This document shows positions 1-64,000 of a stretch of 64,000 bases of DNA, one piece after another. Every line of letters begins with the position of its first letter. Within the stretch, counting starts at the first letter, position 1. A program made the translations under genes and the position numbers. A model generated the notes under the pieces. It was not told where the DNA came from. It worked only from the letters and a program-made list of their open reading frames with translations, and did no database searches. Origin of the DNA: Brevundimonas naejangsanensis DSM 23858 (GTDB lineage: Bacteria > Pseudomonadota > Alphaproteobacteria > Caulobacterales > Caulobacteraceae). Where the stretch lies: contig NZ_ATXN01000003.1 in NCBI RefSeq assembly GCF_000421705.1, forward strand, positions 67,001 to 131,000, read 5' to 3'.

Positions 1-766
1 CCGCCAGCTGCGGCGGAGCGTTTAAGACCAGCTCGACCCGCGCCGGATTGGTCACTTCGGCCACGACCGCGCCCTGACCGACGAAGCCGCCGGGGCCGAC
101 CTGAACATTGGTGACGACGCCCGCGATGGGGCTGACGATGCTCATCCGGCCCGAGGCGTTGGGCGAGCCCGCCGCCGTCGCTCGCGCCCGCGCGGCGCGA
201 GCCATAGCCTCGGCGCTGGCGGCCTGAGCCTGCGAGGCCTCGACCTCCTGACGGGCGACGACGCCCTGATCGGCCAGATTGCGGTTGCGCTGATGCGCCT
301 GACGCGCGGCGGTGGCGGCGGCCGAGGCTGCGTCGATCTCGGCGCGCAGGGCGGCGCCGTCGCCGCTGATCAGGCTGACCAGAGGCTGGCCCGCGCGGAC
401 CGCCTGGCCCGGCGCGACCAGCACCCGCTCGACCGTGCCGCCGACCACGGCGCCGACAGCGGCGCGCGCGTCGACCATGGCCTCGACCCGGCCGGACAGG
501 CGCGTTTCGCCGCCGCCGCCGCGCGAGACGGAGACGACGGAAATGCCCGCCGCCTGAAGCTGTTCGGCGGTCAGTTCGATCACGCCCTCGGGCTTTTCGG
601 CGGTTTCGCCCGTGGTTTCGCCTTCGGGCTCGGCTTCCTTGACAGCCGCAACGGCGCGGGGCGGGTCATGCCGGACAAGAGACAGCGTCAGCCCGCCGAT
701 CCCCAGCATGAGAACAGCGGCGATGCCGACGAGCAGGGTTTCTTTCTTCGACAAGGTATTGCGCAT
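1..766 (-). CDS. czcB: RND efflux periplasmic adaptor (CzcB/HlyD family), 3' end outside the window
   Basis: Membrane-fusion protein that would bridge an inner-membrane RND pump and an outer-membrane channel. The visible N-terminal part reads MRNTLSKKETLLVGIAAVLM, a membrane anchor, then an acidic Glu/Thr-rich linker. A barrel-sandwich half motif follows (VLVAPGQAVRAGQPLVSL), then an Ala-rich alpha-hairpin and the returning lipoyl half (SPIAGVVTNVQVGPGGFVGQ). Its ATG at 764-766 shares one base with the TGA of the upstream czcC-like gene (TGATG), so the two are translationally coupled. The reading frame runs off the left edge, so its C-terminus and the expected RND pump gene are not seen. Family is clear; metal specificity is inferred from the neighbouring CzcC- and CzcI-like genes. 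Confidence 0.85.
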   Translation of the reverse strand, partial: MRNTLSKKETLLVGIAAVLMLGIGGLTLSLVRHDPPRAVAAVKEAEPEGETTGETAEKPEGVIELTAEQLQAAGISVVSVSRGGGGETRLSGRVEAMVDARAAVGAVVGGTVERVLVAPGQAVRAGQPLVSLISGDGAALRAEIDAASAAATAARQAHQRNRNLADQGVVARQEVEASQAQAASAEAMARAARARATAAGSPNASGRMSIVSPIAGVVTNVQVGPGGFVGQGAVVAEVTNPARVELVLNAPPQLA

Positions 767-2019
767 CAGCGACTTCCTTCAAAGGGGAGGCGGCCTTCCA
801 GGCGCGCCAGGTCGATCTCGGCGCGGACGCGCGCCATGCGGGCGTCGACAGCGGCGGATCGGGCGTTGATCAGAGCCGCGCGTCCGGTGCGCAGCTCCAG
901 TTGCGAGATGCGTCCCGCCTCTGCGCCGATGCGCGACAGGCGATAGGCCTCCTCGGCCGAGGTCACGCCTGCATCGGCGGCTGACACGCGGCTGGCGGAC
1001 GACGCCAGACGCGCCACCGCGGCGGCCCGGTCGGCTCCGGCGTCCTGACGCGCCTGCATGACCCGCGCTTGGGCAGCCCGGTGTTCGGCGCGGGCCGCGT
1101 CGATGCTCCCCCGGTTGCGGTCGAACAGCGGCAAGGGCAGGCTGAGGCCGAAGGTCAGGGCCGTCTGGTCCTCGGCGCCGAAGCGGGTCACGCCCACGCT
1201 GGCGGTGACATCGGGGCGGCCGTTGATACGCTGGATGTCGATGCGGCGCTCGGCCGCCGTCGCCTCGGCCTCAGCCACGCGCACCGTGGGCGCTTCGCGG
1301 TGGGAAGGGCTTGAGGGCGTCGCTGACGCATCCAGCAGTCCGGCATCGATCGAGGTCGCGGGCGTCGGCAGCATGGCGACGGCGCTCAGCCGGGCGAAGG
1401 CGGCGTCACGCTCGGCTTTGGCCTCGTCCAACGCGGCGCGGGCGGCGGCGGCCTCGCTCTCGGCCTGTATGCCGCGCAGAAGAGGCTCTCGCCCTTCCTC
1501 GACCAGGGCCAGCGCCGCGCGGGCGTCGGCCACGGACAGGCTCAGCGCCTCTTCGGCCAGGGCCGCGCGACGCTGGGCCGCTTCGGCTTCGGCATAGGTC
1601 AGGGCCAGCCGACCGGCCGTATCGATCAGGGCGAGGTCGCGTCTCAGAGACGCCGCGCCTGCATCGGCGCGGGCGGCGTTCACCCTGGCCGGACGTCGAC
1701 CCCACAGTTCAAGATCCTGGCTGAAGGACAGGCTGATATCGCCGCCTCCAAAGCCGTTATAAGGGCCGGACCCAGCGACGTTCTCGGCGCTCAGGTCCAG
1801 ACTGGGGTTGGGGCGGACGCGGGCCTGGCGGACACGCGCCTCGGCGGCGTCGACAAGGGCGGCGGCTTCTGCGGAAGCGGGCGTCTGGTCGAGGCGAGCG
1901 ACAAGCTCGGCATAGGTCGGAGCGGGGTCGGCCCACGACGGGGCGGCCGACGCCGCGCCCAGCAAGACGAGCGCGCAGCCGATCGCGAGGCGCGATCGAC
2001 GACGATGCAGCAATAACAT
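766..2019 (-). CDS. czcC: TolC-like outer-membrane efflux channel (CzcC family)
   Basis: 417 aa outer-membrane factor of a tripartite efflux pump, the usual length for CzcC/CusC proteins. It starts with a cleavable signal (basic MLLLHRRRSRL, then a hydrophobic stretch ending near ASAAPSWA). Two related halves follow, rich in long Ala/Arg/Glu helices typical of the TolC periplasmic tunnel. The segment ASVGVTRFGAEDQTALTFGL matches a barrel strand pair before PLPLFDRNRG, a conserved turn in this family. It lies between a small His-rich secreted protein and the adaptor gene, with which it overlaps by one base. That gene order fits czc-type heavy-metal resistance operons. Cobalt/zinc/cadmium specificity is inferred from context only. 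Confidence 0.87.
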   Translation of the reverse strand: MLLLHRRRSRLAIGCALVLLGAASAAPSWADPAPTYAELVARLDQTPASAEAAALVDAAEARVRQARVRPNPSLDLSAENVAGSGPYNGFGGGDISLSFSQDLELWGRRPARVNAARADAGAASLRRDLALIDTAGRLALTYAEAEAAQRRAALAEEALSLSVADARAALALVEEGREPLLRGIQAESEAAAARAALDEAKAERDAAFARLSAVAMLPTPATSIDAGLLDASATPSSPSHREAPTVRVAEAEATAAERRIDIQRINGRPDVTASVGVTRFGAEDQTALTFGLSLPLPLFDRNRGSIDAARAEHRAAQARVMQARQDAGADRAAAVARLASSASRVSAADAGVTSAEEAYRLSRIGAEAGRISQLELRTGRAALINARSAAVDARMARVRAEIDLARLEGRLPFEGSR

Positions 2020-2073
2020 GTTTGATTTCCAGAATTACTGAACAGGAGCGCGCACGACTGCGCGGATCTCAGC

Positions 2074-2418
2074 TCAGGCTCTGGGAGGGCGCTTCAGGCC
2101 TTCGGGCGCGCAGGAAGCCAGACGATCGTTCAGCGGGCGGCCATGTTCGACATGGGCCGGCAGACCGATGAGAACGAAATCGCGCGAGGGATGCCGTTCG
2201 CTGGCGGTGTGATGGCAATGGCCGTGGGCGCACAGGCCGGGTTCGCCGCCTGAGCCGTCATGATCCCCGGCCGCCGGATCGTGGTCGATCACCTGGTGGG
2301 CGGCCAGCGGTTCGGGCCCGCAGGCGGCGGCGTCGGCGATGGGCGCAATGACGAACGCCGCGACGACCAGAGTCAGCGCGGCCAACAGTCTTGCCAATGT
2401 CGTCATCGACCAAGCCAT
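2074..2418 (-). CDS. Small secreted His/Cys-rich protein, CzcI-like
   Basis: 114 aa with an N-terminal signal peptide (hydrophobic LLAALTLVVAAFVIAPIADA). The mature part is rich in His, Asp and Cys, including the cluster CAHGHCHH and the stretch HQVIDHDPAAGDHDG. The first in-frame ATG is at 2418; a second at 2406 would shorten the signal by four residues. It is the first visible gene of the metal-efflux operon, 54 bp upstream of czcC. In known czc operons this slot is often held by CzcI, a small periplasmic metal-responsive protein. The resemblance is in size, position and composition. I cannot show homology by eye, so metal sensing or binding is an inference. Confidence 0.55.
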   Translation of the reverse strand: MAWSMTTLARLLAALTLVVAAFVIAPIADAAACGPEPLAAHQVIDHDPAAGDHDGSGGEPGLCAHGHCHHTASERHPSRDFVLIGLPAHVEHGRPLNDRLASCAPEGLKRPPRA

Positions 2419-2490
2419 TGCAGGTTTAGGTAGGGGCGGCCGAAATCGAAAGCAATCTGTTATAAGGTTCGGGTTGTTGCGATGCGATCG

Positions 2491-3129
2491 TCAGTCACCA
2501 GATCCACCGTCACGTCCTGCCGATTGATGTTTTTGTCCGTGTGCGTCGTTGATCTGTGCGTGTCGGAAGCAGGTGGTCTGGTGATCGTTCACCATACCGA
2601 CCGCCTGCTGAAAGGCGTAGACGATGACCGGGCCGCAGAACTTGAAACCGCGCGCCTTCAAGGCTTTGGCCATGGCGACGCTTTCTGGCGTCTGGGTCGG
2701 GGCGTCGCGGAAATCTCTCCACTGATTCACCCGCGGCCGGCCGCCGACGAAGGACCACAGCCAGGCCGAAAAGTCCTCGCCGTTGTCGCGCATGTCCAGC
2801 CAGATGCGGGCGCCGTTGATGGCGGCGTCGACCTTGGCGCCTGAGCGGATGATGCGGGGGTCGGCCAGTAGGCGCGCGCGGTCGGCCTCTCCATAGCGGG
2901 CGATGATCTCGGGATCGAACCCGTCGAAGGCGTCGCGCATCCCCTCGCGCTTTCTCAGGATGGTGACCCAGGCCAGCCCGGCCTGAAAGCCGTCCAGAAC
3001 CAGCTTTTCCCACAGGGCGCGAGGGTCGTATTCGGGCACGCCCCATTCGGTGTCGTGATAGGCGATGTAGAGCGGGTCCGTCGTCCCGCACCAGCCGCAG
3101 CGGCCTTCAGCCTTTTCGGATTCGGTCAT
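2491..3129 (-). CDS. tag: DNA-3-methyladenine glycosylase I
   Basis: Base-excision repair enzyme that removes 3-methyladenine from alkylated DNA in the cytoplasm. The 212 aa product starts MTESEKAEGRCGWCG and carries the family signature: CGWCG near the N-terminus, YHDTEWGVP (about residues 22-30), FQAGLAW for the helix-hairpin-helix region, and the C-terminal GFKFCGPVIVYAFQQAVGMV and NDHQTTCFRH with the zinc-ligand Cys/His residues. An in-frame ATG 42 bp further upstream would add an extension absent from the family, so the start at 3129 is preferred. The tail after FRH is poorly conserved. It stands alone, with no operon partner visible. Confidence 0.93.
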   Translation of the reverse strand: MTESEKAEGRCGWCGTTDPLYIAYHDTEWGVPEYDPRALWEKLVLDGFQAGLAWVTILRKREGMRDAFDGFDPEIIARYGEADRARLLADPRIIRSGAKVDAAINGARIWLDMRDNGEDFSAWLWSFVGGRPRVNQWRDFRDAPTQTPESVAMAKALKARGFKFCGPVIVYAFQQAVGMVNDHQTTCFRHAQINDAHGQKHQSAGRDGGSGD

Positions 3130-3245
3130 GGTGCGAGGTTGCGGGAATGTTCTGACGGCGCAAGTGAACAATCATCCCCGTTATCCTGCGGTCTCGCTCC
3201 GCTTCGAGGCTTGCCGGAGGATGACGGGGATGGGAACGGGCCTGC

Positions 3246-3272
3246 AAAAAGGCCCGGCGACGACGCCGGGCC
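3246..3272 (-). terminator. Rho-independent terminator of the TraB/GumN gene
   Basis: A perfect 9-bp stem (GGCCCGGCG / CGCCGGGCC) with a 4-nt loop. Read on the minus strand it is followed directly by TTTTT. It lies 24 bp past the stop of the minus-strand TraB/GumN gene. Confidence 0.85.
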
Positions 3273-3295
3273 CCTCAATGCGCCGAACGCGAAGC

Positions 3296-4264
3296 TTACA
3301 GCCGCTCGACCGTGAAGCCCTTCGCCGTCAGCATGTCGATCACGCTGTCCTGATCCATCAGGTGGGCGGCGCCGACGGCGACGAAGGCCGTGCCTGCGCC
3401 CTGCATCATCGTCTCGATCTGGTTGGTCCAGTCGGCGTTGCGCTCGATCAGGGCGGCGCGGTGGATGTCTTCATGAATGTCGCGGGTGTTGACGCGGTTC
3501 AGGCGGCCCGTCTCGGCGGCGTCGCCCTTCAGCCAGGCGGCGACGGTATCATCCAGATTGGTGATGATCCCGTCTGCGTTGCGGACATAGTTGTTCAGAT
3601 AGGCGACCTGAGCCTCTTCGCTCATGCCCGCGATCAGGCGCACCTGGATGTCGGCGGTTTCAAAGCCGTGCAGCGCCTTGCCCTGCGCCCTGGCGCGATC
3701 CATCAGCGTCTTGTCGACGCCCGCCTCGGACCGATAGCCCGCGTTGGTCGGGCCCGACATGGAGATCATGAAGGCCGCCAGCCACGGACGATAGGCGTCC
3801 AGCGCCGCGCCTGACGCGCCATTGGCCTGGGCGACCTTGTCGAAGGCGGCGAAGTCTGCGGCCGACAGGATGGACGACAGGGGGCGGGACGGATCGACGC
3901 CATGCTGCTGGATCACCGGCATGACCACGGCCTGATCGTCCTGATCGGCGATCTCGACCCAGATGTCGGACGCGCTGGCGAAGGCGGCGTTGACCTTGTC
4001 CGAGCCCCAGGCCGTGCCGGGACGCAGCACATGGACCGTGCCGAACAGATAGACGGTGGAGTCCGCGTCCCTGACCACCCACAGCGGGGGGCCGGCGCCC
4101 TCGGCGCGGGGGATGGGCGCCGCGGAAACCGAGCCGGGGGCTTCGGCGTGGGCGACGCCGGGGGCGGCGGCGAGGGCGGCGGAGGCGGCCAGGGCGGCCA
4201 GCAGTCCGGCGGCGAAGCGCGAGACACAGTTGGCCGTTTGGCCCATGCGGTGTGCGATGGTCAT
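3296..4264 (-). CDS. TraB/GumN family protein
   Basis: 322 aa exported protein of the TraB/GumN (ChaN/Tiki-like) superfamily, whose bacterial members are putative periplasmic metallopeptidases. A signal peptide covers about residues 1-40 (FAAGLLAALAASAALAAAPGVAHA). The conserved opening WVVRDADSTVYLFGTVHVL contains the GTVH motif. A second conserved element, AFVAVGAAHL, lies near the C-terminus, and ERNADWTNQIETMM matches the usual R-N-x-W block. These residues are thought to form the metal site in Tiki-like proteins; activity here is not established. A strong terminator follows, and no operon partner is evident. Confidence 0.85.
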   Translation of the reverse strand: MTIAHRMGQTANCVSRFAAGLLAALAASAALAAAPGVAHAEAPGSVSAAPIPRAEGAGPPLWVVRDADSTVYLFGTVHVLRPGTAWGSDKVNAAFASASDIWVEIADQDDQAVVMPVIQQHGVDPSRPLSSILSAADFAAFDKVAQANGASGAALDAYRPWLAAFMISMSGPTNAGYRSEAGVDKTLMDRARAQGKALHGFETADIQVRLIAGMSEEAQVAYLNNYVRNADGIITNLDDTVAAWLKGDAAETGRLNRVNTRDIHEDIHRAALIERNADWTNQIETMMQGAGTAFVAVGAAHLMDQDSVIDMLTAKGFTVERL

Positions 4265-4310
4265 TGAGAAGTCCTTGAATTTTAGAGGTTTTGTTTAAGG
4301 CGAGGTCAGA

Positions 4311-4511
4311 TCAGGCGATGAAGATGGCTTCGATCGGCTGGCCGAAGAGGCGGGAAATGCGGAAGGCGAGGGGCAGGGAAGGGTCGTAGCGGCCCTTCTC
4401 CAGCGCCTGGATGGTCTGGCGCGAGACGCCCAGGCGCTCGGCCAGATCGGCCTGGGTCCAGTCGCGTTCTGCGCGGAAGACCTTCAGGCGATTGACGAAG
4501 GCGCTCGTCAT
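4311..4511 (-). CDS. Cro/CI-type helix-turn-helix regulator, short form
   Basis: 66 aa, essentially a lone HTH_3 domain. WTQADLAERLGVSRQTIQAL forms the helix-turn-helix, followed by EKGRYDPSLPLAFRISRLFG and the typical ending PIEAIFIA. It resembles the small YozG/PhrA-like regulators that pair with an integral membrane protein gene. The ATG (4509-4511) overlaps the TGA of the upstream membrane-protein gene by ATGA, so the two form a coupled operon. Autoregulation through the palindrome near 5021-5035 is a reasonable inference but is not shown. Confidence 0.85.
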   Translation of the reverse strand: MTSAFVNRLKVFRAERDWTQADLAERLGVSRQTIQALEKGRYDPSLPLAFRISRLFGQPIEAIFIA

Positions 4512-4972
4512 CGACGGGCGATCCACCAGCCGCACCAGGCGAGGCCATAGCCGACGGCCTGGGCCGCGAAGACGGCGAAGACGCCCAGGGCGATCAGGGC
4601 AGCATCGGTGTGCGGCACGGCGGCGGGCAGCAAATTCACGCCTGCGAGGGCGGCGATGACGACGGCCGCGCCGCCTGCGACGAGGCCCAGGTTGCCGCCC
4701 CACCACCAAGCCCATTTGTGCGCCTCTTTGGCGGCCTCATCCAGGGCGCGCCACCAGTAGAGGGTGTGCAGGGCGGTGAAGACGGCTAGTCCGGCGGCCA
4801 GGACGACAACGCCGATCGACGGCGCGCGGCCCCAGGCGTCGGGCCAGAAGGGCGTGGCGGCGGTGGCGCTGACTCCGACCACGGTCAGGGCGCACAGAAC
4901 GACGGTCAGGTCGTCCATCTTCTTCTTGTTACGGGCGGCGGCTTCGCCTGCGGTGGTGATCTGGGTATTCAT
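4508..4972 (-). CDS. Four-TM membrane protein partnered with an HTH regulator
   Basis: 154 aa with four hydrophobic segments (about residues 22-42, 53-72, 91-111 and 122-146) after a charged N-terminus (ARNKKKMDD). The segments are separated by Trp-rich turns (TLYWWRALDEA, KWAWWWGGN). I do not recognise a characterised family. Similar small membrane proteins commonly sit upstream of a short Cro/CI regulator, as here. A purine-rich GGGGAGC ribosome-binding site precedes the ATG. Function unknown. Confidence 0.75.
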   Translation of the reverse strand: MNTQITTAGEAAARNKKKMDDLTVVLCALTVVGVSATAATPFWPDAWGRAPSIGVVVLAAGLAVFTALHTLYWWRALDEAAKEAHKWAWWWGGNLGLVAGGAAVVIAALAGVNLLPAAVPHTDAALIALGVFAVFAAQAVGYGLAWCGWWIARR

Positions 4973-5002
4973 GACAAGCTCCCCTGTCGTGTTGACAAGT
5001 GA

Positions 5003-5032
5003 GCTTTACCAACGGGGTCGCGCTTACGTCAA
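5003..5032 (-). promoter_or_regulatory. Candidate sigma-70-like promoter of the membrane protein/HTH operon
   Basis: On the minus strand TTGACG (-35, 5027-5032) and TAAAGC (-10, 5003-5008) are separated by 18 bp, about 30 bp upstream of the ATG at 4972. The -10 is a weak match. Confidence 0.4.
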
Positions 5033-5035
5033 GCG
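5021..5035. promoter_or_regulatory. Short inverted repeat overlapping the -35 region, possible HTH operator
   Basis: CGCTT-ACGTC-AAGCG, 5-bp arms around a 5-bp centre, covers the -35 hexamer of the promoter above. A repressor bound there would block that promoter. The site is too short to be sure. Confidence 0.35.
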
Positions 5036-5076
5036 ACTTTTACATCGCGACAAGCAGATTTTCCGTTATTTCGAAT

Positions 5077-5871
5077 TCAGCCTTGAAAATCAGGGATCCA
5101 GTCGGGCTTCGCGACCCGCACGGAGCGGCCCTCGACGGTCAGGTCGCCTTCCATGCGGTCCAAGCGCATCAGGGCGATGGCGCGCCCCTCGGCGCCGGTC
5201 ATGACTTCGCCCGCCCGCAGGTCGCCGTTCAGCACCTCGGCGCCGCGTTCGGGGGCGGGGCCGTCGAAGGTGATGGCCATCATGCGGTTCTTGATCGTGC
5301 CGCGCCGCTTCATCCGCGAGGTCGTCTCCTGACCGATGAAGCAGCCCTTGTGGAAGTCGATGCCGTTCAGCAGGTCGAAGTCCGCCTCGATCGGATAGGT
5401 CTTGTCCTGCAGCGTGTCGGCTGTGGGATCGGGCACGCCCAGCGTCAGGCGGTGCGCCTGCCAGTCGGCCTCTGTCGCGTCGGTCTCGCTCTGATCTCCC
5501 CAGCGGCGGCCGCCCAGCGCCGGCAAGCGGGGATCATCGACAAAGCCGTCCGGCCTCTCGGCGCCCCAGGCGACGAAGACAGCATCGGGAATCGCCATCA
5601 CATCCACGCTGGAGCGCAGCCTGTACATCGACAGACGCTGGAGCAGGGCGTCGCGCCGGTCGGCCGCCACATCCAGAATGACGCCATCCTCCTCGCCCCA
5701 GATGAACAGGTCGAACATCAGGCGTCCCGGCGGCGAAAGCAGAGCGCCGAAGCGCAGTTCGCCGGGCTGCAGCGTCTCCACGTTCTGGGTGAGCAGATTA
5801 TGCAGGAAAGGGCGGGCGTCGGGGCCGCTGATGCGGATCAGGGCGCGACTGTCGAGGCGGGCGATAGGCAT
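5077..5871 (-). CDS. ygfZ: YgfZ/GcvT-domain folate-binding protein
   Basis: 264 aa cytoplasmic protein of the YgfZ family, which helps assemble or repair certain iron-sulfur enzymes in a tetrahydrofolate-dependent way. The diagnostic K-G-C-x-I-G-Q-E motif is intact at residues 175-182 (KGCFIGQE). The GcvT-like N-terminal half is recognisable (LIRISGPDARPFLHNLLTQN, then GALLSPPGRLMFDLFIW). Length and motif fit the alphaproteobacterial members. It is transcribed away from ppdK with 225 bp between the two genes. Confidence 0.9.
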   Translation of the reverse strand: MPIARLDSRALIRISGPDARPFLHNLLTQNVETLQPGELRFGALLSPPGRLMFDLFIWGEEDGVILDVAADRRDALLQRLSMYRLRSSVDVMAIPDAVFVAWGAERPDGFVDDPRLPALGGRRWGDQSETDATEADWQAHRLTLGVPDPTADTLQDKTYPIEADFDLLNGIDFHKGCFIGQETTSRMKRRGTIKNRMMAITFDGPAPERGAEVLNGDLRAGEVMTGAEGRAIALMRLDRMEGDLTVEGRSVRVAKPDWIPDFQG

Positions 5872-5965
5872 AAGGCCTAGATAGGCGGCCCGAGCCGCTT
5901 CCTCCAGTGCGTCACGCCGCGCCTCGGCCTTGCCGTACGAAACATCCCCTCACGGATTGTTGCAA

Positions 5966-5991
5966 CTGCAGCCTCGCCTTCGCAGGTGCAG
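5966..5991. other. Hairpin in the ppdK upstream region
   Basis: CTGCA and CCT on one side pair with AGG and TGCAG on the other, an 8-bp stem with one bulge, between ygfZ and ppdK. It is not a tRNA and has no U-tract. Role unknown. Confidence 0.3.
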
Positions 5992-6096
5992 CGCGCTAGT
6001 GAGGGCGTCCGTAAGGCGGGACTCAGAATATACCCGCACCCTTCTACATATGCGGGGCTGGGACCCGCAGTCAGACCACGGTTCAGGAACTGCGAA

Positions 6097-8787
6097 ATGA
6101 CCAAGTGGGTGTACGGCTTTGGCGGCGGATCCGCTGACGGCGACGCTTCGATGAAGAATCTTCTCGGCGGCAAGGGGGCGAACCTGGCCGAGATGTCGTC
6201 CCTCGGCCTGCCGGTGCCGCCGGGGTTCACCATCACCACCGAGGTCTGCACCTGGTATTACGCCAATGAAGAGACCTATCCGACCGACCTGACCGATCAG
6301 GTCAAGGCGGCCCTCGCCCACGTCGAGGGCGTGGTGGGCAAGACCTTTGGCGACGCCGCCAACCCCCTGCTGGTCTCGGTGCGCTCGGGCGCCCGCGCCT
6401 CCATGCCGGGCATGATGGATACCGTCCTGAACCTGGGCCTGAACGACCAGACGGTCGAGGGTCTGGCCAAGCTGTCGGGCGACCGTCGCTTCGCCTTCGA
6501 TTCCTATCGCCGCTTCATCACCATGTATTCCAACGTGGTTCTGGGTCTGGGCCACGACTATTTCGAAGAGGTGCTGGACGACCACAAGGATCGTCTGGGC
6601 GTCTCGGTCGACACTGAACTGACCGCCGAGAACTGGGAAAAGGTGGTCGCGGACTACAAGGCCTTGGTCGAGCGCGAACTGGGCAAGCCCTTCCCGCAGG
6701 ATCCCCAGGCCCAGCTGTGGGGCGCTGTCGGCGCCGTGTTCGAAAGCTGGATGAACGACCGGGCGAAATTCTATCGCCGCATGCACGACATCCCCGAAAG
6801 CTGGGGCACGGCCGTCAACGTCCAGTCGATGGTGTTCGGCAACATGGGCGAGACCTCGGCCACCGGCGTCGCCTTCACCCGCAACCCCTCGACGGGCGAG
6901 AACAAGCTGTACGGCGAGTTCCTGATCAACGCCCAGGGCGAGGACGTGGTGGCCGGCATCCGCACGCCGCAGTCGCTGACCAAGGCGGGCCGCGAGGAGA
7001 TGGGCGAAACGGCTCCTTCGATGGAAGAGGCCATGCCTGAGGTCTTCGCCCAGTTCGTCGACGTAGTGGGGCGGCTGGAAAGCCACTACCGCGACATGCA
7101 GGACATCGAGTTCACGGTCGAGCAGGGCCGCCTGTGGATGCTGCAGACCCGCAACGGCAAGCGCACGGCCAAGTCGGCGCTGAAGATCGCCGTGGATCTG
7201 GCTTCGGAAGGCGTCATCTCTCAGGACGAGGCGGTCAGCCGCGTCGAACCGGCGGCGCTGGACCAGTTGCTGCACCCGACGCTGGACCCCAAGGCGGCGC
7301 GCACCGTGGTGGCGGCGGGCCTGCCCGCCTCGCCGGGTGCAGCGACCGGCAAGATCGTCTTCGACGCCGACGAGGCGGAACGTCTGGGCCAGCAGGGCGA
7401 CGCCGTCATCCTGGTCCGCGACGAGACCAGCCCCGAAGACATCCACGGCATGCACGCGGCGCGCGGCATCGTCACGGCGCGCGGCGGCATGACCAGCCAC
7501 GCGGCGGTGGTGGCGCGCGGCATGGGGCGCCCCTGCGTCTCGGGCGCGGGCGAAATCTCGATCGATGAGAAGGCCGGGACCTTCACCGCGCGCGGCCGCA
7601 CCTTCAAGGCGGGCGAGGTCATCACCATCGACGGCGGCAAGGGCGAGGTGCTGGACGGCGCCGTGGCCATGATCGAGCCGGAGCTGACGGGCGATTTCCA
7701 GACCCTGATGGGCTGGGCCGACGGCATCCGCCGCCTGAAGGTCCGCGCCAACGCCGAGACCGCCCTGGACGCCAAGACCGCGCGCGGCTTCGGCGCCGAG
7801 GGCATCGGCCTGTCGCGCACCGAGCACATGTTCTTTGACGACGACCGCATTGCGGCGGTGCGCGAGATGATCCTGGCCGATGATGAGGCGGGCCGTCGCG
7901 CCGCCCTGGCCAAGATCGCGCCGTTCCAGAAGGCCGATTTTATCGAACTCTTCGCGATCATGAGCGGTCTGCCGGTGACCGTGCGTCTGCTGGACCCGCC
8001 GCTGCACGAGTTCATCCCGCACACCGAGGCTGAAATCGACGCCCTGGCCGCGCATCAGGGGCTGGACGCGGCCAAGCTGAAGCGTCGGGCCAAGGAGCTT
8101 CAGGAAACCAACCCCATGCTAGGCCATCGCGGCTGTCGCCTGGGCGTGGCCTATCCGGAAATCTATGAAATGCAGGTCCGCGCCATCCTTGAGGCGGCGC
8201 TGCAGGTGAAGGCGTCCACCGGCGTCGCCCCGATCCCGGAGATCATGCACCCGCTGGTCGCCCTGGGTCTGGAGATGAAATATCTGCGCGAGCTGACCGA
8301 CCGCACGGCCAAGGCCGTCTTTGTCGAGGCGGGCGACAGCGTGGACTATCTGGTCGGCACCATGGTCGAACTGCCGCGTGCGGCCCTGCGCGCCGCCGAT
8401 CTGGCCGAGCATGCTGAATTCTTCAGCTTCGGCACTAACGACCTGACCCAGACGACCTTCGGCATCAGCCGCGACGATTCCGGCCGCTTCTTGCAGGTCT
8501 ATCTCGACAAGGGCATCTTCGAGAACGACCCCTTCGTTCGTCTGGACCAGAACGGCGTAGGCGACCTGATCCGCATCGCCGAGGAGCGCGGTCGCGCGGC
8601 CAAGCCGGGCATGAAGATGGGCATCTGCGGCGAACATGGCGGCGACCCGTCGTCCATCGCCTTCTGTGAAGAGGTGGGGCTGGACTACGTCTCCTGCTCG
8701 CCCTACCGCGTGCCGATCGCCCGTCTGGCGGCGGCGCAGGCGGCGCTGGCCGCCCGTTCGGGCGTAGAGCGCGAGAAGGACCGCTAA
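6097..8787 (+). CDS. ppdK: Pyruvate, phosphate dikinase
   Basis: 896 aa cytoplasmic enzyme interconverting pyruvate + ATP + Pi and PEP + AMP + PPi. It has the full set of domains: the N-terminal ATP-grasp domain (GGKGANLAEM, then VSVRSGARASMPGMMDT), the swivelling phosphohistidine domain with GGMTSHAAVVARGMG (catalytic His about residue 468), and the C-terminal PEP/pyruvate barrel (TNDLTQTTFG, and GICGEHGGDPSS with the catalytic Cys about residue 844). The start at 6097 gives the conserved MTKWVYGFGGG beginning and has AGGA eight bases upstream; the longer in-frame extension looks like non-coding leader. A strong terminator follows. With the pckG gene at the right edge of the window it fits PEP/pyruvate node metabolism. 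Confidence 0.97.
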   Translation: MTKWVYGFGGGSADGDASMKNLLGGKGANLAEMSSLGLPVPPGFTITTEVCTWYYANEETYPTDLTDQVKAALAHVEGVVGKTFGDAANPLLVSVRSGARASMPGMMDTVLNLGLNDQTVEGLAKLSGDRRFAFDSYRRFITMYSNVVLGLGHDYFEEVLDDHKDRLGVSVDTELTAENWEKVVADYKALVERELGKPFPQDPQAQLWGAVGAVFESWMNDRAKFYRRMHDIPESWGTAVNVQSMVFGNMGETSATGVAFTRNPSTGENKLYGEFLINAQGEDVVAGIRTPQSLTKAGREEMGETAPSMEEAMPEVFAQFVDVVGRLESHYRDMQDIEFTVEQGRLWMLQTRNGKRTAKSALKIAVDLASEGVISQDEAVSRVEPAALDQLLHPTLDPKAARTVVAAGLPASPGAATGKIVFDADEAERLGQQGDAVILVRDETSPEDIHGMHAARGIVTARGGMTSHAAVVARGMGRPCVSGAGEISIDEKAGTFTARGRTFKAGEVITIDGGKGEVLDGAVAMIEPELTGDFQTLMGWADGIRRLKVRANAETALDAKTARGFGAEGIGLSRTEHMFFDDDRIAAVREMILADDEAGRRAALAKIAPFQKADFIELFAIMSGLPVTVRLLDPPLHEFIPHTEAEIDALAAHQGLDAAKLKRRAKELQETNPMLGHRGCRLGVAYPEIYEMQVRAILEAALQVKASTGVAPIPEIMHPLVALGLEMKYLRELTDRTAKAVFVEAGDSVDYLVGTMVELPRAALRAADLAEHAEFFSFGTNDLTQTTFGISRDDSGRFLQVYLDKGIFENDPFVRLDQNGVGDLIRIAEERGRAAKPGMKMGICGEHGGDPSSIAFCEEVGLDYVSCSPYRVPIARLAAAQAALAARSGVEREKDR

Positions 8788-8815
8788 GGTCGGCTCTCAA
8801 AATCGATAAGGAAAG

Positions 8816-8840
8816 GGCGATCCGAAAGGGTCGCCTTTTT
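8816..8840 (+). terminator. Rho-independent terminator of ppdK
   Basis: An 8-bp stem (GGCGATCC / GGGTCGCC, one G-T pair) closed by a GAAA tetraloop and followed by TTTTT, 29 bp after the ppdK stop. Confidence 0.9.
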
Positions 8841-9007
8841 CTTGTCTTATAATAGTCGCTCTTGAAGGAACGTCGTGTGTGCTTCCGATTGCACAGTCAT
8901 CGACTTCTTCATGAAGCATAAGGAACGTCTGCGGGCGTGCGAGCTTTGTTTCTCCGCAAGGTGGTCAGGCCAGTCCTGCTCATCGCAATAAGGAGTGATT
9001 GAAGCTC

Positions 9008-9541
9008 ATGCGTAATGTTATTCTCGCCGCCGCCGCGCTGTCTGTATTCGCCCTGCCGGCTGCGGCCCAGGTCATGCAGCCGGGCGGCCCCACCTATTAT
9101 GGTACGCTCGGCTATTCGCAACTGGACCATTCAGATGGGGACCTGGGCGCGGTGACCGGTCGTCTGGGCGCCAAGTTCAACCCTTATTTCGGCGTTGAGG
9201 GCGAGGGCTCGATCGGGGTGAAGGACCACGACTTCACCGTCGCCGGCGCCAAGGGCAAGATCAAGCACGACTACGATCTGGCCGCCTATGCGGTCGGCAC
9301 GCTGCCGGTTACGCCCAACTTTGAACTGTTTGCGCGCGGCGGTTACGGCACGACCCGCATCAAGGGCGAACTGGCCGGTTTTGAGAGCAAGGCCGACGGT
9401 GAAAGCTGGAATTACGGCGTCGGCGCCAACTACTACTTCGACGCTCAGAACGGCCTGCGCGGCGATTGGACCCGCCGTGACTTCACCGACGATGGGGGCG
9501 AGGTGGATGTTTATTCGGTCAACTACGTCCGTCGCTTCTAA
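9008..9541 (+). CDS. Outer-membrane beta-barrel protein, paralog 1
   Basis: 177 aa OmpX/opacity-like barrel (OMP_b-brl type). The signal peptide MRNVILAAAALSVFALPAAA precedes alternating strands such as GTLGYSQLDH, LGAVTGRLGAKF, FELFARGGYG and NYGVGANYYF. The chain ends in VNYVRRF, with the terminal aromatic residue used by the BAM machinery. A TTG at 8999 could add three residues, but the ATG at 9008 aligns exactly with the start of the next paralog and is better spaced from AAGGAG. About half the residues are shared with the next gene, most strongly in the C-terminal half, so they are a tandem duplication. Substrate unknown; probably a general surface protein. Confidence 0.85.
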   Translation: MRNVILAAAALSVFALPAAAQVMQPGGPTYYGTLGYSQLDHSDGDLGAVTGRLGAKFNPYFGVEGEGSIGVKDHDFTVAGAKGKIKHDYDLAAYAVGTLPVTPNFELFARGGYGTTRIKGELAGFESKADGESWNYGVGANYYFDAQNGLRGDWTRRDFTDDGGEVDVYSVNYVRRF

Positions 9542-9562
9542 GCCGACTTAAGCGAACGGATC

Positions 9563-9601
9563 GGGCGCGCTTCTCGGCGGAGCGCGCCCTTCTTTTTTTT
9601 T
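9563..9601 (+). terminator. Rho-independent terminator of beta-barrel paralog 1
   Basis: Perfect 8-bp stem GGGCGCGC / GCGCGCCC with an 11-nt loop, followed by TTC and nine T residues, so the two paralogs are probably transcribed separately. Confidence 0.9.
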
Positions 9602-9756
9602 GAGATCTAGATGTAACACTGTATGTGTCGTTATTGCATCACAGGGCTATGTCTTTGATATTCGGCATGGAACTATAGGTCCTGCCTACCCATTTATCCC
9701 TGTGTTGGATGGGGCATGTGATCACAGAAGTCACATCATCTAAGGAGTATGAAATA

Positions 9757-10284
9757 ATGCGTAACGTTCTTCTCGCCGCCGCCGCTATGTCTGTTCTTGC
9801 CGTTCCGGCGTTTGCTCAATCGAATCCTGAGCCGCGCGGTTATGGATCGCTGGGTTACACGCATATGGAAGGCGACGCAGCCCAGACCGGCGCCGTCAGC
9901 GGGCGCCTGGGCGTCGACCTGAACCGCTACCTCGCCGTCGAGACGGAAGTCGGGGTAGGGGTCAAGGATAAGGACATCACCGTCGCCGGCGTCGATGGCC
10001 AGATCAAGCATGAGTGGGACGCCGCCGGTTATGTCGTCGGCAAATACCCGATCGGCGACAAGCTGGAACTGTTCGCTCGCGGCGGCTACGGCCACACTGA
10101 GCTGAAGCAGGAACTGGCGGGCGCCGAGACCAAGGTCGGCGGCGACAGCTGGAACTATGGCGTCGGCGCCAACTACTATCTGGACGGCGTGAACGGCGTC
10201 CGTGCCGACTGGACCCGTCGTGACTTCCGCGACGACCGCGGCGAGGCTGACGCCTATTCGGTCAGCTACATCCGTCGCTTCTAG
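9757..10284 (+). CDS. Outer-membrane beta-barrel protein, paralog 2
   Basis: 175 aa barrel paralogous to the preceding gene. It has signal peptide MRNVLLAAAAMSVLAVPAFA and strands aligning almost one to one with paralog 1 (GSLGYTHMEG, TGAVSGRLGVDL, LELFARGGYG, NYGVGANYYL). The C-terminus is VSYIRRF. The start at 9757 has AAGGAG nine bases upstream; an in-frame ATG 48 bp earlier lacks both a ribosome site and a signal peptide. A 215-bp spacer holding a terminator and its own upstream region separates it from paralog 1, suggesting independent regulation of two versions of one surface protein. A palindrome-rich spacer follows. Confidence 0.85.
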   Translation: MRNVLLAAAAMSVLAVPAFAQSNPEPRGYGSLGYTHMEGDAAQTGAVSGRLGVDLNRYLAVETEVGVGVKDKDITVAGVDGQIKHEWDAAGYVVGKYPIGDKLELFARGGYGHTELKQELAGAETKVGGDSWNYGVGANYYLDGVNGVRADWTRRDFRDDRGEADAYSVSYIRRF

Positions 10285-10332
10285 AGCGAAATCGGTTCAC
10301 ATGCGATCGCATGTGAACCCAGATATTCGCTC
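10284..10332. repeat. Nested palindrome, intergenic mosaic-type repeat, part 1
   Basis: A perfect 26-bp palindrome at 10294-10319 (half GGTTCACATGCGA) is flanked by a second pair of arms, GAGCGAA at 10284-10290 and TTCGCTC at 10326-10332. It begins at the stop codon of paralog 2 and has no U-tract. Confidence 0.8.
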
Positions 10333-10346
10333 AAGTGATTGATCTG

Positions 10347-10394
10347 GACCATTGATCTGAGTTCGGATTGATTCCATCCGAACCGATAATGGTC
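10347..10394. repeat. Nested palindrome, intergenic mosaic-type repeat, part 2
   Basis: Outer arms GACCATT (10347-10353) and AATGGTC (10388-10394) enclose inner arms GTTCGGAT (10361-10368) and ATCCGAAC (10376-10383). This gives a second two-tier stem-loop 15 bp after the first. Confidence 0.75.
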
Positions 10395-10421
10395 TAAGCG
10401 CGGATAGTCTGAAATGACGAA

Positions 10422-10449
10422 GGCCCGCTCCATCGGAGCGGGCCTTTTT
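10422..10449 (+). terminator. Rho-independent terminator
   Basis: Perfect 10-bp stem GGCCCGCTCC / GGAGCGGGCC with a 3-nt loop followed by TTTTT. It would end plus-strand transcription through the palindromic spacer. Confidence 0.9.
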
Positions 10450-10470
10450 CGTTGACTGAAACCTTATGGG

Positions 10471-10737
10471 TCAGGCGACGTCGGGCGCCAGAGCCCAGCG
10501 CAGGGACCCTTCGCCGAAGGGGCGGATGAAGAAGTCGCGATAGCGTTCAAACACCTCGATGATCTTCATCTTGAGGTCCTGAGTCACCGACTCGCCGCGT
10601 TGGCGCTTCAACGCCGCGACGCAGTTGATGACTATATCCTGATGGGCGGAACCGCCCATGCGTTGCAACACCGTGGCCACGTCGTGCGCCAGCGGATCAC
10701 TGAGTTTTTCAGCCCAAGGCAAAGCTGTCTGAGTCAT
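10471..10737 (-). CDS. Conserved-looking hypothetical protein
   Basis: 88 aa, starting MTQTALPWAEKLSDPLAHDV. It is soluble, mostly helical and mildly charged, with one Cys (IVINCVAAL) and no signal peptide or membrane segment. The start at 10737 is chosen because a G-rich ribosome site lies upstream; the longer in-frame version begins with low-quality sequence (NANRN-like). The pattern KIIEVFERYRDFFIRPFGEG looks like a small conserved domain, but I do not recognise the family. It is a single gene between a terminator and the KAS III-like gene. Confidence 0.6.
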   Translation of the reverse strand: MTQTALPWAEKLSDPLAHDVATVLQRMGGSAHQDIVINCVAALKRQRGESVTQDLKMKIIEVFERYRDFFIRPFGEGSLRWALAPDVA

Positions 10738-10835
10738 TCGGGCATCGTCCCCCCTGTTTCTCGACGCGTTACGGTTTGCAAAATTTTCCGAACAGTGCAA
10801 GCGCCGCCGGAAATAATGATTCCCGAACGACTGAA

Positions 10836-11981
10836 TCAGGGGCGCTTTTGCACAAAAACCGTGCCCGCCGAATAACCTGCGCCGAAGCTGCAGATCAGAC
10901 CCGTATCGCCCGGCGCGAAGCCCTCGTGGTGCAGATGGAAGGCGATGATCGACCCGGCCGAGGAGGTGTTGGCGTAGTCGTCCAGGATGATGACGTTCTC
11001 GCCGGGCTCAGGCTCGCGACCCAGCACCTTCCTGCCGATCAGGGTGTTCATGTTGATGTTGGCCTGGTGCAGCCACAGACGCTTCAGTCCGTGCGGGTCC
11101 AGGCTCAGTTCGGCGGCGTGGTCCAGGATCATCTCCGACACCATCGGCACCACCTCCTTGAACACCTTGCGACCCTGCTGGACGAACATCTTGTCGCTCA
11201 GGCCGTCGGACGAGACGGGCTCATGCCCGTCGGTCGGCAGGGCGGCGCGGTTCAGAAAGCCGAAATTGTTGCGGATGTTGTTCGAGAAGCTGGTCTGCAG
11301 CTTCGTGCCCAGAATGTCCCAGCCGCCCGGCCCGGCCTGATCCTCGGCCTCGATGATGACGGCCGTGGCGACGTCGCCGAAGATGAAGTGGCTGTCGCGA
11401 TCCTTGAAGTTCAGGTGCGCCGAGCAGATTTCTGGGTTCACCATCAGCACGGCCTTGACCGAGCCCGAGGCCACGAAGTCCGCCGCCGTCTTGATGCCGA
11501 AGGTGGCCGAGCTGCACGCAACGTTCATGTCGAAGGCGAAGCCCTCAATGCCCAGCGCCTGCTGCACCTCAATGGCCATGGCGGGGTAGGGGCGCTGCAT
11601 GTTCGACGCGGCGCAGATGACGGCGCCGATCTCGCTGACCGGCTTGCCCCAGGCCTTGATGGCGTCTTGCGCGGCCTTCACCGCCATTTCGGCCAGGATC
11701 GACAGCTCGTCGTCGCCGCGCGCGGGCAGATTGGGCAGCATCCGCTCGGGGTCGATGATGCCCGACTTGTCCATGACGTAGCGCGCCTTGATGCCCGAGG
11801 CCTTCTCGATGAAGGCTTCGGACGAGGGCGTCTTGGCCTCGACCTCTCCGGCGGCGATGGCCTGCGCGTTGGCCGCGTTCCAGCCTTCCGCCCACGCGTT
11901 GTAGGCGCCGACCAGCTCCTCGTTCGAGATCGACTGTTCCGGCGTGAACAGGCCGGTGGCGGAGATGACGGCTTTTTGCAC
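10836..11981 (-). CDS. Beta-ketoacyl-ACP synthase III family protein, long form
   Basis: 381 aa thiolase-fold condensing enzyme of the FabH/KAS III group. The catalytic triad is visible: Cys156 in NVACSSATFG, His305 in LWLHQANINM, and Asn338 in DYANTSSAG. It is longer than housekeeping FabH (about 320 aa) because of an insert around residues 25-60 (NAWAEGWNAANAQAIAAG). That suggests a specialised KAS III with a different acyl donor rather than the initiating FabH of fatty-acid synthesis. The start is taken as GTG at 11981 (VQKAVISATGLFTP), with AGGGA upstream. It stands alone between a hypothetical gene and kpsC, so the pathway cannot be read from context. Confidence 0.85.
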   Translation of the reverse strand: MQKAVISATGLFTPEQSISNEELVGAYNAWAEGWNAANAQAIAAGEVEAKTPSSEAFIEKASGIKARYVMDKSGIIDPERMLPNLPARGDDELSILAEMAVKAAQDAIKAWGKPVSEIGAVICAASNMQRPYPAMAIEVQQALGIEGFAFDMNVACSSATFGIKTAADFVASGSVKAVLMVNPEICSAHLNFKDRDSHFIFGDVATAVIIEAEDQAGPGGWDILGTKLQTSFSNNIRNNFGFLNRAALPTDGHEPVSSDGLSDKMFVQQGRKVFKEVVPMVSEMILDHAAELSLDPHGLKRLWLHQANINMNTLIGRKVLGREPEPGENVIILDDYANTSSAGSIIAFHLHHEGFAPGDTGLICSFGAGYSAGTVFVQKRP

Positions 11982-12130
11982 TGTATGGTTCCCTGACGCT
12001 CGGCGCGCGGCGCCTCGCTGCATGAGGGAACATGGAGTCCCCGACGCTCGACAAGCCTTATGTCGGCGCCTCGCGGCGAAGTTCGGGCGCCTCGCGGGCC
12101 GGACTCAGTCCGTTGCGATGACGAACTTCC

Positions 12131-14194
12131 TCAATAAGCTGGGGGAAGGCTGCGGTCGAGACTGGCCTTTATGCCCCGCCACCAGCGATTGATCCGGCCG
12201 CGCGGCGGGGCGGGCAGGGGATGGTCGCGCGCGGCGATCAGGGCCTCGACCAGATCCTCGGCCTCGCACGGCCAGCCGTCCGGCGTGACATAGACCGGAT
12301 AGCCGATCAGGGCGGCGTGGATGACGCTTTGCAGACTGGCGCGGCGGGTGCGGCGCTCGAACGTCAGCCGGTCGTCGGTCAGGCCCCATCCGGCATAGAA
12401 GGGGCGGCCATAGACGCTGACCGGCTTGCCTCGCATCAGGGCCTCGAACCCGGTCAGGGAGGTCAGGGTGGCCAGCCGGTCGCAGGCGTTCAGGCAGTCG
12501 ATGATGTCCAGATCGTCGGCCGAGGCGTCGACCTCCTCCATCGCCGCATGGTCCAGCAGGCCGGGCCGGTTGCCCGCAGTCACGTCCGGGTGGTTGCGAT
12601 AGATCAGGAAGGCGTCGGGATGATCCGCCCGCGCCGCCTTCACCAGACCCGAGTTGGTGCGAAGGTCCGGTCCGCAGCCCATCATGATCGAGCGGTCGTT
12701 CTCGACCTGGCCCACGACCAGCAGGATGGGCTTGTCGGTCGGCCAGTGCGCCGGGACGCCCGCGCCCTTCAGATTGTATTTCGACAGGCCCGCATCGACC
12801 ACGCGGGCGCGAAGGGCCTCGGCCCGCGCGATCTGATCCGGCGACGGCTCGCCCGCCTTGATCAGGCTTTCCAGACGGCTGGGGCGGGTCGGGTCATAAT
12901 AGACGCCCTGATCATCCAGCGCGACCGACAGGGCGCCGAAGAAGTCGGACCCCAGCCCGCGCGAGCGGATGAAGCCATCCTCCATCCGCACGACCGGCCC
13001 TTCGAAGGCGTCGGCGGCGGCGCGGATCTGCGGCGTCTCCTTGCCGGCCCACCAGATCAGCCTGCCGCCCGTCGCCCGCGCATGGGCGACGGCGGCGGAG
13101 GAGCGCCAGAAATAGCGGACACGGCCCTTGGGCGAGTTGAGCAGGCGGCGCACCGGCGGCCGCTTGGCCGGGGCGAAGCCGACGGCGGCGAAGGCGCCCG
13201 CCAGCCGGTCGGCCCGGTCGCGCAGGGCGATCAGCCGCTCCAGCGCCTGTTCCGCCTCGCACCGCTGGCCCGTCACCGGATCGACATAGCGGGTGTAGGC
13301 GATCAGAGCCGCCGCCGCGATCTGCTCCAGATCGCGCGCGACGCCGCGCCGCCGGGTCTGGACCGCGTCCGTCGTCAGGCCCCAGCCGGAATAGAAGGGC
13401 GCGCCGAAGCAGCGCACCGGCAGGCCGCGCAACAGCGCCTCGAACCCCAGCGCCGAGGTCACGACATAGACCGCGTCCACCGCCGCCAGCAGGTCGGCGG
13501 GCCGCACGTCGGTGTCGATCAGGGTGACGCCCTGAAGCTGGTCCGCCGGGATGCAGCCCTGCTTGCGTCCCGCCGCCACGGCGGGGTGGCGCTTGACGAT
13601 CAACTGGGCGTCCGGCTCGTCGCGCCGGGCGGTCGCCAGCATCTCCGAGAAGCTGGTCTCGGTCGCCAGTCCATAGCCGATGGAGGCGTCACCGAAGGTC
13701 TGGTCCACGATCAGCACCCGGCGGCCCGGTTTCAGCAGATCTGCATCCAGCGGCCCGCCCATATTGGTCTTGGACACGCCAGAGGCGACGATGCGGTTGA
13801 TCAGGCCCCGCGCGCGGGTCTTCATGGCGGCGTCGCACCAGTCTGGGGCTGTGTCGATCAGCTGTTCCAGCCGACTGGGCCGGGTCGCGTCGTAATAGAC
13901 GCCCAGATCATCGACGATCAGGCTGAGGCTGGTCGCTCCGCTCTCGCCGATCCCGACCGAGCGCAGGAAGCCGTCCTCCAACGCGACATAGGGTTTGTCG
14001 TGCTTCGCCGCCCAACGTCGACCCGCCTCCGCCGTTGGCTTCATGCCCCAGCCGAGGACGGCCTCGATTGACGATCCGGGCAGGGCGGACAGGTCGTAAT
14101 CGGGCAGGAAGGCGGATAGGAACGGCACCTTCAACACCCCCGGCGCACAGACCCAGGCGCGGGTTTTCGACAGGGGCGGAAGCGGTGCGGTCAT
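12131..14194 (-). CDS. kpsC: KpsC-type capsule polysaccharide biosynthesis protein (Kdo transferase)
   Basis: 687 aa cytoplasmic protein with two homologous halves, as in KpsC. Each half carries the same signature: DGFLRSVGIG then DDLGVYYDATRPSRLE in the N-terminal copy, DGFIRSRGLG then DDQGVYYDPTRPSRLE in the C-terminal copy. Both halves end with a FYSGWG/FYAGWG block (RCFGAPFYSGWGLT and SVYGRPFYAGWGLT). In characterised KpsC the two domains are retaining beta-Kdo transferases that build the Kdo linker on phosphatidylglycerol for group 2 capsules. No kpsS, kpsM or kpsT lies beside it, so it is an isolated copy. Whether the strain makes a capsule is not shown. Confidence 0.9.
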   Translation of the reverse strand: MTAPLPPLSKTRAWVCAPGVLKVPFLSAFLPDYDLSALPGSSIEAVLGWGMKPTAEAGRRWAAKHDKPYVALEDGFLRSVGIGESGATSLSLIVDDLGVYYDATRPSRLEQLIDTAPDWCDAAMKTRARGLINRIVASGVSKTNMGGPLDADLLKPGRRVLIVDQTFGDASIGYGLATETSFSEMLATARRDEPDAQLIVKRHPAVAAGRKQGCIPADQLQGVTLIDTDVRPADLLAAVDAVYVVTSALGFEALLRGLPVRCFGAPFYSGWGLTTDAVQTRRRGVARDLEQIAAAALIAYTRYVDPVTGQRCEAEQALERLIALRDRADRLAGAFAAVGFAPAKRPPVRRLLNSPKGRVRYFWRSSAAVAHARATGGRLIWWAGKETPQIRAAADAFEGPVVRMEDGFIRSRGLGSDFFGALSVALDDQGVYYDPTRPSRLESLIKAGEPSPDQIARAEALRARVVDAGLSKYNLKGAGVPAHWPTDKPILLVVGQVENDRSIMMGCGPDLRTNSGLVKAARADHPDAFLIYRNHPDVTAGNRPGLLDHAAMEEVDASADDLDIIDCLNACDRLATLTSLTGFEALMRGKPVSVYGRPFYAGWGLTDDRLTFERRTRRASLQSVIHAALIGYPVYVTPDGWPCEAEDLVEALIAARDHPLPAPPRGRINRWWRGIKASLDRSLPPAY

Positions 14195-14240
14195 GGAGCC
14201 GTGTCTAAGGTCTGTCGCGGGAAGGCGCCACCCCGCTCTT

Positions 14241-14407
14241 CCTTCTCCCCTTGTGGGAGAAGGTGGCAGGCGGAGCCTGACGGATGAGGAGTGTGAGCGC
14301 GCCCTATCCGAAATGTTTCCCAGCGAAGTCGCTAATCATCTGCCCTCGCGCCGACACCCCTCATCCGAGCGCCTCCGGCGCCCACCTTCTCCCTCAAGGG
14401 GAGAAGG
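14241..14407. repeat. 167-bp intergenic inverted repeat, copy 1
   Basis: The terminal arms of 25 bp (14241-14265 and 14383-14407) match at 24 of 25 positions in inverted orientation. Each arm is itself a hairpin (CCTTCTCCCC / GGGAGAAGG type). Inner arms CGGATGAGG (14281-14289) and CCTCATCCG (14359-14367) also pair. The element ends one base before the stop codon of the CoA-lyase gene. It resembles the elements at 46891 and 52992 in design. Confidence 0.8.
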
Positions 14408-14408
14408 G

Positions 14409-15227
14409 TCAGAGATCGGCTAGAAGGTTTTGGGCGGCGTGCAGGTGCAGCCGCTCCACCATCTCGCCCTCAACGCGGATGACGCCCAGCCCGGCGGCCT
14501 CGGGCGTGGCGAAGGCGGCCACGACCTTGCGCGCCCATTCGATCTCGTCGGGCGAAGGGCCGAACGCTGCGTTCGCCCCCTCGATCTGAGCGGGATGGAT
14601 CAGGCTCTTGCCGTCAAAGCCATACAGTCTTCCCTGAGCGCACTCTGCGGCGAACCCGGCCTCGTCCTTGATGCGGTTGAACACGCCGTCGATGACGTTC
14701 AGGCCGTTGGCGCGGGCGTGGGCCACGACGGCCGCCAGCCAAGGCTTCAGCGGTTCCCGGTCGGGCGACGCGCCCGTCTTCAGATCCTTGGCCAGATCGT
14801 TGACGCCCAGCATCAGGCCGCTCAGCGCGCCGTCCGCTCCGGCGATCTCGCCGAGATCCACCAGGGCGCGCGGCGTCTCGATCATGGCCCACAGGGCGAC
14901 GCCGGGGCGCAGCGCCGCCGACAGGGCGTGGACCATGGCCGCGCTCCCGACCTTTGGCGCGACGATCAGCTCGACGGGGGCGTCACGCAGGGCCTTCAGG
15001 TCGTCGGCGCCCCACGGCGTGTCCAGTCCGTTGATCCGCACGCCGAGGTGCGGGCCGAAGCCGCCTTCCTGCGCCGCCGCGACGGCGGCCGCACGAGCTT
15101 CGGCTTTCATCTCGGGCGCGACGGCGTCCTCCAGGTCCAGCACCGCCACGTCGCAGGGCAGGGTGCAGGCCTTCTCGACCGCCCGCGCATTCGAGGCGGG
15201 CAGGTAGAGGATGCTGCGCGCGCGCAT
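14409..15227 (-). CDS. HpcH/HpaI aldolase / citrate-lyase beta-type CoA ester lyase
   Basis: 272 aa TIM-barrel enzyme of the CitE-like family, which cleaves or forms (S)-citramalyl-CoA, malyl-CoA and similar esters. Visible motifs are SILYLPASNARAVEKA at the N-terminus, VLDLEDAVAP with the acidic metal ligands, ALWAMIETPRAL, and GFDGKSLIHPAQIE near the end. The start at 15227 follows the family N-terminus and gives an ATGA overlap with the upstream short-chain dehydrogenase. The pair is therefore coupled and may act on one CoA-linked intermediate. The exact substrate cannot be told. The stop codon abuts an inverted-repeat element. Confidence 0.88.
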   Translation of the reverse strand: MRARSILYLPASNARAVEKACTLPCDVAVLDLEDAVAPEMKAEARAAAVAAAQEGGFGPHLGVRINGLDTPWGADDLKALRDAPVELIVAPKVGSAAMVHALSAALRPGVALWAMIETPRALVDLGEIAGADGALSGLMLGVNDLAKDLKTGASPDREPLKPWLAAVVAHARANGLNVIDGVFNRIKDEAGFAAECAQGRLYGFDGKSLIHPAQIEGANAAFGPSPDEIEWARKVVAAFATPEAAGLGVIRVEGEMVERLHLHAAQNLLADL

Positions 15228-15904
15228 CAGACCTTGCCCGTCACAGGGATCAGGGCTCCCGTCACCGCCCGCGCCTCGGCCGAGGCGAGGAACAGGATGA
15301 CGGCGGCCAGATCGGCGGGCGCGACCCACTTCGACGGATCGGCGTCGGGCATGTCGGCGCGGTTGGCCGCCGTGTCGATGATGGAGGGCAGGACGGCGTT
15401 GACCGTCACCGAGGTCGACTTCAGCTCCTCGGCCAGGGCCTCGGTCAGGCGGTGAACCCCGGCCTTGGAGGCGGCGTAGGCGCCCATGCCGTGCCCGGCC
15501 TTGATCGCGCCATTGGCGCCGATGTTGACGATGCGGCCTTCGTCTGAGGCCTTCAGATAGGGCAGGGCGGCGCGGCTGGCGTTCAGCGTCGTCCTGACAT
15601 TGAGGGCGTACATTTTGTCGAATTCATCGCCATCGCCTTCGACCGGGCTCCAGACGAAGCCGCCGGCGATGTTCAGCAGGGCGTCAAGACGGCCGTGATG
15701 GGCGGTGACCGCCTCGATGGCGGCTTTCGCCTGCGTGGGGTCGGTCAGGTCGATGCCGTTAATCTCGAACACATCGGGGCTCGGCGCGCGGGGCGGGGTG
15801 CGGCCGATGACGGCGACCGACAGGCCGCGCGCCTGCGCCGCCTCGACGACCGCCCGGCCAAGGGCGCCGTATCCGCCGGTGATCGCCACGACTCTCTGGC
15901 TCAT
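15227..15904 (-). CDS. Short-chain dehydrogenase/reductase
   Basis: 225 aa classical SDR. The Rossmann motif is slightly off consensus (ITGGYGALGRAV), followed by LLNIAGGFVW in the NNAG position. The catalytic region reads IVNIGANGAIKAGHGMGAYAASKAG, with the YxxxK pair intact but Ala or Asn where the active-site Ser is usual. The C-terminal SxEARAVTGALIPVTG matches SDRs that bind NAD(P). The start at 15904 has AGGAAGC before it. It overlaps the CoA-lyase gene by ATGA, so a role in the same pathway is likely. Substrate unknown. Confidence 0.87.
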   Translation of the reverse strand: MSQRVVAITGGYGALGRAVVEAAQARGLSVAVIGRTPPRAPSPDVFEINGIDLTDPTQAKAAIEAVTAHHGRLDALLNIAGGFVWSPVEGDGDEFDKMYALNVRTTLNASRAALPYLKASDEGRIVNIGANGAIKAGHGMGAYAASKAGVHRLTEALAEELKSTSVTVNAVLPSIIDTAANRADMPDADPSKWVAPADLAAVILFLASAEARAVTGALIPVTGKV

Positions 15905-15967
15905 GCTTCCTGCTCCTGTCGGTTCGTCGCGGACCATAGCGGGGCACGCGGCGTGATCAATCGGAGA

Positions 15968-16861
15968 TCAGGCGCCCCACAGCCGCGCGGCGCCGCGCAC
16001 GCCCGAGGAGTCGCCCCACTTCGCCGGGACGATCCGCCCGTCCCAATGGTCGGAGAAGACATGGCGCGCCACGACCTGCGGCAGGCGGTCGTAAAGCTCG
16101 TCCACGTTCGACATTCCGCCGCCCAGCACAAAGACCTCCGGGTCGGCCAGGTTGACGACCATCGCCAGCGCGCGCCCCAGCCGGCCGATGTAGCGATTCA
16201 GCGCGGCCACCGCCTGCACATCGCCAGCGCGTGCGACGTCCACGATGGCCTGCGCCGTCCGCGCCCGACCGGTCGCGGCTTCATGATCGCGCTGGAAGCC
16301 GGTGCCGGACACCCAGGTCTCGAGACAGCCATGCAGGCCGCACCAGCAGGCGGGGCCGGGCGCCTCGTCCGCCGAGGGCCAGGGCAGGGAGATGTGGCCG
16401 ATCTCGGCGGCGACGCCCTGCGCGCCCTCGACGAGCTTGCCGTCGATGACCAGTCCGCCGCCGCAGCCGGTGCCCAGGATGACGCCGAACAGGCTGGCGG
16501 CGCCCACACCCGCGCCGTCGGCGGATTCTGACAGGGCCAGGCAGTTGGCGTCGTTCGCCAGCCGCACCGGGCGGCCCAGCGTGGCCTCCAGATCATCGCC
16601 GAAGCAGCGGCCGTTCAGATATATTGAGTTGGCGTTGCGGATCAGGCCGGTGCGCGGTGAGAGCGAGCCGGGAATGGCCAGTCCGACCGAATGCGCCGGG
16701 CCTGCTTCGGCCTCGACCCGCGCGATCAGGTCGGCGACGAGGCTGATCGCGGCGTCATAGGTTCCGGGGTTCGGCTCGCGTATGCGCGCGATGAAGGCGC
16801 CGGATGCATCCAGCGCCGCCGCCTCGATCTTGGTGCCGCCGAAGTCAATTCCTATACGCAT
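15968..16861 (-). CDS. ROK-family sugar kinase (fructokinase-like)
   Basis: 297 aa cytoplasmic ATP-dependent sugar kinase. The phosphate-binding motif FGGTKIEAAAL opens the protein. The catalytic segment RLANDANCLALSE and the ROK signature with zinc-binding CWCGLHGCLE (after EIGHISLPWP) follow. GTGCGGGLVIDGKLVEGAQG is also typical. Members with this pattern include Mak fructokinase and N-acetylglucosamine or mannose kinases, and motif reading alone does not separate them. It lies 12 bp downstream of the free-methionine-sulfoxide reductase gene on the same strand, so they may share a transcript. Confidence 0.9.
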   Translation of the reverse strand: MRIGIDFGGTKIEAAALDASGAFIARIREPNPGTYDAAISLVADLIARVEAEAGPAHSVGLAIPGSLSPRTGLIRNANSIYLNGRCFGDDLEATLGRPVRLANDANCLALSESADGAGVGAASLFGVILGTGCGGGLVIDGKLVEGAQGVAAEIGHISLPWPSADEAPGPACWCGLHGCLETWVSGTGFQRDHEAATGRARTAQAIVDVARAGDVQAVAALNRYIGRLGRALAMVVNLADPEVFVLGGGMSNVDELYDRLPQVVARHVFSDHWDGRIVPAKWGDSSGVRGAARLWGA

Positions 16862-16873
16862 GGTTTTGAGGTC

Positions 16874-17371
16874 TCACCCCGCGCCGAACACCTTGGCCAT
16901 CAGCCGTTCCAACGCCGCCGCATCCACGGCGTCGAAGGCGGCTGTCTCCGTGGCGTCCACGTCGAGCACGGCGATCAGGTCGCCTGCCGCGTCCAGCACC
17001 GGAACCACGATCTCGCTGGCCGAACGGCTGTCGCAGGCGATATGGCCGGGGAAGGCGTGGACGTCCTCGACCACCTGCGTCTCGCGCGTCTTCGCCGCCG
17101 CGCCGCAGACGCCGCGCCCGAACGGGATGCGCAGGCAGCCCAGCGTGCCCTGATAGGGCCCGACCACCAGCTCATCGCCCTTGGCCGCATCAACGACGTA
17201 GAAGCCGGTCCAGAAGAAGGCGGGGAAGGCGTCAGCCAACATCGAGGCTACCGTGGCCATGCGCGCCGTCAGGTTGGGCTCGCCCTCCAGCACGGCCAGA
17301 ATCTCGGCCTCGACCTCGGCATAGCATTCGGCCTTGTCGGCGGGGCGGTCGTCACGGGCGACGTAGGACAT
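16874..17371 (-). CDS. msrC: GAF-domain free methionine-(R)-sulfoxide reductase
   Basis: 165 aa single GAF domain matching fRMsr (YebR/MsrC), which reduces free Met-R-SO in the cytoplasm. The three family cysteines are present: Cys79 (TLGCLRI), Cys89 (GRGVCG) and Cys113 (GHIACDS), equivalent to Cys84, Cys94 and Cys118 of the E. coli enzyme. The surrounding blocks ASEIVVPVLD and DLIAVLDVDA are also conserved. It is likely the first gene of a pair with the ROK kinase. The call rests on strong motif identity. Confidence 0.93.
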   Translation of the reverse strand: MSYVARDDRPADKAECYAEVEAEILAVLEGEPNLTARMATVASMLADAFPAFFWTGFYVVDAAKGDELVVGPYQGTLGCLRIPFGRGVCGAAAKTRETQVVEDVHAFPGHIACDSRSASEIVVPVLDAAGDLIAVLDVDATETAAFDAVDAAALERLMAKVFGAG

Positions 17372-17471
17372 GAAGCGGGCTCAGCGAAATCGGGACAGGT
17401 TTAACGCGCCGCGATAGAGCCGCAGCGTGTCGGCAACATAGTCCTTTGCCGCCGGATCGAAAGGTGGGGCG

Positions 17472-17609
17472 TCAGTCTTCTGGCGGGCCGTCGGGTTCGC
17501 CGTCCTGATTCTTGTCCGCAGCACGCCGGGGGCCGGTGATGGCGCGATCCAGCCCGGTCAGAAGAACCGCCAGCATCAGGACGCCGAAGAAGAAAAGGCC
17601 AAGGTTCAT
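17472..17609 (-). CDS. Possible 45-aa single-pass membrane microprotein
   Basis: A short frame, MNLGLFFFGVLMLAVLLTGL followed by a polar tail DRAITGPRRAADKNQDGEPD and a stop. The N-terminal 20 residues form one good membrane helix, and the tail is charged. No clear ribosome-binding site precedes it, and no homologue comes to mind. It sits alone between the DsbA-like gene and msrC, in a spacer of about 370 bp that otherwise holds nothing I can identify. Coding status is uncertain. Confidence 0.35.
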   Translation of the reverse strand: MNLGLFFFGVLMLAVLLTGLDRAITGPRRAADKNQDGEPDGPPED

Positions 17610-17743
17610 GTCGTTCAGAACGATTCTTGGTTTGCCGAGGTTCCCCTGAACGCGGCGGAGGGGAAGCGGGATCGGCGAGGCGCACAGCGTCTTCCGCGCC
17701 GCGCCGAAAGCCGAGCCTCTTTATGAAGCGTTCGCCTGCTGAA

Positions 17744-18382
17744 TCAGCGCAGGGGCTGACCGGAGCGAATGCGGGCGATCACGGCCTCCAGCTGGGCCTG
17801 TGGCATTCCGCCGGGGATCAGATTGCCGTTGATGACGAAGGCCGGCGTGCCGTTGAGGGCGAGGGCGGCGGCCTCTCGGCTGTTGAGCAGCAGGACGGCG
17901 TCGATTTCCTCGCGATGGGCCGCCAGGTCGCGATCCAGCTGTTCCATGTCGACGCCGGCTTCGGTCGCCAGTTGACGCGCCTTCTGATTGGTCTGGATGC
18001 GATCCGGCGCGCTCATGAAGGCGTTATGCACCGCGTGGTATTTGTCCTGATAGCCGGCGGCCAGGGCGATGCGCGCCAGGTTCTCGGACACGGCGCCGAA
18101 GATGGGCCATTCCTTGTACAGCACCCGCACCTTCGGATCGGCTTCCATCAGGCCGTTGAGCTCCGGGATCATCATTTTGCAGTAAGGGCAGTTGTAATCC
18201 ATGAAGCCGATGATGGTGATGTCGGCCTGTTCGGCGCCGATGAAGGGCGTCGCCGGATTCTTCAGCAGGTCGCTGAAGCCGACCTCTGCGATCATGGGCA
18301 TGTCCTGCGCGGCGTCGGCCGGACCGCAGGCCGCCAGGCTCATCGTTGCGGCCAGCATCAGGGCGAGCGCGGGCTTGTTCAT
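17744..18382 (-). CDS. DsbA-family thioredoxin-fold lipoprotein (Com1/ScsC-like)
   Basis: 212 aa envelope protein with a lipobox (MSLAACG), so probably membrane-anchored through the Cys. The thioredoxin fold carries CPYC in IGFMDYNCPYCKMM and the cis-Pro motif GTPAFVINGN near the end. This is the arrangement of Com1-like DsbA proteins and of ScsC, which isomerises disulfides and is kept reduced by a DsbD/ScsB partner. A DsbD and a TlpA-like gene lie directly upstream. The start at 18382 begins the signal peptide; earlier in-frame residues are not signal-like. A CTTAAG-N5-CTTAAG box lies about 95 bp upstream, matching the one at the dsbD promoter. Confidence 0.88.
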   Translation of the reverse strand: MNKPALALMLAATMSLAACGPADAAQDMPMIAEVGFSDLLKNPATPFIGAEQADITIIGFMDYNCPYCKMMIPELNGLMEADPKVRVLYKEWPIFGAVSENLARIALAAGYQDKYHAVHNAFMSAPDRIQTNQKARQLATEAGVDMEQLDRDLAAHREEIDAVLLLNSREAAALALNGTPAFVINGNLIPGGMPQAQLEAVIARIRSGQPLR

Positions 18383-18475
18383 GATCAGACTTCTCCGGGT
18401 GTTATGACGGCCATCTACGGCCATGATCTCGGCGAGGCGCGCGCCTCAAAGGTGTGAGCTTCGTCCACGCCCGGT

Positions 18476-18492
18476 CTTAAGTCAGGCTTAAG
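18476..18492. promoter_or_regulatory. Direct-repeat response-regulator box at the dsbA-like promoter
   Basis: CTTAAG-TCAGG-CTTAAG: two identical 6-mers with a 5-bp spacer, identical over all 17 bases to the box at 21304-21320. The layout matches PmrA/QseB-type OmpR-family operators. Confidence 0.75.
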
Positions 18493-18519
18493 ACGCAGAC
18501 GGGTCGGGGATTTTCCGTT

Positions 18520-19314
18520 TCAGTCCAGCCGCGCGATTTCGGCGGCGATACGCTCAGGCCCGATTTCGCCCAGATGCGCCTTGGCCAGCCGCCCGTCGCT
18601 TCCAAGGAAGAAGGTGATGGGCAGACCGACCGTGCCGTAGTGGCGCGGCAGGTCCATGTGCGGGTCAAGCAGGACGTGCTCCAGCGTCAGGCCCTCGCGC
18701 GCCAGATAGGTCCGTAAGGTTGCTTCGCCCTCGCCCTGATTGACGAACAGGAAGCGCACGTCGGGATTGGCCTTCTGGGCTGCAGCCAGGGCGGGCATCT
18801 CGCGGCGGCAGGGCGGGCACCAGCTGGCCCAGACGTTGATCACGGTCGGGCGATCGGACGGCGCTGCCATGTCGAGGGGAGCGCCGTCCAGCTGCGCCAG
18901 GGTGATCTCTGCCGGGGGCAGGGGCTCGGTCGCGGACGCCAGCTGATGCGCTGCGATCCAGGCCAGGGCGCTGGCGGCGACGGGCGCCAGAGCCCAGGCG
19001 CGTTCCTTGGCGGTTTTGAGCAGCGCCGCCGTCGCCAGCGCGACGACCGGGATGACCCAGAGCCAGGCGAACCCGCCCTGCCAGACGGCGACGGCGCGCA
19101 ACGGGTCAGCCTGAAAGTGCGGCCAGTTGGCGACGACATAGGCCAGACGGGCGACCAGAACGCCGCCGAAGACGACGAAGGTGCTCCACGCGTTGAAGCG
19201 GATGCTCACCCGGCTGGCCAGAAAGCCCGAGCCGACGACGAAGACGAAGATGCCGATGATGATGGAAAGTCGCTCGCCGGACAGGACGAGGGGGCCAAGC
19301 TCAAGCGCGTTCAT
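18520..19314 (-). CDS. TlpA-family thiol-disulfide oxidoreductase with N-terminal membrane domain
   Basis: 264 aa. The first ~135 residues hold about four membrane segments (ERLSIIIGIFVFVVGSGFLA, WSTFVVFGGVLVARLAYVVA, WLWVIPVVALATAALL, ALAPVAASALAWIAAH). A periplasmic thioredoxin-like domain follows, with WASWCPPCRREMPAL and the cis-Pro element VGLPITFFLG. It is likely a membrane-tethered reductase passing electrons from DsbD to substrates, analogous in position to ScsD. Its ATG at 19314 overlaps the dsbD stop by ATGA, so the two are co-translated. Fusion of a multi-pass domain to TlpA makes it longer than ScsD-type proteins. Confidence 0.88.
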   Translation of the reverse strand: MNALELGPLVLSGERLSIIIGIFVFVVGSGFLASRVSIRFNAWSTFVVFGGVLVARLAYVVANWPHFQADPLRAVAVWQGGFAWLWVIPVVALATAALLKTAKERAWALAPVAASALAWIAAHQLASATEPLPPAEITLAQLDGAPLDMAAPSDRPTVINVWASWCPPCRREMPALAAAQKANPDVRFLFVNQGEGEATLRTYLAREGLTLEHVLLDPHMDLPRHYGTVGLPITFFLGSDGRLAKAHLGEIGPERIAAEIARLD

Positions 19315-21281
19315 CGGGCGGTCTGTGCGCTGTCGAGCGAGGCCAGCACCTTGCTCACAGTGGTCTTGCCGACCAGGCGGGTGGACGCAGGCTCCTGTGA
19401 TGCGGCGGACAGGAAGATCAGCGTCGGCGGGCCGACCACGCCGTAGGTCTCCATCAGCTGACGGGTTTCCGGCGTGTTGTTCGTCACATCGACCTTGATC
19501 AGATCGGCGTTCTGCAGGGCGGCGACGACCCGGCCGTCGGCGAAGACTTCCCGGTCCATCTGCCGACAGATGACGCACCAGTCGGCGGTGAAATAGATCA
19601 TCGTCGGGCGTGAGCGGGCGGCTGCGGCGCCGATGGCGCGCTCCAGCCCGGCGGGGTCAACGACCACGGCGGCGGGGACAGGCGCTGCGCCCGGCCCGGC
19701 GACGCCGGGCGCCGAGCGGGACGCGAGCGGGGCCAGCGGGCGCCAGGGATCGGCGGCGCCCATGCCCAGGCCGATCAGAAGCATGATCCCCCAGGCGGCG
19801 ACGGCCAGTCCGGCGGCGCGGGCGAGGCCGGCCGGACGGCTGGCCGCGGGGCCGCTGAACAGGCCGAGGACGGCGGCTGCGGCCAGAGCCAGCATCGCGC
19901 CCAGCGCCAGCACGACGGTCGGCGGCAGGATGCGGCTCGCCAGCCACCAGGCCATGCCCAGGAAGACGAAGCCGAACAAAGTCTTCACCCGATCCATCCA
20001 CGCCCCGGCCTTGGGCAGGAAGCGGGCGCCGGCCGTGCCGAAGACGATCAGGGGCACGCCCTTGCCCAGCCCCAGGGCGAACAGAGCCGCCGCGCCGAGG
20101 CCGACATCGCCGGTCTGGGCGATGTAGAGAAGGGCGCCCGCCAGCGGCGCGGTCACGCATGGGCCGACGATCAGGGCCGAGGCGAAGCCCAGCCCGGCGG
20201 CCGAGCCGAGGGAGCGCCGCCCGGTCCCGTTGTCCCGCGAAAGACGGCTGGTCCAGGCGGACGGCAACTGCAGTTCGAAGCCGCCGAACATGGAGGCGGC
20301 CAGCACCAGGAAGATGATCGACAGGGCGCCGACGGCCCACACGGACTGAAGCGCCATCTGCAGGTTCTGACCCGACCAGGCGGCGGCCACGCCCAGCAGG
20401 CCGAAGGCCGTGGCCAGTCCCAGGACATAGGCCGTGGAAAGCACCAGCCCGCGTCGGGTCCCGCGTCCATCGACGCCCCTTCCGATGACTCCGGCCAGGA
20501 TCGGATACATGGGGAAGACGCAAGGGGTGAAGGCCAGCAGCACGCCGAACCCGAAGAAGGCCAGAAGGACCCAGGCGAAGCCCCCCTGATCCGCCAGCCG
20601 GTCGACGAAGCCTGCGTTCTGGTCCAGTCGAACGGCGGGGGGGATCGACGAAGCGTCGGAAGCTGGGGCGGCTGCATCCGTGGCGTCGACGGCTTCAGAT
20701 TCAGGCAGGGCTTCAGGCTCAGGCGCCGGTTGAGGTTCAGGCGCTGACAGGGTTTCAGATGCTGACAGGCTTTCAGGCGCGGGCGGCGCCTTCAGGGTCG
20801 GCGCGGCGGCGGCTAGCGCGGCACGGGGCAGGGCTGGAACCGCGACGGTCCGCGTGGTCGGCGGATAGCAGATCGAGTCTTCCTTGCACCCTTGATAGGT
20901 GATGTTGATCGACGCGGGCGCTCCTGCGCGCTCCAGCGTCGCCGCCGACAGGCGCGCCTGTCCGGCTGTGCGCCAGATGTCGACCACGCCGAAGCCGGGG
21001 TCGTCCTTCTTCTCGCCGGGCTGCAGTTGCAGGCTGAGGGTGTCCTCGCCGCCCGGCGCCGCTGCGACAGTGTGGTCGCGATACAGGTAATGCCCCGGCG
21101 CTATGGTCCAGCGGAAGGTCAGGTCGCCGTTGGTCTCTCGCGCGACCTTGAGCGTGAAGGCCTGGTCCGGAGACAGGAAGGACTGGTCCAGCGCCGGGAA
21201 GGACTGGGCGCGGCCGACGGCGGGGACGGCCAGCATCAGGGCGAACAGGATCGCCAGAAGGCGCCAGGAAATGATCTTCAT
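19311..21281 (-). CDS. dsbD: Protein-disulfide reductase DsbD
   Basis: 656 aa with all three DsbD modules. After the signal peptide, the periplasmic alpha domain shows the Cys pair in TYQGCKEDSICYPP. A Pro/Glu/Ala-rich linker (about residues 165-215) leads to an eight-helix membrane domain with redox cysteines in LLAFTPCVFPMYPIL and VGPCVTAPLAG. The C-terminal thioredoxin domain has FTADWCVICRQMD. It carries electrons from cytoplasmic thioredoxin to periplasmic partners, here most likely the TlpA-like and DsbA-like products of the same locus. The start at 21281 gives a proper signal peptide. It is divergent from the response-regulator gene 62 bp away, with a CTTAAG box between. Confidence 0.95.
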   Translation of the reverse strand: MKIISWRLLAILFALMLAVPAVGRAQSFPALDQSFLSPDQAFTLKVARETNGDLTFRWTIAPGHYLYRDHTVAAAPGGEDTLSLQLQPGEKKDDPGFGVVDIWRTAGQARLSAATLERAGAPASINITYQGCKEDSICYPPTTRTVAVPALPRAALAAAAPTLKAPPAPESLSASETLSAPEPQPAPEPEALPESEAVDATDAAAPASDASSIPPAVRLDQNAGFVDRLADQGGFAWVLLAFFGFGVLLAFTPCVFPMYPILAGVIGRGVDGRGTRRGLVLSTAYVLGLATAFGLLGVAAAWSGQNLQMALQSVWAVGALSIIFLVLAASMFGGFELQLPSAWTSRLSRDNGTGRRSLGSAAGLGFASALIVGPCVTAPLAGALLYIAQTGDVGLGAAALFALGLGKGVPLIVFGTAGARFLPKAGAWMDRVKTLFGFVFLGMAWWLASRILPPTVVLALGAMLALAAAAVLGLFSGPAASRPAGLARAAGLAVAAWGIMLLIGLGMGAADPWRPLAPLASRSAPGVAGPGAAPVPAAVVVDPAGLERAIGAAAARSRPTMIYFTADWCVICRQMDREVFADGRVVAALQNADLIKVDVTNNTPETRQLMETYGVVGPPTLIFLSAASQEPASTRLVGKTTVSKVLASLDSAQTAR

Positions 21282-21303
21282 GCTTCCGGGGTCGGCGTAA
21301 GAG

Positions 21304-21320
21304 CTTAAGTCAGGCTTAAG
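21304..21320. promoter_or_regulatory. Direct-repeat response-regulator box between dsbD and the two-component genes
   Basis: CTTAAG-TCAGG-CTTAAG, placed in the 62-bp divergent spacer 24 bp before the regulator's ATG. It is identical to the box at 18476-18492, which suggests one regulator controls both promoters and itself. Confidence 0.78.
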
Positions 21321-21343
21321 CCGGGCGGCGGAAGGCATAAGGC

Positions 21344-21997
21344 ATGAGACTGCTCATTGTGGAAGATGATCCGGTGCTTTCGGACGGCCTTCAGGTCGGC
21401 CTGACGGCGTGCGGCTGGACGGTCGAGGCCATGACCCGCCTCGAGGACGCCCTGGCCGCCCTTGAAAGCTCGGCGTTCGACGCCGTCGTCCTGGACCTCA
21501 ATCTGCCCGATGGCGACGGCCTTCAGGTGCTGCGTTTCGTGCGGGAGCGCGACATGGACGTCGGGGTGGTCATTCTGTCGGCGCGCGACGAAAGCCGGGA
21601 CCGGATCGGCGGTCTGGACGCGGGCGCCGACGATTATGTTGGCAAGCCGTTCGATCTTGATGAACTGGCGGCGCGGCTGCGGGCGGTGCGGCGTCGGCTG
21701 CTCGGGCGGTCTCGCCCGGCCCTGACGCATAAGGACATTACTCTGGACCCGAAGGCGCGGCTGGCCTGGCGCGGCGAACAGGATCTGCCGCTGTCGCGCC
21801 GCGAGTTCGCCATCCTGGAGGCCCTGATGGAGCGGCCGTCGGCCGTGCAATCGCGCAATCAGCTGGAGGAGCGTCTCTATGGCTGGCAGGAGGAGATCGG
21901 CTCCAACGCGGTCGAGGTTCACGTCCACCACCTGCGCGCCAAGCTGGGTTCCGCCTTCATCCGCACGGTGCGCGGCGTGGGATATACCCTGCAATGA
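21344..21997 (+). CDS. OmpR-family response regulator (QseB/PmrA-like)
   Basis: 217 aa with an N-terminal receiver and a C-terminal winged helix. The acidic pocket is VEDDP, the phosphoacceptor is Asp51 (VVLDLNLPDGDG), and the conserved Lys is in DDYVGKPFDLDE. The DNA-binding half ends in NAVEVHVHHLRAKL and FIRTVRGVGYTL, the QseB/PmrA/TctD pattern. The stop overlaps the kinase start by ATGA. CTTAAG-N5-CTTAAG direct repeats at its own promoter and at the dsbA-like promoter match the operator geometry known for PmrA/QseB, so control of the thiol-redox genes is a strong inference. Confidence 0.92.
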   Translation: MRLLIVEDDPVLSDGLQVGLTACGWTVEAMTRLEDALAALESSAFDAVVLDLNLPDGDGLQVLRFVRERDMDVGVVILSARDESRDRIGGLDAGADDYVGKPFDLDELAARLRAVRRRLLGRSRPALTHKDITLDPKARLAWRGEQDLPLSRREFAILEALMERPSAVQSRNQLEERLYGWQEEIGSNAVEVHVHHLRAKLGSAFIRTVRGVGYTLQ

Positions 21998-23328
21998 CCT
22001 CCATCCGGCTCAGGCTGTTCGCCATTCTGGCCCTTGTGACCGCTCTGGTGTGGGGCGCAGCGGTGGTCTGGGTAGAGATCCACACTCGCCATGAGGTCCA
22101 GCGCGTGCTGGACCGGCGGCTGATGGAATCGGCGCGCATGGTGTCGTCCCTGATGCGCACGGGCGAGATGACGCCGGTGGTGAATCCTGTCCTGCCAGGG
22201 CCTGTTCCGACCTATGAGCGTCAGCTGTCGTGTCAGATATGGACGGTGAACGGCGAACTCATCGCGCGTTCCCAGAACGCTCCGGCCGAGAGTCTGGCGC
22301 CGGACGAAGACGGTTTTTCAGAGCGGGTGATCGAAGGCGAACGGTGGCGCGTCTACACCGTGCATATGCCGGACGACGGCTATCGCGTTATGGTCGGAGA
22401 CAGTCTGACGATCCGCGAACATCTGATCAGCAGCGTCGTCACCGGCCTGATCGGTCCGGCGGTTTTGGGGCTGGCTGCATTGGGCGTGCTGATCTGGTGG
22501 TCGGTGGGGGCCGGGCTGCGGCCAATTCGTCAGATGACCCGCATTCTGACCGAACGGGACGCCGACGACCTGTCGCCGATCGGCGTGGCGCCCGGCGGGT
22601 CTGATCTCCAGCCCTTTGTGCAGTCTCTGGACGCCTTGATGGACAGGGTGCGCGCGGCCCGGTTGCGGGAGACGGAGTTCACCGCCGCCGCCGCGCACGA
22701 ACTGCGCACGCCGTTGGCGGGGCTGCGTATCCAGGCCCAGATCGCCGCCGCGACCGGCGACGAACCGACGCGCCGACATGCGCTGGAGCAGATACAGGTC
22801 TCGGTCGACCGAACCGCGCGTCTGGTCACCGGACTGCTGGCCCTTGCGCGCGAGGACGTAACCGCCATCGATGATCGCGAAAAACGGTGGACGGGTCTCG
22901 CCGCTCACTTTGAGGCTCTTGGGGCGGAGCCGCGGCTTCAGTTGCCGGACGCTGACGTCGAGGTCTTCGCTGATCCTGATCGCTTCAGCCTTGTGGCGGC
23001 CAATCTGCTGGCCAATGCGCGGCAGTTCGCCCGCAGCCGCATCAGCCTGTCGGTACAGGGCGAGGGACCGTTCGCCGTCATCGCCGTCGATGATGACGGG
23101 CCGGGCGTCACCACAGCCGATCTGGAACGGTTGGGACAGCGATTCTTCCGGCCGTCGGGCAGCCCCGGCGGCGGCAGCGGCCTGGGGCTGTCGATCGTGG
23201 TCTCCGCGGTGAAGGCGCATGGAGGCGCTGTCCGGTTCGCCCCGTCTGCGATGGGCGGCCTGCGGGTGGAGTTGCATGGGCTGGCCGTAAGGCGGCGCCT
23301 GTCAGGGCGCGTATCCGACGATAGTTGA
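21994..23328 (+). CDS. Sensor histidine kinase (QseC/PmrB-like)
   Basis: 444 aa membrane kinase: TM1 about residues 6-27, a periplasmic sensor of about 120 residues, and TM2 about residues 145-170 (VVTGLIGPAVLGLAALGVLI). A short linker leads to the dimerisation domain with His235 in AAAHELRTPLAGLRIQ. The ATPase domain shows NLLANARQFA (N box), DDDGPGV (G1) and GGGSGLGLSIV (G2). It pairs with the preceding regulator. The periplasmic domain contains one Cys (RQLSCQIWTVNG), so redox or metal sensing can only be suggested by the dsb neighbourhood. Confidence 0.92.
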   Translation: MTSIRLRLFAILALVTALVWGAAVVWVEIHTRHEVQRVLDRRLMESARMVSSLMRTGEMTPVVNPVLPGPVPTYERQLSCQIWTVNGELIARSQNAPAESLAPDEDGFSERVIEGERWRVYTVHMPDDGYRVMVGDSLTIREHLISSVVTGLIGPAVLGLAALGVLIWWSVGAGLRPIRQMTRILTERDADDLSPIGVAPGGSDLQPFVQSLDALMDRVRAARLRETEFTAAAAHELRTPLAGLRIQAQIAAATGDEPTRRHALEQIQVSVDRTARLVTGLLALAREDVTAIDDREKRWTGLAAHFEALGAEPRLQLPDADVEVFADPDRFSLVAANLLANARQFARSRISLSVQGEGPFAVIAVDDDGPGVTTADLERLGQRFFRPSGSPGGGSGLGLSIVVSAVKAHGGAVRFAPSAMGGLRVELHGLAVRRRLSGRVSDDS

Positions 23329-23337
23329 GCTGATACG

Positions 23338-23363
23338 GCCGCCCTGTTCAGCGACAGGGCGGC
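23338..23363. other. Strong hairpin between convergent genes
   Basis: GCCGCCCTG and CAGGGCGGC form a perfect 9-bp stem with an 8-nt loop between the kinase stop and the DUF1328 stop. There is no U-tract on either strand, so it may slow polymerase or protect 3' ends rather than be a classical terminator. Confidence 0.5.
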
Positions 23364-23374
23364 GCAGGTTCGCT

Positions 23375-23548
23375 TTAGGTGACCTTCTTCGCCACCGTGA
23401 AGCCGAGCACCAGGAAGATCGCGAAGATGATCAGCGCCAGAACAGCCAGGAATTTGGCTATGCCCGCTGCGGCGCCCGCAATCCCGCCGAAGCCGAGCAG
23501 GCCGGCGACAACGGCGATGATGGCGAAAATGATAGCCCATTTAATCAT
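23375..23548 (-). CDS. DUF1328 (UPF0391) small membrane protein
   Basis: 57 aa, two hydrophobic helices separated by a Gly/Ala turn ([20 protein letters not shown], then [20 protein letters not shown]). This is the DUF1328/YtjA pattern, a family often induced by general or osmotic stress, with no settled biochemical function. AAGGAG lies six bases before the ATG. An EcfG/sigma-T promoter match sits 26 bp upstream of the start. Earlier in-frame residues have no such support and are excluded. Confidence 0.9.
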
Positions 23549-23573
23549 GTCGTTCTCCTTCGTACCCAGGCGC

Positions 23574-23598
23574 AACGACAGGCGTGGCTGACGGTTCC
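23574..23598 (-). promoter_or_regulatory. EcfG/sigma-T general-stress promoter of the DUF1328 gene
   Basis: On the minus strand GGAAC (23594-23598), a 16-bp spacer and CGTT (23574-23577) match the alphaproteobacterial GGAAC-N16/17-CGTT consensus exactly. The distance to the ATG leaves a short leader with AAGGAG. Confidence 0.75.
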
Positions 23599-23788
23599 GC
23601 GCGCCTTTGCCGTTCGACGGAAAGAGCCGGAATATCGAGCGAACGGAAGGCTGAGCCCCCGACTTCGCAAAGCGGCCTGCATGTGAAATGTTCAGATACA
23701 TTATTCGATCATAAGGTCTGGCCGGCTTGCGCTTGCAGGCGTTCAGTGTTCTGAACGCGGCAGTTCAAGCGGTCGGAGGGGGAAGCCG

Positions 23789-26254
23789 ATGTTACGCAAG
23801 GTTCTGCTGGCGAGCGTCGCCGGTCTGGTGATGCTCGGGGCGTCGGCTCAGGCGACAGCGCAGTCCGCGCCCGCGACTGCGGCGGCCACAGCCGCCTGGC
23901 AGGACGGCCTGTTCGGCGTGCGGCTGGACCGGGAGAAGGGGCGGGTTCTGGCGCGTCTGTCGCCGCCGGACGCCGAGGGCGTGATCGGCCGCTACCTGTA
24001 TCAGCCGGGCCTGTCGGCGGGGCTGGGCATGGATAACGCCGGGCTGGATCGATCCGGTCTGGGCCAGACGCAGATCGTGGCCTTCCACAAGGTCGGGGGC
24101 CGGGTGTTCGCCCGGTTCGAGAATCACCGCTTCCGCGCCTTTGACGCCAGCGACGACGAACAGAGGGCGGTCGCCGCCTCCTTCGCCCCCTCGACCGTAT
24201 GGGCGACGGATGTGATCGAGACAGGCGCCGACGGCTCGGTGGTCGTCGACCTGTCCGGCTTCCTGACGCGCGATGCGGTCAATATCGCCGGGCGACTGAA
24301 GCGGGCCAGCCTCGGTTCGTTCAAGCCGGCGCAGGATCTGGGGCATCTGGCGCTGGATCAGACTCTGGTGTTTCCGGACAACGTCGAACTTCAGACGGTT
24401 CAGACCTTCACCAGCGACGAGCCGGGCGGCGAGCTGTCGCGCATCGCGCCGGATTCGCGCGCCGTCACCCTGACGGTCCAGCACTCCTTCATCCGCCTGC
24501 CGGACGACGGCTTCCAGACCGTGCCGCACGATCCGCGCGGCGGCAGCATCGGCCAGGCGATGGCGGTGGACTTCGCCGCGCCTCTGGATCAGCCGGTGAT
24601 GAAGCGGATGGCGCGCCGCTTCCGGCTGGAGAAGACTGATCCCTCGGCCGCCCGTTCGCCGGTCAAGAAGCCGATCGTCTTCTACGTCGACCGCGCCGCG
24701 CCGGTCGCCATCCGCGAAGCCCTGATCGAGGGCGGTAACTGGTGGGCGCGAGCCTTTGAAGAGGCGGGATATCAGAACGCCTTCCGGGTCGAGGTGCTGC
24801 CTGAAGGGGCGCATCCGATGGACGCCCGCTACAGCATCATCGCCTGGGTCCACCGCGAGACGCGGGGCTGGTCGACCGGTAGCACGGTCAGCGATCCGCG
24901 CACCGGCGAGATCGTGCGCGGCGTGGTGCAACTGGGTTCGCTGCGCGACCGTCAGGACAAGATGATCATCGAGGGGCTGGTCGGCGCCGCCCGCGCAGGG
25001 ACGGGCGCCGAGGACGACCCAGACCGTCTCGCCTATCACCGCCTGCGTCACCTGTCGGCGCATGAAATCGGCCACTCGATCGGCCTGGCTCACAACTTCG
25101 CCGCTTCCATGTATGAGGGGCGGGCCTCGGTCATGGACTATCCCGCGCCCTGGGTGATCGCCGACGGCGACCGGCTGGACTTCAGCCAGGCCTATACGAC
25201 CGGCGTCGGCGCCTGGGACCGCTACGCCATCGACTGGCTGTATGGCGATACGCCGGGTCAGGACCCGCAGGCGCGTCGTCTGGCCCTGGCGGCAGAGGCG
25301 CAAGGAAAGGGCTATCGGTTCGTCGGGGACAACGACACCCGACCTCTGGGCAGCCTTCAGCCCTATGGCGCCATGTGGGACAACGGCGAAGATCCGGTGG
25401 CGGAGTTCGCCAACACTCTGGCGGTTCGCCGCATCGCCCTGTCGCGTTTCGGCCTGGGCAATCTGCCGGCCGGCGCGCCGGCGGCGGACCTGCGCCGGGT
25501 CATTGTGCCGATCTATCTGTATCACCGCTATCAGACCACGGCGGTCGGGCGTCAGATCGGCGGCGTCGACTACAGCTACGCCGTCAGCGGCGCCGGGCAT
25601 GAGCGGGCCGAGGTCGTGCCCGCCGACAAGCAGCGCGCGGCGCTGGAGGCCCTGATGCAGGCGCTGTCTCCGGCCGAACTGGACCTCAGGGACGACCTGA
25701 TCGACCTGCTGTCCTCGGTCCAGTCGGGCAATCCGGACCGCCAGACCCAGATCGAACTGTTCGAGGGCAAGACCGACGCTGTGTTCGACCCGTCCTCGGC
25801 GGCGGCTGCGGCGACCGAGGTGGTGTTCGAGACCCTGCTGGCGCCCGAGCGGCTGAATCGTCTGATCGAACAGCAGCGCCGCGATCCGGGCCAGCTGGGC
25901 CTGGTCGAGACGCTGGATCGGGTGGCGTCGGCCGTCGGTCCGGGCGCCGTTCTCAGCCCGCGACAGGCCGAACTGCGCCGCGTGGCCCGGGCTCGCTACG
26001 CCGCCCATCTGTCGGCCCTGATGCAGGGCAAGGACCTGTCTTCGACCGCTCAGGGCGTGGTGCGCGACAGCGCCCGCCGCTTCGGCGAACAGTTGAAACG
26101 CTGCCGTGGCGATCGGCTGGAGACGGCGCAGTGCGCCTATCTGGCCGAAGCCCTGACAGGACCGGTCGAGGGGCTGAAGGCGCTCAGCGCGACCCTTCCG
26201 GTCGCCCAGCCGGTTCCGCCGGGCGCGCCGATCGGCGGCGGCGAGTGGCATTGA
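23789..26254 (+). CDS. Secreted zinc-dependent metalloprotease (DUF5117/DUF4953 type)
   Basis: 821 aa exported protein: signal peptide MLRKVLLASVAGLVMLGASA, an N-terminal domain, then a metzincin-like core with the extended zinc motif HEIGHSIGLAH at residues 425-435, followed by SVMDYPAPWV, which may act as the Met-turn. The region KKPIVFYVDRAAPVAIREAL and the C-terminal helical domain are typical of the large DUF5117-DUF4953 peptidases common in Bacteroidetes and Caulobacterales. Substrate is unknown; it probably degrades peptides in the envelope or outside. A G-rich ribosome site precedes the ATG. The next gene is another secreted peptidase-like protein on the same strand, 53 bp away. Confidence 0.88.
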   Translation: MLRKVLLASVAGLVMLGASAQATAQSAPATAAATAAWQDGLFGVRLDREKGRVLARLSPPDAEGVIGRYLYQPGLSAGLGMDNAGLDRSGLGQTQIVAFHKVGGRVFARFENHRFRAFDASDDEQRAVAASFAPSTVWATDVIETGADGSVVVDLSGFLTRDAVNIAGRLKRASLGSFKPAQDLGHLALDQTLVFPDNVELQTVQTFTSDEPGGELSRIAPDSRAVTLTVQHSFIRLPDDGFQTVPHDPRGGSIGQAMAVDFAAPLDQPVMKRMARRFRLEKTDPSAARSPVKKPIVFYVDRAAPVAIREALIEGGNWWARAFEEAGYQNAFRVEVLPEGAHPMDARYSIIAWVHRETRGWSTGSTVSDPRTGEIVRGVVQLGSLRDRQDKMIIEGLVGAARAGTGAEDDPDRLAYHRLRHLSAHEIGHSIGLAHNFAASMYEGRASVMDYPAPWVIADGDRLDFSQAYTTGVGAWDRYAIDWLYGDTPGQDPQARRLALAAEAQGKGYRFVGDNDTRPLGSLQPYGAMWDNGEDPVAEFANTLAVRRIALSRFGLGNLPAGAPAADLRRVIVPIYLYHRYQTTAVGRQIGGVDYSYAVSGAGHERAEVVPADKQRAALEALMQALSPAELDLRDDLIDLLSSVQSGNPDRQTQIELFEGKTDAVFDPSSAAAAATEVVFETLLAPERLNRLIEQQRRDPGQLGLVETLDRVASAVGPGAVLSPRQAELRRVARARYAAHLSALMQGKDLSSTAQGVVRDSARRFGEQLKRCRGDRLETAQCAYLAEALTGPVEGLKALSATLPVAQPVPPGAPIGGGEWH

Positions 26255-26307
26255 CACTGGCTTAGGCTTCGGCCGACGCCCGTGCTGGTAAGAATAGGAA
26301 CAGTATC

Positions 26308-28104
26308 ATGAGAACCCTGCTGCTGACGGCCTGCGCCGTTTCGTCTCTTTTGGTCGCGTCGGTCCCGGCGGCGGCGTTCGCCGCCGAGGCGTCTCCGTCC
26401 GTGGCGCAGATGCAGCAGGCCGGGGCGCGGCTGAAGGCGCTCTATGAGGCGGAAACCGAGGCCGGGATGGCCCGCACCGGCCGGGTCAAAGGCGCCGACG
26501 GCGAATACGGACCGGCGGATCGTCTGGCGGACGTCAGCCCGGCCGCCCAGCAGCAGCGTCTGACCTATGTGCGCGGACTGTTGCAGCAACTGGACGGCAT
26601 TTCGCTGGATGAGCTGTCGGACGAGGACCGCATCAACGCCGCCGTCTTCCGCACCAATCTGGAGCATGCCCTGATCGACGGTCAGGCTCGCCAATGGGAA
26701 ATGCCGTTCAACAGCGACAGCTCCTTCTGGACCTATCTGGACCAGGCCCGCAGCCTGCGCACAGCCGAGGACTACAGCGCCTTTATCTCGCGAATGCGCG
26801 ACATCCCGCGCTATTTCGACCAGCAGAAGGCCAATATGCGCGACGGCCTGGCGCGCGGTTTCAGCGTGCCGCGCGTGACGCTGGAAGGCCGTGAGGCCTC
26901 CATCACCAACTTCATCACCGACACGGCCGAGGCTAACGCCTTCTACGCGGCCTTCCGCCAGATGCCTTCGACCGTTTCGGCGTCCGACCAGGCGCGCCTG
27001 CGCGCCGAGGCCGCGACTGTCATCAATGAGGCGGTGATCCCGGCCTATCGGTCGCTGCTGGACTTCTATCTGAAGGAATACCAGCCGCGCGCCCGTACCA
27101 CGCTGGCGGCCCGCGACATGCCTGACGGCGTCGCCTTTTATGAATCCCAGGTCCGCAAATATACGACGCTGGATCTGAGCGGCGAAGAGATCCACCAGAT
27201 CGGCCTGTCCGAGGTCGCCCGCATCCAGGCCGAGATGCGCCAGACGATGGCCGACGCGGGCTTCACCGGCTCGTTCGACGAGTTCCTGCATTTCCTGCGC
27301 ACCGACCCGCAGTTCTACGCCAAGACGCCGGACGAACTGATGATGGTGTCGGCCTGGGTCGCGGTGCGGGCCGATGGGGAGATCGGCAAGCTGATCGGCA
27401 AGTTGCCGCGCCGTCGCTACACCATCATTCAGGTGCCTGAGGCGCTGGCCCCCTTCTACACGGCGGGGCGCGGCGGGCTGGAAGCCTGCCAGATGAATAC
27501 CCACAACCTGCCCAGCCGCCCCCTGTACAACATCCCGGCCCTGACCCTGCATGAATGCGCGCCGGGCCACAGCTTCCAGATGGCGCTGGCCGAGGAGCAG
27601 GACGCGGGGCCGACCTTCCGTCGCCACACCTACTTCTCAGGTTATGGCGAGGGCTGGGGCCTCTATACGGAATGGCTGGGCGTCGAGATGGGCATCTATC
27701 GCACGCCCTATGAGAACTTCGGCCGCCTCAGCTATGAGATGTGGCGCGCGGCGCGTCTGGTGATCGACACCGGCGTGCACCTGAAGGGCTGGTCGCGCGA
27801 ACAGGCCATCGACTATCTGGCGGGTCACACCGCCCTGTCGCGCCACGAGGTCGAGACCGAGGTGGACCGCTACATCAGCTGGCCCGGTCAGGCCCTGTCC
27901 TACAAGCTGGGCGAGCTGACCATCCGCCGTCTGCGCGGCGAGGCCGAGGCCGCTCTGGGCGAGCGTTTCGATCCGCGCCCGTTCCACGACGAAATCCTGG
28001 CTTTGGGCTCGGTGCCGCTGAACACGCTGGAGGAGCATATGCGCGCCTTCATCGCGCGCGGCGGCAAACCCGCTGAGACGGCCAAGGCGGTCGCCGCTCA
28101 ATAA
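26308..28104 (+). CDS. DUF885 family secreted peptidase-like protein
   Basis: 598 aa with signal peptide MRTLLLTACAVSSLLVASVP. The DUF885 core carries the conserved zinc-binding-like motif HECAPGHSFQ (from residue 415) and the downstream block SGYGEGWGLYTEWLG, where the Glu is the likely third ligand. Other conserved pieces are GRGGLEACQMNTHN and the C-terminal SYKLGELTIRRLR. The family is distantly related to M2/M32-type metallopeptidases, and most members are uncharacterised. It follows the larger metalloprotease and ends in a strong terminator. Confidence 0.88.
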   Translation: MRTLLLTACAVSSLLVASVPAAAFAAEASPSVAQMQQAGARLKALYEAETEAGMARTGRVKGADGEYGPADRLADVSPAAQQQRLTYVRGLLQQLDGISLDELSDEDRINAAVFRTNLEHALIDGQARQWEMPFNSDSSFWTYLDQARSLRTAEDYSAFISRMRDIPRYFDQQKANMRDGLARGFSVPRVTLEGREASITNFITDTAEANAFYAAFRQMPSTVSASDQARLRAEAATVINEAVIPAYRSLLDFYLKEYQPRARTTLAARDMPDGVAFYESQVRKYTTLDLSGEEIHQIGLSEVARIQAEMRQTMADAGFTGSFDEFLHFLRTDPQFYAKTPDELMMVSAWVAVRADGEIGKLIGKLPRRRYTIIQVPEALAPFYTAGRGGLEACQMNTHNLPSRPLYNIPALTLHECAPGHSFQMALAEEQDAGPTFRRHTYFSGYGEGWGLYTEWLGVEMGIYRTPYENFGRLSYEMWRAARLVIDTGVHLKGWSREQAIDYLAGHTALSRHEVETEVDRYISWPGQALSYKLGELTIRRLRGEAEAALGERFDPRPFHDEILALGSVPLNTLEEHMRAFIARGGKPAETAKAVAAQ

Positions 28105-28130
28105 TACGGGCGACAGACGAGAGAAGGCGA

Positions 28131-28166
28131 GGGCGCGTCAGGGCTTGGACGCGCCCTTGCTTTTTT
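28131..28166 (+). terminator. Rho-independent terminator of the DUF885 gene
   Basis: Perfect 9-bp stem GGGCGCGTC / GACGCGCCC with an 8-nt loop, followed by TTGCTTTTTT. It overlaps the last codons of the convergent YdeI-like gene. Confidence 0.88.
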
Positions 28167-28458
28167 GGTCGATCAGGACGGCCTGTTGCCATCGGCTCGG
28201 CGCCTTGTCGGTGCGATGAATGCAGCCCGCCCAGCAGCAGGGGCGGCGCTTGCCCTCCCGCAGTTCCTCTACGGTCCGCCCGATGCGTCGCTGGCGCGTC
28301 GCCGGTTGTTTGGCGTCATCAACCCAGCAGATGAACTCATTGCGACCCAGCGGCGTCAGGTTTCGCCACAGGTCGAAAATCTCGGCGTCCATCTTCAGGG
28401 CGCCCTGAAGATCCGCAGCCGCCTGATGCACGGTTCCGTGCGGAAAGCCGTCTGACAT
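28138..28458 (-). CDS. YdeI/OmpD-associated family protein
   Basis: 106 aa. The conserved YdeI-type block is clear: LWRNLTPLGRNEFICWVDDAK then ATRQRRIGRTVEELREGKRR, a basic helix-turn element. After that the sequence (PCCWAGCIHR) adds a Cys cluster. Characterised homologues include E. coli YdeI and 'bacteriocin protection' proteins; the biochemical role is not known. The start at 28458 has a near-perfect AGGAGG, better than the in-frame ATG 33 bp upstream. The last codons lie inside the convergent terminator stem. Confidence 0.8.
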   Translation of the reverse strand: MSDGFPHGTVHQAAADLQGALKMDAEIFDLWRNLTPLGRNEFICWVDDAKQPATRQRRIGRTVEELREGKRRPCCWAGCIHRTDKAPSRWQQAVLIDQKSKGASKP

Positions 28459-28537
28459 GGGGCCTCCTGAGTTCGGCTGATCTGTCAGCATCCTCGGAAT
28501 ATAAGAGGCAAACCGATCCCGGCGACAAGATTCGGCT

Positions 28538-29746
28538 TCAGACCTCGTGGGCCTTGAGGCGGGTCGCAGGCCACAGGGCGGCGATCAGGATCAGACCGGC
28601 CGATACGGCGTAAGGCGCGCCGTGCGCCGCCTGATAGGCTAGGGTTCCCGCCAGCGGGCCCAGGACGGCGCCCAGACCCTGCGCAGCGCCCACGGCTCCC
28701 GCGGCGGCGCCTTGCTCATGGGCTTCGACGGCGTTGGCGGCGAGGGCCGACTGCGAGGGATAGACCCAGCCCATACCCGCCGCGATGACGCCATAGGCGA
28801 TCCATAGCTGCACCGGCGTAGCGGCGAAGACGGCGCCGATGAAGCCGAGAGCGGCGATGCCTGCGCCGATACGAATGAAGCGCGAGGGCGCCCAGCTTAA
28901 CCGGCGCAGCGCCATCTGCGAGGCGAACAGAACCACGCCGACCACGGCCAGGGCGATTCCCGCCGTGCGCGCCGCCTCATTGGGCGACAGGCCGAAGCGG
29001 TCCAGAGCCAGGAAACCGACCACCACCTGGCAGACGACGACGCCGCACATGGCGGCGAAGGCGGTGACGACGGCGCGGCGGATGCGCGCGTCCGACAGCT
29101 TCAGCGCCGACTTCCTGCGGGTCTCATGCGGCGCGTCGGCGGGCAGGAACCGCCACACGGCGATGAAGGCCAGGACGGGCAGGGCGGAGATGATGATCAG
29201 GGAGGCGCTGAGACTCCATCCGGCCAGCAGGCCGGCCCCACCCGGTCCGAAGACGATGCCCAGCGAACTAGCCGCGCCGACGGCGCCCATGGCGCGAGCG
29301 CGTTCGTGCGGCGCCGTGTGGTCGGCGACCACGGCGGCGCAGATCGGCGGCACGGCGGCGTAGAAGGCCCCGGCGGCGGTGCGCGCCGCCGTCATGCCCA
29401 GGAAGCTGACGATGGCCGCCGGAACCAGGGCCAGGGCCGTGCTCATGAACAGGCCCAGCGCCGCATAGCTGACGGCGAACCCGGCCAGGGCGATCAACAG
29501 CACCTTGCGCCGCCCGACCTCGTCGCTGCGCGCGCCCCAGAAGCGGGCCATCAGCATCCAGGCCAGGCCCGCCGCCGTCACCGCCGCTCCGACATGCCAG
29601 GGCTGCAGGCCCAGCAGCCGCGCCATCGGCCCGACCACGGCGACGAAGGCCATCATCGACATGCTGCCGACGCCCGCGGTGAACAGCAGGGGCTTCAGGC
29701 TGAAGGCGCCGCCGGGGGCTGCGACGGTCGTGGTGGCGGAAGTCAT
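28538..29746 (-). CDS. MFS transporter, candidate siderophore exporter
   Basis: 402 aa with 12 predicted membrane helices. The MFS loop 2-3 signature is recognisable as WGARSDEVGRRKVLL, and motif C-like glycines appear in SSLGIVFGPGGAGLLAG. It belongs to the drug/H+ antiporter group. A Fur-box-like palindrome lies 41-57 bp upstream of the ATG, a near equivalent precedes entC, and the gene borders the siderophore locus. An EntS-like export role is therefore inferred. AGGAG precedes the chosen ATG. The family call is sure; the substrate is not. Confidence 0.85.
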   Translation of the reverse strand: MTSATTTVAAPGGAFSLKPLLFTAGVGSMSMMAFVAVVGPMARLLGLQPWHVGAAVTAAGLAWMLMARFWGARSDEVGRRKVLLIALAGFAVSYAALGLFMSTALALVPAAIVSFLGMTAARTAAGAFYAAVPPICAAVVADHTAPHERARAMGAVGAASSLGIVFGPGGAGLLAGWSLSASLIIISALPVLAFIAVWRFLPADAPHETRRKSALKLSDARIRRAVVTAFAAMCGVVVCQVVVGFLALDRFGLSPNEAARTAGIALAVVGVVLFASQMALRRLSWAPSRFIRIGAGIAALGFIGAVFAATPVQLWIAYGVIAAGMGWVYPSQSALAANAVEAHEQGAAAGAVGAAQGLGAVLGPLAGTLAYQAAHGAPYAVSAGLILIAALWPATRLKAHEV

Positions 29747-29786
29747 GAGACGCTCCTGAACGGGATGGAGCGGCTTGATCGGATAA

Positions 29787-29803
29787 TTGAGAACCAATTG
29801 CAA
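29787..29803. promoter_or_regulatory. Fur-box-like palindrome upstream of the MFS gene
   Basis: TTGAGAACCAATTGCAA, an imperfect 7-1-7 palindrome embedded in GATAATTGAGAACC sequence. It resembles alphaproteobacterial Fur sites and is the counterpart of the better palindrome before entC. Confidence 0.5.
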
Positions 29804-31210
29804 CTAGGGCTTGGCCATTGTGGCGGGCAGGGCCAGTTCCACCGCCAGACCCGGCTGATTGTCCTCCAGCCGCAAGTCGCCGCCGTGCGCCCGCGCGACA
29901 GCGGCCACCATCGCCAGACCCAGCCCTGCGCCCGAGGCGTGGCTGTTCTCGCCCTGATCCAGGCGATAGAAGCGGCGCAGGATCTTTTCGCGTTCGGCTT
30001 CCGGCACGCCGGGGCCGTGGTCGGCGACGCGGACGACCGCCCTGCCGTCTGCGCTGGACGTTGAGACCGCGACCTGGCCGCCGCCGTGGAAGACGGCGTT
30101 CTCGATCAGATTGGCCAGGGCCTGTTGCAGCAGAGCGGGGTCGGCCTCGACCGTTCCGGCCGGGGCGAGGGTGGCGGCCAGACGCCCGCCCGCTTCTTCG
30201 ACAAAGGGGCTGTAGATGTCTGCCACGGCGCCGGTCAGGACGGCGAGGTCCAGCGGTTCGGTCTTCAGGGCGGCGTCGCCGCTTTCGATCCGCGCCAGCG
30301 TCAGCAGGGCCTCGAACAGGGCGCTGACCTGATCAGTCTCCTCAAGCGCGCGTTCGACGGCGGCTTCACGCGCTTTGGCGTCATTCAGATTGGCGGCCAG
30401 ATCCTCCAGCCGGTTGCGGACCCGGTTCAGAGGCGCGCGCAGTTCATGGGCCACGCCCTCGGACAGGGTCTTCAGCGTCGTCAGCGCCGCCTCCTGCCGG
30501 TCCAGCATCCGGTTGAGGTTGGCTGATAGTTCGTTGAACTCCCGCCCCAGGCCGACAGCGGGCAGGCGGGCCGAATCCTGACCGGCGATGATGCGGCCGA
30601 CCGCCTGGTTGACGTCCTCCAGCCGCCGCAGGAACAGCCGTCCGGCGAACCAGCCGCCAGCCAGCGCCAGCAGGATCAGGGCGATCCCGCTCATCAGAGC
30701 ATAGCGACGGATGCCGCCGCGCAGTTCGTCCAGATGCTGGATGTCGCGTCCGACCGCCAGCAGGCCGCCATCGGACGCCCGCGCGCTCAGCGCCAGCATG
30801 TTGGGCGTCTGGTCGGGCCAACGGGCGGGGCGGGCCTTGTTGGGCAGGTTGCGGCGGAAGCCGGTCTCATTGACCGCCAGCCGCGTCAGGCCGTTGGAGA
30901 AGGTGCTGCCGTCCGGCGCCTCGACCAGCAGCAGATAGCGCCGGGCGTCGCGGTTGCGGGCTTCAGCGTTCAACTCCTGCACCAACTGGGCCGTGCCATG
31001 CCGGTTGGCGTCGGCGCGCATCACGTCCATCTGGTGGTTCAGCCCGTCGCGGACCTCGGCCTCGGCGAAGCGCATCAGGCCGTAGTCCACGCCCGCGATC
31101 ATCACCGCCGCGCCCAGGCCGAACAGGACCGAGAAGGCGGCGGCGTAGCGCAGGCTGGCCGTGGACCAGACCGACGGACGTTTCGGCTCAGTCCGGAGCC
31201 TTGAGGACAT
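29804..31210 (-). CDS. Sensor histidine kinase
   Basis: 468 aa: TM1 about residues 21-41, a periplasmic domain of about 125 residues, TM2 about 171-193 and a HAMP linker. The dimerisation helix has His255 in EGVAHELRAPLNRVRN (Ala replaces the usual Thr of HELRTPL). The ATPase domain shows NLIENAVFHG, DHGPGV and GAGLGLAMV. The 5' end overlaps the response-regulator gene by 23 bp. It lies between the MFS gene and the siderophore biosynthesis genes, so a link to metal or siderophore control is possible. The sensor domain itself gives no clue. Confidence 0.9.
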   Translation of the reverse strand: MSSRLRTEPKRPSVWSTASLRYAAAFSVLFGLGAAVMIAGVDYGLMRFAEAEVRDGLNHQMDVMRADANRHGTAQLVQELNAEARNRDARRYLLLVEAPDGSTFSNGLTRLAVNETGFRRNLPNKARPARWPDQTPNMLALSARASDGGLLAVGRDIQHLDELRGGIRRYALMSGIALILLALAGGWFAGRLFLRRLEDVNQAVGRIIAGQDSARLPAVGLGREFNELSANLNRMLDRQEAALTTLKTLSEGVAHELRAPLNRVRNRLEDLAANLNDAKAREAAVERALEETDQVSALFEALLTLARIESGDAALKTEPLDLAVLTGAVADIYSPFVEEAGGRLAATLAPAGTVEADPALLQQALANLIENAVFHGGGQVAVSTSSADGRAVVRVADHGPGVPEAEREKILRRFYRLDQGENSHASGAGLGLAMVAAVARAHGGDLRLEDNQPGLAVELALPATMAKP

Positions 31211-31865
31211 AGCCCACCCCCCGGATGGTGTGGATCAGCTCCTGATCGAAGCCACGATCGACCTTGGCCCGCAGGCGGCTGATGTGGGCGTCGATCAGAT
31301 TGGCGCGCGGGTCGAAGTGGAAGCCCCACAGGCTTTCCAGCAGCATGGTGCGCGTCACGGCGTGCCCGGCGTTGCGGGCCAGCCGCTCCAGCAGTTTGAA
31401 CTCGTGCGGGGTCAGGTCCAAGGGCTTGCCCGCGCGGGTCGCCCGGTGGGCGGCCACGTCGACTTCCAGGTCGGCCACCCGATGCCGCGTCGTGGCCTCG
31501 GCCAGCGGCGGGCGTCGGACCAGCGCCTGAAGGCGCGCGCTCAGTTCGCTGAAGGCGAAGGGCTTGACCAGATAGTCGTCGGCGCCCGCGTTCAGCCCCG
31601 CCACCCGGTCGTCGACCGAGCCCAGCGCCGTCAGCATCAGCACCGGCGTTTTCAGGCCGCTCGCGCGCATGGCCTGCACCGCTTCCAGGCCGGGCAGGCC
31701 GGGCATCATGCGGTCGGCGACGATGGCGTCGTACTCGCCCTCCATCGCCATGTGCAGACCCGTCTCGCCGTCGTTCGCCTCATCGACCGTATGCCCTTGC
31801 TGGCGCAGGCCTTCGGCCACGAAGGCGCGGGTTCGGGCATCATCGTCAATGACAAGCATTCGCAT
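31188..31865 (-). CDS. OmpR-family response regulator (CusR/PcoR-like)
   Basis: 225 aa, receiver plus winged helix. The acidic pair is in VIDDDA, the phosphoacceptor Asp51 in IVADRMMPGLPG, and the Lys in DDYLVKPFAFSEL. The DNA-binding end reads NLIDAHISRLRAKVDRGFD and LIHTIRGVGYVL, close to the CusR/PcoR/IrlR group, often metal-responsive. Two ATGs six bases apart (31865, 31859) are both possible. It is divergent from entC across a 140-bp spacer that includes the Fur-box-like palindrome, so it may affect both directions. Confidence 0.9.
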   Translation of the reverse strand: MRMLVIDDDARTRAFVAEGLRQQGHTVDEANDGETGLHMAMEGEYDAIVADRMMPGLPGLEAVQAMRASGLKTPVLMLTALGSVDDRVAGLNAGADDYLVKPFAFSELSARLQALVRRPPLAEATTRHRVADLEVDVAAHRATRAGKPLDLTPHEFKLLERLARNAGHAVTRTMLLESLWGFHFDPRANLIDAHISRLRAKVDRGFDQELIHTIRGVGYVLKAPD

Positions 31866-31962
31866 GAGCGCCCTTCTAAACCTCTGCAGCGAAACGACCA
31901 GACCGGCTTGGAATTAATCTCGCCGCAAGACAACGCGAAGGTTGCTCCGCTATAGGCCGGTT

Positions 31963-31981
31963 GTTGCGAATGATATGCAAC
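31963..31981. promoter_or_regulatory. Fur-box-like palindrome upstream of entC
   Basis: GTTGC-GAATGATAT-GCAAC, 19 bp with perfect 5-bp terminal arms and the TGCGAAT half-site known from alphaproteobacterial and xanthomonad Fur boxes. It lies 24 bp before the entC ATG, a position suited to iron-dependent repression. Confidence 0.65.
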
Positions 31982-32005
31982 AGCTTGAGTGCGGCAGGGA
32001 CCAGC

Positions 32006-33261
32006 ATGGAGTCGAGAGTAGCGGAATTCTGGGGGGCGCCCGATCTGTCGGTTCAGATCGGCGGCGGCGCATCCGAACGGCAAGAGGCCGCCGCGCCGAA
32101 GGACGACATGGACTGGGCTTTTGGACTGACCACGCCGGAGCTTCGGCTCTTCACCACGGGTCTGAAGCAGCGCCTGACGCCGGGACCGGCGGCGACGCTG
32201 GGCGCGCGGGTGCGCCGCTTCTTCGCTGACCTGCCCGTCGCGCCGGAAACCGATGAGCCGTCACCGCGCCTGCTGGTCGGCGCCTTGCCGTTCGACCGCA
32301 AAGCCGACGACTGCCTGTTCCTGCCCGAGCGCGCGGCCAACCGCATCTGGGATATGCCTTCAAGCGCGTCTCATCCGTCGATCCGCGCCCTGACGCCCGA
32401 GCCGTCGCGCGCGGCCTATGAGGCGGCTGTGACGCAGGCGCTTGAGGCCATGCGCGCCTCGCAAGGCGGCGCCGAGCCGGTCGACAAGGTGGTGCTGTCG
32501 CGCAGCCTGAAGGTTCAGGGCGACGGCGCGATCGACCCCTTCGCCCTGTGGCGCGACCTGAAAGCCGACCCGACCGCCGCTCGCTTCCTGACGCCGCTGG
32601 GTGAAGGCCAAAAAACAGGACAGGGCGGGGCCATGCGCCGTCTGGTCGGCGCCACGCCCGAACTGCTGGCGTCCAAGCGCGGCCCGGTCGTCTTCTCTCA
32701 CCCTCTGGCCGGATCAGCTCGCCGCAGCACCGACGTTGTGCAGGACGAGGCGGCGGCGCAGAGTCTGCTGGCGTCCGACAAGGACCGCCGCGAGCACGCC
32801 CTGGTGGTCGAGGCCATCATGGACCTGCTGGCGCCCTACTGCAGCGACCTGCGCGCGCCGCCGGGACCGGCGCTCGTGTCGACGCGGACCATGTGGCACC
32901 TGGGCACCCGCATCGAGGGGCGACTGCATCGCCCCGACGAAACCTCCGCCGCCGAACTTGCCGCCCTGCTGCATCCGACGCCCGCCGTCTGCGGCTCGCC
33001 GCGCGACCGGGCGGCCGAGATGATTCACGCGCTTGAAGGCTATAACCGGGGCTTCTATGCCGGGGCCGTGGGCTGGACCAACGCTTTCGGCGATGGCGCA
33101 TGGTACGTCTCGCTGCGCTGCGCCGAGACGTGCGGCGATCAGGCGCGTCTCTACGCCGGGGCGGGCATTGTCGAAGGTTCCGACCCCGCCGCCGAGGCGG
33201 ACGAGACGTCAGGTAAGTTCCAGGCCGTCCTGCGCGCACTGGGCGTGGATGAGGCGAGCGT

Positions 33262-33265
<4 letters not shown>
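32006..33265 (+). CDS. entC: Isochorismate synthase
   Basis: 419 aa chorismate-binding enzyme converting chorismate to isochorismate, the first step of 2,3-dihydroxybenzoate (DHB) synthesis. Family blocks are intact: [65 protein letters not shown] and [12 protein letters not shown]. The ATG at 32006 has AGGGA upstream and gives a normal N-terminus; a TTG further upstream would place the coding region across the Fur-box-like site. It overlaps entE by ATGA and is the first gene of the siderophore operon. Confidence 0.94.
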
Positions 33266-34886
<1,621 letters not shown>

Positions 34887-34890
<4 letters not shown>

Positions 34891-35534
34891 GCGTCTCCAA
34901 AGGTTTGCCCACCGTCCCCGCCTATGCCCTGCCGACCGAGGCGGAGATCCCCGCCTCGCGCGCCCAGTGGACGTTGCAGCGTGATCGCGCCGCCCTGCTG
35001 GTCCACGACATGCAGCACTATTTCATGCGCCCCTATGCGCCGGGCGCCGAGCCGCTGCCGGGCCTGATCGCCAACATCGCCGGGCTGATCGCGGCGGCGC
35101 GGGCGGCGGGCGTTCCCGTCTTCTACACCGCCCAGCACGGCGATCAGGATCGCCGCGACCGGGGCCTGCAGGCCGACCTGTGGGGACCGGGCATGAGCCG
35201 CGCGCCCGAGCATGAAGAGATTTTGCCTGAACTGACCCCGGCGCCAGGCGACTTCCCGCTGGTCAAGCACCGCTACAGCGCCTTCCAGCGCAGCAATTTC
35301 GAGACGCTGATGCGCGTGCGAGGGCGGGACCAGCTGATCGTCTGCGGCGTCTACGCCCACATCGGCTGCCAACTGACGGCGGCCGAGGCGTTTCAGCGGG
35401 ACATTGAACCCTTCTTCGTCGCCGATGCGCTTGGCGACTTCTCGCGCGACAAGCATATGGGCGCGGTGGCCTGGGCCGCCGACACCTGCGCCGTGGCCCT
35501 TTCAACGGCGCGCGTTCTGGAACGACTGAAATGA
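34887..35534 (+). CDS. entB: Isochorismatase, EntB N-terminal half only
   Basis: 215 aa, GTG start. It hydrolyses isochorismate to 2,3-dihydro-2,3-dihydroxybenzoate. Close likeness to the EntB isochorismatase domain: [10 protein letters not shown] (catalytic Asp41), [22 protein letters not shown] (Lys127), [12 protein letters not shown] and [14 protein letters not shown]. coli EntB is about 285 aa because it continues into an aryl carrier domain. Here the protein ends after the isochorismatase and the carrier is a separate gene that starts in the ATGA overlap. The catalytic set is complete. Confidence 0.94.
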
Positions 35535-35794
35535 CCAAGCTGACCCCGCAGGATCTGACGCTGGAGCGGATGCGCGCCGATGTCGCCGCCGTGCTGCACG
35601 AAACGCCGGACTCCATTCTGGACGACGACAATCTGATGGATCTGGGCGTCGACTCCTTGCGCGCCCTCAACCTGTCTCTGGCGTGGAGCGAGGCTGTGCC
35701 GCTGGAGTTCAGCGAACTGGCCGAGCACACCACGCTCGCCGGTTGGTGGAGCGTGGTTCAGGCGCGACTGCGCGCCGCCGGTCACGACGCCTGA
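35531..35794 (+). CDS. Free-standing aryl carrier protein
   Basis: 87 aa acyl/aryl carrier domain. The phosphopantetheine site is Ser42 in MDLGVDSLRAL, with helix 2 following. The later part (FSELAEHTTLAGWWSVVQAR) matches the C-terminus of EntB-type ArCPs, including the WW near the end. It would carry DHB loaded by EntE and hand it to the condensation domain of the EntF-like NRPS. It overlaps the isochorismatase gene by ATGA and lies 9 bp before the NRPS. It is the missing carrier half of EntB as its own polypeptide. Confidence 0.92.
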   Translation: MTKLTPQDLTLERMRADVAAVLHETPDSILDDDNLMDLGVDSLRALNLSLAWSEAVPLEFSELAEHTTLAGWWSVVQARLRAAGHDA

Positions 35795-35803
35795 CCTGAT
35801 ATC

Positions 35804-39690
<3,887 letters not shown>

Positions 39691-39694
<4 letters not shown>

Positions 39695-40461
39695 GAGACA
39701 GCGGACTGTCCGGCCGTCTGGCCCTGGTCACGGGCGCGGGCGGCGGTATCGGCGCCGCCGTGGTGCGTCTGCTGGTCGAGGAGGGCGCGCGCGTGGTCGC
39801 CACCGACCTGCCGTCCACTGCCCTGTCGGGGCTGGCCTTCCTGAACGGCGTGCGGGTCGAGCCGCTGGACGTGTCCGACGGCGCGGCGGTCGAAGCTCTG
39901 TTCGACCGCATCGAGGCCGAGGACGGCCCGATCGACTTCGTGGCCAGCGTGGCGGGCGTCCTGTCCAATGTGACGGTGGATCAGACCTCCGACGCCGAGT
40001 GGCGCCGTGTGTTCGCGGTCAATACGGATGGGCCTTTCCACCTGGGCCGCGAGGTTTCGCGGCGGATGGGCGAGCGGGGCAAAGGGGCCTTCGTCACCGT
40101 CAGCTCTAACGCCGCAGGCGTGCCGCGTCATGCGATGGCGGCCTATGCGGCGTCCAAGGCCGCGGCGACCATGTTCACCCGCTGTCTGGGGCTGGAGCTG
40201 GGGCCCAAGGGCGTCCGCTGCAACATCGTCGCCCCCGGCTCGACCCTGACGCCGATGCAGACCGGCATGTGGGCCGACGATGACGGCGCCGCCCGCGTCA
40301 TCGCCGGTTCGCCGGAAACCTTTAAGGCCGGGATTCCGTTGCAGAAGCTGGCGACGCCGGAAGACATCGCAGAGGCCGTGGTCTTCCTGTTGTCGGATCG
40401 TGCGGCGCACATCACCATGACGGACCTCTACGTCGACGGCGGAGCGACCCTGCGCGCCTGA
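39691..40461 (+). CDS. entA: 2,3-dihydro-2,3-dihydroxybenzoate dehydrogenase
   Basis: 256 aa SDR that oxidises 2,3-dihydro-DHB to DHB with NAD+. The Rossmann motif is [13 protein letters not shown]. The EntA-like VASVAGVL replaces NNAG. The catalytic block is [24 protein letters not shown] (Ser, Tyr, Lys present), and [14 protein letters not shown] then [12 protein letters not shown] close the fold. That last block is shared with EntA/DhbA. The position at the end of the biosynthetic operon, in ATGA overlap with entF, supports the call. Confidence 0.93.
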
Positions 40462-40496
40462 CGCCGAGGCCGGTTTTTTACGGGGGCGTTTGGGTT

Positions 40497-42509
40497 TTGG
40501 ACATACAGCCGACGGTCGTTGACGAAGTCGTGGTCACAGCGGCGCGTCTGCCGCCGGCGGCGGGGGAGGCGGCCTTTTCGGTCGTGCGGCTGGATGGGCT
40601 TGCGTTGGATCGGTCGACGCGGCTGGACGAGGCGCTGGCCAGCGTGCCTGCGGTCTCCCTGTTCCGACGCACCACCAGCCTGTCCGCCAATCCGACGACG
40701 CAGGGGATATCCCTGCGCGCCATCGCGCCGTCAGGGGCGGGGCGGACGTTGGTGACTCTGGACGGCGTACCGCTGAATGATCCGTTCGGCGGCTGGGTCC
40801 TGTGGTCGCAACTGCCGACTGAGGCTCTGGAAAGCCTCGATATCGTACGCGGCGCGGGGGCCGGTCCCTATGGCGCGGGCGCCCTGACCGGGGTCATCCA
40901 ACTGCGCGAGCGAGAACGCGGCGGGGTGCTGGACGCCTCGATCGCCGAAAGGGGCGGGGCACGGCTGGCAGGCGCGGGCGGGCTCGACGCCGGCCCTCTG
41001 CGCCTGACGGGCTCGGCCCTTTATGAGACCAGCGACGGCTATACGCCCGTGCGCGGCGCGGCGGCCGGGACGGCGGACACGCCGCTGGATCTGACCACCA
41101 GGGCGGCGGCGCTGCGGCTGGACGCGCCGCTGGGCGAGGCCAGTCTGTCGCTGCGCGCCTCGGCCTATGACGAAGAGCGCGGCTCGGGCCTCATGGGGGC
41201 GCGGTCCAGCGCCAGCGGTCACCTGCTGTCGGCCACGGCGGCGAAGCGGCCGCAGGACGGCGACTATGGCTGGCGACTGCAGGCCTGGCGACGCGAAAGC
41301 GATTTCGCCAATACCTCCGTCGCGGTGGCGGCGGACCGCAACGCGACCACGCCCGCCAATGATCAGTATGAGACGCCCGCAACCGGCTGGGGCGTCAACG
41401 CCGCGCTGCGCCGCGCCTCGCGCGACGTGGCGGGCGGACGGCTGGAATGGGAGCTGGGCGCCGACGCCCGCTTCAACGAGGGCGAGACCCGCGAACGCTT
41501 CCGCTTCATGGACGGCGCCTTCACCCGCGACCGCATCGCGGGCGGCGAGACTGCAGTGGCGGGCCTCTACGGCGAGGCATCGTGGCGCAACGACCTGTGG
41601 CTGGTGGCCGGGGGCCTGCGTCTGGACAGCTGGAAGAATGAGAACGGCCGCCGTCTGGAGCGTGATCGGGCCGATGGAACGGCGACCCTGGACGAGGCCG
41701 ATACCGACCGCTCGGGCGAGGTGGTCAGCGCGCGTCTGGCGGCGCGGCGCTTCCTCGGCGGCGGCTGGGCGGGGCGGGCGGCGGCCTATTCCGGCTTCCG
41801 CCCGGCGACGCTGAACGAACTGCACCGCCCGTTCCGGGTCGGCAACGACCTGACCGAGGCCAACGCCGCCCTGGTTCCCGAGACCCTTCAGGGCGTGGAG
41901 GCGGGGCTGGCCTATGAGGGGCCGATCGCGGCCTTCGGCGCGACCCTGTTCTGGAACCGGATCGAGGACGCCATAGTCAATGTGACCATCGGCGAGGGGC
42001 CGGGAACCTTCCCGCGCGCAGGCTTTGTTCCGGCCGGCGGCGTGCTGCGTCAGCGTCAGAACGCCGGGACCATCCAAGCGACAGGGATCGAACTCACGGC
42101 GCGCCGCAGCCTGCCCGGCGGTCTGAGTCTGGACGGCGCCGTTTCCGTCACCGACGCCCGCATGGACGGCGGTTCGGCGGCGCCGCAGCTGACGGGCCTG
42201 CGTCCGGCCCAGGCGCCGATCTGGAGCGCCACGGCCGGGCTGGACTGGCGCGCCGGCGAACGCCTGACCCTGGCGGCCCAGGCCCGCTATGAGAGCAAGC
42301 GATTTGAAGACGACCTGAACAGCCGTGTTCTGGGCGCTGCGGTAGTGGTGGACGCCCGCGCCGAATGGCGGATAACGCCCGCCGCCATGATCTGGGCAGC
42401 CGCCGACAACCTGTTCGACGAAGCGGTCGAGGTGTCCGAGACTGGAACCGGCGTCGAGGGCTACGGCCCGCCGCGCACCCTGCGGCTGGGCGTCCGCTGG
42501 ACTTACTGA
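40497..42509 (+). CDS. TonB-dependent outer-membrane receptor lacking a visible signal peptide
   Basis: 670 aa. The plug (SLRAIAPSGAGRTLVTLDGV, then GAGAGPYGAGALTGVIQL) and 22-strand barrel are complete, and the C-terminus RTLRLGVRWTY fits a TonB receptor. TVVDEVVVTAAR near the N-terminus serves as a TonB box. The only start available in frame is TTG at 40497, which puts the TonB box at residue 6 with no signal peptide before it, and no upstream in-frame sequence is signal-like. A six-T run lies between entA and this gene. As the last gene of the operon it is the expected ferric-siderophore receptor, but as read it would not be exported. Confidence 0.85.
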   Translation: MDIQPTVVDEVVVTAARLPPAAGEAAFSVVRLDGLALDRSTRLDEALASVPAVSLFRRTTSLSANPTTQGISLRAIAPSGAGRTLVTLDGVPLNDPFGGWVLWSQLPTEALESLDIVRGAGAGPYGAGALTGVIQLRERERGGVLDASIAERGGARLAGAGGLDAGPLRLTGSALYETSDGYTPVRGAAAGTADTPLDLTTRAAALRLDAPLGEASLSLRASAYDEERGSGLMGARSSASGHLLSATAAKRPQDGDYGWRLQAWRRESDFANTSVAVAADRNATTPANDQYETPATGWGVNAALRRASRDVAGGRLEWELGADARFNEGETRERFRFMDGAFTRDRIAGGETAVAGLYGEASWRNDLWLVAGGLRLDSWKNENGRRLERDRADGTATLDEADTDRSGEVVSARLAARRFLGGGWAGRAAAYSGFRPATLNELHRPFRVGNDLTEANAALVPETLQGVEAGLAYEGPIAAFGATLFWNRIEDAIVNVTIGEGPGTFPRAGFVPAGGVLRQRQNAGTIQATGIELTARRSLPGGLSLDGAVSVTDARMDGGSAAPQLTGLRPAQAPIWSATAGLDWRAGERLTLAAQARYESKRFEDDLNSRVLGAAVVVDARAEWRITPAAMIWAAADNLFDEAVEVSETGTGVEGYGPPRTLRLGVRWTY

Positions 42510-42536
42510 GGGCGCAGGCCCCGCGGCGGCAGGGCG

Positions 42537-42932
42537 TTACGCCAGCCTTGTGTTGACTGGGACGCCGTTCTTGATCGCCAGGGTGACAGGCGTGCGCTCG
42601 GCGACATCGGCTAGGCGCGCGCGTTGGGCTTCGTCCAGAGGACCGACAGGCGTCAGGACGCGTTCGATCCGGGGCGGATTTTCGCCGCCGAGATATTCCA
42701 GCTGAACGTCGAGCGCTTCCAGCGGCCAGTCCTTCCGCTCGGCGTACATCTTCAGCGTGATGGCCGTGCAGGCCCCCAACGCCGAGATCAGCAGGTCGAA
42801 GGGCGCTGGCCCCTGATCCCCGCCGTTCAGCCGTTGCGGCTCGTCAGCGGTAAGGAGGTGTTGCAGGTCGCCGCCTGTCCGGATCGTGGTCCGATAGCGC
42901 GCGGCGCCGATATGGGCGTGTGCGATAGCCAT
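42537..42932 (-). CDS. OsmC-like protein with the second Cys replaced
   Basis: 131 aa OsmC/YhfA-like fold. The first peroxidatic Cys is in GACTAITLKMYAERK. The usual resolving motif (CPVH-type) reads ERTPVTLAIKNG, so both the Cys and the His are changed to Thr. The family normally reduces organic hydroperoxides in the cytoplasm using two cysteines; this member may have lost that activity or use an outside thiol. The following gene order (pirins) and the single-gene spacing suggest a minor oxidative-stress role. Convergent with the siderophore receptor. Confidence 0.85.
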   Translation of the reverse strand: MAIAHAHIGAARYRTTIRTGGDLQHLLTADEPQRLNGGDQGPAPFDLLISALGACTAITLKMYAERKDWPLEALDVQLEYLGGENPPRIERVLTPVGPLDEAQRARLADVAERTPVTLAIKNGVPVNTRLA

Positions 42933-42946
42933 GATGACGACTCCGA

Positions 42947-43843
42947 TCAGGACATGGGCGGGGGAGGCGGCGTGCGGTCCGGCGGCAGGGGGATGAACTC
43001 CTGATCATCCATGTCGGGCAGCTTCATGCGCCCGGCGCGCCAGTCGGCCTTGGCCTGTTCGATCCGATCCTGCGACGAGGAAACGAAGTTCCACTCGATG
43101 AAACGCTCTCCCACCGGCTCGCCGCCCAGCACCATGACGGTGGTCGGCTGCAGGGCGTGGATGACCGATGGCGATCCCTTGGACAGCACCGCCATCTGGC
43201 CGTGGCCTAGGGGCCTGCCGCCGTCGATTTCGACCAGCCCCTGAACGACGTAGACGGCGCTTTCGGAATGGTCGGTCGGGGTCTGGAAGCGGGCGCCGGG
43301 CTCAAGCTCCAGATGCATATAGTGCAGGGGCGAGAAGGTGCTGACGCCCGCCTTCATGCCCATCGTTTCACCCGCGACCAGACGGCCTTTGACGCCGTTC
43401 TCGATCCAGGTCGGCAGGTCGCCGGGCACAACGTGCTGGAAGGAGGGATCGATCTCTTCCTGCCCATTGGGCAGGGCGATCCAGGCCTGGATGCCTTCAA
43501 GACGTAGGCCCTCCATCCGCGCCCGCTCGAAGCGTTCGGAGTGGGTGACGCCGCTGCCGGCGGTCATCCAGTTGACCTCGGCCGGGCGGATGTCCTGTTG
43601 GACGCCCAGACTGTCGCGGTGGGTGATCTCGCCGTCGAACAGATAGGTCAGCGTCGAGATGCCGATGTGCGGGTGCGGGCGCACGTCGACCGTCTTGGGA
43701 ATACCGGCGGGCATGTCGACCGGGCCCATGTGGTCGAAGAAGACGAACGGGCCGACCATGCGACGCTTGGCGTAGGGCAGGACGCGGCCGACCTCGAAGC
43801 CGCCGAGGTCCTTGCGGCGCTGGTCGATGATGAGTTCGATCAT
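42947..43843 (-). CDS. Pirin family protein
   Basis: 298 aa bicupin. The N-terminal pirin domain has VGPFVFFDHMGPVDMPAG, the metal-ligand segment VRPHPHIGISTLTYLF then GEITHRDSLG, and AEVNWMTAGSGVTHSE, the core Pirin signature with its three His and one Glu. The C-terminal cupin follows (SAVYVVQGLVEIDG). Bacterial pirins include quercetinases and redox-linked regulators; the substrate is unknown. AAGGAGG precedes the ATG. A GC-rich hairpin separates it from the next pirin gene on the same strand. Confidence 0.92.
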   Translation of the reverse strand: MIELIIDQRRKDLGGFEVGRVLPYAKRRMVGPFVFFDHMGPVDMPAGIPKTVDVRPHPHIGISTLTYLFDGEITHRDSLGVQQDIRPAEVNWMTAGSGVTHSERFERARMEGLRLEGIQAWIALPNGQEEIDPSFQHVVPGDLPTWIENGVKGRLVAGETMGMKAGVSTFSPLHYMHLELEPGARFQTPTDHSESAVYVVQGLVEIDGGRPLGHGQMAVLSKGSPSVIHALQPTTVMVLGGEPVGERFIEWNFVSSSQDRIEQAKADWRAGRMKLPDMDDQEFIPLPPDRTPPPPPMS

Positions 43844-43863
43844 GGGGGCCTCCTTGAAAGGGC

Positions 43864-43889
43864 GGCGGCCCGGCGATGGCCGGGCCGCC
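43864..43889. other. Strong hairpin between the two pirin genes
   Basis: GGCGGCCCGGC / GCCGGGCCGCC, a perfect 11-bp stem with a 4-nt loop, about 20 bp upstream of the ATG of the downstream pirin gene. On the minus strand it is followed by GCCCTTTC, a poor U-tract, so partial termination or transcript processing is possible. Confidence 0.6.
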
Positions 43890-43903
43890 TGTTGCTCAGT
43901 GTG

Positions 43904-44776
43904 TCACGCTGCGGCGGGAATGTCGCCGAAGCGGCCGCTGTTGAAGTCCGTGATGGCGGTGCGGATTTCGTCCTCGTTATTCATCACGAAGGGGCCGTAG
44001 CCGACGATGGGCTCGTCGATCGGCTCTCCGGTCAGGATCAGCAGGGTCGTGTCCGCATCGGCGCTCAGGGTCACGCTGTCGCCCTGACGGTCCAGCAGCA
44101 GGGCCTCGGCGGCGCCCGCGGGCTGGTCGCCGTTGACGGTGACATGACCCGACAGAACCACCACCATGGCCGTGTGGCCTTCGGGCAGATCCAGCGTCGT
44201 CTCGGCGTCCCGGTTCAGCCGCACGTCCCACACATTGATGGGAGTGAAGGTCGTGGCCGGTCCTTTCGAGCCCTCCATCGCGCCGGCGATGATCCGCGCG
44301 GTTCCTGCATTGTCAGGCAGGGAAACGATCGGAATGTCGGCGTTCAGGATCGACTGGTAGCCGGGACGGGTCATCTTGTCCTTGGCGGGCAGGTTGACCC
44401 AGAGTTGAACCATGCGGAAGGGGCCGCCGGTGCGCGAGAAGGCCGGAGAATGGAACTCCTCGTGCAGGATGCCGCCGCCCGCCGTCATCCACTGGACGTC
44501 GCCGGGGCCGATGATTCCGCCCTGGCCGGTCGAGTCGCGATGCTCGACCTCGCCGTCATAGACGATGGTCACGGTCTCGAAGCCGCGGTGCGGATGCTGG
44601 CCCACGCCGCGCCGCTCGGTCGTCGGCTCGAAGTTGTAGGGACCGGCGTAGTCGAGCAGCAGGAAGGGGCTGACCTGTTTGCCCACGGCGTTGTAGGAAA
44701 ACAGCGAACGGACGGGGAAGCCGTCGCCGACCCAGTGGCCGCGGTCGTTGCCGTAACGGCCCAGAACCTTCTTCAT
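43904..44776 (-). CDS. Pirin family protein, second copy
   Basis: 290 aa bicupin of a different pirin subgroup from its neighbour. It starts MKKVLGRYGNDRGHWVGDGF. The core signature is FLLLDYAGPYNF, then GQHPHRGFETVTIVYDGEVEHRDSTG and GDVQWMTAGGGILHEEFHS with the metal ligands. The start at 44776 has GGAG upstream; an ORF extension beyond it is not pirin-like. It is divergent from the LysR gene and is a likely target of that regulator, as is common for pirin/LysR pairs. Confidence 0.92.
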   Translation of the reverse strand: MKKVLGRYGNDRGHWVGDGFPVRSLFSYNAVGKQVSPFLLLDYAGPYNFEPTTERRGVGQHPHRGFETVTIVYDGEVEHRDSTGQGGIIGPGDVQWMTAGGGILHEEFHSPAFSRTGGPFRMVQLWVNLPAKDKMTRPGYQSILNADIPIVSLPDNAGTARIIAGAMEGSKGPATTFTPINVWDVRLNRDAETTLDLPEGHTAMVVVLSGHVTVNGDQPAGAAEALLLDRQGDSVTLSADADTTLLILTGEPIDEPIVGYGPFVMNNEDEIRTAITDFNSGRFGDIPAAA

Positions 44777-44885
44777 GGTCTTGTCTCCATTCGTTGGATC
44801 GGCCGTTGGGGGCAGGGCCGATCGCGTTGAAGACTTTATGACTCTGGAACGCCGGGCTGGACAGATTGCGAAATCGCCTCGCTGC

Positions 44886-44901
44886 GTCCTATCAATAGGA
44901 C
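44886..44901. promoter_or_regulatory. Perfect inverted repeat masking the LysR gene's ribosome-binding site
   Basis: GTCCTAT-CA-ATAGGAC, 7-bp arms and a 2-bp spacer, ending one base before the ATG. The right arm contains the only Shine-Dalgarno-like AGGA. It could act as a DNA operator. Confidence 0.45.
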
Positions 44902-44902
44902 G

Positions 44903-45859
44903 ATGAGAGACCTCAACGACCTTTATTACTTCGTGCAGGTGGTGGATCACCTCGGCTTCGCCCCGGCGGCGCGGGCGCTGGGGATGCAGAAATCCAAGCT
45001 GAGCCGCCGCATCGCCGCGCTGGAAGACCAACTGGGCACGCGGCTGATCCAGCGCTCGTCGCGCAAATTTTCGGTCACGGAGATCGGCCAGGCCTATTAC
45101 CAGCACTGCCTCGCCATGCTGGTCGAGGCCGAGGCGGCGCAGGCCCTGATCGACGGCGCCCGGTCCGAGCCGTGCGGCACCATCCGCGTCGCCTGCGCGC
45201 CGGGTCTGCTGACCTATCAGATGAGCGGGCTGATCTTGCGCTTCATGGCCCTGTATCCCGAGCTGGAGGTGCAGCTTCACAGCACCAGCCGTCGGGTGGA
45301 CGTCATCGGCGAAGGGTTTGATCTGGCCATCCGCGTGCGCGAGCCGCCGCTGGAGCAGACCGATCTGGTCATGCGTAAACTGGACGAAAGCGTGCATCGC
45401 CTGGTCGCCAGCCCGGACCTGATCGCTCGCATGGGAGCGCCGACCGGTCCGGCCGATCTTGCAGGCTGGCCCAGCGTGGATTTCGGCCCGGCGCATCGCG
45501 ATCATGTTTGGGCCCTGCATCATAAGGAAGGCATGACGGCGTCAGTGCGTCATGCGCCGCGTCTGGTCACCGACGACCTGCACATGCTGCACGAAGGCGC
45601 CTTGAACGGCCTGGGCGTGGGCCTGCTGCCCAGCGTGGCGGTGATGCGCGACCTGGAGGCGGGGCGGCTGATCGACCTCTTGCCGGACTGGAGGCCCAAG
45701 AAGTGGATCGTCCACGCGGTCTTCCCGTCGCGGCGGGGGCTGCTGCCTTCGGTGCGCATGCTGCTGGATTTTCTGGTCGAGGGTTGCGCCGAGCAGCAAA
45801 TTCACGGCGAAAGGCTGTCGTCGCCTGATACGGCGACGCTAGCGGAGATGAAGGACTGA
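44903..45859 (+). CDS. LysR-family transcriptional regulator
   Basis: 318 aa. The N-terminal winged helix reads DLYYFVQVVDHLGFAPAARA then KSKLSRRIAALEDQLGTRLI, the common LysR pattern of the CrgA/DsdC-like group. The substrate domain follows (GTIRVACAPGLLTYQ, RRVDVIGEGFDLAIRVR, GLGVGLLPSVAV). It is divergent from the two pirin genes and is followed one base later by a flavin reductase gene. LysR proteins of this kind usually control the divergent gene. Inducer unknown. Confidence 0.92.
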   Translation: MRDLNDLYYFVQVVDHLGFAPAARALGMQKSKLSRRIAALEDQLGTRLIQRSSRKFSVTEIGQAYYQHCLAMLVEAEAAQALIDGARSEPCGTIRVACAPGLLTYQMSGLILRFMALYPELEVQLHSTSRRVDVIGEGFDLAIRVREPPLEQTDLVMRKLDESVHRLVASPDLIARMGAPTGPADLAGWPSVDFGPAHRDHVWALHHKEGMTASVRHAPRLVTDDLHMLHEGALNGLGVGLLPSVAVMRDLEAGRLIDLLPDWRPKKWIVHAVFPSRRGLLPSVRMLLDFLVEGCAEQQIHGERLSSPDTATLAEMKD

Positions 45860-45860
45860 G

Positions 45861-46418
45861 ATGCGTCTGGTCGGACTGTCGGGCAGCCTGCGGGCGGCCT
45901 CCTACAACAGCGCCCTGCTGCGCGCGGCGCAGGAGACGGCGCCCGCAGATGTGGAGCTGATCGCCGCGACCATCCACGGCATCCCTCTTTATGACGGCGA
46001 CCTGGAGGCCGAGCAGGGCCTGCCCGAGGCCGTGGTGGCGCTGAAGGATCTGATCGCCGGCTGCGACGGGCTGATGCTGTTCACGCCCGAATACAACAAC
46101 TCCATCCCCGGCCCGTTCAAGAACGCCATCGACTGGCTGAGCCGGCCCAGTTCAGACATCGGTCGGGTGTTCGGCGGGCGGCCGGTGGCGGTGCTGGGCG
46201 CCTCGCCTGGACCGTTCGGGACGCTGATGAGCCAGGCGGCCTGGCTGCCGGTGTTGCGCACCCTGGGCGCGGCGCCGTGGTTCGGGGCCAGGCTGATGGT
46301 CACACGCGCGGGCGACGCCTTCGACGCCGAAGGCCGCCTGATCGACGCGGATACGCGCCGACGGTTGACCGCCTTCGTCGCCGGTTTTGCGGACCACTGT
46401 CGGGGGGCTTCGGCATGA
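45861..46418 (+). CDS. NAD(P)H-dependent FMN reductase
   Basis: 185 aa flavodoxin-fold quinone/FMN reductase of the ArsH/YieF (ChrR) type. The flavin phosphate loop is GLSGSLRAASYNSALL, the second flavin contact FTPEYNNSIPGPFKNAIDW, then VAVLGASPGPFGTLMSQ. Members reduce quinones, chromate or azo dyes and limit oxidative stress, which fits the pirin/OsmC/LysR surroundings. It sits one base after the LysR gene and overlaps the GNAT gene by ATGA. Confidence 0.9.
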   Translation: MRLVGLSGSLRAASYNSALLRAAQETAPADVELIAATIHGIPLYDGDLEAEQGLPEAVVALKDLIAGCDGLMLFTPEYNNSIPGPFKNAIDWLSRPSSDIGRVFGGRPVAVLGASPGPFGTLMSQAAWLPVLRTLGAAPWFGARLMVTRAGDAFDAEGRLIDADTRRRLTAFVAGFADHCRGASA

Positions 46419-46900
46419 GCGGCGAAAGCTTCGCCATCGTCGCCTATCGGCCGGACCATCGCGACGCCTGGCGGACGCTGAACGAAGCCTGGCTGGCCGA
46501 GGGCGGCTTCGCGATCGAAGCCAAGGACCGCAAGGTTCTGGGCGATCCTGAAGGCCAGATCCTGAGGCCGGGCGGCCGCATCTTCTTTGTCGAGCAGGCG
46601 GGACAGGCCGTCGGCTGCTGCGCCCTGATGGCGATGGACGACGGCGGCTATGAGGTCGCCAAGATGACCATTGCGCCGTCCGCGCGCGGTCAGGGGCTGT
46701 CGCGCCGCCTGCTGGACGCCTGCGAGGCGGCGGCCCGCGAGGCGGGGGCGCATCGCCTCTATCTGGAGACCAGTTCGACGCTCGGCCCGGCTCTGGCGCT
46801 CTATGACAGCTTCGGCTTCGTGCGCCTGCCGCCGCGCGATACGCCCTATGTCCGGGCCGACGTCTTCATGGAGAAGGCGCTGGGTTTCTCCTCCCCATGA
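46415..46900 (+). CDS. GNAT-family N-acetyltransferase
   Basis: 161 aa. The acetyl-CoA binding motif A is seen as [20 protein letters not shown], with beta-4 before it ([13 protein letters not shown]) and motif B as [21 protein letters not shown]. The substrate is not predictable. It is the last gene of the LysR-flavin reductase-GNAT operon (ATGA overlap). Its last codons and stop lie inside the left arm of an inverted-repeat element, so the C-terminus (GFSSP) may have been set by that insertion. Confidence 0.88.
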
Positions 46901-47013
46901 CATGGGAAGGTGGATCGGCGGCGTAGCCGTCGAGACGGAGGGGCTGCTTGGTTCCGCAGCCCTAAGCCCCTCCACCGCTACGCGGTCCCCCCTCCCCACG
47001 CAGTGGGGAGGAA
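46891..47013. repeat. Intergenic inverted repeat, copy 2, overlapping the GNAT gene's stop
   Basis: The left arm starts CTCCCCATGACATGGG and the right arm ends CCTCCCCACGCAGTGGGGAG. The right arm read in reverse complement matches the left in the order CCTCCCCA..., GCGTAGC..., GGAGGGG. A short central hairpin (CTGC ... GCAG) lies between. Arms are less perfect than in copies 1 and 3. Confidence 0.6.
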
Positions 47014-47018
47014 AGATT

Positions 47019-47882
47019 CTACTCCTTCGACAGATCCTGTCGCTGGAACCACGCCAGGGCCAGAAGGAAGGGGCCGAAGCTCCACAGCACCAGTCCCGTG
47101 ATGGCGCGCCAGACGGCGCCTGTGGGGACAAGGGCCGCTTCCATGCCGCCCTTGATCAGAAGCTTCAGCACTTCGAAGGCGTCGCCGGGCAATAGCAGCA
47201 TCGTCGCCCAGTCGCCCATCTGCCAGCCGAACAGGGGGCTCAGTTTGGCCAGGAAGAACTGGCCGACGCCGATGACCAGAGGCACGAACAGCGCCGCCAG
47301 CAGGGATCGCGTCACTGTCGCCGCCAGCAGGCCAAGCAACAGGAACTGCACCACCCGCACATAGGACAGAAGCGTCAGCAGGCTGAACGCCTGCGCCTGT
47401 TCGCCGCCGAAGCCGAAGGCGAAGCTGCGCCCGAAGATCACGCCCTTGGCGACTTCGGCGCCCATGCCGGCGATCAACAGCAGGATCAACCCGGCCAGGG
47501 TCATCAGCTTGACCGCGCCTACCTTGCCCATGATCAGGTTCGGCCGGGTGTTGCGCGCCGTGATCAACCGCCAGGTCTCCCAGCGGTAGTCGCCGGCGAA
47601 GACGGTAGCCGCGCCGATCAACAGGAAGGCCAGCACGCCGGGGTTGGCCAGCCCGCTCGCCGCATCGACCAGCGATTGGCCCAGATCGACGGCGCTGGCG
47701 GTCAGTTTCAGTTCAACCGGCAGGGTCTGCATCGCCCCGTCCATCTTGGACCGAATGAACAGGAAGCTTGCGGTCGCCAGCGCCAGCGAGATCAGGGGCA
47801 CGAAAACGACGCTCCAGAACACCGCCGTGCGGTTCTGCAGCAGGCGCCAGGTTTCGGCGCGGATGGCGTCGGCCAGCATCAT
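47019..47882 (-). CDS. ABC-2 type transporter permease
   Basis: 287 aa inner-membrane subunit with about six hydrophobic segments (for example [56 protein letters not shown]). Its start [20 protein letters not shown] is the usual cytoplasmic lead-in of ABC-2 permeases. It overlaps the ATPase gene by ATGA, so the two form one exporter. Substrate unknown; the resemblance to bacitracin/antibiotic-type ABC-2 exporters is general only. The stop lies just beyond an inverted-repeat element. Confidence 0.88.
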
Positions 47883-48778
47883 GGGCGGCCTCCCTCGGCG
47901 GAAGAGGTTTCGGTCATGAAGACGCTTTCCAGATCGGCGCCGACCCAGCGGGCCTCGTCGATGTCCACGCCCTGTTCGATCAGGGCGCGCAGCAGGGCAG
48001 GGGCCTCGGCGCGGGGAACGGCGGCCATGACGGCGTCGTCCTGAACGCTGCCGCGCTCGCCCAGCACGGCCATGACCTTGGCCAGAGGCGTGGCGGACAG
48101 GCGCAGGCGCTCGCCCGAGGCGGTCAGGTCGCTGACCCTGCCCTCGGCCGCCAGCTTGCCCCGGTTCAGAATGGCGACGCGGTCGCACACGCGCTGGACC
48201 TCCAGCAGCTGGTGGCTGGCCAGGATGATGGTCACCCCGTCGTCGTCGGCCAGACTGCGGATCAGGGCGCGCATTTCCTGGATGCCGGGCGGGTCCATGC
48301 CGCTGGTCGGTTCGTCGAGGATGACCAGATCGGGCCGGGTCATCAGGGCGGCGGCGACGCCCAGCCGTTGCATCATGCCGACCGAGAAGCCACGCACCTT
48401 GCGGTCCGCCGCCTCGGACAGGCCGACACGATCCAGCCAGCGGTCGGTCTCGGCCTCTGCCCCCATCCCGTGCGCCAGCGCCAGCCAGCGCAGGGCCTGG
48501 CGCGCGGTAAGATAGGGCGGATAGCGCGGCGTCTCGATCATCGAGCCCATGCGACGGGTCACAGCCGGATCGCCGGTCGGCTGGCCCATGACCCGCACCT
48601 CGCCCGCCGTGGGCCGGATCAGGCCGAGAAGGATGCGGAACAGGGTCGACTTGCCCGCGCCGTTGGGCCCCAGCACCCCATAGACCCCGCCGCGCGGTAT
48701 GCTGAGACTGAGGCCGTCCAGGGCGCGCACCGCGCCATAGGTCTTGGTCAGGCCGTTCGTTTCGATAACGCTGGTCAT
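47879..48778 (-). CDS. ABC transporter ATP-binding protein
   Basis: 299 aa ATPase: Walker A GPNGAGKST, Q-loop region GSMIETPRYPPYL, signature FSVGMMQRLGVAAAL (FSxGM form typical of ABC-2/CcmA-type exporters), Walker B DLVILDEPTSGMD, and H-loop SHQL. A C-terminal accessory domain of about 80 residues follows (LSATPLAKVMAVLGERGS). The chosen ATG at 48778 begins MTSVIETNGLTKTYG, the standard N-terminus. Coupled with the downstream permease gene. Substrate unknown. Confidence 0.92.
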   Translation of the reverse strand: MTSVIETNGLTKTYGAVRALDGLSLSIPRGGVYGVLGPNGAGKSTLFRILLGLIRPTAGEVRVMGQPTGDPAVTRRMGSMIETPRYPPYLTARQALRWLALAHGMGAEAETDRWLDRVGLSEAADRKVRGFSVGMMQRLGVAAALMTRPDLVILDEPTSGMDPPGIQEMRALIRSLADDDGVTIILASHQLLEVQRVCDRVAILNRGKLAAEGRVSDLTASGERLRLSATPLAKVMAVLGERGSVQDDAVMAAVPRAEAPALLRALIEQGVDIDEARWVGADLESVFMTETSSAEGGRP

Positions 48779-48884
48779 GGACGGGAGCGTGGCCCGGAGT
48801 TGAAAAACCGGCAAGCCGTCTTCTGTCTGTCGCGGATTAAGCTTAGGCAATATTCGCGAAAAAGTCGGTTTCCGGGAGTTCCTC

Positions 48885-50120
48885 ATGTTTGATCGTCTGT
48901 TCGGCCTGGCGCGCGCCGCCGTCCTGACGCTGGCCGTCGCCGCCTGCGCCACCACGCTGCCCACGTCGCTGGTCGAAACGGCTCAGGCGCCGAACGTCAT
49001 CCTGATCTCCATCGACGGCTTCCGCGCGGACTATCTGGAGCGCGGGGCGACGCCGGTGCTGGCGCAACTGGCGGCCGAGGGGGCGTCGGGACCGATGAAG
49101 CCGTCCTTCCCCAGCGTGACCTTTCCGAACCACTATACGCTCGTCACCGGTCTGCATCCTGATCACCACGGCATCGTCGGCAACAATATGGTCGACGCCG
49201 AACTGGGCCGCTTCTCGCTCGGCAACAAGCAGGCGGTCACCGATCGCCGCTGGTGGGATCAGGGCGAGCCGATCTGGGTCTCGGCCGAGCGGCAGGGCGT
49301 GAAGACGGCCACCATGTTCTGGCCGGGCTCCGAAGCTGACATTCGCGGGGTGCGTCCCAGCTATTGGACGCCTTTCGACCAGTCGATGCCGGGCGACGTC
49401 CGCGTCGATCAGGTGCTGGCCTGGATGGATCTGCCCGCCGCCCAGCGCCCGGCCCTGACCACCCTCTATTTCGATATCGTCGACACCATGGGGCACAACC
49501 ACGGCCCGGATGCGTCGCAGACGCTGGAAGCGATGCGCTCGGTCGACGCCTCCATCGGGCGTTTGGTGGAGGGACTGAAGGCGCGGGGTCTGTATGACAA
49601 CACCATGCTGGTGGTGGTGTCGGACCACGGCATGGCGGCGACCTCGCCGGACCGCGTCACCGTGCTGGACGACATCATTGATCCGGCTGCGGTGCAGATC
49701 GTCTATTCGGGCGCAGTCGCCTTCCTCAATCCGGTCGAGGGCCGTGAGGCCGAGGTGGAGCAGGCGCTGCTGGGCTCGCGCCCTCATCTGGACTGCTGGC
49801 GCAAGAGCGAGATTCCGGCGCGGCTGGCGCTGGGCTCGAATCCGCGCGTCTCGGCCATCGTCTGCGCGTCCGAGCCGGGCTGGCTGCTGGCGACTAAGGC
49901 GCGCCCGGTCACCCGGTCCGGCGGCGCCCACGGCTATGACAACGCCGCCCCCGAGATGCAGGCGATCTTCATCGCCCACGGTCCGGGCGTGATTGCAGGG
50001 CGGCGGCTGCAGAACCTGGACAGCGTCGACGTCCAGCCTTTCCTGGCCCGCCTGCTGGGCGTGACGGCGCCGCGGGGCGACGGTGACCCGAACGACACGC
50101 TGCCCGTCACGCAGCGCTAA
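48885..50120 (+). CDS. Ectonucleotide pyrophosphatase/phosphodiesterase-type lipoprotein
   Basis: 411 aa member of the alkaline-phosphatase superfamily (NPP family). A lipobox (LAVAACA) suggests an envelope lipoprotein. The metal site is visible: SIDGFRADYL, nucleophile Thr in FPSVTFPNHYTLVTG, ISVSDHGMAA-like VVVSDHGMAAT, and GAHGYDN near the end. NPP enzymes cleave nucleotide or phospholipid phosphodiesters in the periplasm or outside. Two metal-binding sets appear complete. It is divergent from the ABC exporter. Confidence 0.9.
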   Translation: MFDRLFGLARAAVLTLAVAACATTLPTSLVETAQAPNVILISIDGFRADYLERGATPVLAQLAAEGASGPMKPSFPSVTFPNHYTLVTGLHPDHHGIVGNNMVDAELGRFSLGNKQAVTDRRWWDQGEPIWVSAERQGVKTATMFWPGSEADIRGVRPSYWTPFDQSMPGDVRVDQVLAWMDLPAAQRPALTTLYFDIVDTMGHNHGPDASQTLEAMRSVDASIGRLVEGLKARGLYDNTMLVVVSDHGMAATSPDRVTVLDDIIDPAAVQIVYSGAVAFLNPVEGREAEVEQALLGSRPHLDCWRKSEIPARLALGSNPRVSAIVCASEPGWLLATKARPVTRSGGAHGYDNAAPEMQAIFIAHGPGVIAGRRLQNLDSVDVQPFLARLLGVTAPRGDGDPNDTLPVTQR

Positions 50121-50189
50121 GCGACTGATCGAGGTATGGGCTGGAAAAGGGCAGCGGAGTAGAACGGCGCTCCACCTCCGCGAGCATCC

Positions 50190-51494
50190 ATGTCCCTGCA
50201 TATCCCCAAGGTCCGCCGTGCGGCGATCGCCTTCATCCTTGTGACGGCGGTGCTGGACATCGTGGCGATGGGGATCGTCATTCCGGTCCTGCCGCATCTG
50301 ATCGAGGAGTTTGTCGGGTCGAACGCGCGGGCAGGCCTGCTGAATGGCGTGTTTGTGGCCCTGTGGGCGGGGATGCAGTTCCTGGCCTCGCCGGTGATCG
50401 GCTCGCTGTCGGACCAGTACGGGCGCCGCCCGGTCATCCTGATCAGCTGCGCCGGGCTGGCCGCGGACTATGTCTTGATGGCGCTGGCGCCGAACCTGTG
50501 GTGGCTGGCGGTCGGGCGACTCGTGGCGGGCGTCACCTCGTCCAGCTTCACCACCATCTACGCCTATATGGCCGACATCACCGAGCCGGAAAAACGCGCC
50601 CGCGCCTATGGGCTGATCGGCGCGGCCTTCTCGGGCGGATTCGTGCTGGGGCCGGTGCTGGGGGGATTTCTGGGAGAGTTCGGACCGCGCGTGCCCTTCT
50701 GGGTGGCAGGGGCCCTATCGGGCTTGGCCTTCCTGTACGGCCTGTTCATCCTGCCGGAGAGCCTGGCGCCCGAGAAACGAATGCCCTTCAGCTGGCGGCG
50801 CGCCAATCCGATCGGCGCCATGATCCTGTTGAAACGTCACGCCGAGCTGGCGGGCCTCGCGGTCGTGAACTTCCTGCTCTATTTCGCCCACCACGTGTTT
50901 TCGGCGGTCTTCGTCCTTTACGCCGGGCTGCGTTACGGCTGGGGGCCGTGGCAGGTCGGTGCCTTGCTGGCCATGGTCGGGGTGCTGGACATGATTGTTC
51001 AGGGCGTGTTGGTCGGCCCGGCGTCCAAGCGGTTCGGCGACCGCGCGACCATGATCTTCGGCCTGTGCGGCGGGGCTGTGGGCATCGCCCTGATGGGCTG
51101 GGCGCTGACGGGCGTCGCCTTCATCATCGCCATGTTCCCCAACGCCTTGTGGGGTCTTGCCATGCCGACGCTTCAGTCCTTGATGACCCGACGCGTCGGC
51201 GAGAGCGAACAGGGCCAGCTGCAGGGTGCGAACATGAGCGTCGCTTCCATCGCCGGGGTGGCGTCGCCCCTGTTCTTCGGCTGGATCTATTCGGTGTCCG
51301 TGGGCGAGGGCGGCGGGCGGGCGGCGGTCTGGTTGTCGGATCGGGGGCTGCCTGCGGTGTCGGCCGCAGCCGACGCCATGCTGTCCGAGCCGGGGCTGGC
51401 CTTCTATCTGGCCTCCGTCGTGCTGGCGCTCGGGGCGTTGATCGGCTTCCTGACCGCGCGTCGGGCGGAACGGGACGAGGTCACGTCCGTTTGA
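50190..51494 (+). CDS. TCR/Tet-family MFS transporter
   Basis: 434 aa with 12 membrane helices, close to TetA-type drug/H+ antiporters. Motif D1-like LDIVAMGIVIPVLPHLI opens helix 1. The loop 2-3 motif A is GSLSDQYGRRPVILIS, and motif C-type GGFVLGPVLGGFLGEFG is present. Caulobacterales genomes usually carry such a gene as a chromosomal copy; tetracycline resistance is not implied. It lies 69 bp after the phosphodiesterase gene. Substrate unknown. Confidence 0.9.
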   Translation: MSLHIPKVRRAAIAFILVTAVLDIVAMGIVIPVLPHLIEEFVGSNARAGLLNGVFVALWAGMQFLASPVIGSLSDQYGRRPVILISCAGLAADYVLMALAPNLWWLAVGRLVAGVTSSSFTTIYAYMADITEPEKRARAYGLIGAAFSGGFVLGPVLGGFLGEFGPRVPFWVAGALSGLAFLYGLFILPESLAPEKRMPFSWRRANPIGAMILLKRHAELAGLAVVNFLLYFAHHVFSAVFVLYAGLRYGWGPWQVGALLAMVGVLDMIVQGVLVGPASKRFGDRATMIFGLCGGAVGIALMGWALTGVAFIIAMFPNALWGLAMPTLQSLMTRRVGESEQGQLQGANMSVASIAGVASPLFFGWIYSVSVGEGGGRAAVWLSDRGLPAVSAAADAMLSEPGLAFYLASVVLALGALIGFLTARRAERDEVTSV

Positions 51495-51589
51495 TCGCCG
51501 CCGCGCCCCGGATCGAACGACGGCCTTGATCCTGTCGAAAAGCCGAGGCGGAATGGATACAACGCCCAAGCTTGTAGAACCGGGACGAG

Positions 51590-52978
51590 ATGAAGACTTC
51601 CAGACTGGCCATCGCCGCCGCCCTGATCCTGTCCGCCTGCGGCCAGCCGCAGCCCACCAAGGCGCAGGAAGGCGTCTTCGCCGAACAGCCCCGCGTCGCC
51701 CCGCGCGACGCCGGTTCGCTGAAGACCAGCTTCGCCCCCGTGGTGCGCGAGGCCGCCCCCGCCGTGGTGAATATTTCGGCGCGAGGCGTCCAGCGCGTGC
51801 GCGATCCCTTCTTTGAACTGTTCGGGGGCGGGCCGCAGTCGCGCGTGACCGGCTCCATCGGTTCGGGCGTGATCGTGCGTCCGGACGGGATCGTCGTGAC
51901 CAACAACCACGTCATCCAGAACATGCAGGAGATCCGCGTCACCCTGAACGACCGGCGCGAATATCCGGCCAAGGTGCTGCTGGCGGACGAGCGGTCCGAC
52001 ATCGCCGTGCTGCAACTCGAGAACCTGGACGGCGACCTGCCAGTCCTGCGGATCGACGATCAGGAACAGCAGCAGGTCGGCGATCTGGTGCTGGCCATCG
52101 GCAACCCGTTCGGCGTCGGCCAGACTGTGACCAACGGCATCATCTCGGCCCTGAACCGCACCGAGACGGGCATCAGCGATTCCGGCTCCTTCATCCAGAC
52201 CGACGCGCCGATCAATCCGGGCAATTCGGGCGGCGCCCTGGTCGACATGGACGGCGAACTGATCGGCATCAATACGGCGATCTTCTCGCGCTCGGGTTCG
52301 TCCAGCGGCGTCGGCTTCGCCGTGCCCGCAGCCATGGTCAAGCGGGTGGTGGATTCGGCTGTCGGCGGCGCCAAGGCGGTCGAGCGCGCCTGGTTGGGGG
52401 TCAAGGGCGATACGGTCAGCGCCGACATCGCTCGCAGTCTGGGCCTTGAGCGGCCGCAGGGGTTGATGGTCACCGACGTCTACGCCGGCGGGCCGGGCGC
52501 GCGCGCAGGCATCCAACAGGGCGATGTGATCACCGCCATCGACGGCGCAGAGGTCAATGATCAGGGCGGCCTGAACTTCCGCGTCGGCACCAAGTCGCCC
52601 AACGCTTCCGTCGCCGTCACGGTGCTGCGCGACGGCCGGACCCAGACGCTGAACGCCCGCGTCTCGACCCTGCCGGGCGATGCTGATCCGGGACAGGGTA
52701 CGGTCGTGGGGCAGGGGGCGCTGGCCGGACTTCAGGGCGTGGCGCTGAACCCTGCGCTGGCCGACCGTCTGGGCGGCGATCCCTTTACCAGCGGCGTGGT
52801 GGTGACGGGCTTGCAGCGTAACAGCGTCCCGGCCCGCATCGGTCTGCGTCCCAACGATCTCGTGGTGCAGGTGGACGGCCGTGCCGTGACCTCGGTCTCG
52901 GCCCTCGGCCGCGCGCAGCGGGGCTCGGAATTGACCATCGTTCGCGGCGGCCGCCGTTTGACGGGCCGCTTGCCGTAA
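51590..52978 (+). CDS. degQ: Do-like (DegP/DegQ family) serine endoprotease, lipoprotein
   Basis: 462 aa periplasmic trypsin-like protease with two PDZ domains. The N-terminus has a lipobox (LILSACG). The triad is visible as His in VVTNNHVIQN, Asp in DERSDIAVLQ, and Ser in NPGNSGGALVD. The PDZ1 carboxylate loop is near AWLGVKGD. The second PDZ (SGVVVTGLQRNSVPARIGL) is shorter, as in DegQ/DegS-like members. It degrades misfolded envelope proteins. The start at 51590 gives a good signal peptide. An inverted repeat lies directly downstream. Exact assignment among DegP/Q/S cannot be settled. Confidence 0.92.
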   Translation: MKTSRLAIAAALILSACGQPQPTKAQEGVFAEQPRVAPRDAGSLKTSFAPVVREAAPAVVNISARGVQRVRDPFFELFGGGPQSRVTGSIGSGVIVRPDGIVVTNNHVIQNMQEIRVTLNDRREYPAKVLLADERSDIAVLQLENLDGDLPVLRIDDQEQQQVGDLVLAIGNPFGVGQTVTNGIISALNRTETGISDSGSFIQTDAPINPGNSGGALVDMDGELIGINTAIFSRSGSSSGVGFAVPAAMVKRVVDSAVGGAKAVERAWLGVKGDTVSADIARSLGLERPQGLMVTDVYAGGPGARAGIQQGDVITAIDGAEVNDQGGLNFRVGTKSPNASVAVTVLRDGRTQTLNARVSTLPGDADPGQGTVVGQGALAGLQGVALNPALADRLGGDPFTSGVVVTGLQRNSVPARIGLRPNDLVVQVDGRAVTSVSALGRAQRGSELTIVRGGRRLTGRLP

Positions 52979-52991
52979 GGAAACCGACACC

Positions 52992-53151
52992 GCGTTTCTC
53001 CCTCCCCTTCATGGGGAGGGTGGTCGCGAAGCGACCGGGTGGGGAGGGCTCGGTGATGAGGGCGCGGCGCTTGATTAGCCTTGCCGTCCCCACCCGTCTT
53101 CGGCCTGCGGCCTCAGCCACCCTCCCCATGAAGGGGAGGGAGAGGGAAGCG
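52992..53151. repeat. 160-bp intergenic inverted repeat, copy 3
   Basis: The left arm (CCTCCCCTTCATGGGGAGGG at 53001-53020) and right arm (CCTCCCCATGAAGGGGAGGG at 53121-53140) are reverse complements, and each is itself a near-palindrome. Flanks GGTGGGGA / TCCCCACC inside and GCGTTTCTC / GAGGGAAGC outside extend the pairing. Same architecture as copies 1 and 2. Lies between the Do-like protease and the VOC gene. Confidence 0.8.
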
Positions 53152-53180
53152 CGTTTTCTGATGCTGACGGCGGCGGGGTC

Positions 53181-53600
53181 TTACCCCTTCACCGGTCCGC
53201 CGATGCTCCACAGGTGTCCGAACGGATCGCGGACCTGGCCGTAGCGGTCGCCCCAGAACTGGTCCTCCAGCGGCATGACCGGAATCGCGCCGTTGACCAG
53301 GGCGCGGCCCCACCATTCGTCGGCGTCGTCGACCTGAAGATGCAGGCTGACGCCGACCGGCTTGATGTCGGCCTCGCCGGTCCATTCTGGGAATTCGTCA
53401 GCCAGCATGAGGCTGCCGCCGTTGATGCGCAGATGGGCGTGCATCAGCCGCTCGCCGTCCTCGGCGGGCATCCGCATGACTTCCTCGGCCCCGAAGGCGC
53501 GGGCGTAGAATTCGATCGCTGCGGCGGCGCCGCGCGAGGGAATGGTCAGATGGGGCGTCACCCCGCCGCGCGGTCCCTGATCGGGCTTGGGTTCTGTCAT
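53181..53600 (-). CDS. VOC-family (glyoxalase/PhnB-like) protein
   Basis: 139 aa with two beta-alpha-beta-beta-beta modules. It is of the PhnB/YjdN type: GVTPHLTIPSRGAAAAIEFY opens the fold, and HAHLRINGGSLMLADEFPE and DQFWGDRYGQVRDPFGHLW close the two halves. These proteins bind a metal but the activity of PhnB-like members is generally unknown. The first ATG has an AGGAGG ribosome site. It is divergent from rarA. Confidence 0.88.
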   Translation of the reverse strand: MTEPKPDQGPRGGVTPHLTIPSRGAAAAIEFYARAFGAEEVMRMPAEDGERLMHAHLRINGGSLMLADEFPEWTGEADIKPVGVSLHLQVDDADEWWGRALVNGAIPVMPLEDQFWGDRYGQVRDPFGHLWSIGGPVKG

Positions 53601-53667
53601 GCGATTCCTCCTTGGAGGCGTTGTAGCGGGTGCAGTCGCCCGAACGAACGCCTATCTAGAGCGTTCC

Positions 53668-54978
53668 ATGACTGATTTGTTCGAAGCTTCCGGCATTCAT
53701 CCTCCCGACGCGCCGCTCGCCGACCGTCTGCGCCCGCAGGCGCTCGATCAGGTGGTGGGCCAGGACCACCTGTTGGGCGAAGGCGGGCCGATCCGTCGCA
53801 TGATCGAGGCCGGGCGCCTCGGCTCCATGATCCTGTGGGGTCCGCCGGGCACGGGCAAGACGACGATCGCTCGCCTGTTGGCGAAGGCGGCGGGCTATGA
53901 ATACCAGTCGATCAGCGCCGTCTTCTCAGGCGTCGCCGACCTGAAAAAAGCATTTGAAGCCGCGCGGATGCGTCGGGCGGCGGGGCAGCAGACCCTGCTG
54001 TTCGTGGACGAGATCCACCGCTTCAACCGCGCCCAGCAGGACGGTTTCCTGCCCTTCGTGGAGGAGGGGATCGTCACCTTGGTCGGCGCCACGACCGAGA
54101 ACCCCAGCTTCGAGCTGAACGGCGCTCTGCTGTCGCGCAGCCAGGTCTATGTGCTGAAGCGGCTGGACGACGCCTCGCTGGATCTGTTGCTGGACCGGGC
54201 CGAGGCCCTGATGGGCAAGTCCCTGCCGCTGACGCCAGAGGCGCGGCAGGCCATGCTGGCGCTGGCGGACGGCGATGGCCGATACCTGCTGACCATGTCC
54301 GAGGTGCTGTTCGATCTGACGGACGTCGAGCCGCTGGACGTGCAGGCTCTGGCGGGCGTGCTGCAGAAACGCGCACCCGCCTACGACAAGTCGCGCGAGG
54401 AGCACTACAACCTCATCTCCGCCCTGCATAAGTCAGTGCGCGGGTCGGACCCGGACGCGGCGCTCTACTGGCTGGCGCGGATGCTGAACGGGGGCGAGGA
54501 CCCGCTCTATCTGGCGCGGCGGATCGTGCGCATGGCGGTCGAGGACATCGGTCAGGCCGACCCTCTGTCCATCCTGGTCGCCAATGCGGCCAAGGACACC
54601 TACGACTTCCTCGGCTCGCCCGAGGGGGAGCTGGCTCTGGCCCAGGCGGTCGTCCACCTGGCCACGGCGCCGAAGTCGGTCGGGGTCTATGAAGCCTTTA
54701 AGGCGGCCAAGCGCGCCGCTCACGAGACCGGCTCCCTGATGCCGCCCGCCCATATCCGCAACGCCCCGACCAAGCTGATGAAGTCGCTGGGCTACGGCAA
54801 GGGCTACCAATACGACCCCGACACGCCCGAGGGCTTTTCCGGCGCCGACTTCTTCCCTGACGAGATGGAGCGCCGCACCTTTTACAAACCCAAAGGCGAG
54901 GGCCACGAAGAGAAGGTCAAGGCGCGCCTGGAACGCTGGGCGGCGATGCGGGCGCGGATGCGGGCGGATAAGGCGTAG
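53668..54978 (+). CDS. rarA: Replication-associated recombination protein A (MgsA/RarA)
   Basis: 436 aa AAA+ clamp-loader-like ATPase acting at stalled replication forks. The start at 53668 gives MTDLFEASGIHPPDAPLADR; longer in-frame extension is not family-like. Walker A GPPGTGKTTIAR, Walker B LFVDEIHRFNRAQQ, sensor 1 GATTENPSFELN and the C-terminal RarA blocks AVEDIGQADP and PAHIRNAPTKLMK are all present. The length is typical. It stands alone between a VOC gene and two small membrane-protein genes. Confidence 0.95.
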   Translation: MTDLFEASGIHPPDAPLADRLRPQALDQVVGQDHLLGEGGPIRRMIEAGRLGSMILWGPPGTGKTTIARLLAKAAGYEYQSISAVFSGVADLKKAFEAARMRRAAGQQTLLFVDEIHRFNRAQQDGFLPFVEEGIVTLVGATTENPSFELNGALLSRSQVYVLKRLDDASLDLLLDRAEALMGKSLPLTPEARQAMLALADGDGRYLLTMSEVLFDLTDVEPLDVQALAGVLQKRAPAYDKSREEHYNLISALHKSVRGSDPDAALYWLARMLNGGEDPLYLARRIVRMAVEDIGQADPLSILVANAAKDTYDFLGSPEGELALAQAVVHLATAPKSVGVYEAFKAAKRAAHETGSLMPPAHIRNAPTKLMKSLGYGKGYQYDPDTPEGFSGADFFPDEMERRTFYKPKGEGHEEKVKARLERWAAMRARMRADKA

Positions 54979-55080
54979 GCGTCTACCGCCCGCGCAATGC
55001 CTTCGGTGGTCGGTGAACAGCGTTCATTGTTGTGCGTATCTTAGGAGCGTAAGCTGAACCTCCCAACTGCGGAGGCGTCT

Positions 55081-55521
55081 ATGGTCGATGTTGTGCGACG
55101 TATGTCGACGCCCTGGCATGTGTGGCTGGTCGGCGTGCTGTCCTTCCTGTGGAATGCGCTTTTCGTCTGGCAGTGGATGCTGCAGGTGACGGGTGATCCA
55201 GCCTATTGGGCCGGCATGACCCCGGCCGAGGCCGCCTATCTGCGCGCCGTGCCTCTGTGGACCGATGTCGCGGTTGGGATCGCCTTCTGGGGCGGGCTGC
55301 TGGCGGCGGTGCTGCTGCTGTTGCGACGGCGACAGGCGGCGCTGGTGTTCGCCGTGGCGCTCATCGCCATGCTGGCGGACACGGCCTACATCCACTTCAT
55401 GAGCAATGGGCGCGAGATCATGGGGCCGGTCGGCGTGGCGTTCGGCCTGGTCATCATCGCTGTCCTGATCGCCCAGATCGCCTATTGCGCCTGGATGGGT
55501 CGGCGCGGCGTGATCGTCTGA
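55081..55521 (+). CDS. Four-TM small membrane protein, paralog A
   Basis: 146 aa with four hydrophobic helices. Conserved pieces are TPWHVWLVGVLSFLWNALFV, the loop AYWAGMTPAEAAYLRAVPLW, TDVAVGIAFWGGLLAAVLLL and MSNGREIMGP. Proteins of this type are often annotated as 'sugar transporter' or hypothetical in Caulobacterales, without firm evidence. GGAGG lies close to the ATG. The next gene is a clear paralog. Confidence 0.82.
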   Translation: MVDVVRRMSTPWHVWLVGVLSFLWNALFVWQWMLQVTGDPAYWAGMTPAEAAYLRAVPLWTDVAVGIAFWGGLLAAVLLLLRRRQAALVFAVALIAMLADTAYIHFMSNGREIMGPVGVAFGLVIIAVLIAQIAYCAWMGRRGVIV

Positions 55522-55593
55522 GGCGGGGCCGAAACCCTTGTTGCGGCGGCCTATTTCGGCGTAGTTTTCGGCGCTCAAGGCTCTGGGGGAAGA

Positions 55594-56037
55594 ATGATGG
55601 TCGATATTTCGAAGCGCTCGACGGCGCCGTGGCACCTGTGGGCCATAGCTGTGGCCTCGGTGCTCTGGAACGGCGTCGGTGTCTGGCAATGGTACCAGAA
55701 GGTGACCGGCGCGCAGGCCTATTGGAGCGCTCTGACGATGGAGCAGGTCTTCTATCTGCGCTCGGCGCCGATGTGGACGGATGTGGCTTTCGGCGTGGCG
55801 GTGTGGTGCGGCCTGCTGGGCGCGCTGATGCTGTTGCTGCGGCGCAAGCTGGCCTTCAACGCCTTCGTCGCGGGCCTGATCGCCATGCTGGCGCACTCGG
55901 TCTATGTGCTGGCGCTGAGCAATGGGCGCGAGGTGTTGGGCGCAGCGGGGCTGGCCTCTGTCGTGGCGGTCGCCGCCGTTTTCGTCATCCAGATCGCCTA
56001 TGCCCACTGGGCGCGCCGCAAGGGCCTGATCCGCTGA
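55594..56037 (+). CDS. Four-TM small membrane protein, paralog B
   Basis: 147 aa, aligns end to end with paralog A: APWHLWAIAVASVLWNGVGV, AYWSALTMEQVFYLRSAPMW, TDVAFGVAVWCGLLGALMLL and LSNGREVLGA. The Trp-rich first helix, the acidic first loop and the S/LSNGREV/I motif before the last helix are invariant between the two. Two ATGs three bases apart (55594, 55597) are equally usable. Function unknown; tandem duplication is clear. Confidence 0.82.
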   Translation: MMVDISKRSTAPWHLWAIAVASVLWNGVGVWQWYQKVTGAQAYWSALTMEQVFYLRSAPMWTDVAFGVAVWCGLLGALMLLLRRKLAFNAFVAGLIAMLAHSVYVLALSNGREVLGAAGLASVVAVAAVFVIQIAYAHWARRKGLIR

Positions 56038-56096
56038 GGGACCTGATCTCCTGAGAGGCATGGCGAAGCGCCGTCTGCTCCGCTAAGGCTCGGCTG

Positions 56097-56822
56097 GTGA
56101 AGATCCGCCAGCCCGTTTCCCTGACCGAAGAAGAGATCGCCGCCGTCCGTTCCTGGGTGGTGCATGAAGACGCGCATCTGATCGCCTTCAACAAGCCGTC
56201 GGGCCTGTCCAGTCAGGGCGGCCGCATTCAGGCGCATACGCTGGACGACTTGCTGTGGGCTTTCGCCCGATCCAACGGCAAGCGGCCCGAGCTGGTGCAT
56301 CGGCTGGATCGCGACACCTCCGGCGTCATCCTGGCGGCGAAGACCAAGCCCGCCGCCGGTTTCTTCGGCAAGGCGATGCAGATGCGCAAGTTCCAGAAGA
56401 CCTATCTGGCGCTGGTCGCGGCCGCGCCGGAGCCGAAATCGGGCCGGATCACCTCGGCCCTGCGTCGCGAGGAGATCGGCCGCGAAAGCTATATGCGGGT
56501 CGTGGATTTCGATGCGCCGGGCGCGCAGGGGGCCGCCAGCGGCTATCGCACCCTGGCCTCCAGTCAGGACGGGGCGGTGGTCGAACTGTCGCCGGAGACG
56601 GGGCGGATGCACCAACTCCGGGTCCACATGGCCTCCATCGGGCGTCCTCTGGTCGGCGACGTCCGCTATGGCGGCGCCCTGACCTTCGCCGGGCGCGCGG
56701 CGCCGCGCCTGATGCTGCACGCGGCGAAGCTGAGCTTTCCCCACCCGGACGGCGGGCGCGTGACGGTCGAGGCGCCGGAGCCGGAAGATTTCGTCGCCCT
56801 GCGCGACGCAGGGGGGCTTTAG
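56097..56822 (+). CDS. RluA-family pseudouridine synthase, no S4 domain
   Basis: 241 aa, GTG start. The catalytic segment LVHRLDRDTSGVILAAKT contains the essential Asp. The C-terminal RluA elements VELSPETGRMHQLRVHMASIG and RLMLHAAKLSFPHPDGG are present. It lacks the N-terminal S4 RNA-binding domain, like RluA and RsuA-short types, and begins directly at the catalytic core. The RNA target cannot be told. The second RluA-like gene at 58275 does have an S4 domain, so the two are not simple duplicates. Confidence 0.9.
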   Translation: MKIRQPVSLTEEEIAAVRSWVVHEDAHLIAFNKPSGLSSQGGRIQAHTLDDLLWAFARSNGKRPELVHRLDRDTSGVILAAKTKPAAGFFGKAMQMRKFQKTYLALVAAAPEPKSGRITSALRREEIGRESYMRVVDFDAPGAQGAASGYRTLASSQDGAVVELSPETGRMHQLRVHMASIGRPLVGDVRYGGALTFAGRAAPRLMLHAAKLSFPHPDGGRVTVEAPEPEDFVALRDAGGL

Positions 56823-56900
56823 GCGCTTCATCCCCTGTTCAGCTTCGCGGCGGAACAATCCGGCTCGCCCGCGCGCTGTTCGGGCGTGGGAGACACGCGC

Positions 56901-57395
56901 ATGAAACGCCTTGCCATCGTCACGATCGCCGCCTCGACCCTGGCCTTGACCGCCTGCGCCAGCCTGGCGCCCTATGGCCAGCAGATGGGGCCGAACGGGC
57001 AGGGCTATTCCGAACAACAGATCGAGCGCGACCGCTTCCGCGTGACTTACAAGGGCGTGGGCGCGCCCGGTCCGGTGGCGGACATGGCCCTGTTCCGCGC
57101 CGCCCAACTGACGGTCGAGCAGGGCTACGACTGGTTCGAGGTGACGCAGCGCTGGATCGACGGTCGTCCCGACAGCGCGGGCGGCGTGCGTCCCAGCGTG
57201 TCGGTGGGCGCCAGTTCCGGCCGTTACGGCGGATGGTCGACCTCGGGCGTCGGCGTGGGCCTCGGCTTCGACCTCAGCGGACCACAGCCGACCTCGACGA
57301 CGCTGGAGGTCGTTATGGGGCGCGGCCAGCGCCCGGATCGCCGGGAAGCCTATGACGCGCGCGGGGTGCAGGACGCCATTCGTCCGCGCCTGTAA
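56901..57395 (+). CDS. CC0125/CC1285 family lipoprotein
   Basis: 164 aa. A signal peptide ends in a lipobox (LALTACASL), so the mature protein starts at Cys. The region RFRVTYKGVGAPGPVADMAL and RAAQLTVEQGYDWFEVTQRW matches the CC0125/CC1285 lipoproteins, a family first noted in Caulobacter. The Gly/Ser-rich stretch VSVGASSGRYGGWSTSGVGV and DAMRGVQD-like end are also typical. The first ATG that makes a signal peptide is 56901. Function unknown. It is one sign that the host is a Caulobacterales bacterium. Confidence 0.85.
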   Translation: MKRLAIVTIAASTLALTACASLAPYGQQMGPNGQGYSEQQIERDRFRVTYKGVGAPGPVADMALFRAAQLTVEQGYDWFEVTQRWIDGRPDSAGGVRPSVSVGASSGRYGGWSTSGVGVGLGFDLSGPQPTSTTLEVVMGRGQRPDRREAYDARGVQDAIRPRL

Positions 57396-57398
57396 GGC

Positions 57399-57836
57399 CT
57401 AGAAGGGCCAGCGCGCCATCGCGGCCGCGAAGGCCAGCAGCGGGATCAGCAGCAGAATCTCCAGCCCGATCGCGCGCCGGGCGGCGGTCAGTTCGGCCTG
57501 TGGTGGAGCATAACTAGGCGTGGTCTTCCCCGCCTTGCGCCATTTCAGGATCAGCAACGTCGGCCGGATCGAGATCAGGCCGATCAGGGCGAAGGTCGCG
57601 ATCTTGGCCCAGAAGAAGGGGTTGGCTTCATAGAAGGCCCAGCCCTTGCCGCCCATCACCCGCCCGACCCCGACCAGCACGATCAGCAGGGCCGTAACCC
57701 CATAGCCCGCGTCCAGTCCGGCTAGTCGCCTCACCGGCGGTTCCGGCATCCGCAGCAGCGCCAGCTCCGACGCCAGCATGACGATCAGGCCCAGGAACAG
57801 CAGGTGATGCAGGATGGCGAGGACAAGGTCGTGCAT
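57399..57836 (-). CDS. DUF2214 family membrane protein
   Basis: 145 aa with four hydrophobic segments (HHLLFLGLIVMLASELALLR, GYGVTALLIVLVGVGRVMGG, FFWAKIATFALIGLISIRPT and IGLEILLLIPLLAFAAAMAR). The arrangement and the His pair near the N-terminus fit DUF2214 membrane proteins, some of which may bind haem. The start at 57836 is the first ATG after non-coding upstream sequence. Convergent with the CC0125-like lipoprotein by four bases. Confidence 0.82.
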   Translation of the reverse strand: MHDLVLAILHHLLFLGLIVMLASELALLRMPEPPVRRLAGLDAGYGVTALLIVLVGVGRVMGGKGWAFYEANPFFWAKIATFALIGLISIRPTLLILKWRKAGKTTPSYAPPQAELTAARRAIGLEILLLIPLLAFAAAMARWPF

Positions 57837-57879
57837 GGCGGCCTTCGCAAATGGGGTCGGAACAGTATATGCCGCCAGC

Positions 57880-58278
57880 ATGACACGTTTCTTGCTGGTG
57901 GCGATCGGCGGCGGCCTGGGGGCGATGGCGCGCTATGGTCTGGGCCTGGCGGCAGGTCGCCTGGCGCCGGGCGCGGCCTGGCCGTGGGCGACGCTGACCG
58001 TCAATGTCGTGGGCGGCCTGATGATGGGACTGCTGGCCGGCTGGCTGGCGCTTAAGGCGGGGGCCGGACAGGAGAGCATTCGCCTGTTCGCCGCCGTCGG
58101 CGTGTTGGGCGGCTTCACGACCTTTTCCGCCTTCTCACTGGAAACGGCCCTGATGATCGAACGCCGTGAAATCGTCCCGGCTTTGGTTTATGCGGCGGGT
58201 TCGGTGGTTCTCGCCATCGCCGCCCTGTTCGTCGGCCTGATGATCGCGCGCAAACTGTTTACCGGAGTGGGCGCATGA
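57880..58278 (+). CDS. crcB: CrcB/Fluc fluoride ion channel
   Basis: 132 aa dual-topology channel exporting fluoride. Four membrane helices: FLLVAIGGGLGAMARYGLGL with the conserved GGxxGAxxRY; WATLTVNVVGGLMMGLLAGW with the pore-lining Asn; VGVLGGFTTFSAFSLET, the FTTFS box with the Phe pair; and a final helix. The start at 57880 is the first ATG with the correct N-terminus. No fluoride riboswitch is seen in the short leader. The stop overlaps the rluC start by ATGA. Confidence 0.93.
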   Translation: MTRFLLVAIGGGLGAMARYGLGLAAGRLAPGAAWPWATLTVNVVGGLMMGLLAGWLALKAGAGQESIRLFAAVGVLGGFTTFSAFSLETALMIERREIVPALVYAAGSVVLAIAALFVGLMIARKLFTGVGA

Positions 58279-59270
58279 GCCGCGAAGTCCAGACCCTCTA
58301 TGTCGCCGAGGATGAAGACGACATCCGCCTGGATCGCTGGTTCAAGCGACGCTGGCCGCACCTGACCCATATCCAGGTCGAGAAGATGGCCCGCAGCGGC
58401 CAGATCCGCGTCGACGGTTCGCGCGTCAAGCCGCAGGATCGCCTGACCGCCGGCGCCGCTGTGCGCGTGCCGCCGCTGCCGGACGCCAATCCGCGCAAGC
58501 CCGGCGACCTGCATGAACTGACCGAGCGCGACATCGCCTACGCCAGGTCGCTGGTGCTTTATGAAGATCACATGGTCATCGCCCTGAACAAGCCGCACGG
58601 TCTGGCCGTGCAGGGCGGCACCAAGACGACCAAGCACGTCGACCGCCTGCTGTCGGCCTGGGGCGAGGGGATGGACCGGCCGCGTCTGGTTCACCGTCTG
58701 GACCGCGACACCTCGGGCGTCCTGCTGCTGGGCAAGGGACCGGAAGCGGCCAAGCGCCTGGCGGGTGCCTTCGCCCGTCGTCAGGCGAAAAAGACTTACT
58801 GGGCCATCGTCATCGGCAACCCCAAGCCTTCGGCGGGCCAGATCGACATGGCTCTGAAGAAGACGGGCATCAACGACTTCGAGATGATGCGCCCGGCCGA
58901 GCCCAAGGACCCCAAGGGCGAACCGGCCGAAACGGCCTTCGCCACGATCAGCCGCGCCGCCCACCGCGCCGCCTGGATGGCGCTGCGTCCCTTCACCGGC
59001 CGCACGCACCAACTGCGCGCCCATATGGCGGCCATCGGCCACCCGATCTTGGGCGACCCGAAATACGGCGACGACAGGTCCCGCGAACTGTCCGGCCCGC
59101 TGAAGCTGCAGCTTCACGCCCGCCGCATCGAGCTGGACCACCCCGGCGGCGGCAAGCTGATTGTCGAGGCGCCGCTGAGCCCCGAGATGAAGGCCGGCTT
59201 CAACCACTTCGGTTTCTCCGAGGACGAGGCGGACGAGGATCCCTTCGAGGGCGTGCGGCGGATGCGATGA
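58275..59270 (+). CDS. rluC: RluC-like 23S rRNA pseudouridine synthase
   Basis: 331 aa, with an N-terminal S4 domain (DDIRLDRWFKRRWPHLTHIQ, then GQIRVDGSRVKPQDRL) and the RluA-type catalytic domain (LVHRLDRDTSGVLLLGKG, FTGRTHQLRAHMAAIG). Length and the S4 domain fit RluC/RluD, acting on 23S rRNA. The extended central insert (MMRPAEPKDPKGEPAETAFA) is common in alphaproteobacteria. Overlaps crcB (ATGA) upstream and the HAD gene (ATGA) downstream, so all three are co-translated. Confidence 0.93.
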   Translation: MSREVQTLYVAEDEDDIRLDRWFKRRWPHLTHIQVEKMARSGQIRVDGSRVKPQDRLTAGAAVRVPPLPDANPRKPGDLHELTERDIAYARSLVLYEDHMVIALNKPHGLAVQGGTKTTKHVDRLLSAWGEGMDRPRLVHRLDRDTSGVLLLGKGPEAAKRLAGAFARRQAKKTYWAIVIGNPKPSAGQIDMALKKTGINDFEMMRPAEPKDPKGEPAETAFATISRAAHRAAWMALRPFTGRTHQLRAHMAAIGHPILGDPKYGDDRSRELSGPLKLQLHARRIELDHPGGGKLIVEAPLSPEMKAGFNHFGFSEDEADEDPFEGVRRMR

Positions 59271-59941
59271 GGCCGCTTGCCGTTTTTGACATCGACGGCA
59301 CGCTGGTCGACAGCCGCGCCTCCATCTATCGCGCGGCCTGCGAGGCGGCGCAGGTGCTGGGCCTGCCGGAGCCCGAATACGACCGGGTGCGTCAGATCGT
59401 TGGCCTCAGCCTGCATCACGCCCTGCATGTGCTTGAGCCGTCGCTGACGGACGCTGAGCTGGCGGATTTCGTCGCCGCCTTTCAGGCCAGCTTCCGCGCC
59501 ATGTACGAGGCGGGCCATGAAGAGCCGCTCTATCCCGGCGTGATGGACACGTTGCGGCGGTTGAAGCGCGACGGCTGGCGGTTGTCGCTGGCGACGGGGC
59601 AGAATCGGCGCGGGGTGGCCCGCAACCTGGCGCGGCCCGAGTGGAGCGACCTTTTCCTGTCCAGCCACTGCGCCGAGGACGGGCCGGGCAAGCCGGACCC
59701 GGCCATGCTGCGCGCCGCCATGACCGCCTGCGGCGCGGATGCGGCCTCTACGACCATGATCGGCGACACCAGCCACGACATCGCGATGGCCGTGGCGGCG
59801 GGGGTGCACCCGCTGGGGGTCGGCTGGGGCTTCCATACGGTTGAGGAGCAGGCCGACGCGGGCGCTCTGCATATCGCCGTTGATTTTCCTGACCTGGAGG
59901 CGGCGCTGGATCGGTTCGCCTCGACCAAGCTGTTCGCCTAG
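59267..59941 (+). CDS. HAD-superfamily phosphatase (phosphoglycolate-phosphatase-like)
   Basis: 224 aa HAD hydrolase: motif I FDIDGTLVDS with the nucleophilic Asp, motif II LATGQ, motif III Lys in GPGKPDPAM, motif IV MIGDTSHDIAMA. The cap domain is the alpha-helical C1 type of Gph/beta-phosphoglucomutase-like enzymes. Substrate is probably a small phosphorylated metabolite. ATGA overlap with rluC and a 9-bp gap to the ATP12 gene indicate a common operon (crcB-rluC-HAD-ATP12). Confidence 0.9.
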   Translation: MRPLAVFDIDGTLVDSRASIYRAACEAAQVLGLPEPEYDRVRQIVGLSLHHALHVLEPSLTDAELADFVAAFQASFRAMYEAGHEEPLYPGVMDTLRRLKRDGWRLSLATGQNRRGVARNLARPEWSDLFLSSHCAEDGPGKPDPAMLRAAMTACGADAASTTMIGDTSHDIAMAVAAGVHPLGVGWGFHTVEEQADAGALHIAVDFPDLEAALDRFASTKLFA

Positions 59942-59950
59942 AAGTCCGTC

Positions 59951-60712
59951 ATGACCCATATTCCCTCGCTGGACCCCAACGTCGCCGCCCAGAAGGGCTT
60001 TCGAGAATCCGAGGAGCGCATCAAGCGCTTCTGGAAGAGCGCCGGGGTCGAGGCCCGCGACGGCGGCTGGATCGTCTTGCTGGACGGTCGTGCGCCCAAG
60101 ACGCCTGCCGGAAACGCCATCGTCCTGCCGACCGAGGCCGCCGCGCGGCTGGTGGCGGACGAATGGAACGCACAAGGCGAGCACCTGATGCCCGCCACCA
60201 TGCCCGCCACCCGCCTGGCCTCGACCGCCATTGACCGGGTCAGCCAGACTCGCGGACCTGTGGCTGAAGAGATCACGCGTTACGCCGGGTCGGACGTGCT
60301 CTGCTATCTGGCCGAGACGCCGTCGGGGCTGATCGAGCGCCAGCAGACGGAGTGGCGCCCGTGGCGCGACTGGGCCGCGCGCGAACTGGGCGTCGAACTG
60401 CATACGGTAGAGGGCATCATCCACCGCACGCAGGCTCCGCAGGCTCTGGCGCGGGTCGAGGCGTTGGCGCTTGAGATGGACGACTTCGTCTTGACCGGGC
60501 TGGCGACGGCCGTGCCGCTGTTCGGGTCGGCGGTGCTGGGGCTGGCCGTGCAGCGCGGGGCGCTGGCGGGCGAGGCGGCGCTGGACCTGTCGCGTCTGGA
60601 CGAAGCCTTTACCGAGGAGCGTTGGGGCGTGGACGAGGAGGCGGCTGCCCGCACCGCAGCTCACCGCGCCGAGGCGGCCTTGCTGCAGCGGTGGTTTGAG
60701 GCGCTCAGATAA
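59951..60712 (+). CDS. ATP12-family F1-ATPase assembly chaperone
   Basis: 253 aa protein of the ATP12 family, which in mitochondria binds the F1 alpha subunit during assembly. Conserved pieces are RFWKSAGVEARDGGWIVLLD, PTEAAARLVADEWNAQ, TRLASTAIDRV and DVLCYLAETP, then GLATAVPLFGSAVLGLAV. Alphaproteobacterial homologues are widespread and this is one argument for the host assignment. Its stop codon lies inside the first operator of the next operon (60709-60733). Confidence 0.92.
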   Translation: MTHIPSLDPNVAAQKGFRESEERIKRFWKSAGVEARDGGWIVLLDGRAPKTPAGNAIVLPTEAAARLVADEWNAQGEHLMPATMPATRLASTAIDRVSQTRGPVAEEITRYAGSDVLCYLAETPSGLIERQQTEWRPWRDWAARELGVELHTVEGIIHRTQAPQALARVEALALEMDDFVLTGLATAVPLFGSAVLGLAVQRGALAGEAALDLSRLDEAFTEERWGVDEEAAARTAAHRAEAALLQRWFEALR

Positions 60713-60733
60713 CTTTCCGTTCTGGAAAGTTAT
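60709..60733. promoter_or_regulatory. Operator 1 of the membrane protein/winged-helix operon
   Basis: A perfect palindrome: ATAACTTTCC (60709-60718), 5-bp spacer GTTCT, GGAAAGTTAT (60724-60733). It overlaps the stop codon of the ATP12 gene and is the strongest of three related sites. Confidence 0.8.
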
Positions 60734-60756
60734 GACTTGAAGAAGTGGAAAGTCAT
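60732..60756. promoter_or_regulatory. Operator 2, half-site pair with a wide spacer
   Basis: ATGACTT (60732-60738) pairs with AAGTCAT (60750-60756). The right half belongs to GTGGAAAGTCAT, sharing the GGAAAGT core with operators 1 and 3. Confidence 0.5.
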
Positions 60757-60760
60757 CTTC

Positions 60761-60779
60761 ATTTTCCGTTGTGGAAAGT
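60761..60779. promoter_or_regulatory. Operator 3, near-palindrome close to the start codon
   Basis: ATTTTCC-GTTGT-GGAAAGT (60761-60779), same half-site and 5-bp spacing as operator 1 with one mismatch, ending 12 bp before the ATG at 60792. Confidence 0.7.
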
Positions 60780-60791
60780 GAGGGATGTCCC

Positions 60792-61241
60792 ATGTCAGAT
60801 ACGCACGATGCGAAGGCCGCTCTGGAGCAGATACGCCAGACGCGCGGGCAGGCGCTCGGAAAGATGGAGTATTGGCCCTGGTGGTATGACGCCGGCTACG
60901 CCATGGCGTGCGGGCTTCTGGTGGCGGGGCAGGGTTTTCCGACCATGATCGGCATGGCCTGCGTCGTGGCGGCGATCGCGATTCTGGTGACGATCATGCG
61001 GGTCTGGCAGGATCGCACAGGGGTCCGGGTAAACGGGTATTCTCCGCGTCGCGCCCGCTGGGCCGCCTTTGGCCTGGCGGCGATCCTGATGGGGTTGATG
61101 GGCGTCAGCATCTGGTTCGGGCGGGTGCAGGGCGTCGTCTGGGTGCCGATCGCCAACGGTTTGGCGGCGGCGGTTCTGGGCGTCGTCGGCATGAGGGTCT
61201 GGATGCGCCTGTACCGCATCGACGTGCGGAGCCTGTCGTGA
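60792..61241 (+). CDS. Small membrane protein partnered with a winged-helix regulator
   Basis: 149 aa. A soluble, charged N-terminus (MSDTHDAKAALEQIRQTRGQ) is followed by Trp-rich helices (EYWPWWYDAGYAMACGLLVA, GMACVVAAIAILVTIM, WAAFGLAAILMGLMGVSIWF, GLAAAVLGVVGMRVWM). I do not recognise a characterised family. It is the first gene after an operator array, and its stop overlaps the GTG start of a regulator. The start at 60792 has AGGGA upstream; a frame beginning earlier lacks this. Confidence 0.78.
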   Translation: MSDTHDAKAALEQIRQTRGQALGKMEYWPWWYDAGYAMACGLLVAGQGFPTMIGMACVVAAIAILVTIMRVWQDRTGVRVNGYSPRRARWAAFGLAAILMGLMGVSIWFGRVQGVVWVPIANGLAAAVLGVVGMRVWMRLYRIDVRSLS

Positions 61242-61540
61242 AGCCGCCGGTTTTCGATCCTGTGATCCATGCGGCGGGAAGGCTACAGATCTGCGCTATC
61301 CTGTCCGCCGCCGAAGCCGAGTTCGCAGTGGTGCGCGACGCCATTCAGGTGTCTGACTCCGTCCTGTCGAAACACGTGAAGACGCTGGAAGAAGCGGGCT
61401 ACGTCGCCGTCCGCAAGGCGGCGCAGGGCGGTCGCCAGCGCACCTGGCTCAACCTCACCAATGCCGGAAAGGCGGCCTTCGCCTCCCACGTCGCCGAACT
61501 GAACCGTCTGGCGACCATGACGGCGCCGGTCAGCCCTTGA
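61238..61540 (+). CDS. Winged-helix DNA-binding regulator (HTH_34/MarR-like)
   Basis: 100 aa, GTG start overlapping the upstream stop (GTGA). It is one winged helix: FDPVIHAAGRLQICAILSAA, recognition helix in VSDSVLSKHVKTLEEAGYVA, wing in GGRQRTWLNLTNAGKAAFASH. This pattern is typical of small autoregulatory repressors cotranscribed with a membrane protein. The array of GGAAAGT palindromes at the operon's promoter is the expected binding site. Convergent with the RsuA-type gene by an 11-bp overlap. Confidence 0.88.
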   Translation: MKPPVFDPVIHAAGRLQICAILSAAEAEFAVVRDAIQVSDSVLSKHVKTLEEAGYVAVRKAAQGGRQRTWLNLTNAGKAAFASHVAELNRLATMTAPVSP

Positions 61541-62288
61541 TCAGCGCCGCGCGCTCGTCGGCCGTCAGCATCCGCCAGCGGCCTTCGGGCAGGTCGCCCA
61601 GCTTCACCGGACCGATGCGGATGCGATAGAGGTCGACGACCTCCAGCCCGACCAGTTCGCACATGCGGCGGATCTGGCGGTTGCGGCCCTCGCGCAGCAG
61701 GAATCGCAGGCGCTGGGGCTCCATCTGGGTGACGCGGGCGGGCTTCAACTGGCGGCCGTCCAGCTCCAGCCCGTGGCGCAGCTTGGACAGCTTTGCTTCG
61801 GTCACGGCGCCGGCGACGCGGACCAGATATTCCTTGTCGAGGTCGGACTGTGGGCCGATCACCGCCTTGGCTACGACCCCGTCCGACGACAGCAGCAGCA
61901 GGCCGCGCGAATCCTCGTCCAGCCGTCCGACCGGGGGCAGGGAGGCGTCGCGGGCGGGCGTCTCGCCGTCGCCGACCCGGTTGGCCGTGGTCAGCAGGCG
62001 CGCGGCGGGAATCTTGCCCGGCTCGGGCTGGCCCGAGACATAGCCGACCGGCTTGTGCAGCAGGATGGCGACGCCCGCCGCCAGCGCCGCCTCGCCCGTG
62101 TCGTTGAGCGTCAGGGTCTGGCCCGGTTCGATCTTGCGGCCCGCGTCGCGCACCACCTCGCCGTCGATGCTGACCAGTCCCTCGGCGATCAGTCCCTCGG
62201 CCTCGCGGCGCGAGCAGACGCCGGTCTGGCCCAGCCATTTGTTGATGCGGACGGGTTCTGCGCCGTCATAGGTGCGGACGAAGGCCAT
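61530..62288 (-). CDS. rluF: RsuA/RluF-family pseudouridine synthase
   Basis: 252 aa with an N-terminal S4 domain (RINKWLGQTGVCSRREAEGLIAEGLV) and a TruA-unlike RsuA catalytic core: VGRLDEDSRGLLLLSSDG (catalytic Asp), FLLREGRNRQIRRMCELVGL and DLYRIRIGPV near the end. The combination best fits RluF/RluB-type 23S rRNA enzymes. The start at 62288 gives MAFVRTYDG; the upstream in-frame sequence is Pro/Arg-rich and unlikely to be coding. Assignment between RluB, RluE and RluF is tentative. Confidence 0.88.
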   Translation of the reverse strand: MAFVRTYDGAEPVRINKWLGQTGVCSRREAEGLIAEGLVSIDGEVVRDAGRKIEPGQTLTLNDTGEAALAAGVAILLHKPVGYVSGQPEPGKIPAARLLTTANRVGDGETPARDASLPPVGRLDEDSRGLLLLSSDGVVAKAVIGPQSDLDKEYLVRVAGAVTEAKLSKLRHGLELDGRQLKPARVTQMEPQRLRFLLREGRNRQIRRMCELVGLEVVDLYRIRIGPVKLGDLPEGRWRMLTADERAALIKG

Positions 62289-62418
62289 GGCCTGACTGAC
62301 TCTCTGCGATGCGACCGGCTGTGTAGGGCGGGGCTGGGCGTTCAGGCAAGGCTGGCCGCCACGCGCCAAGGTTCAGATTTTCCGCCTTTGTGTTTCAGGT
62401 CACGTTTTCGTCGCCAAG

Positions 62419-62446
62419 TTGACCTTGAGCATCATAAGCCTATATC
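62419..62446 (+). promoter_or_regulatory. Candidate sigma-70-like promoter
   Basis: TTGACC (62419-62424), a 16-bp spacer and TATATC (62441-62446), about 150 bp upstream of the DJ-1-like start codon. The match is fair at both hexamers. Confidence 0.4.
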
Positions 62447-62539
62447 AGCAGTCACCCTGATGATTTTGATACGTTCGCCTCCGATCGATTCGGATCGCGA
62501 CGTTTGCCGTGTCTGACCGAATTTCGACACGCAGGGCGC

Positions 62540-62559
62540 GACAGTTTCTAGGAACTGTC
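62540..62559. promoter_or_regulatory. Palindrome upstream of the DJ-1-like gene
   Basis: GACAGTTTCTAGGAACTGTC, 18 of 20 positions symmetric around a central CTAG, 37 bp before the start codon. Probable protein-binding site for an unknown regulator. Confidence 0.5.
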
Positions 62560-62595
62560 CGCGAATATTGATCGATAACCTTCGAAGGAGACATT

Positions 62596-63087
62596 TTGTA
62601 CGCTCAACGCAAGACCGCGACCGCCCCTCGTTCCCGCCAATACGGCAACCGCCCCGCGCCGACCCGCCTGCGCTTCGGCCTGATCATGCGCAAGGGCATG
62701 GATTTCGGCGAACTGGGCGACATGGAGACCGCCCTGCGCTTTGAAGGCGTGTCGCTGGCTCCGATCTCGACCGGCGAGGGCAGTCTGGTTTCGGGCGGCT
62801 TGACGGTTCTGGCCACGGCGACGGCCGATGACATCACCGGCGGCCGGGTTCAGGGCGTGGTGGTTCCCGGCGGCATGGCGGACGAGGCCGGACTGGTCCA
62901 GGTCAAGGCGCTGGTGAATCTGGCCAAGGCGCAGGGGCTGCCGGTTCTGGCGTTCGCCGACGGCGTGGCCCTGACGGCCGAAATCTTCGGCGAAGCGGCC
63001 GATGCGCCGGGCGCCGCTTTCCGCGACGGCAAGGTCGCCCTGCTGAACGATCGCGCCGAACTGACGGCCGTGGTCGCCGCCATCTAA
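62596..63087 (+). CDS. DJ-1/PfpI-like protein without the nucleophilic Cys
   Basis: 163 aa, TTG start with AAGGAG five bases upstream. The fold is recognisable: VVVPGGMADEAGLVQ and ALVNLAKAQGLPVLAFADGV. In DJ-1/PfpI proteins the nucleophilic Cys sits where this reads AFADG (an AxCxG-type turn), so the catalytic residue is Ala and the protein is probably not a peptidase or glyoxalase. The first ~25 residues are basic (RKTATAPRSRQYGNRPAPTR) and poorly conserved. The stop overlaps that of the DUF938 gene in opposite orientation. Confidence 0.75.
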   Translation: MYAQRKTATAPRSRQYGNRPAPTRLRFGLIMRKGMDFGELGDMETALRFEGVSLAPISTGEGSLVSGGLTVLATATADDITGGRVQGVVVPGGMADEAGLVQVKALVNLAKAQGLPVLAFADGVALTAEIFGEAADAPGAAFRDGKVALLNDRAELTAVVAAI

Positions 63088-63714
63088 ATCCGGCGGAAGA
63101 TCAGGCTCAGGTTGTTGGCAGGCATGGCTCGCCGCAGCGTCAGGGCCAGGCCATGCGACCGGGCGAGCGTCTCGACCTCGCCCCGGTCGCGCAGGCCCCA
63201 TGCAGGGTCCCGCGCCTTCAGGCTGTCGTCGAAGGCGGCGTTGGAGGGGGCCAGCGGAACCTCCGCTTCGCGATAGGGGCCGTAGAGGTACAGCAGGCCG
63301 CCGGGGCGCATCAGCGACCGCTCGGCCAGTTGCATCAGGCCTTCGGCCGCCGTCCACGGGCTGATGTGGATCATGTTGATGCAGACGATGGCGTTCAGCG
63401 GCTCCGACGGCCAGTTGGCGTCGTCGAGCATGTCGACGGCCTGTGCAGGGCGCAGGTTTGCGACGCTTGTATGCGTCCGCCACGCCTCGATGCTGGCGCG
63501 GGCCTGAGGGCTGGGGTCGCTGGGCGTCCAGTCCGGGCAGGGCGGCGGCGAAGGCGACGGCGTGCTGACCCGGTCCGGAGGCGATCTCCAGCACCCGGCC
63601 GCGAGCAGGCAGATGGGCGCGCAGAACGTCGAGTATGGCCGCGCTGTTGCGTTCGGCTGCCGGCGAAATCAGCGCGTCAGGGGCGCCGGCCGATGTCGAT
63701 ATTGCAGAATCCAT
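63084..63714 (-). pseudogene. DUF938 methyltransferase broken by a frameshift
   Basis: A SAM-dependent methyltransferase-like gene of the DUF938 family, split between two frames. The 5' part starts MDSAISTSAGAPDALISPAA and reads VLEIASGPGQHAVAFAAALPGLD, including the SAM-binding Gly-rich loop. The 3' part continues in another frame as TPSDPSPQARASIEAWRTHT, then ICINMIHISPWTAAEGLM-type sequence to FRRI. The break is near 63526-63535, where one unit of a CTGGA tandem repeat appears to be missing compared with the expected LPGLDWTPSDP. One 5-bp deletion explains the shift. It is either a recent pseudogene or a base-calling error. Confidence 0.82.
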
Positions 63715-63923
63715 CGTCTTCACGCCGAAGGAGATAGCCCTTGGGGCGCGCTCTGACGATTTAATTGTGCGCGCGGGCGGCCTGGCCCGGATAACGGGGG
63801 AATGAAACGTGCAGCGGTTGACCTTACGTCCCGTCGGGTTCATTGCCCGCGTAACACAGCGTGATCAGCTTATTGCGTGACGGCGACAACAGATCGGCGC
63901 GCGCAGCTTCAGGAGAGCAAGAC

Positions 63924-64000
63924 GTGACGCAATCGATTCCCGGACTCCTTCCGGCGCCGACCGAACACAAGGGCCTCGTCGCTTGGGTGGAGCAGATCGC
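63924..64000 (+). CDS. pckG: Phosphoenolpyruvate carboxykinase (GTP), 5' end only
   Basis: The window ends 77 bp into the gene. A GTG start (63924) has AGGAG eight bases upstream. The visible product, VTQSIPGLLPAPTEHKGLVA then WVEQIA, matches the beginning of alphaproteobacterial GTP-dependent PEP carboxykinases. The enzyme converts oxaloacetate to PEP. The remaining ~570 codons lie outside. A PEP/pyruvate link with ppdK (6097) is functional only, not positional. Confidence 0.75.
   Translation, partial: MTQSIPGLLPAPTEHKGLVAWVEQI

Follow-up and report, generated by a model that had tools for sequence, protein, structure and literature searches.

In the enterobactin system of Escherichia coli (entCEBA, entF, entD, fes and fepA), the components include EntD, the MbtH-like protein YbdZ, Fes and FepA. 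In the bacillibactin system of Bacillus (dhbACEBF), DhbF is a two-module synthetase, and the myxochelin-type synthetase MxcG ends in a terminal reductase in place of a thioesterase (TE). E. coli EntB carries its own aryl carrier protein (ArCP; PMC12210187). In the entCEBB'FA set of Stenotrophomonas maltophilia (stenobactin; PMC12210187, PMC9769818) isochorismatase and aryl carrier are split between two genes, and by description this is also the case in the griseobactin dhb genes of Streptomyces (PMC12210187). The single-domain EntB is needed for the S. maltophilia siderophore, and strain K279a, which has this gene set, was reported with 2,3-dihydroxybenzoate (DHB)-serine and likely related molecules, not with enterobactin (PMC12210187). 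Caulobacter crescentus is described in a passage of PMC13001220 as not known to synthesize siderophores.

The window is the whole stretch of DNA that was analysed, 64 000 nucleotides of Brevundimonas naejangsanensis DSM 23858. It holds an entCEBB'FA set at positions 31961-40461, which matches that of S. maltophilia in its six genes and in their order, isochorismatase and aryl carrier again being separate. The features are as follows.

28538-29803, minus strand: major facilitator superfamily (MFS) protein, likely a siderophore exporter, in the variable part of the cassette (MFS_1, 1.3e-44)
29804-31210, minus strand: sensor histidine kinase, cassette-specific within the genus (HisKA and HATPase over cut-off, HAMP just under)
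31188-31865, minus strand: OmpR-type response regulator, divergent from entC (Response_reg and Trans_reg_C)
31963-31981, no strand assigned: 19-bp imperfect palindrome TTGNGAWTGATAYGCAA, candidate Fur site in the divergent promoter, kept in aligned rows
31961-33265, plus strand: EntC/DhbC, isochorismate synthase (TIGR00543, a subfamily model, 245 bits, over the cut-off of 224.75)
33262-34890, plus strand: EntE/DhbE, 2,3-dihydroxybenzoate-AMP ligase (TIGR02275, 718.2 bits, marginally below the cut-off of 723.55)
34887-35534, plus strand: EntB, single-domain isochorismatase without an ArCP domain (Isochorismatase, 4.3e-40)
35531-35794, plus strand: EntB'/ArCP, stand-alone aryl carrier protein (PP-binding, 1.1e-8)
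35804-39694, plus strand: EntF, C-A-T-TE nonribosomal peptide synthetase (NRPS) with a serine pocket (best PDB match E. coli EntF, 5ja1, 2.2e-230)
39691-40461, plus strand: EntA, 2,3-dihydro-2,3-DHB dehydrogenase, at the right-hand edge of the conserved unit (TIGR04316, NF006074)
40497-42509, plus strand: TonB-dependent receptor without a signal peptide, probably a resident gene outside the cassette (family spread, hydropathy, unit edge)
29826-40461, no strand assigned: 10.6-kb unit of kinase, regulator and entCEBB'FA, collinear in all nine other carriers compared

The six biosynthetic genes lie where the original prediction had placed them, with profile matches far above chance, and all six reading frames are open in the window. 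Isochorismate synthase, isochorismatase and DHB dehydrogenase, which make up the 2,3-DHB pathway, are all present. For EntC the best-scoring model was DhbC, under the cut-off of that model, and we read ATG 32006 as a likelier start than TTG 31961. The best PDB match of EntE was the 2,3-DHB-AMP ligase 1md9 (1.6e-214), which we take to be Bacillus subtilis DhbE; 1md9 and 6e8o ranked above the salicylate ligase 5wm2, so that EntE was assigned as a DHB-AMP ligase and not as a salicylate ligase. EntB exceeded the cut-off of no model in an NCBIfam profile search, and its best PDB match was S. maltophilia EntB (SmEntB; 7l6j, 1.6e-84). In the ArCP the carrier serine was located by eye within GVDSL. 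EntA exceeded both of its equivalog cut-offs (TIGR04316, 321.3 against 300; NF006074, 314.4 against 312). The genes had been described as fused by overlaps. Four-base overlaps were found at four of the five biosynthetic junctions (C/E, E/B, B/ArCP and F/A), but ArCP and EntF are separated by a 9-bp gap; EntA and the receptor gene are 35 bp apart. The span from 28538 also takes in the minus-strand MFS, kinase and regulator genes, of which the original prediction made no mention. A tRNA search of the window with ARAGORN was negative.

EntF is one C-A-T-TE module. At the A-domain positions that we took to form the pocket, the residues D, V, W, H, F, S, L, V and D and the A10 lysine were identical to those of the E. 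coli EntF chain in an alignment; these letters presumably specify serine, and the proposed E. coli serine code was borne out at every position compared. The predicted TE serine was also found: in an alignment with a solved TE, the motifs GWSVGG, LDS and LHP fell on the stretches that hold its Ser, Asp and His. The EntF equivalog model NF007605 gave 859.7 bits, far under its cut-off of 2400. The MxcG model covered EntF residues 11-1024 at model positions 4-1043 of 1442 only, and the thioesterase domain sets EntF apart from the myxochelin type. The single serine module likewise differs from Bacillus DhbF. EntF was recovered as a single full-length tblastn match of 1296-1306 amino acids in ten Brevundimonas loci.

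Identities to the proteins of S. maltophilia LMG 978 (locus L068) were 50% for EntC, 67% for EntE, 64% for EntB, 69% for ArCP, 56% for EntF and 66% for EntA. In L068 an MFS gene precedes entC on the same strand, whereas the Brevundimonas locus has a divergent two-component system, and the L068 genome has an Sfp-type transferase, of which none was detected in the Brevundimonas genome. Compared with E. coli, the enzyme set, the EntF architecture and the pocket positions are alike, but ArCP is a separate gene, no EntD-type enzyme or MbtH was detected in the genome, and the linked receptor is not of the FepA type but of another family. The likeness to Bacillus lies in the EntE structure match and the sub-cut-off EntC model given above.

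The order C-E-B-B'-F-A was present in 43 of 80 fetched loci, L068 among them, and loci of this kind are also frequent elsewhere in the alphaproteobacteria. Within the genus the cluster is patchy and confined to a minority of genomes (entA in 14 of 121 Brevundimonas genomes); EntE was found in 7 of 398 Caulobacterales genomes. Because the S. maltophilia six-gene set recurs here in a minority of genomes, the Brevundimonas cluster is a further carrier of that known kind and not a new kind of system, and it widens the range over which the S. maltophilia type is known. That the chromosome is of the Caulobacterales and carries a DHB-Ser synthetase of the enterobactin type was upheld. Such loci had also been called little described in Caulobacterales; they are uncommon there, but dhbA and dhbE of Brevundimonas brasiliensis are already listed, in a portion of PMC10269605, as siderophore-synthesis genes among virulence-associated genes; that portion names these two genes alone, with no account of a cluster, a product or a history.

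In eight of the nine other carriers, alignment of the 10.6-kb unit ended at the entA stop codon or no more than 13 bp from it; in Brevundimonas diminuta 470-4, the nearest fetched relative of the window locus, it ran on through the receptor. A single shared site for all carriers was considered and rejected, as the left flanks of the window, 470-4, G084 and guildfordensis differ from those of the other six. Strain sp. 357 shares the right-hand neighbours (TonB-dependent receptor, OsmC and Pirin) about 5.5 kb past entA. No repeat was seen by eye at the unit edges in comparison with G084. With 69.8% GC the unit is just slightly richer than its flanks (67.6 and 67.5%), so that composition says little. 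The EntE tree was built by a quick method and is unrooted, with SH-aLRT support only. In it the Brevundimonas rows formed one group (support 100), along with a single row that carries a Bordetella label and seems to be mis-binned; a single entry would therefore suffice for the sampled carriers. Gene order had first suggested a Stenotrophomonas origin, which was rejected because the tree sets Brevundimonas and the xanthomonads on different sides. The side that holds Brevundimonas EntE has 37 rows (support 96) and includes Rhodobacterales, Hyphomicrobiales and Sphingomonadales; the fork that places Brevundimonas within it is weak (53). Xanthomonad EntE lies opposite with Acetobacterales, Burkholderiales and Rhodocyclales.

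The locus is best explained as a catecholate siderophore cluster: the strain probably (probability about 0.78) secretes DHB-serine and its oligomers, with uptake through an unlinked locus and not through the receptor after entA. Chorismate would be converted to 2,3-DHB by EntC, EntB and EntA; EntE would attach the 2,3-DHB to the stand-alone carrier EntB', and its coupling to serine would likely be the task of EntF. By analogy with S. maltophilia, release would give a mixture (linear and/or cyclic) that is not mainly enterobactin, and export may proceed through the MFS protein. EntB' and EntF would be phosphopantetheinylated by AcpS or by a transferase too divergent to detect. As a patchy catecholate cluster in a relative of Caulobacter, the locus offers a natural comparison of producers and non-producers inside one genus. 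It also allows the priming of an NRPS line to be studied in a host whose sole detectable transferase is AcpS.

The original prediction counted the TonB receptor as a member of the set, and a gene on the same strand 35 bp past entA, located likewise in B. diminuta 470-4, could have been recruited to the operon as the cognate receptor for the ferric siderophore. We regard this as highly unlikely. The receptor family was present in 73 of 81 Brevundimonas genomes in one draw (61 of 68 non-carriers and 12 of 13 carriers); among the nine other carriers it directly follows entA in one, and in another it comes some 5.5 kb later. Its similarity to solved receptors is weak (FhuA, 1.2e-6, at best; CirA, 2.1e-4), and hydropathy indicated no signal peptide. 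Loss of the signal peptide at the entA junction was rejected because homologues also have none. In six of the nine other carriers a receptor block lies to the left of the unit, FepA/CirA-like where annotated (L013). An unlinked locus on contig C2 (L101) encodes a CirA-like TonB receptor, a Peripla_BP_2 protein, FecCD, an ATPase and a relative of siderophore esterases, and is likely to be an uptake locus; the ferric complex would return by way of these proteins. The genome has a second FecCD locus (L102), known from its domains. The esterase beside FecCD has relatives among solved siderophore esterases (2qm0, 6gi0 and 2gzr), with a Pfam score of 20.1 against a cut-off of 22 and no NCBIfam family match in a profile search; it is the one of eight esterase-family matches in the genome covered by the comparison with solved structures, while the stretches L103-L105 around three of the others were covered as lists of open reading frames.

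The original prediction held that the strain makes a tri-catecholate. The C-A-T-TE EntF with its catalytic motifs, and the presence in the genome of a CirA-like receptor and of a relative of ferric-enterobactin esterases, would suit authentic cyclic enterobactin as the main product, but the esterase and receptor may serve foreign siderophores, and the closest characterised split EntB/EntB' system, that of S. maltophilia, argues for DHB-serine instead (PMC12210187). The tri-catecholate claim was not supported, and cyclic enterobactin as the main product, although possible, is unlikely. The locus had also been called complete, which the searches did not support. Six-frame searches detected AcpS as the sole phosphopantetheinyl transferase in the genome. 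With PF01648 no Sfp/EntD-type transferase was detected in six frames of any of nine Brevundimonas carriers searched, 4PPT_N had no match in 31 genomes including this one, and an Sfp-type query gave no convincing match in eight Brevundimonas genomes. MbtH gave no six-frame match in the genome, with positive controls in E. coli and B. subtilis; a motif scan of the 80 loci gave two matches, of which L057 is a plausible gene and L061 is not MbtH-like. These results would fit a cryptic or defective line whose carriers never leave the apo form and which releases nothing beyond free 2,3-DHB, a weak catechol chelator; were AcpS unable to serve, the line would be dead. Six open frames and a unit collinear in nine other carriers are, however, not expected of a dead line, and AcpS was likewise the only transferase detected in 6 of 17 genomes of other genera, so that AcpS is enough or else divergent enzymes escape the search. 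We hold a dead line to be improbable. It is also doubtful that the line runs complete in the absence of an EntD/Sfp-type transferase and MbtH, with the fatty-acid enzyme AcpS alone priming the aryl carrier and EntF, as a self-contained 10.6-kb cassette movable between genomes that needs only chorismate, serine and the housekeeping AcpS of the host. In a passage of PMC4909027, a B. diminuta isolate, which may or may not have carried the cluster, is given as siderophore-negative in one screen.

The divergent two-component system is part of the Brevundimonas version of the cluster. Kinase homologues (67-100% identity) occurred in exactly the 14 entA carriers among 121 genomes, the next best being 43%, and the regulator and kinase genes overlap by 23 bp. 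The MFS gene aligned in three of the nine other carriers compared and was not at that place in six; of 68 non-Brevundimonas loci, 32 had an MFS gene of 43-53% identity within the stretch that was fetched. The NCBIfam match of the window MFS protein to the bacillibactin exporter BcbE was weak (31.5 bits against a cut-off of 600). The palindrome was kept in 20 of 20 aligned rows from 12 distinct strains, and Fur may act with the two-component system on the divergent promoter. The C. crescentus Fur site is likewise a 19-bp palindrome according to a passage of PMC3751524, a likeness of form. Equivalence of the two-component system to S. maltophilia sbiTRS was rejected, as SbiT is a small membrane protein; the SbiT/SbiSR tags (Smlt2644-2646) lie away from entB (smlt2820) and mark a separate iron-related set.

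The entCEBB'FA cluster of the window is real and intact. In the 3.16 Mb genome, assembled in ten contigs with the window at 67001–131000 of contig C3, every gene of the biosynthetic set named in the original prediction (entC, entE, entB, an aryl carrier gene, entF and entA) was found, with a regulatory and transport group running the other way:

31961–40461, plus strand: EntC, EntE, EntB, ArCP (EntB'), EntF and EntA
minus strand, divergent from entC: response regulator, histidine kinase and MFS transporter

EntB consists of the isochorismatase domain only, the carrier domain being encoded by the next gene, and its best solved relative is Stenotrophomonas maltophilia EntB (PDB entry 7l6j). EntF is 1296 residues long and built of a C, an A, a T and a TE domain; among solved structures it is closest to Escherichia coli EntF (PDB entry 5ja1). 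In the stretches FDVSVW, HFVPSM, VFCSGE and NLYGPTEAAVD, the window EntF matches the E. coli chain at the positions that we take to form the serine pocket, as expected from the predicted serine code. The predicted TE serine was likewise present, together with the Asp and His motifs. The product class as first proposed is likely to be right; the trilactone is not established.

The S. maltophilia report (PMC12210187) describes an entCEBB'FA locus that has the gene set of the window cluster, its gene order and its split of EntB from EntB'. Searching genome_contigs with EntE yielded 350 confirmed stretches, the best 80 of which were kept. All six genes were present in 51 of these 80 loci, and 43 showed the order C-E-B-B'-F-A on one strand; in one of the 80 (L015) entC was truncated by the contig end. 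The 43 ordered loci comprised ten from Brevundimonas and 33 from other genera. The 33 came from Rhizobium, Ectorhizobium, Ancylobacter, another member of the Xanthobacteraceae, Roseomonas-type Acetobacterales, Sphingobium, Breoghania, Neomegalonema, Luteimonas, other Lysobacteraceae, Xanthomonas and Stenotrophomonas. Relatives with 60–80% EntE identity were found on 11 plasmid records of alphaproteobacterial genera. Because the set and order are those of S. maltophilia, recur in many genera and have relatives on plasmids, the system is not new: the window cluster is a patchily distributed member of an already known kind.

Within Brevundimonas, EntA was carried by 14 of 121 genomes (12 of 103 among those of good quality). 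EntE was detected at E ≤ 1e-120 in seven of the 398 Caulobacterales genomes drawn, six of them Brevundimonas and one from another genus (44% identity). The window EntE and its B. diminuta 470-4 counterpart share 98% identity. In an EntE tree of 81 rows, calculated by a quick method with SH-aLRT support only, the Brevundimonas rows formed one group (support 100) that included one contig labelled Bordetella. This contig (JAFKFS010000175.1), from a metagenome-assembled genome, carries a Brevundimonas-type cluster with 96% EntE identity and a divergent two-component system, and was probably mis-binned. Among the matches listed for open-licence titles and the opening parts of abstracts, no description of this cluster in Brevundimonas was found; PMC10269605 names two genes of B. 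brasiliensis, dhbA and dhbE, as genes for siderophore synthesis.

The window was compared with nine others of the 14 entA carriers (470-4, sp. 357, 3F5N, ATCC 11568, MYb52, B. guildfordensis, B. bullata, B. nasdae and genome G084). The unit from the histidine kinase through the response regulator to entA (29826–40461) was collinear in all nine, with alignments of 77.5–93.8% DNA identity. Eight of the alignments ended at the entA stop codon or at most 13 bp away; the one with 470-4 continued past this point. The MFS gene was aligned in three of the nine and was missing from that position in six. The left flank DUF885-OmdA is shared by the window, 470-4, G084 and B. guildfordensis, and the other six carriers have a common 4.7 kb block, for which annotation in ATCC 11568 (locus L013, 1802–6586) gave a propeller of the YncE type, a TonB receptor and a regulator of the LysR family. 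This receptor matches CirA, PirA and FepA, and by eye its N-terminus looks like a signal peptide. Across the 121 genomes, homologues of the histidine kinase with 67–100% identity were confined to the 14 entA carriers, all of which have one, and elsewhere identity was at most 43%; in one carrier (G051) the homologue contains a stop codon. In the divergent promoter, TTGNGAWTGATAYGCAA at 31963–31981 was kept in all 20 aligned rows (12 distinct strains) and is a candidate Fur site.

The original prediction had included the TonB receptor that follows entA. The adjacency is true, as the receptor gene (40497–42509) starts 35 bp past entA and also lies directly past entA in 470-4, but a partnership is not established. 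The family was present in 73 of 81 Brevundimonas genomes; in that draw, 61 of the 68 genomes lacking the cluster had it, as did 12 of the 13 carriers. In two carriers the same right-hand neighbours were found without it (receptor and OsmC missing in G084, receptor missing in B. guildfordensis). Matches to solved receptors were weak, the best being FhuA (1.2e-6). Signal peptides were judged by hydropathy in the 111 of 120 listed homologues with a recognizable TonB box, which lay 1–31 residues from the start; none of the 111 had a nine-residue stretch with a mean above 1.57, compared with 1.79 and 2.27 in two receptors having signal peptides. The sequence upstream of the box was readable in 14 of 30 loci (L136–L165). 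In four (L140, L142, L147 and L153) an in-frame stop lies only 10–18 residues ahead of the box, too close for a signal peptide to fit between them; the other ten have an open stretch of 25–243 residues, which in the window (L136) and in L146 contains a hydropathy stretch of 1.62–1.8. The window receptor has no usual start codon upstream of its TTG. Given its genus-wide occurrence, its absence beside the cluster in some carriers, the weak matches and the signal-peptide reading, the receptor was left out of the system. A Brevundimonas-wide family of TonB-dependent receptors without a recognizable N-terminal signal peptide is an observation in its own right.

The genome holds two FecCD permeases, one of which marks a separate locus:

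contig C2, about 1.43 Mb (L101): FecCD permease, CirA-like TonB receptor (match 2hdf, 1.2e-98), periplasmic binding protein, YncE-like propeller, ATPase and esterase-like protein

The best solved relatives of the esterase-like protein are BES (2qm0, 1.4e-12) and a ferric-enterobactin esterase (6gi0, 1.8e-12), with a weaker match to IroE (2gzr, 2.1e-6); its Pfam Esterase score was under the cut-off and no NCBIfam family matched. This locus could serve either the product of the strain itself or foreign products. Its propeller and receptor are similar to those annotated in ATCC 11568 for the block that flanks the ent unit in six of the nine compared carriers; the propellers are 29% and the receptors 32% identical.

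MbtH (PF03621) gave no match in the genome, with positive controls in E. coli and Bacillus subtilis. The ACPS family (PF01648) gave a single match, an AcpS-type protein beside a gene that we recognize as pdxJ. The PF01648 search was extended to 25 further genomes: eight from Brevundimonas and 17 from elsewhere, of which 15 have the six-gene order and two show only entE-ArCP-entF at the locus. AcpS alone was detected in all nine Brevundimonas carriers searched. By our classification, nine of the 17 had an Sfp-type enzyme (one a weak match) and six AcpS only; two had a second match of unassigned class. In the four Lysobacterales genomes among them the sole match was Sfp-type. An Sfp-type query from Ancylobacter oerskovii detected the enzymes of Stenotrophomonas, Luteimonas, Xanthomonas, Rhizobium lemnae and Acetobacteraceae AT-5844; it found nothing in seven of eight Brevundimonas genomes and a chance-like match with stops (0.042) in the eighth. 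4PPT_N (PF17837) matched none of the 31 own and related genomes, with a positive control in three. These searches cannot prove that an Sfp-type transferase and MbtH are absent. With AcpS as the sole transferase detected, whether it primes the NRPS line is a testable question.

Elsewhere in the window, a 539-residue ORF (43904–45523) has pirin domains at residues 271–533 and adjoins a second pirin gene (42947–43843). On the opposite strand lie a LysR regulator (44903–45859), which overlaps the long pirin ORF, and an FMN reductase (45861–46418).
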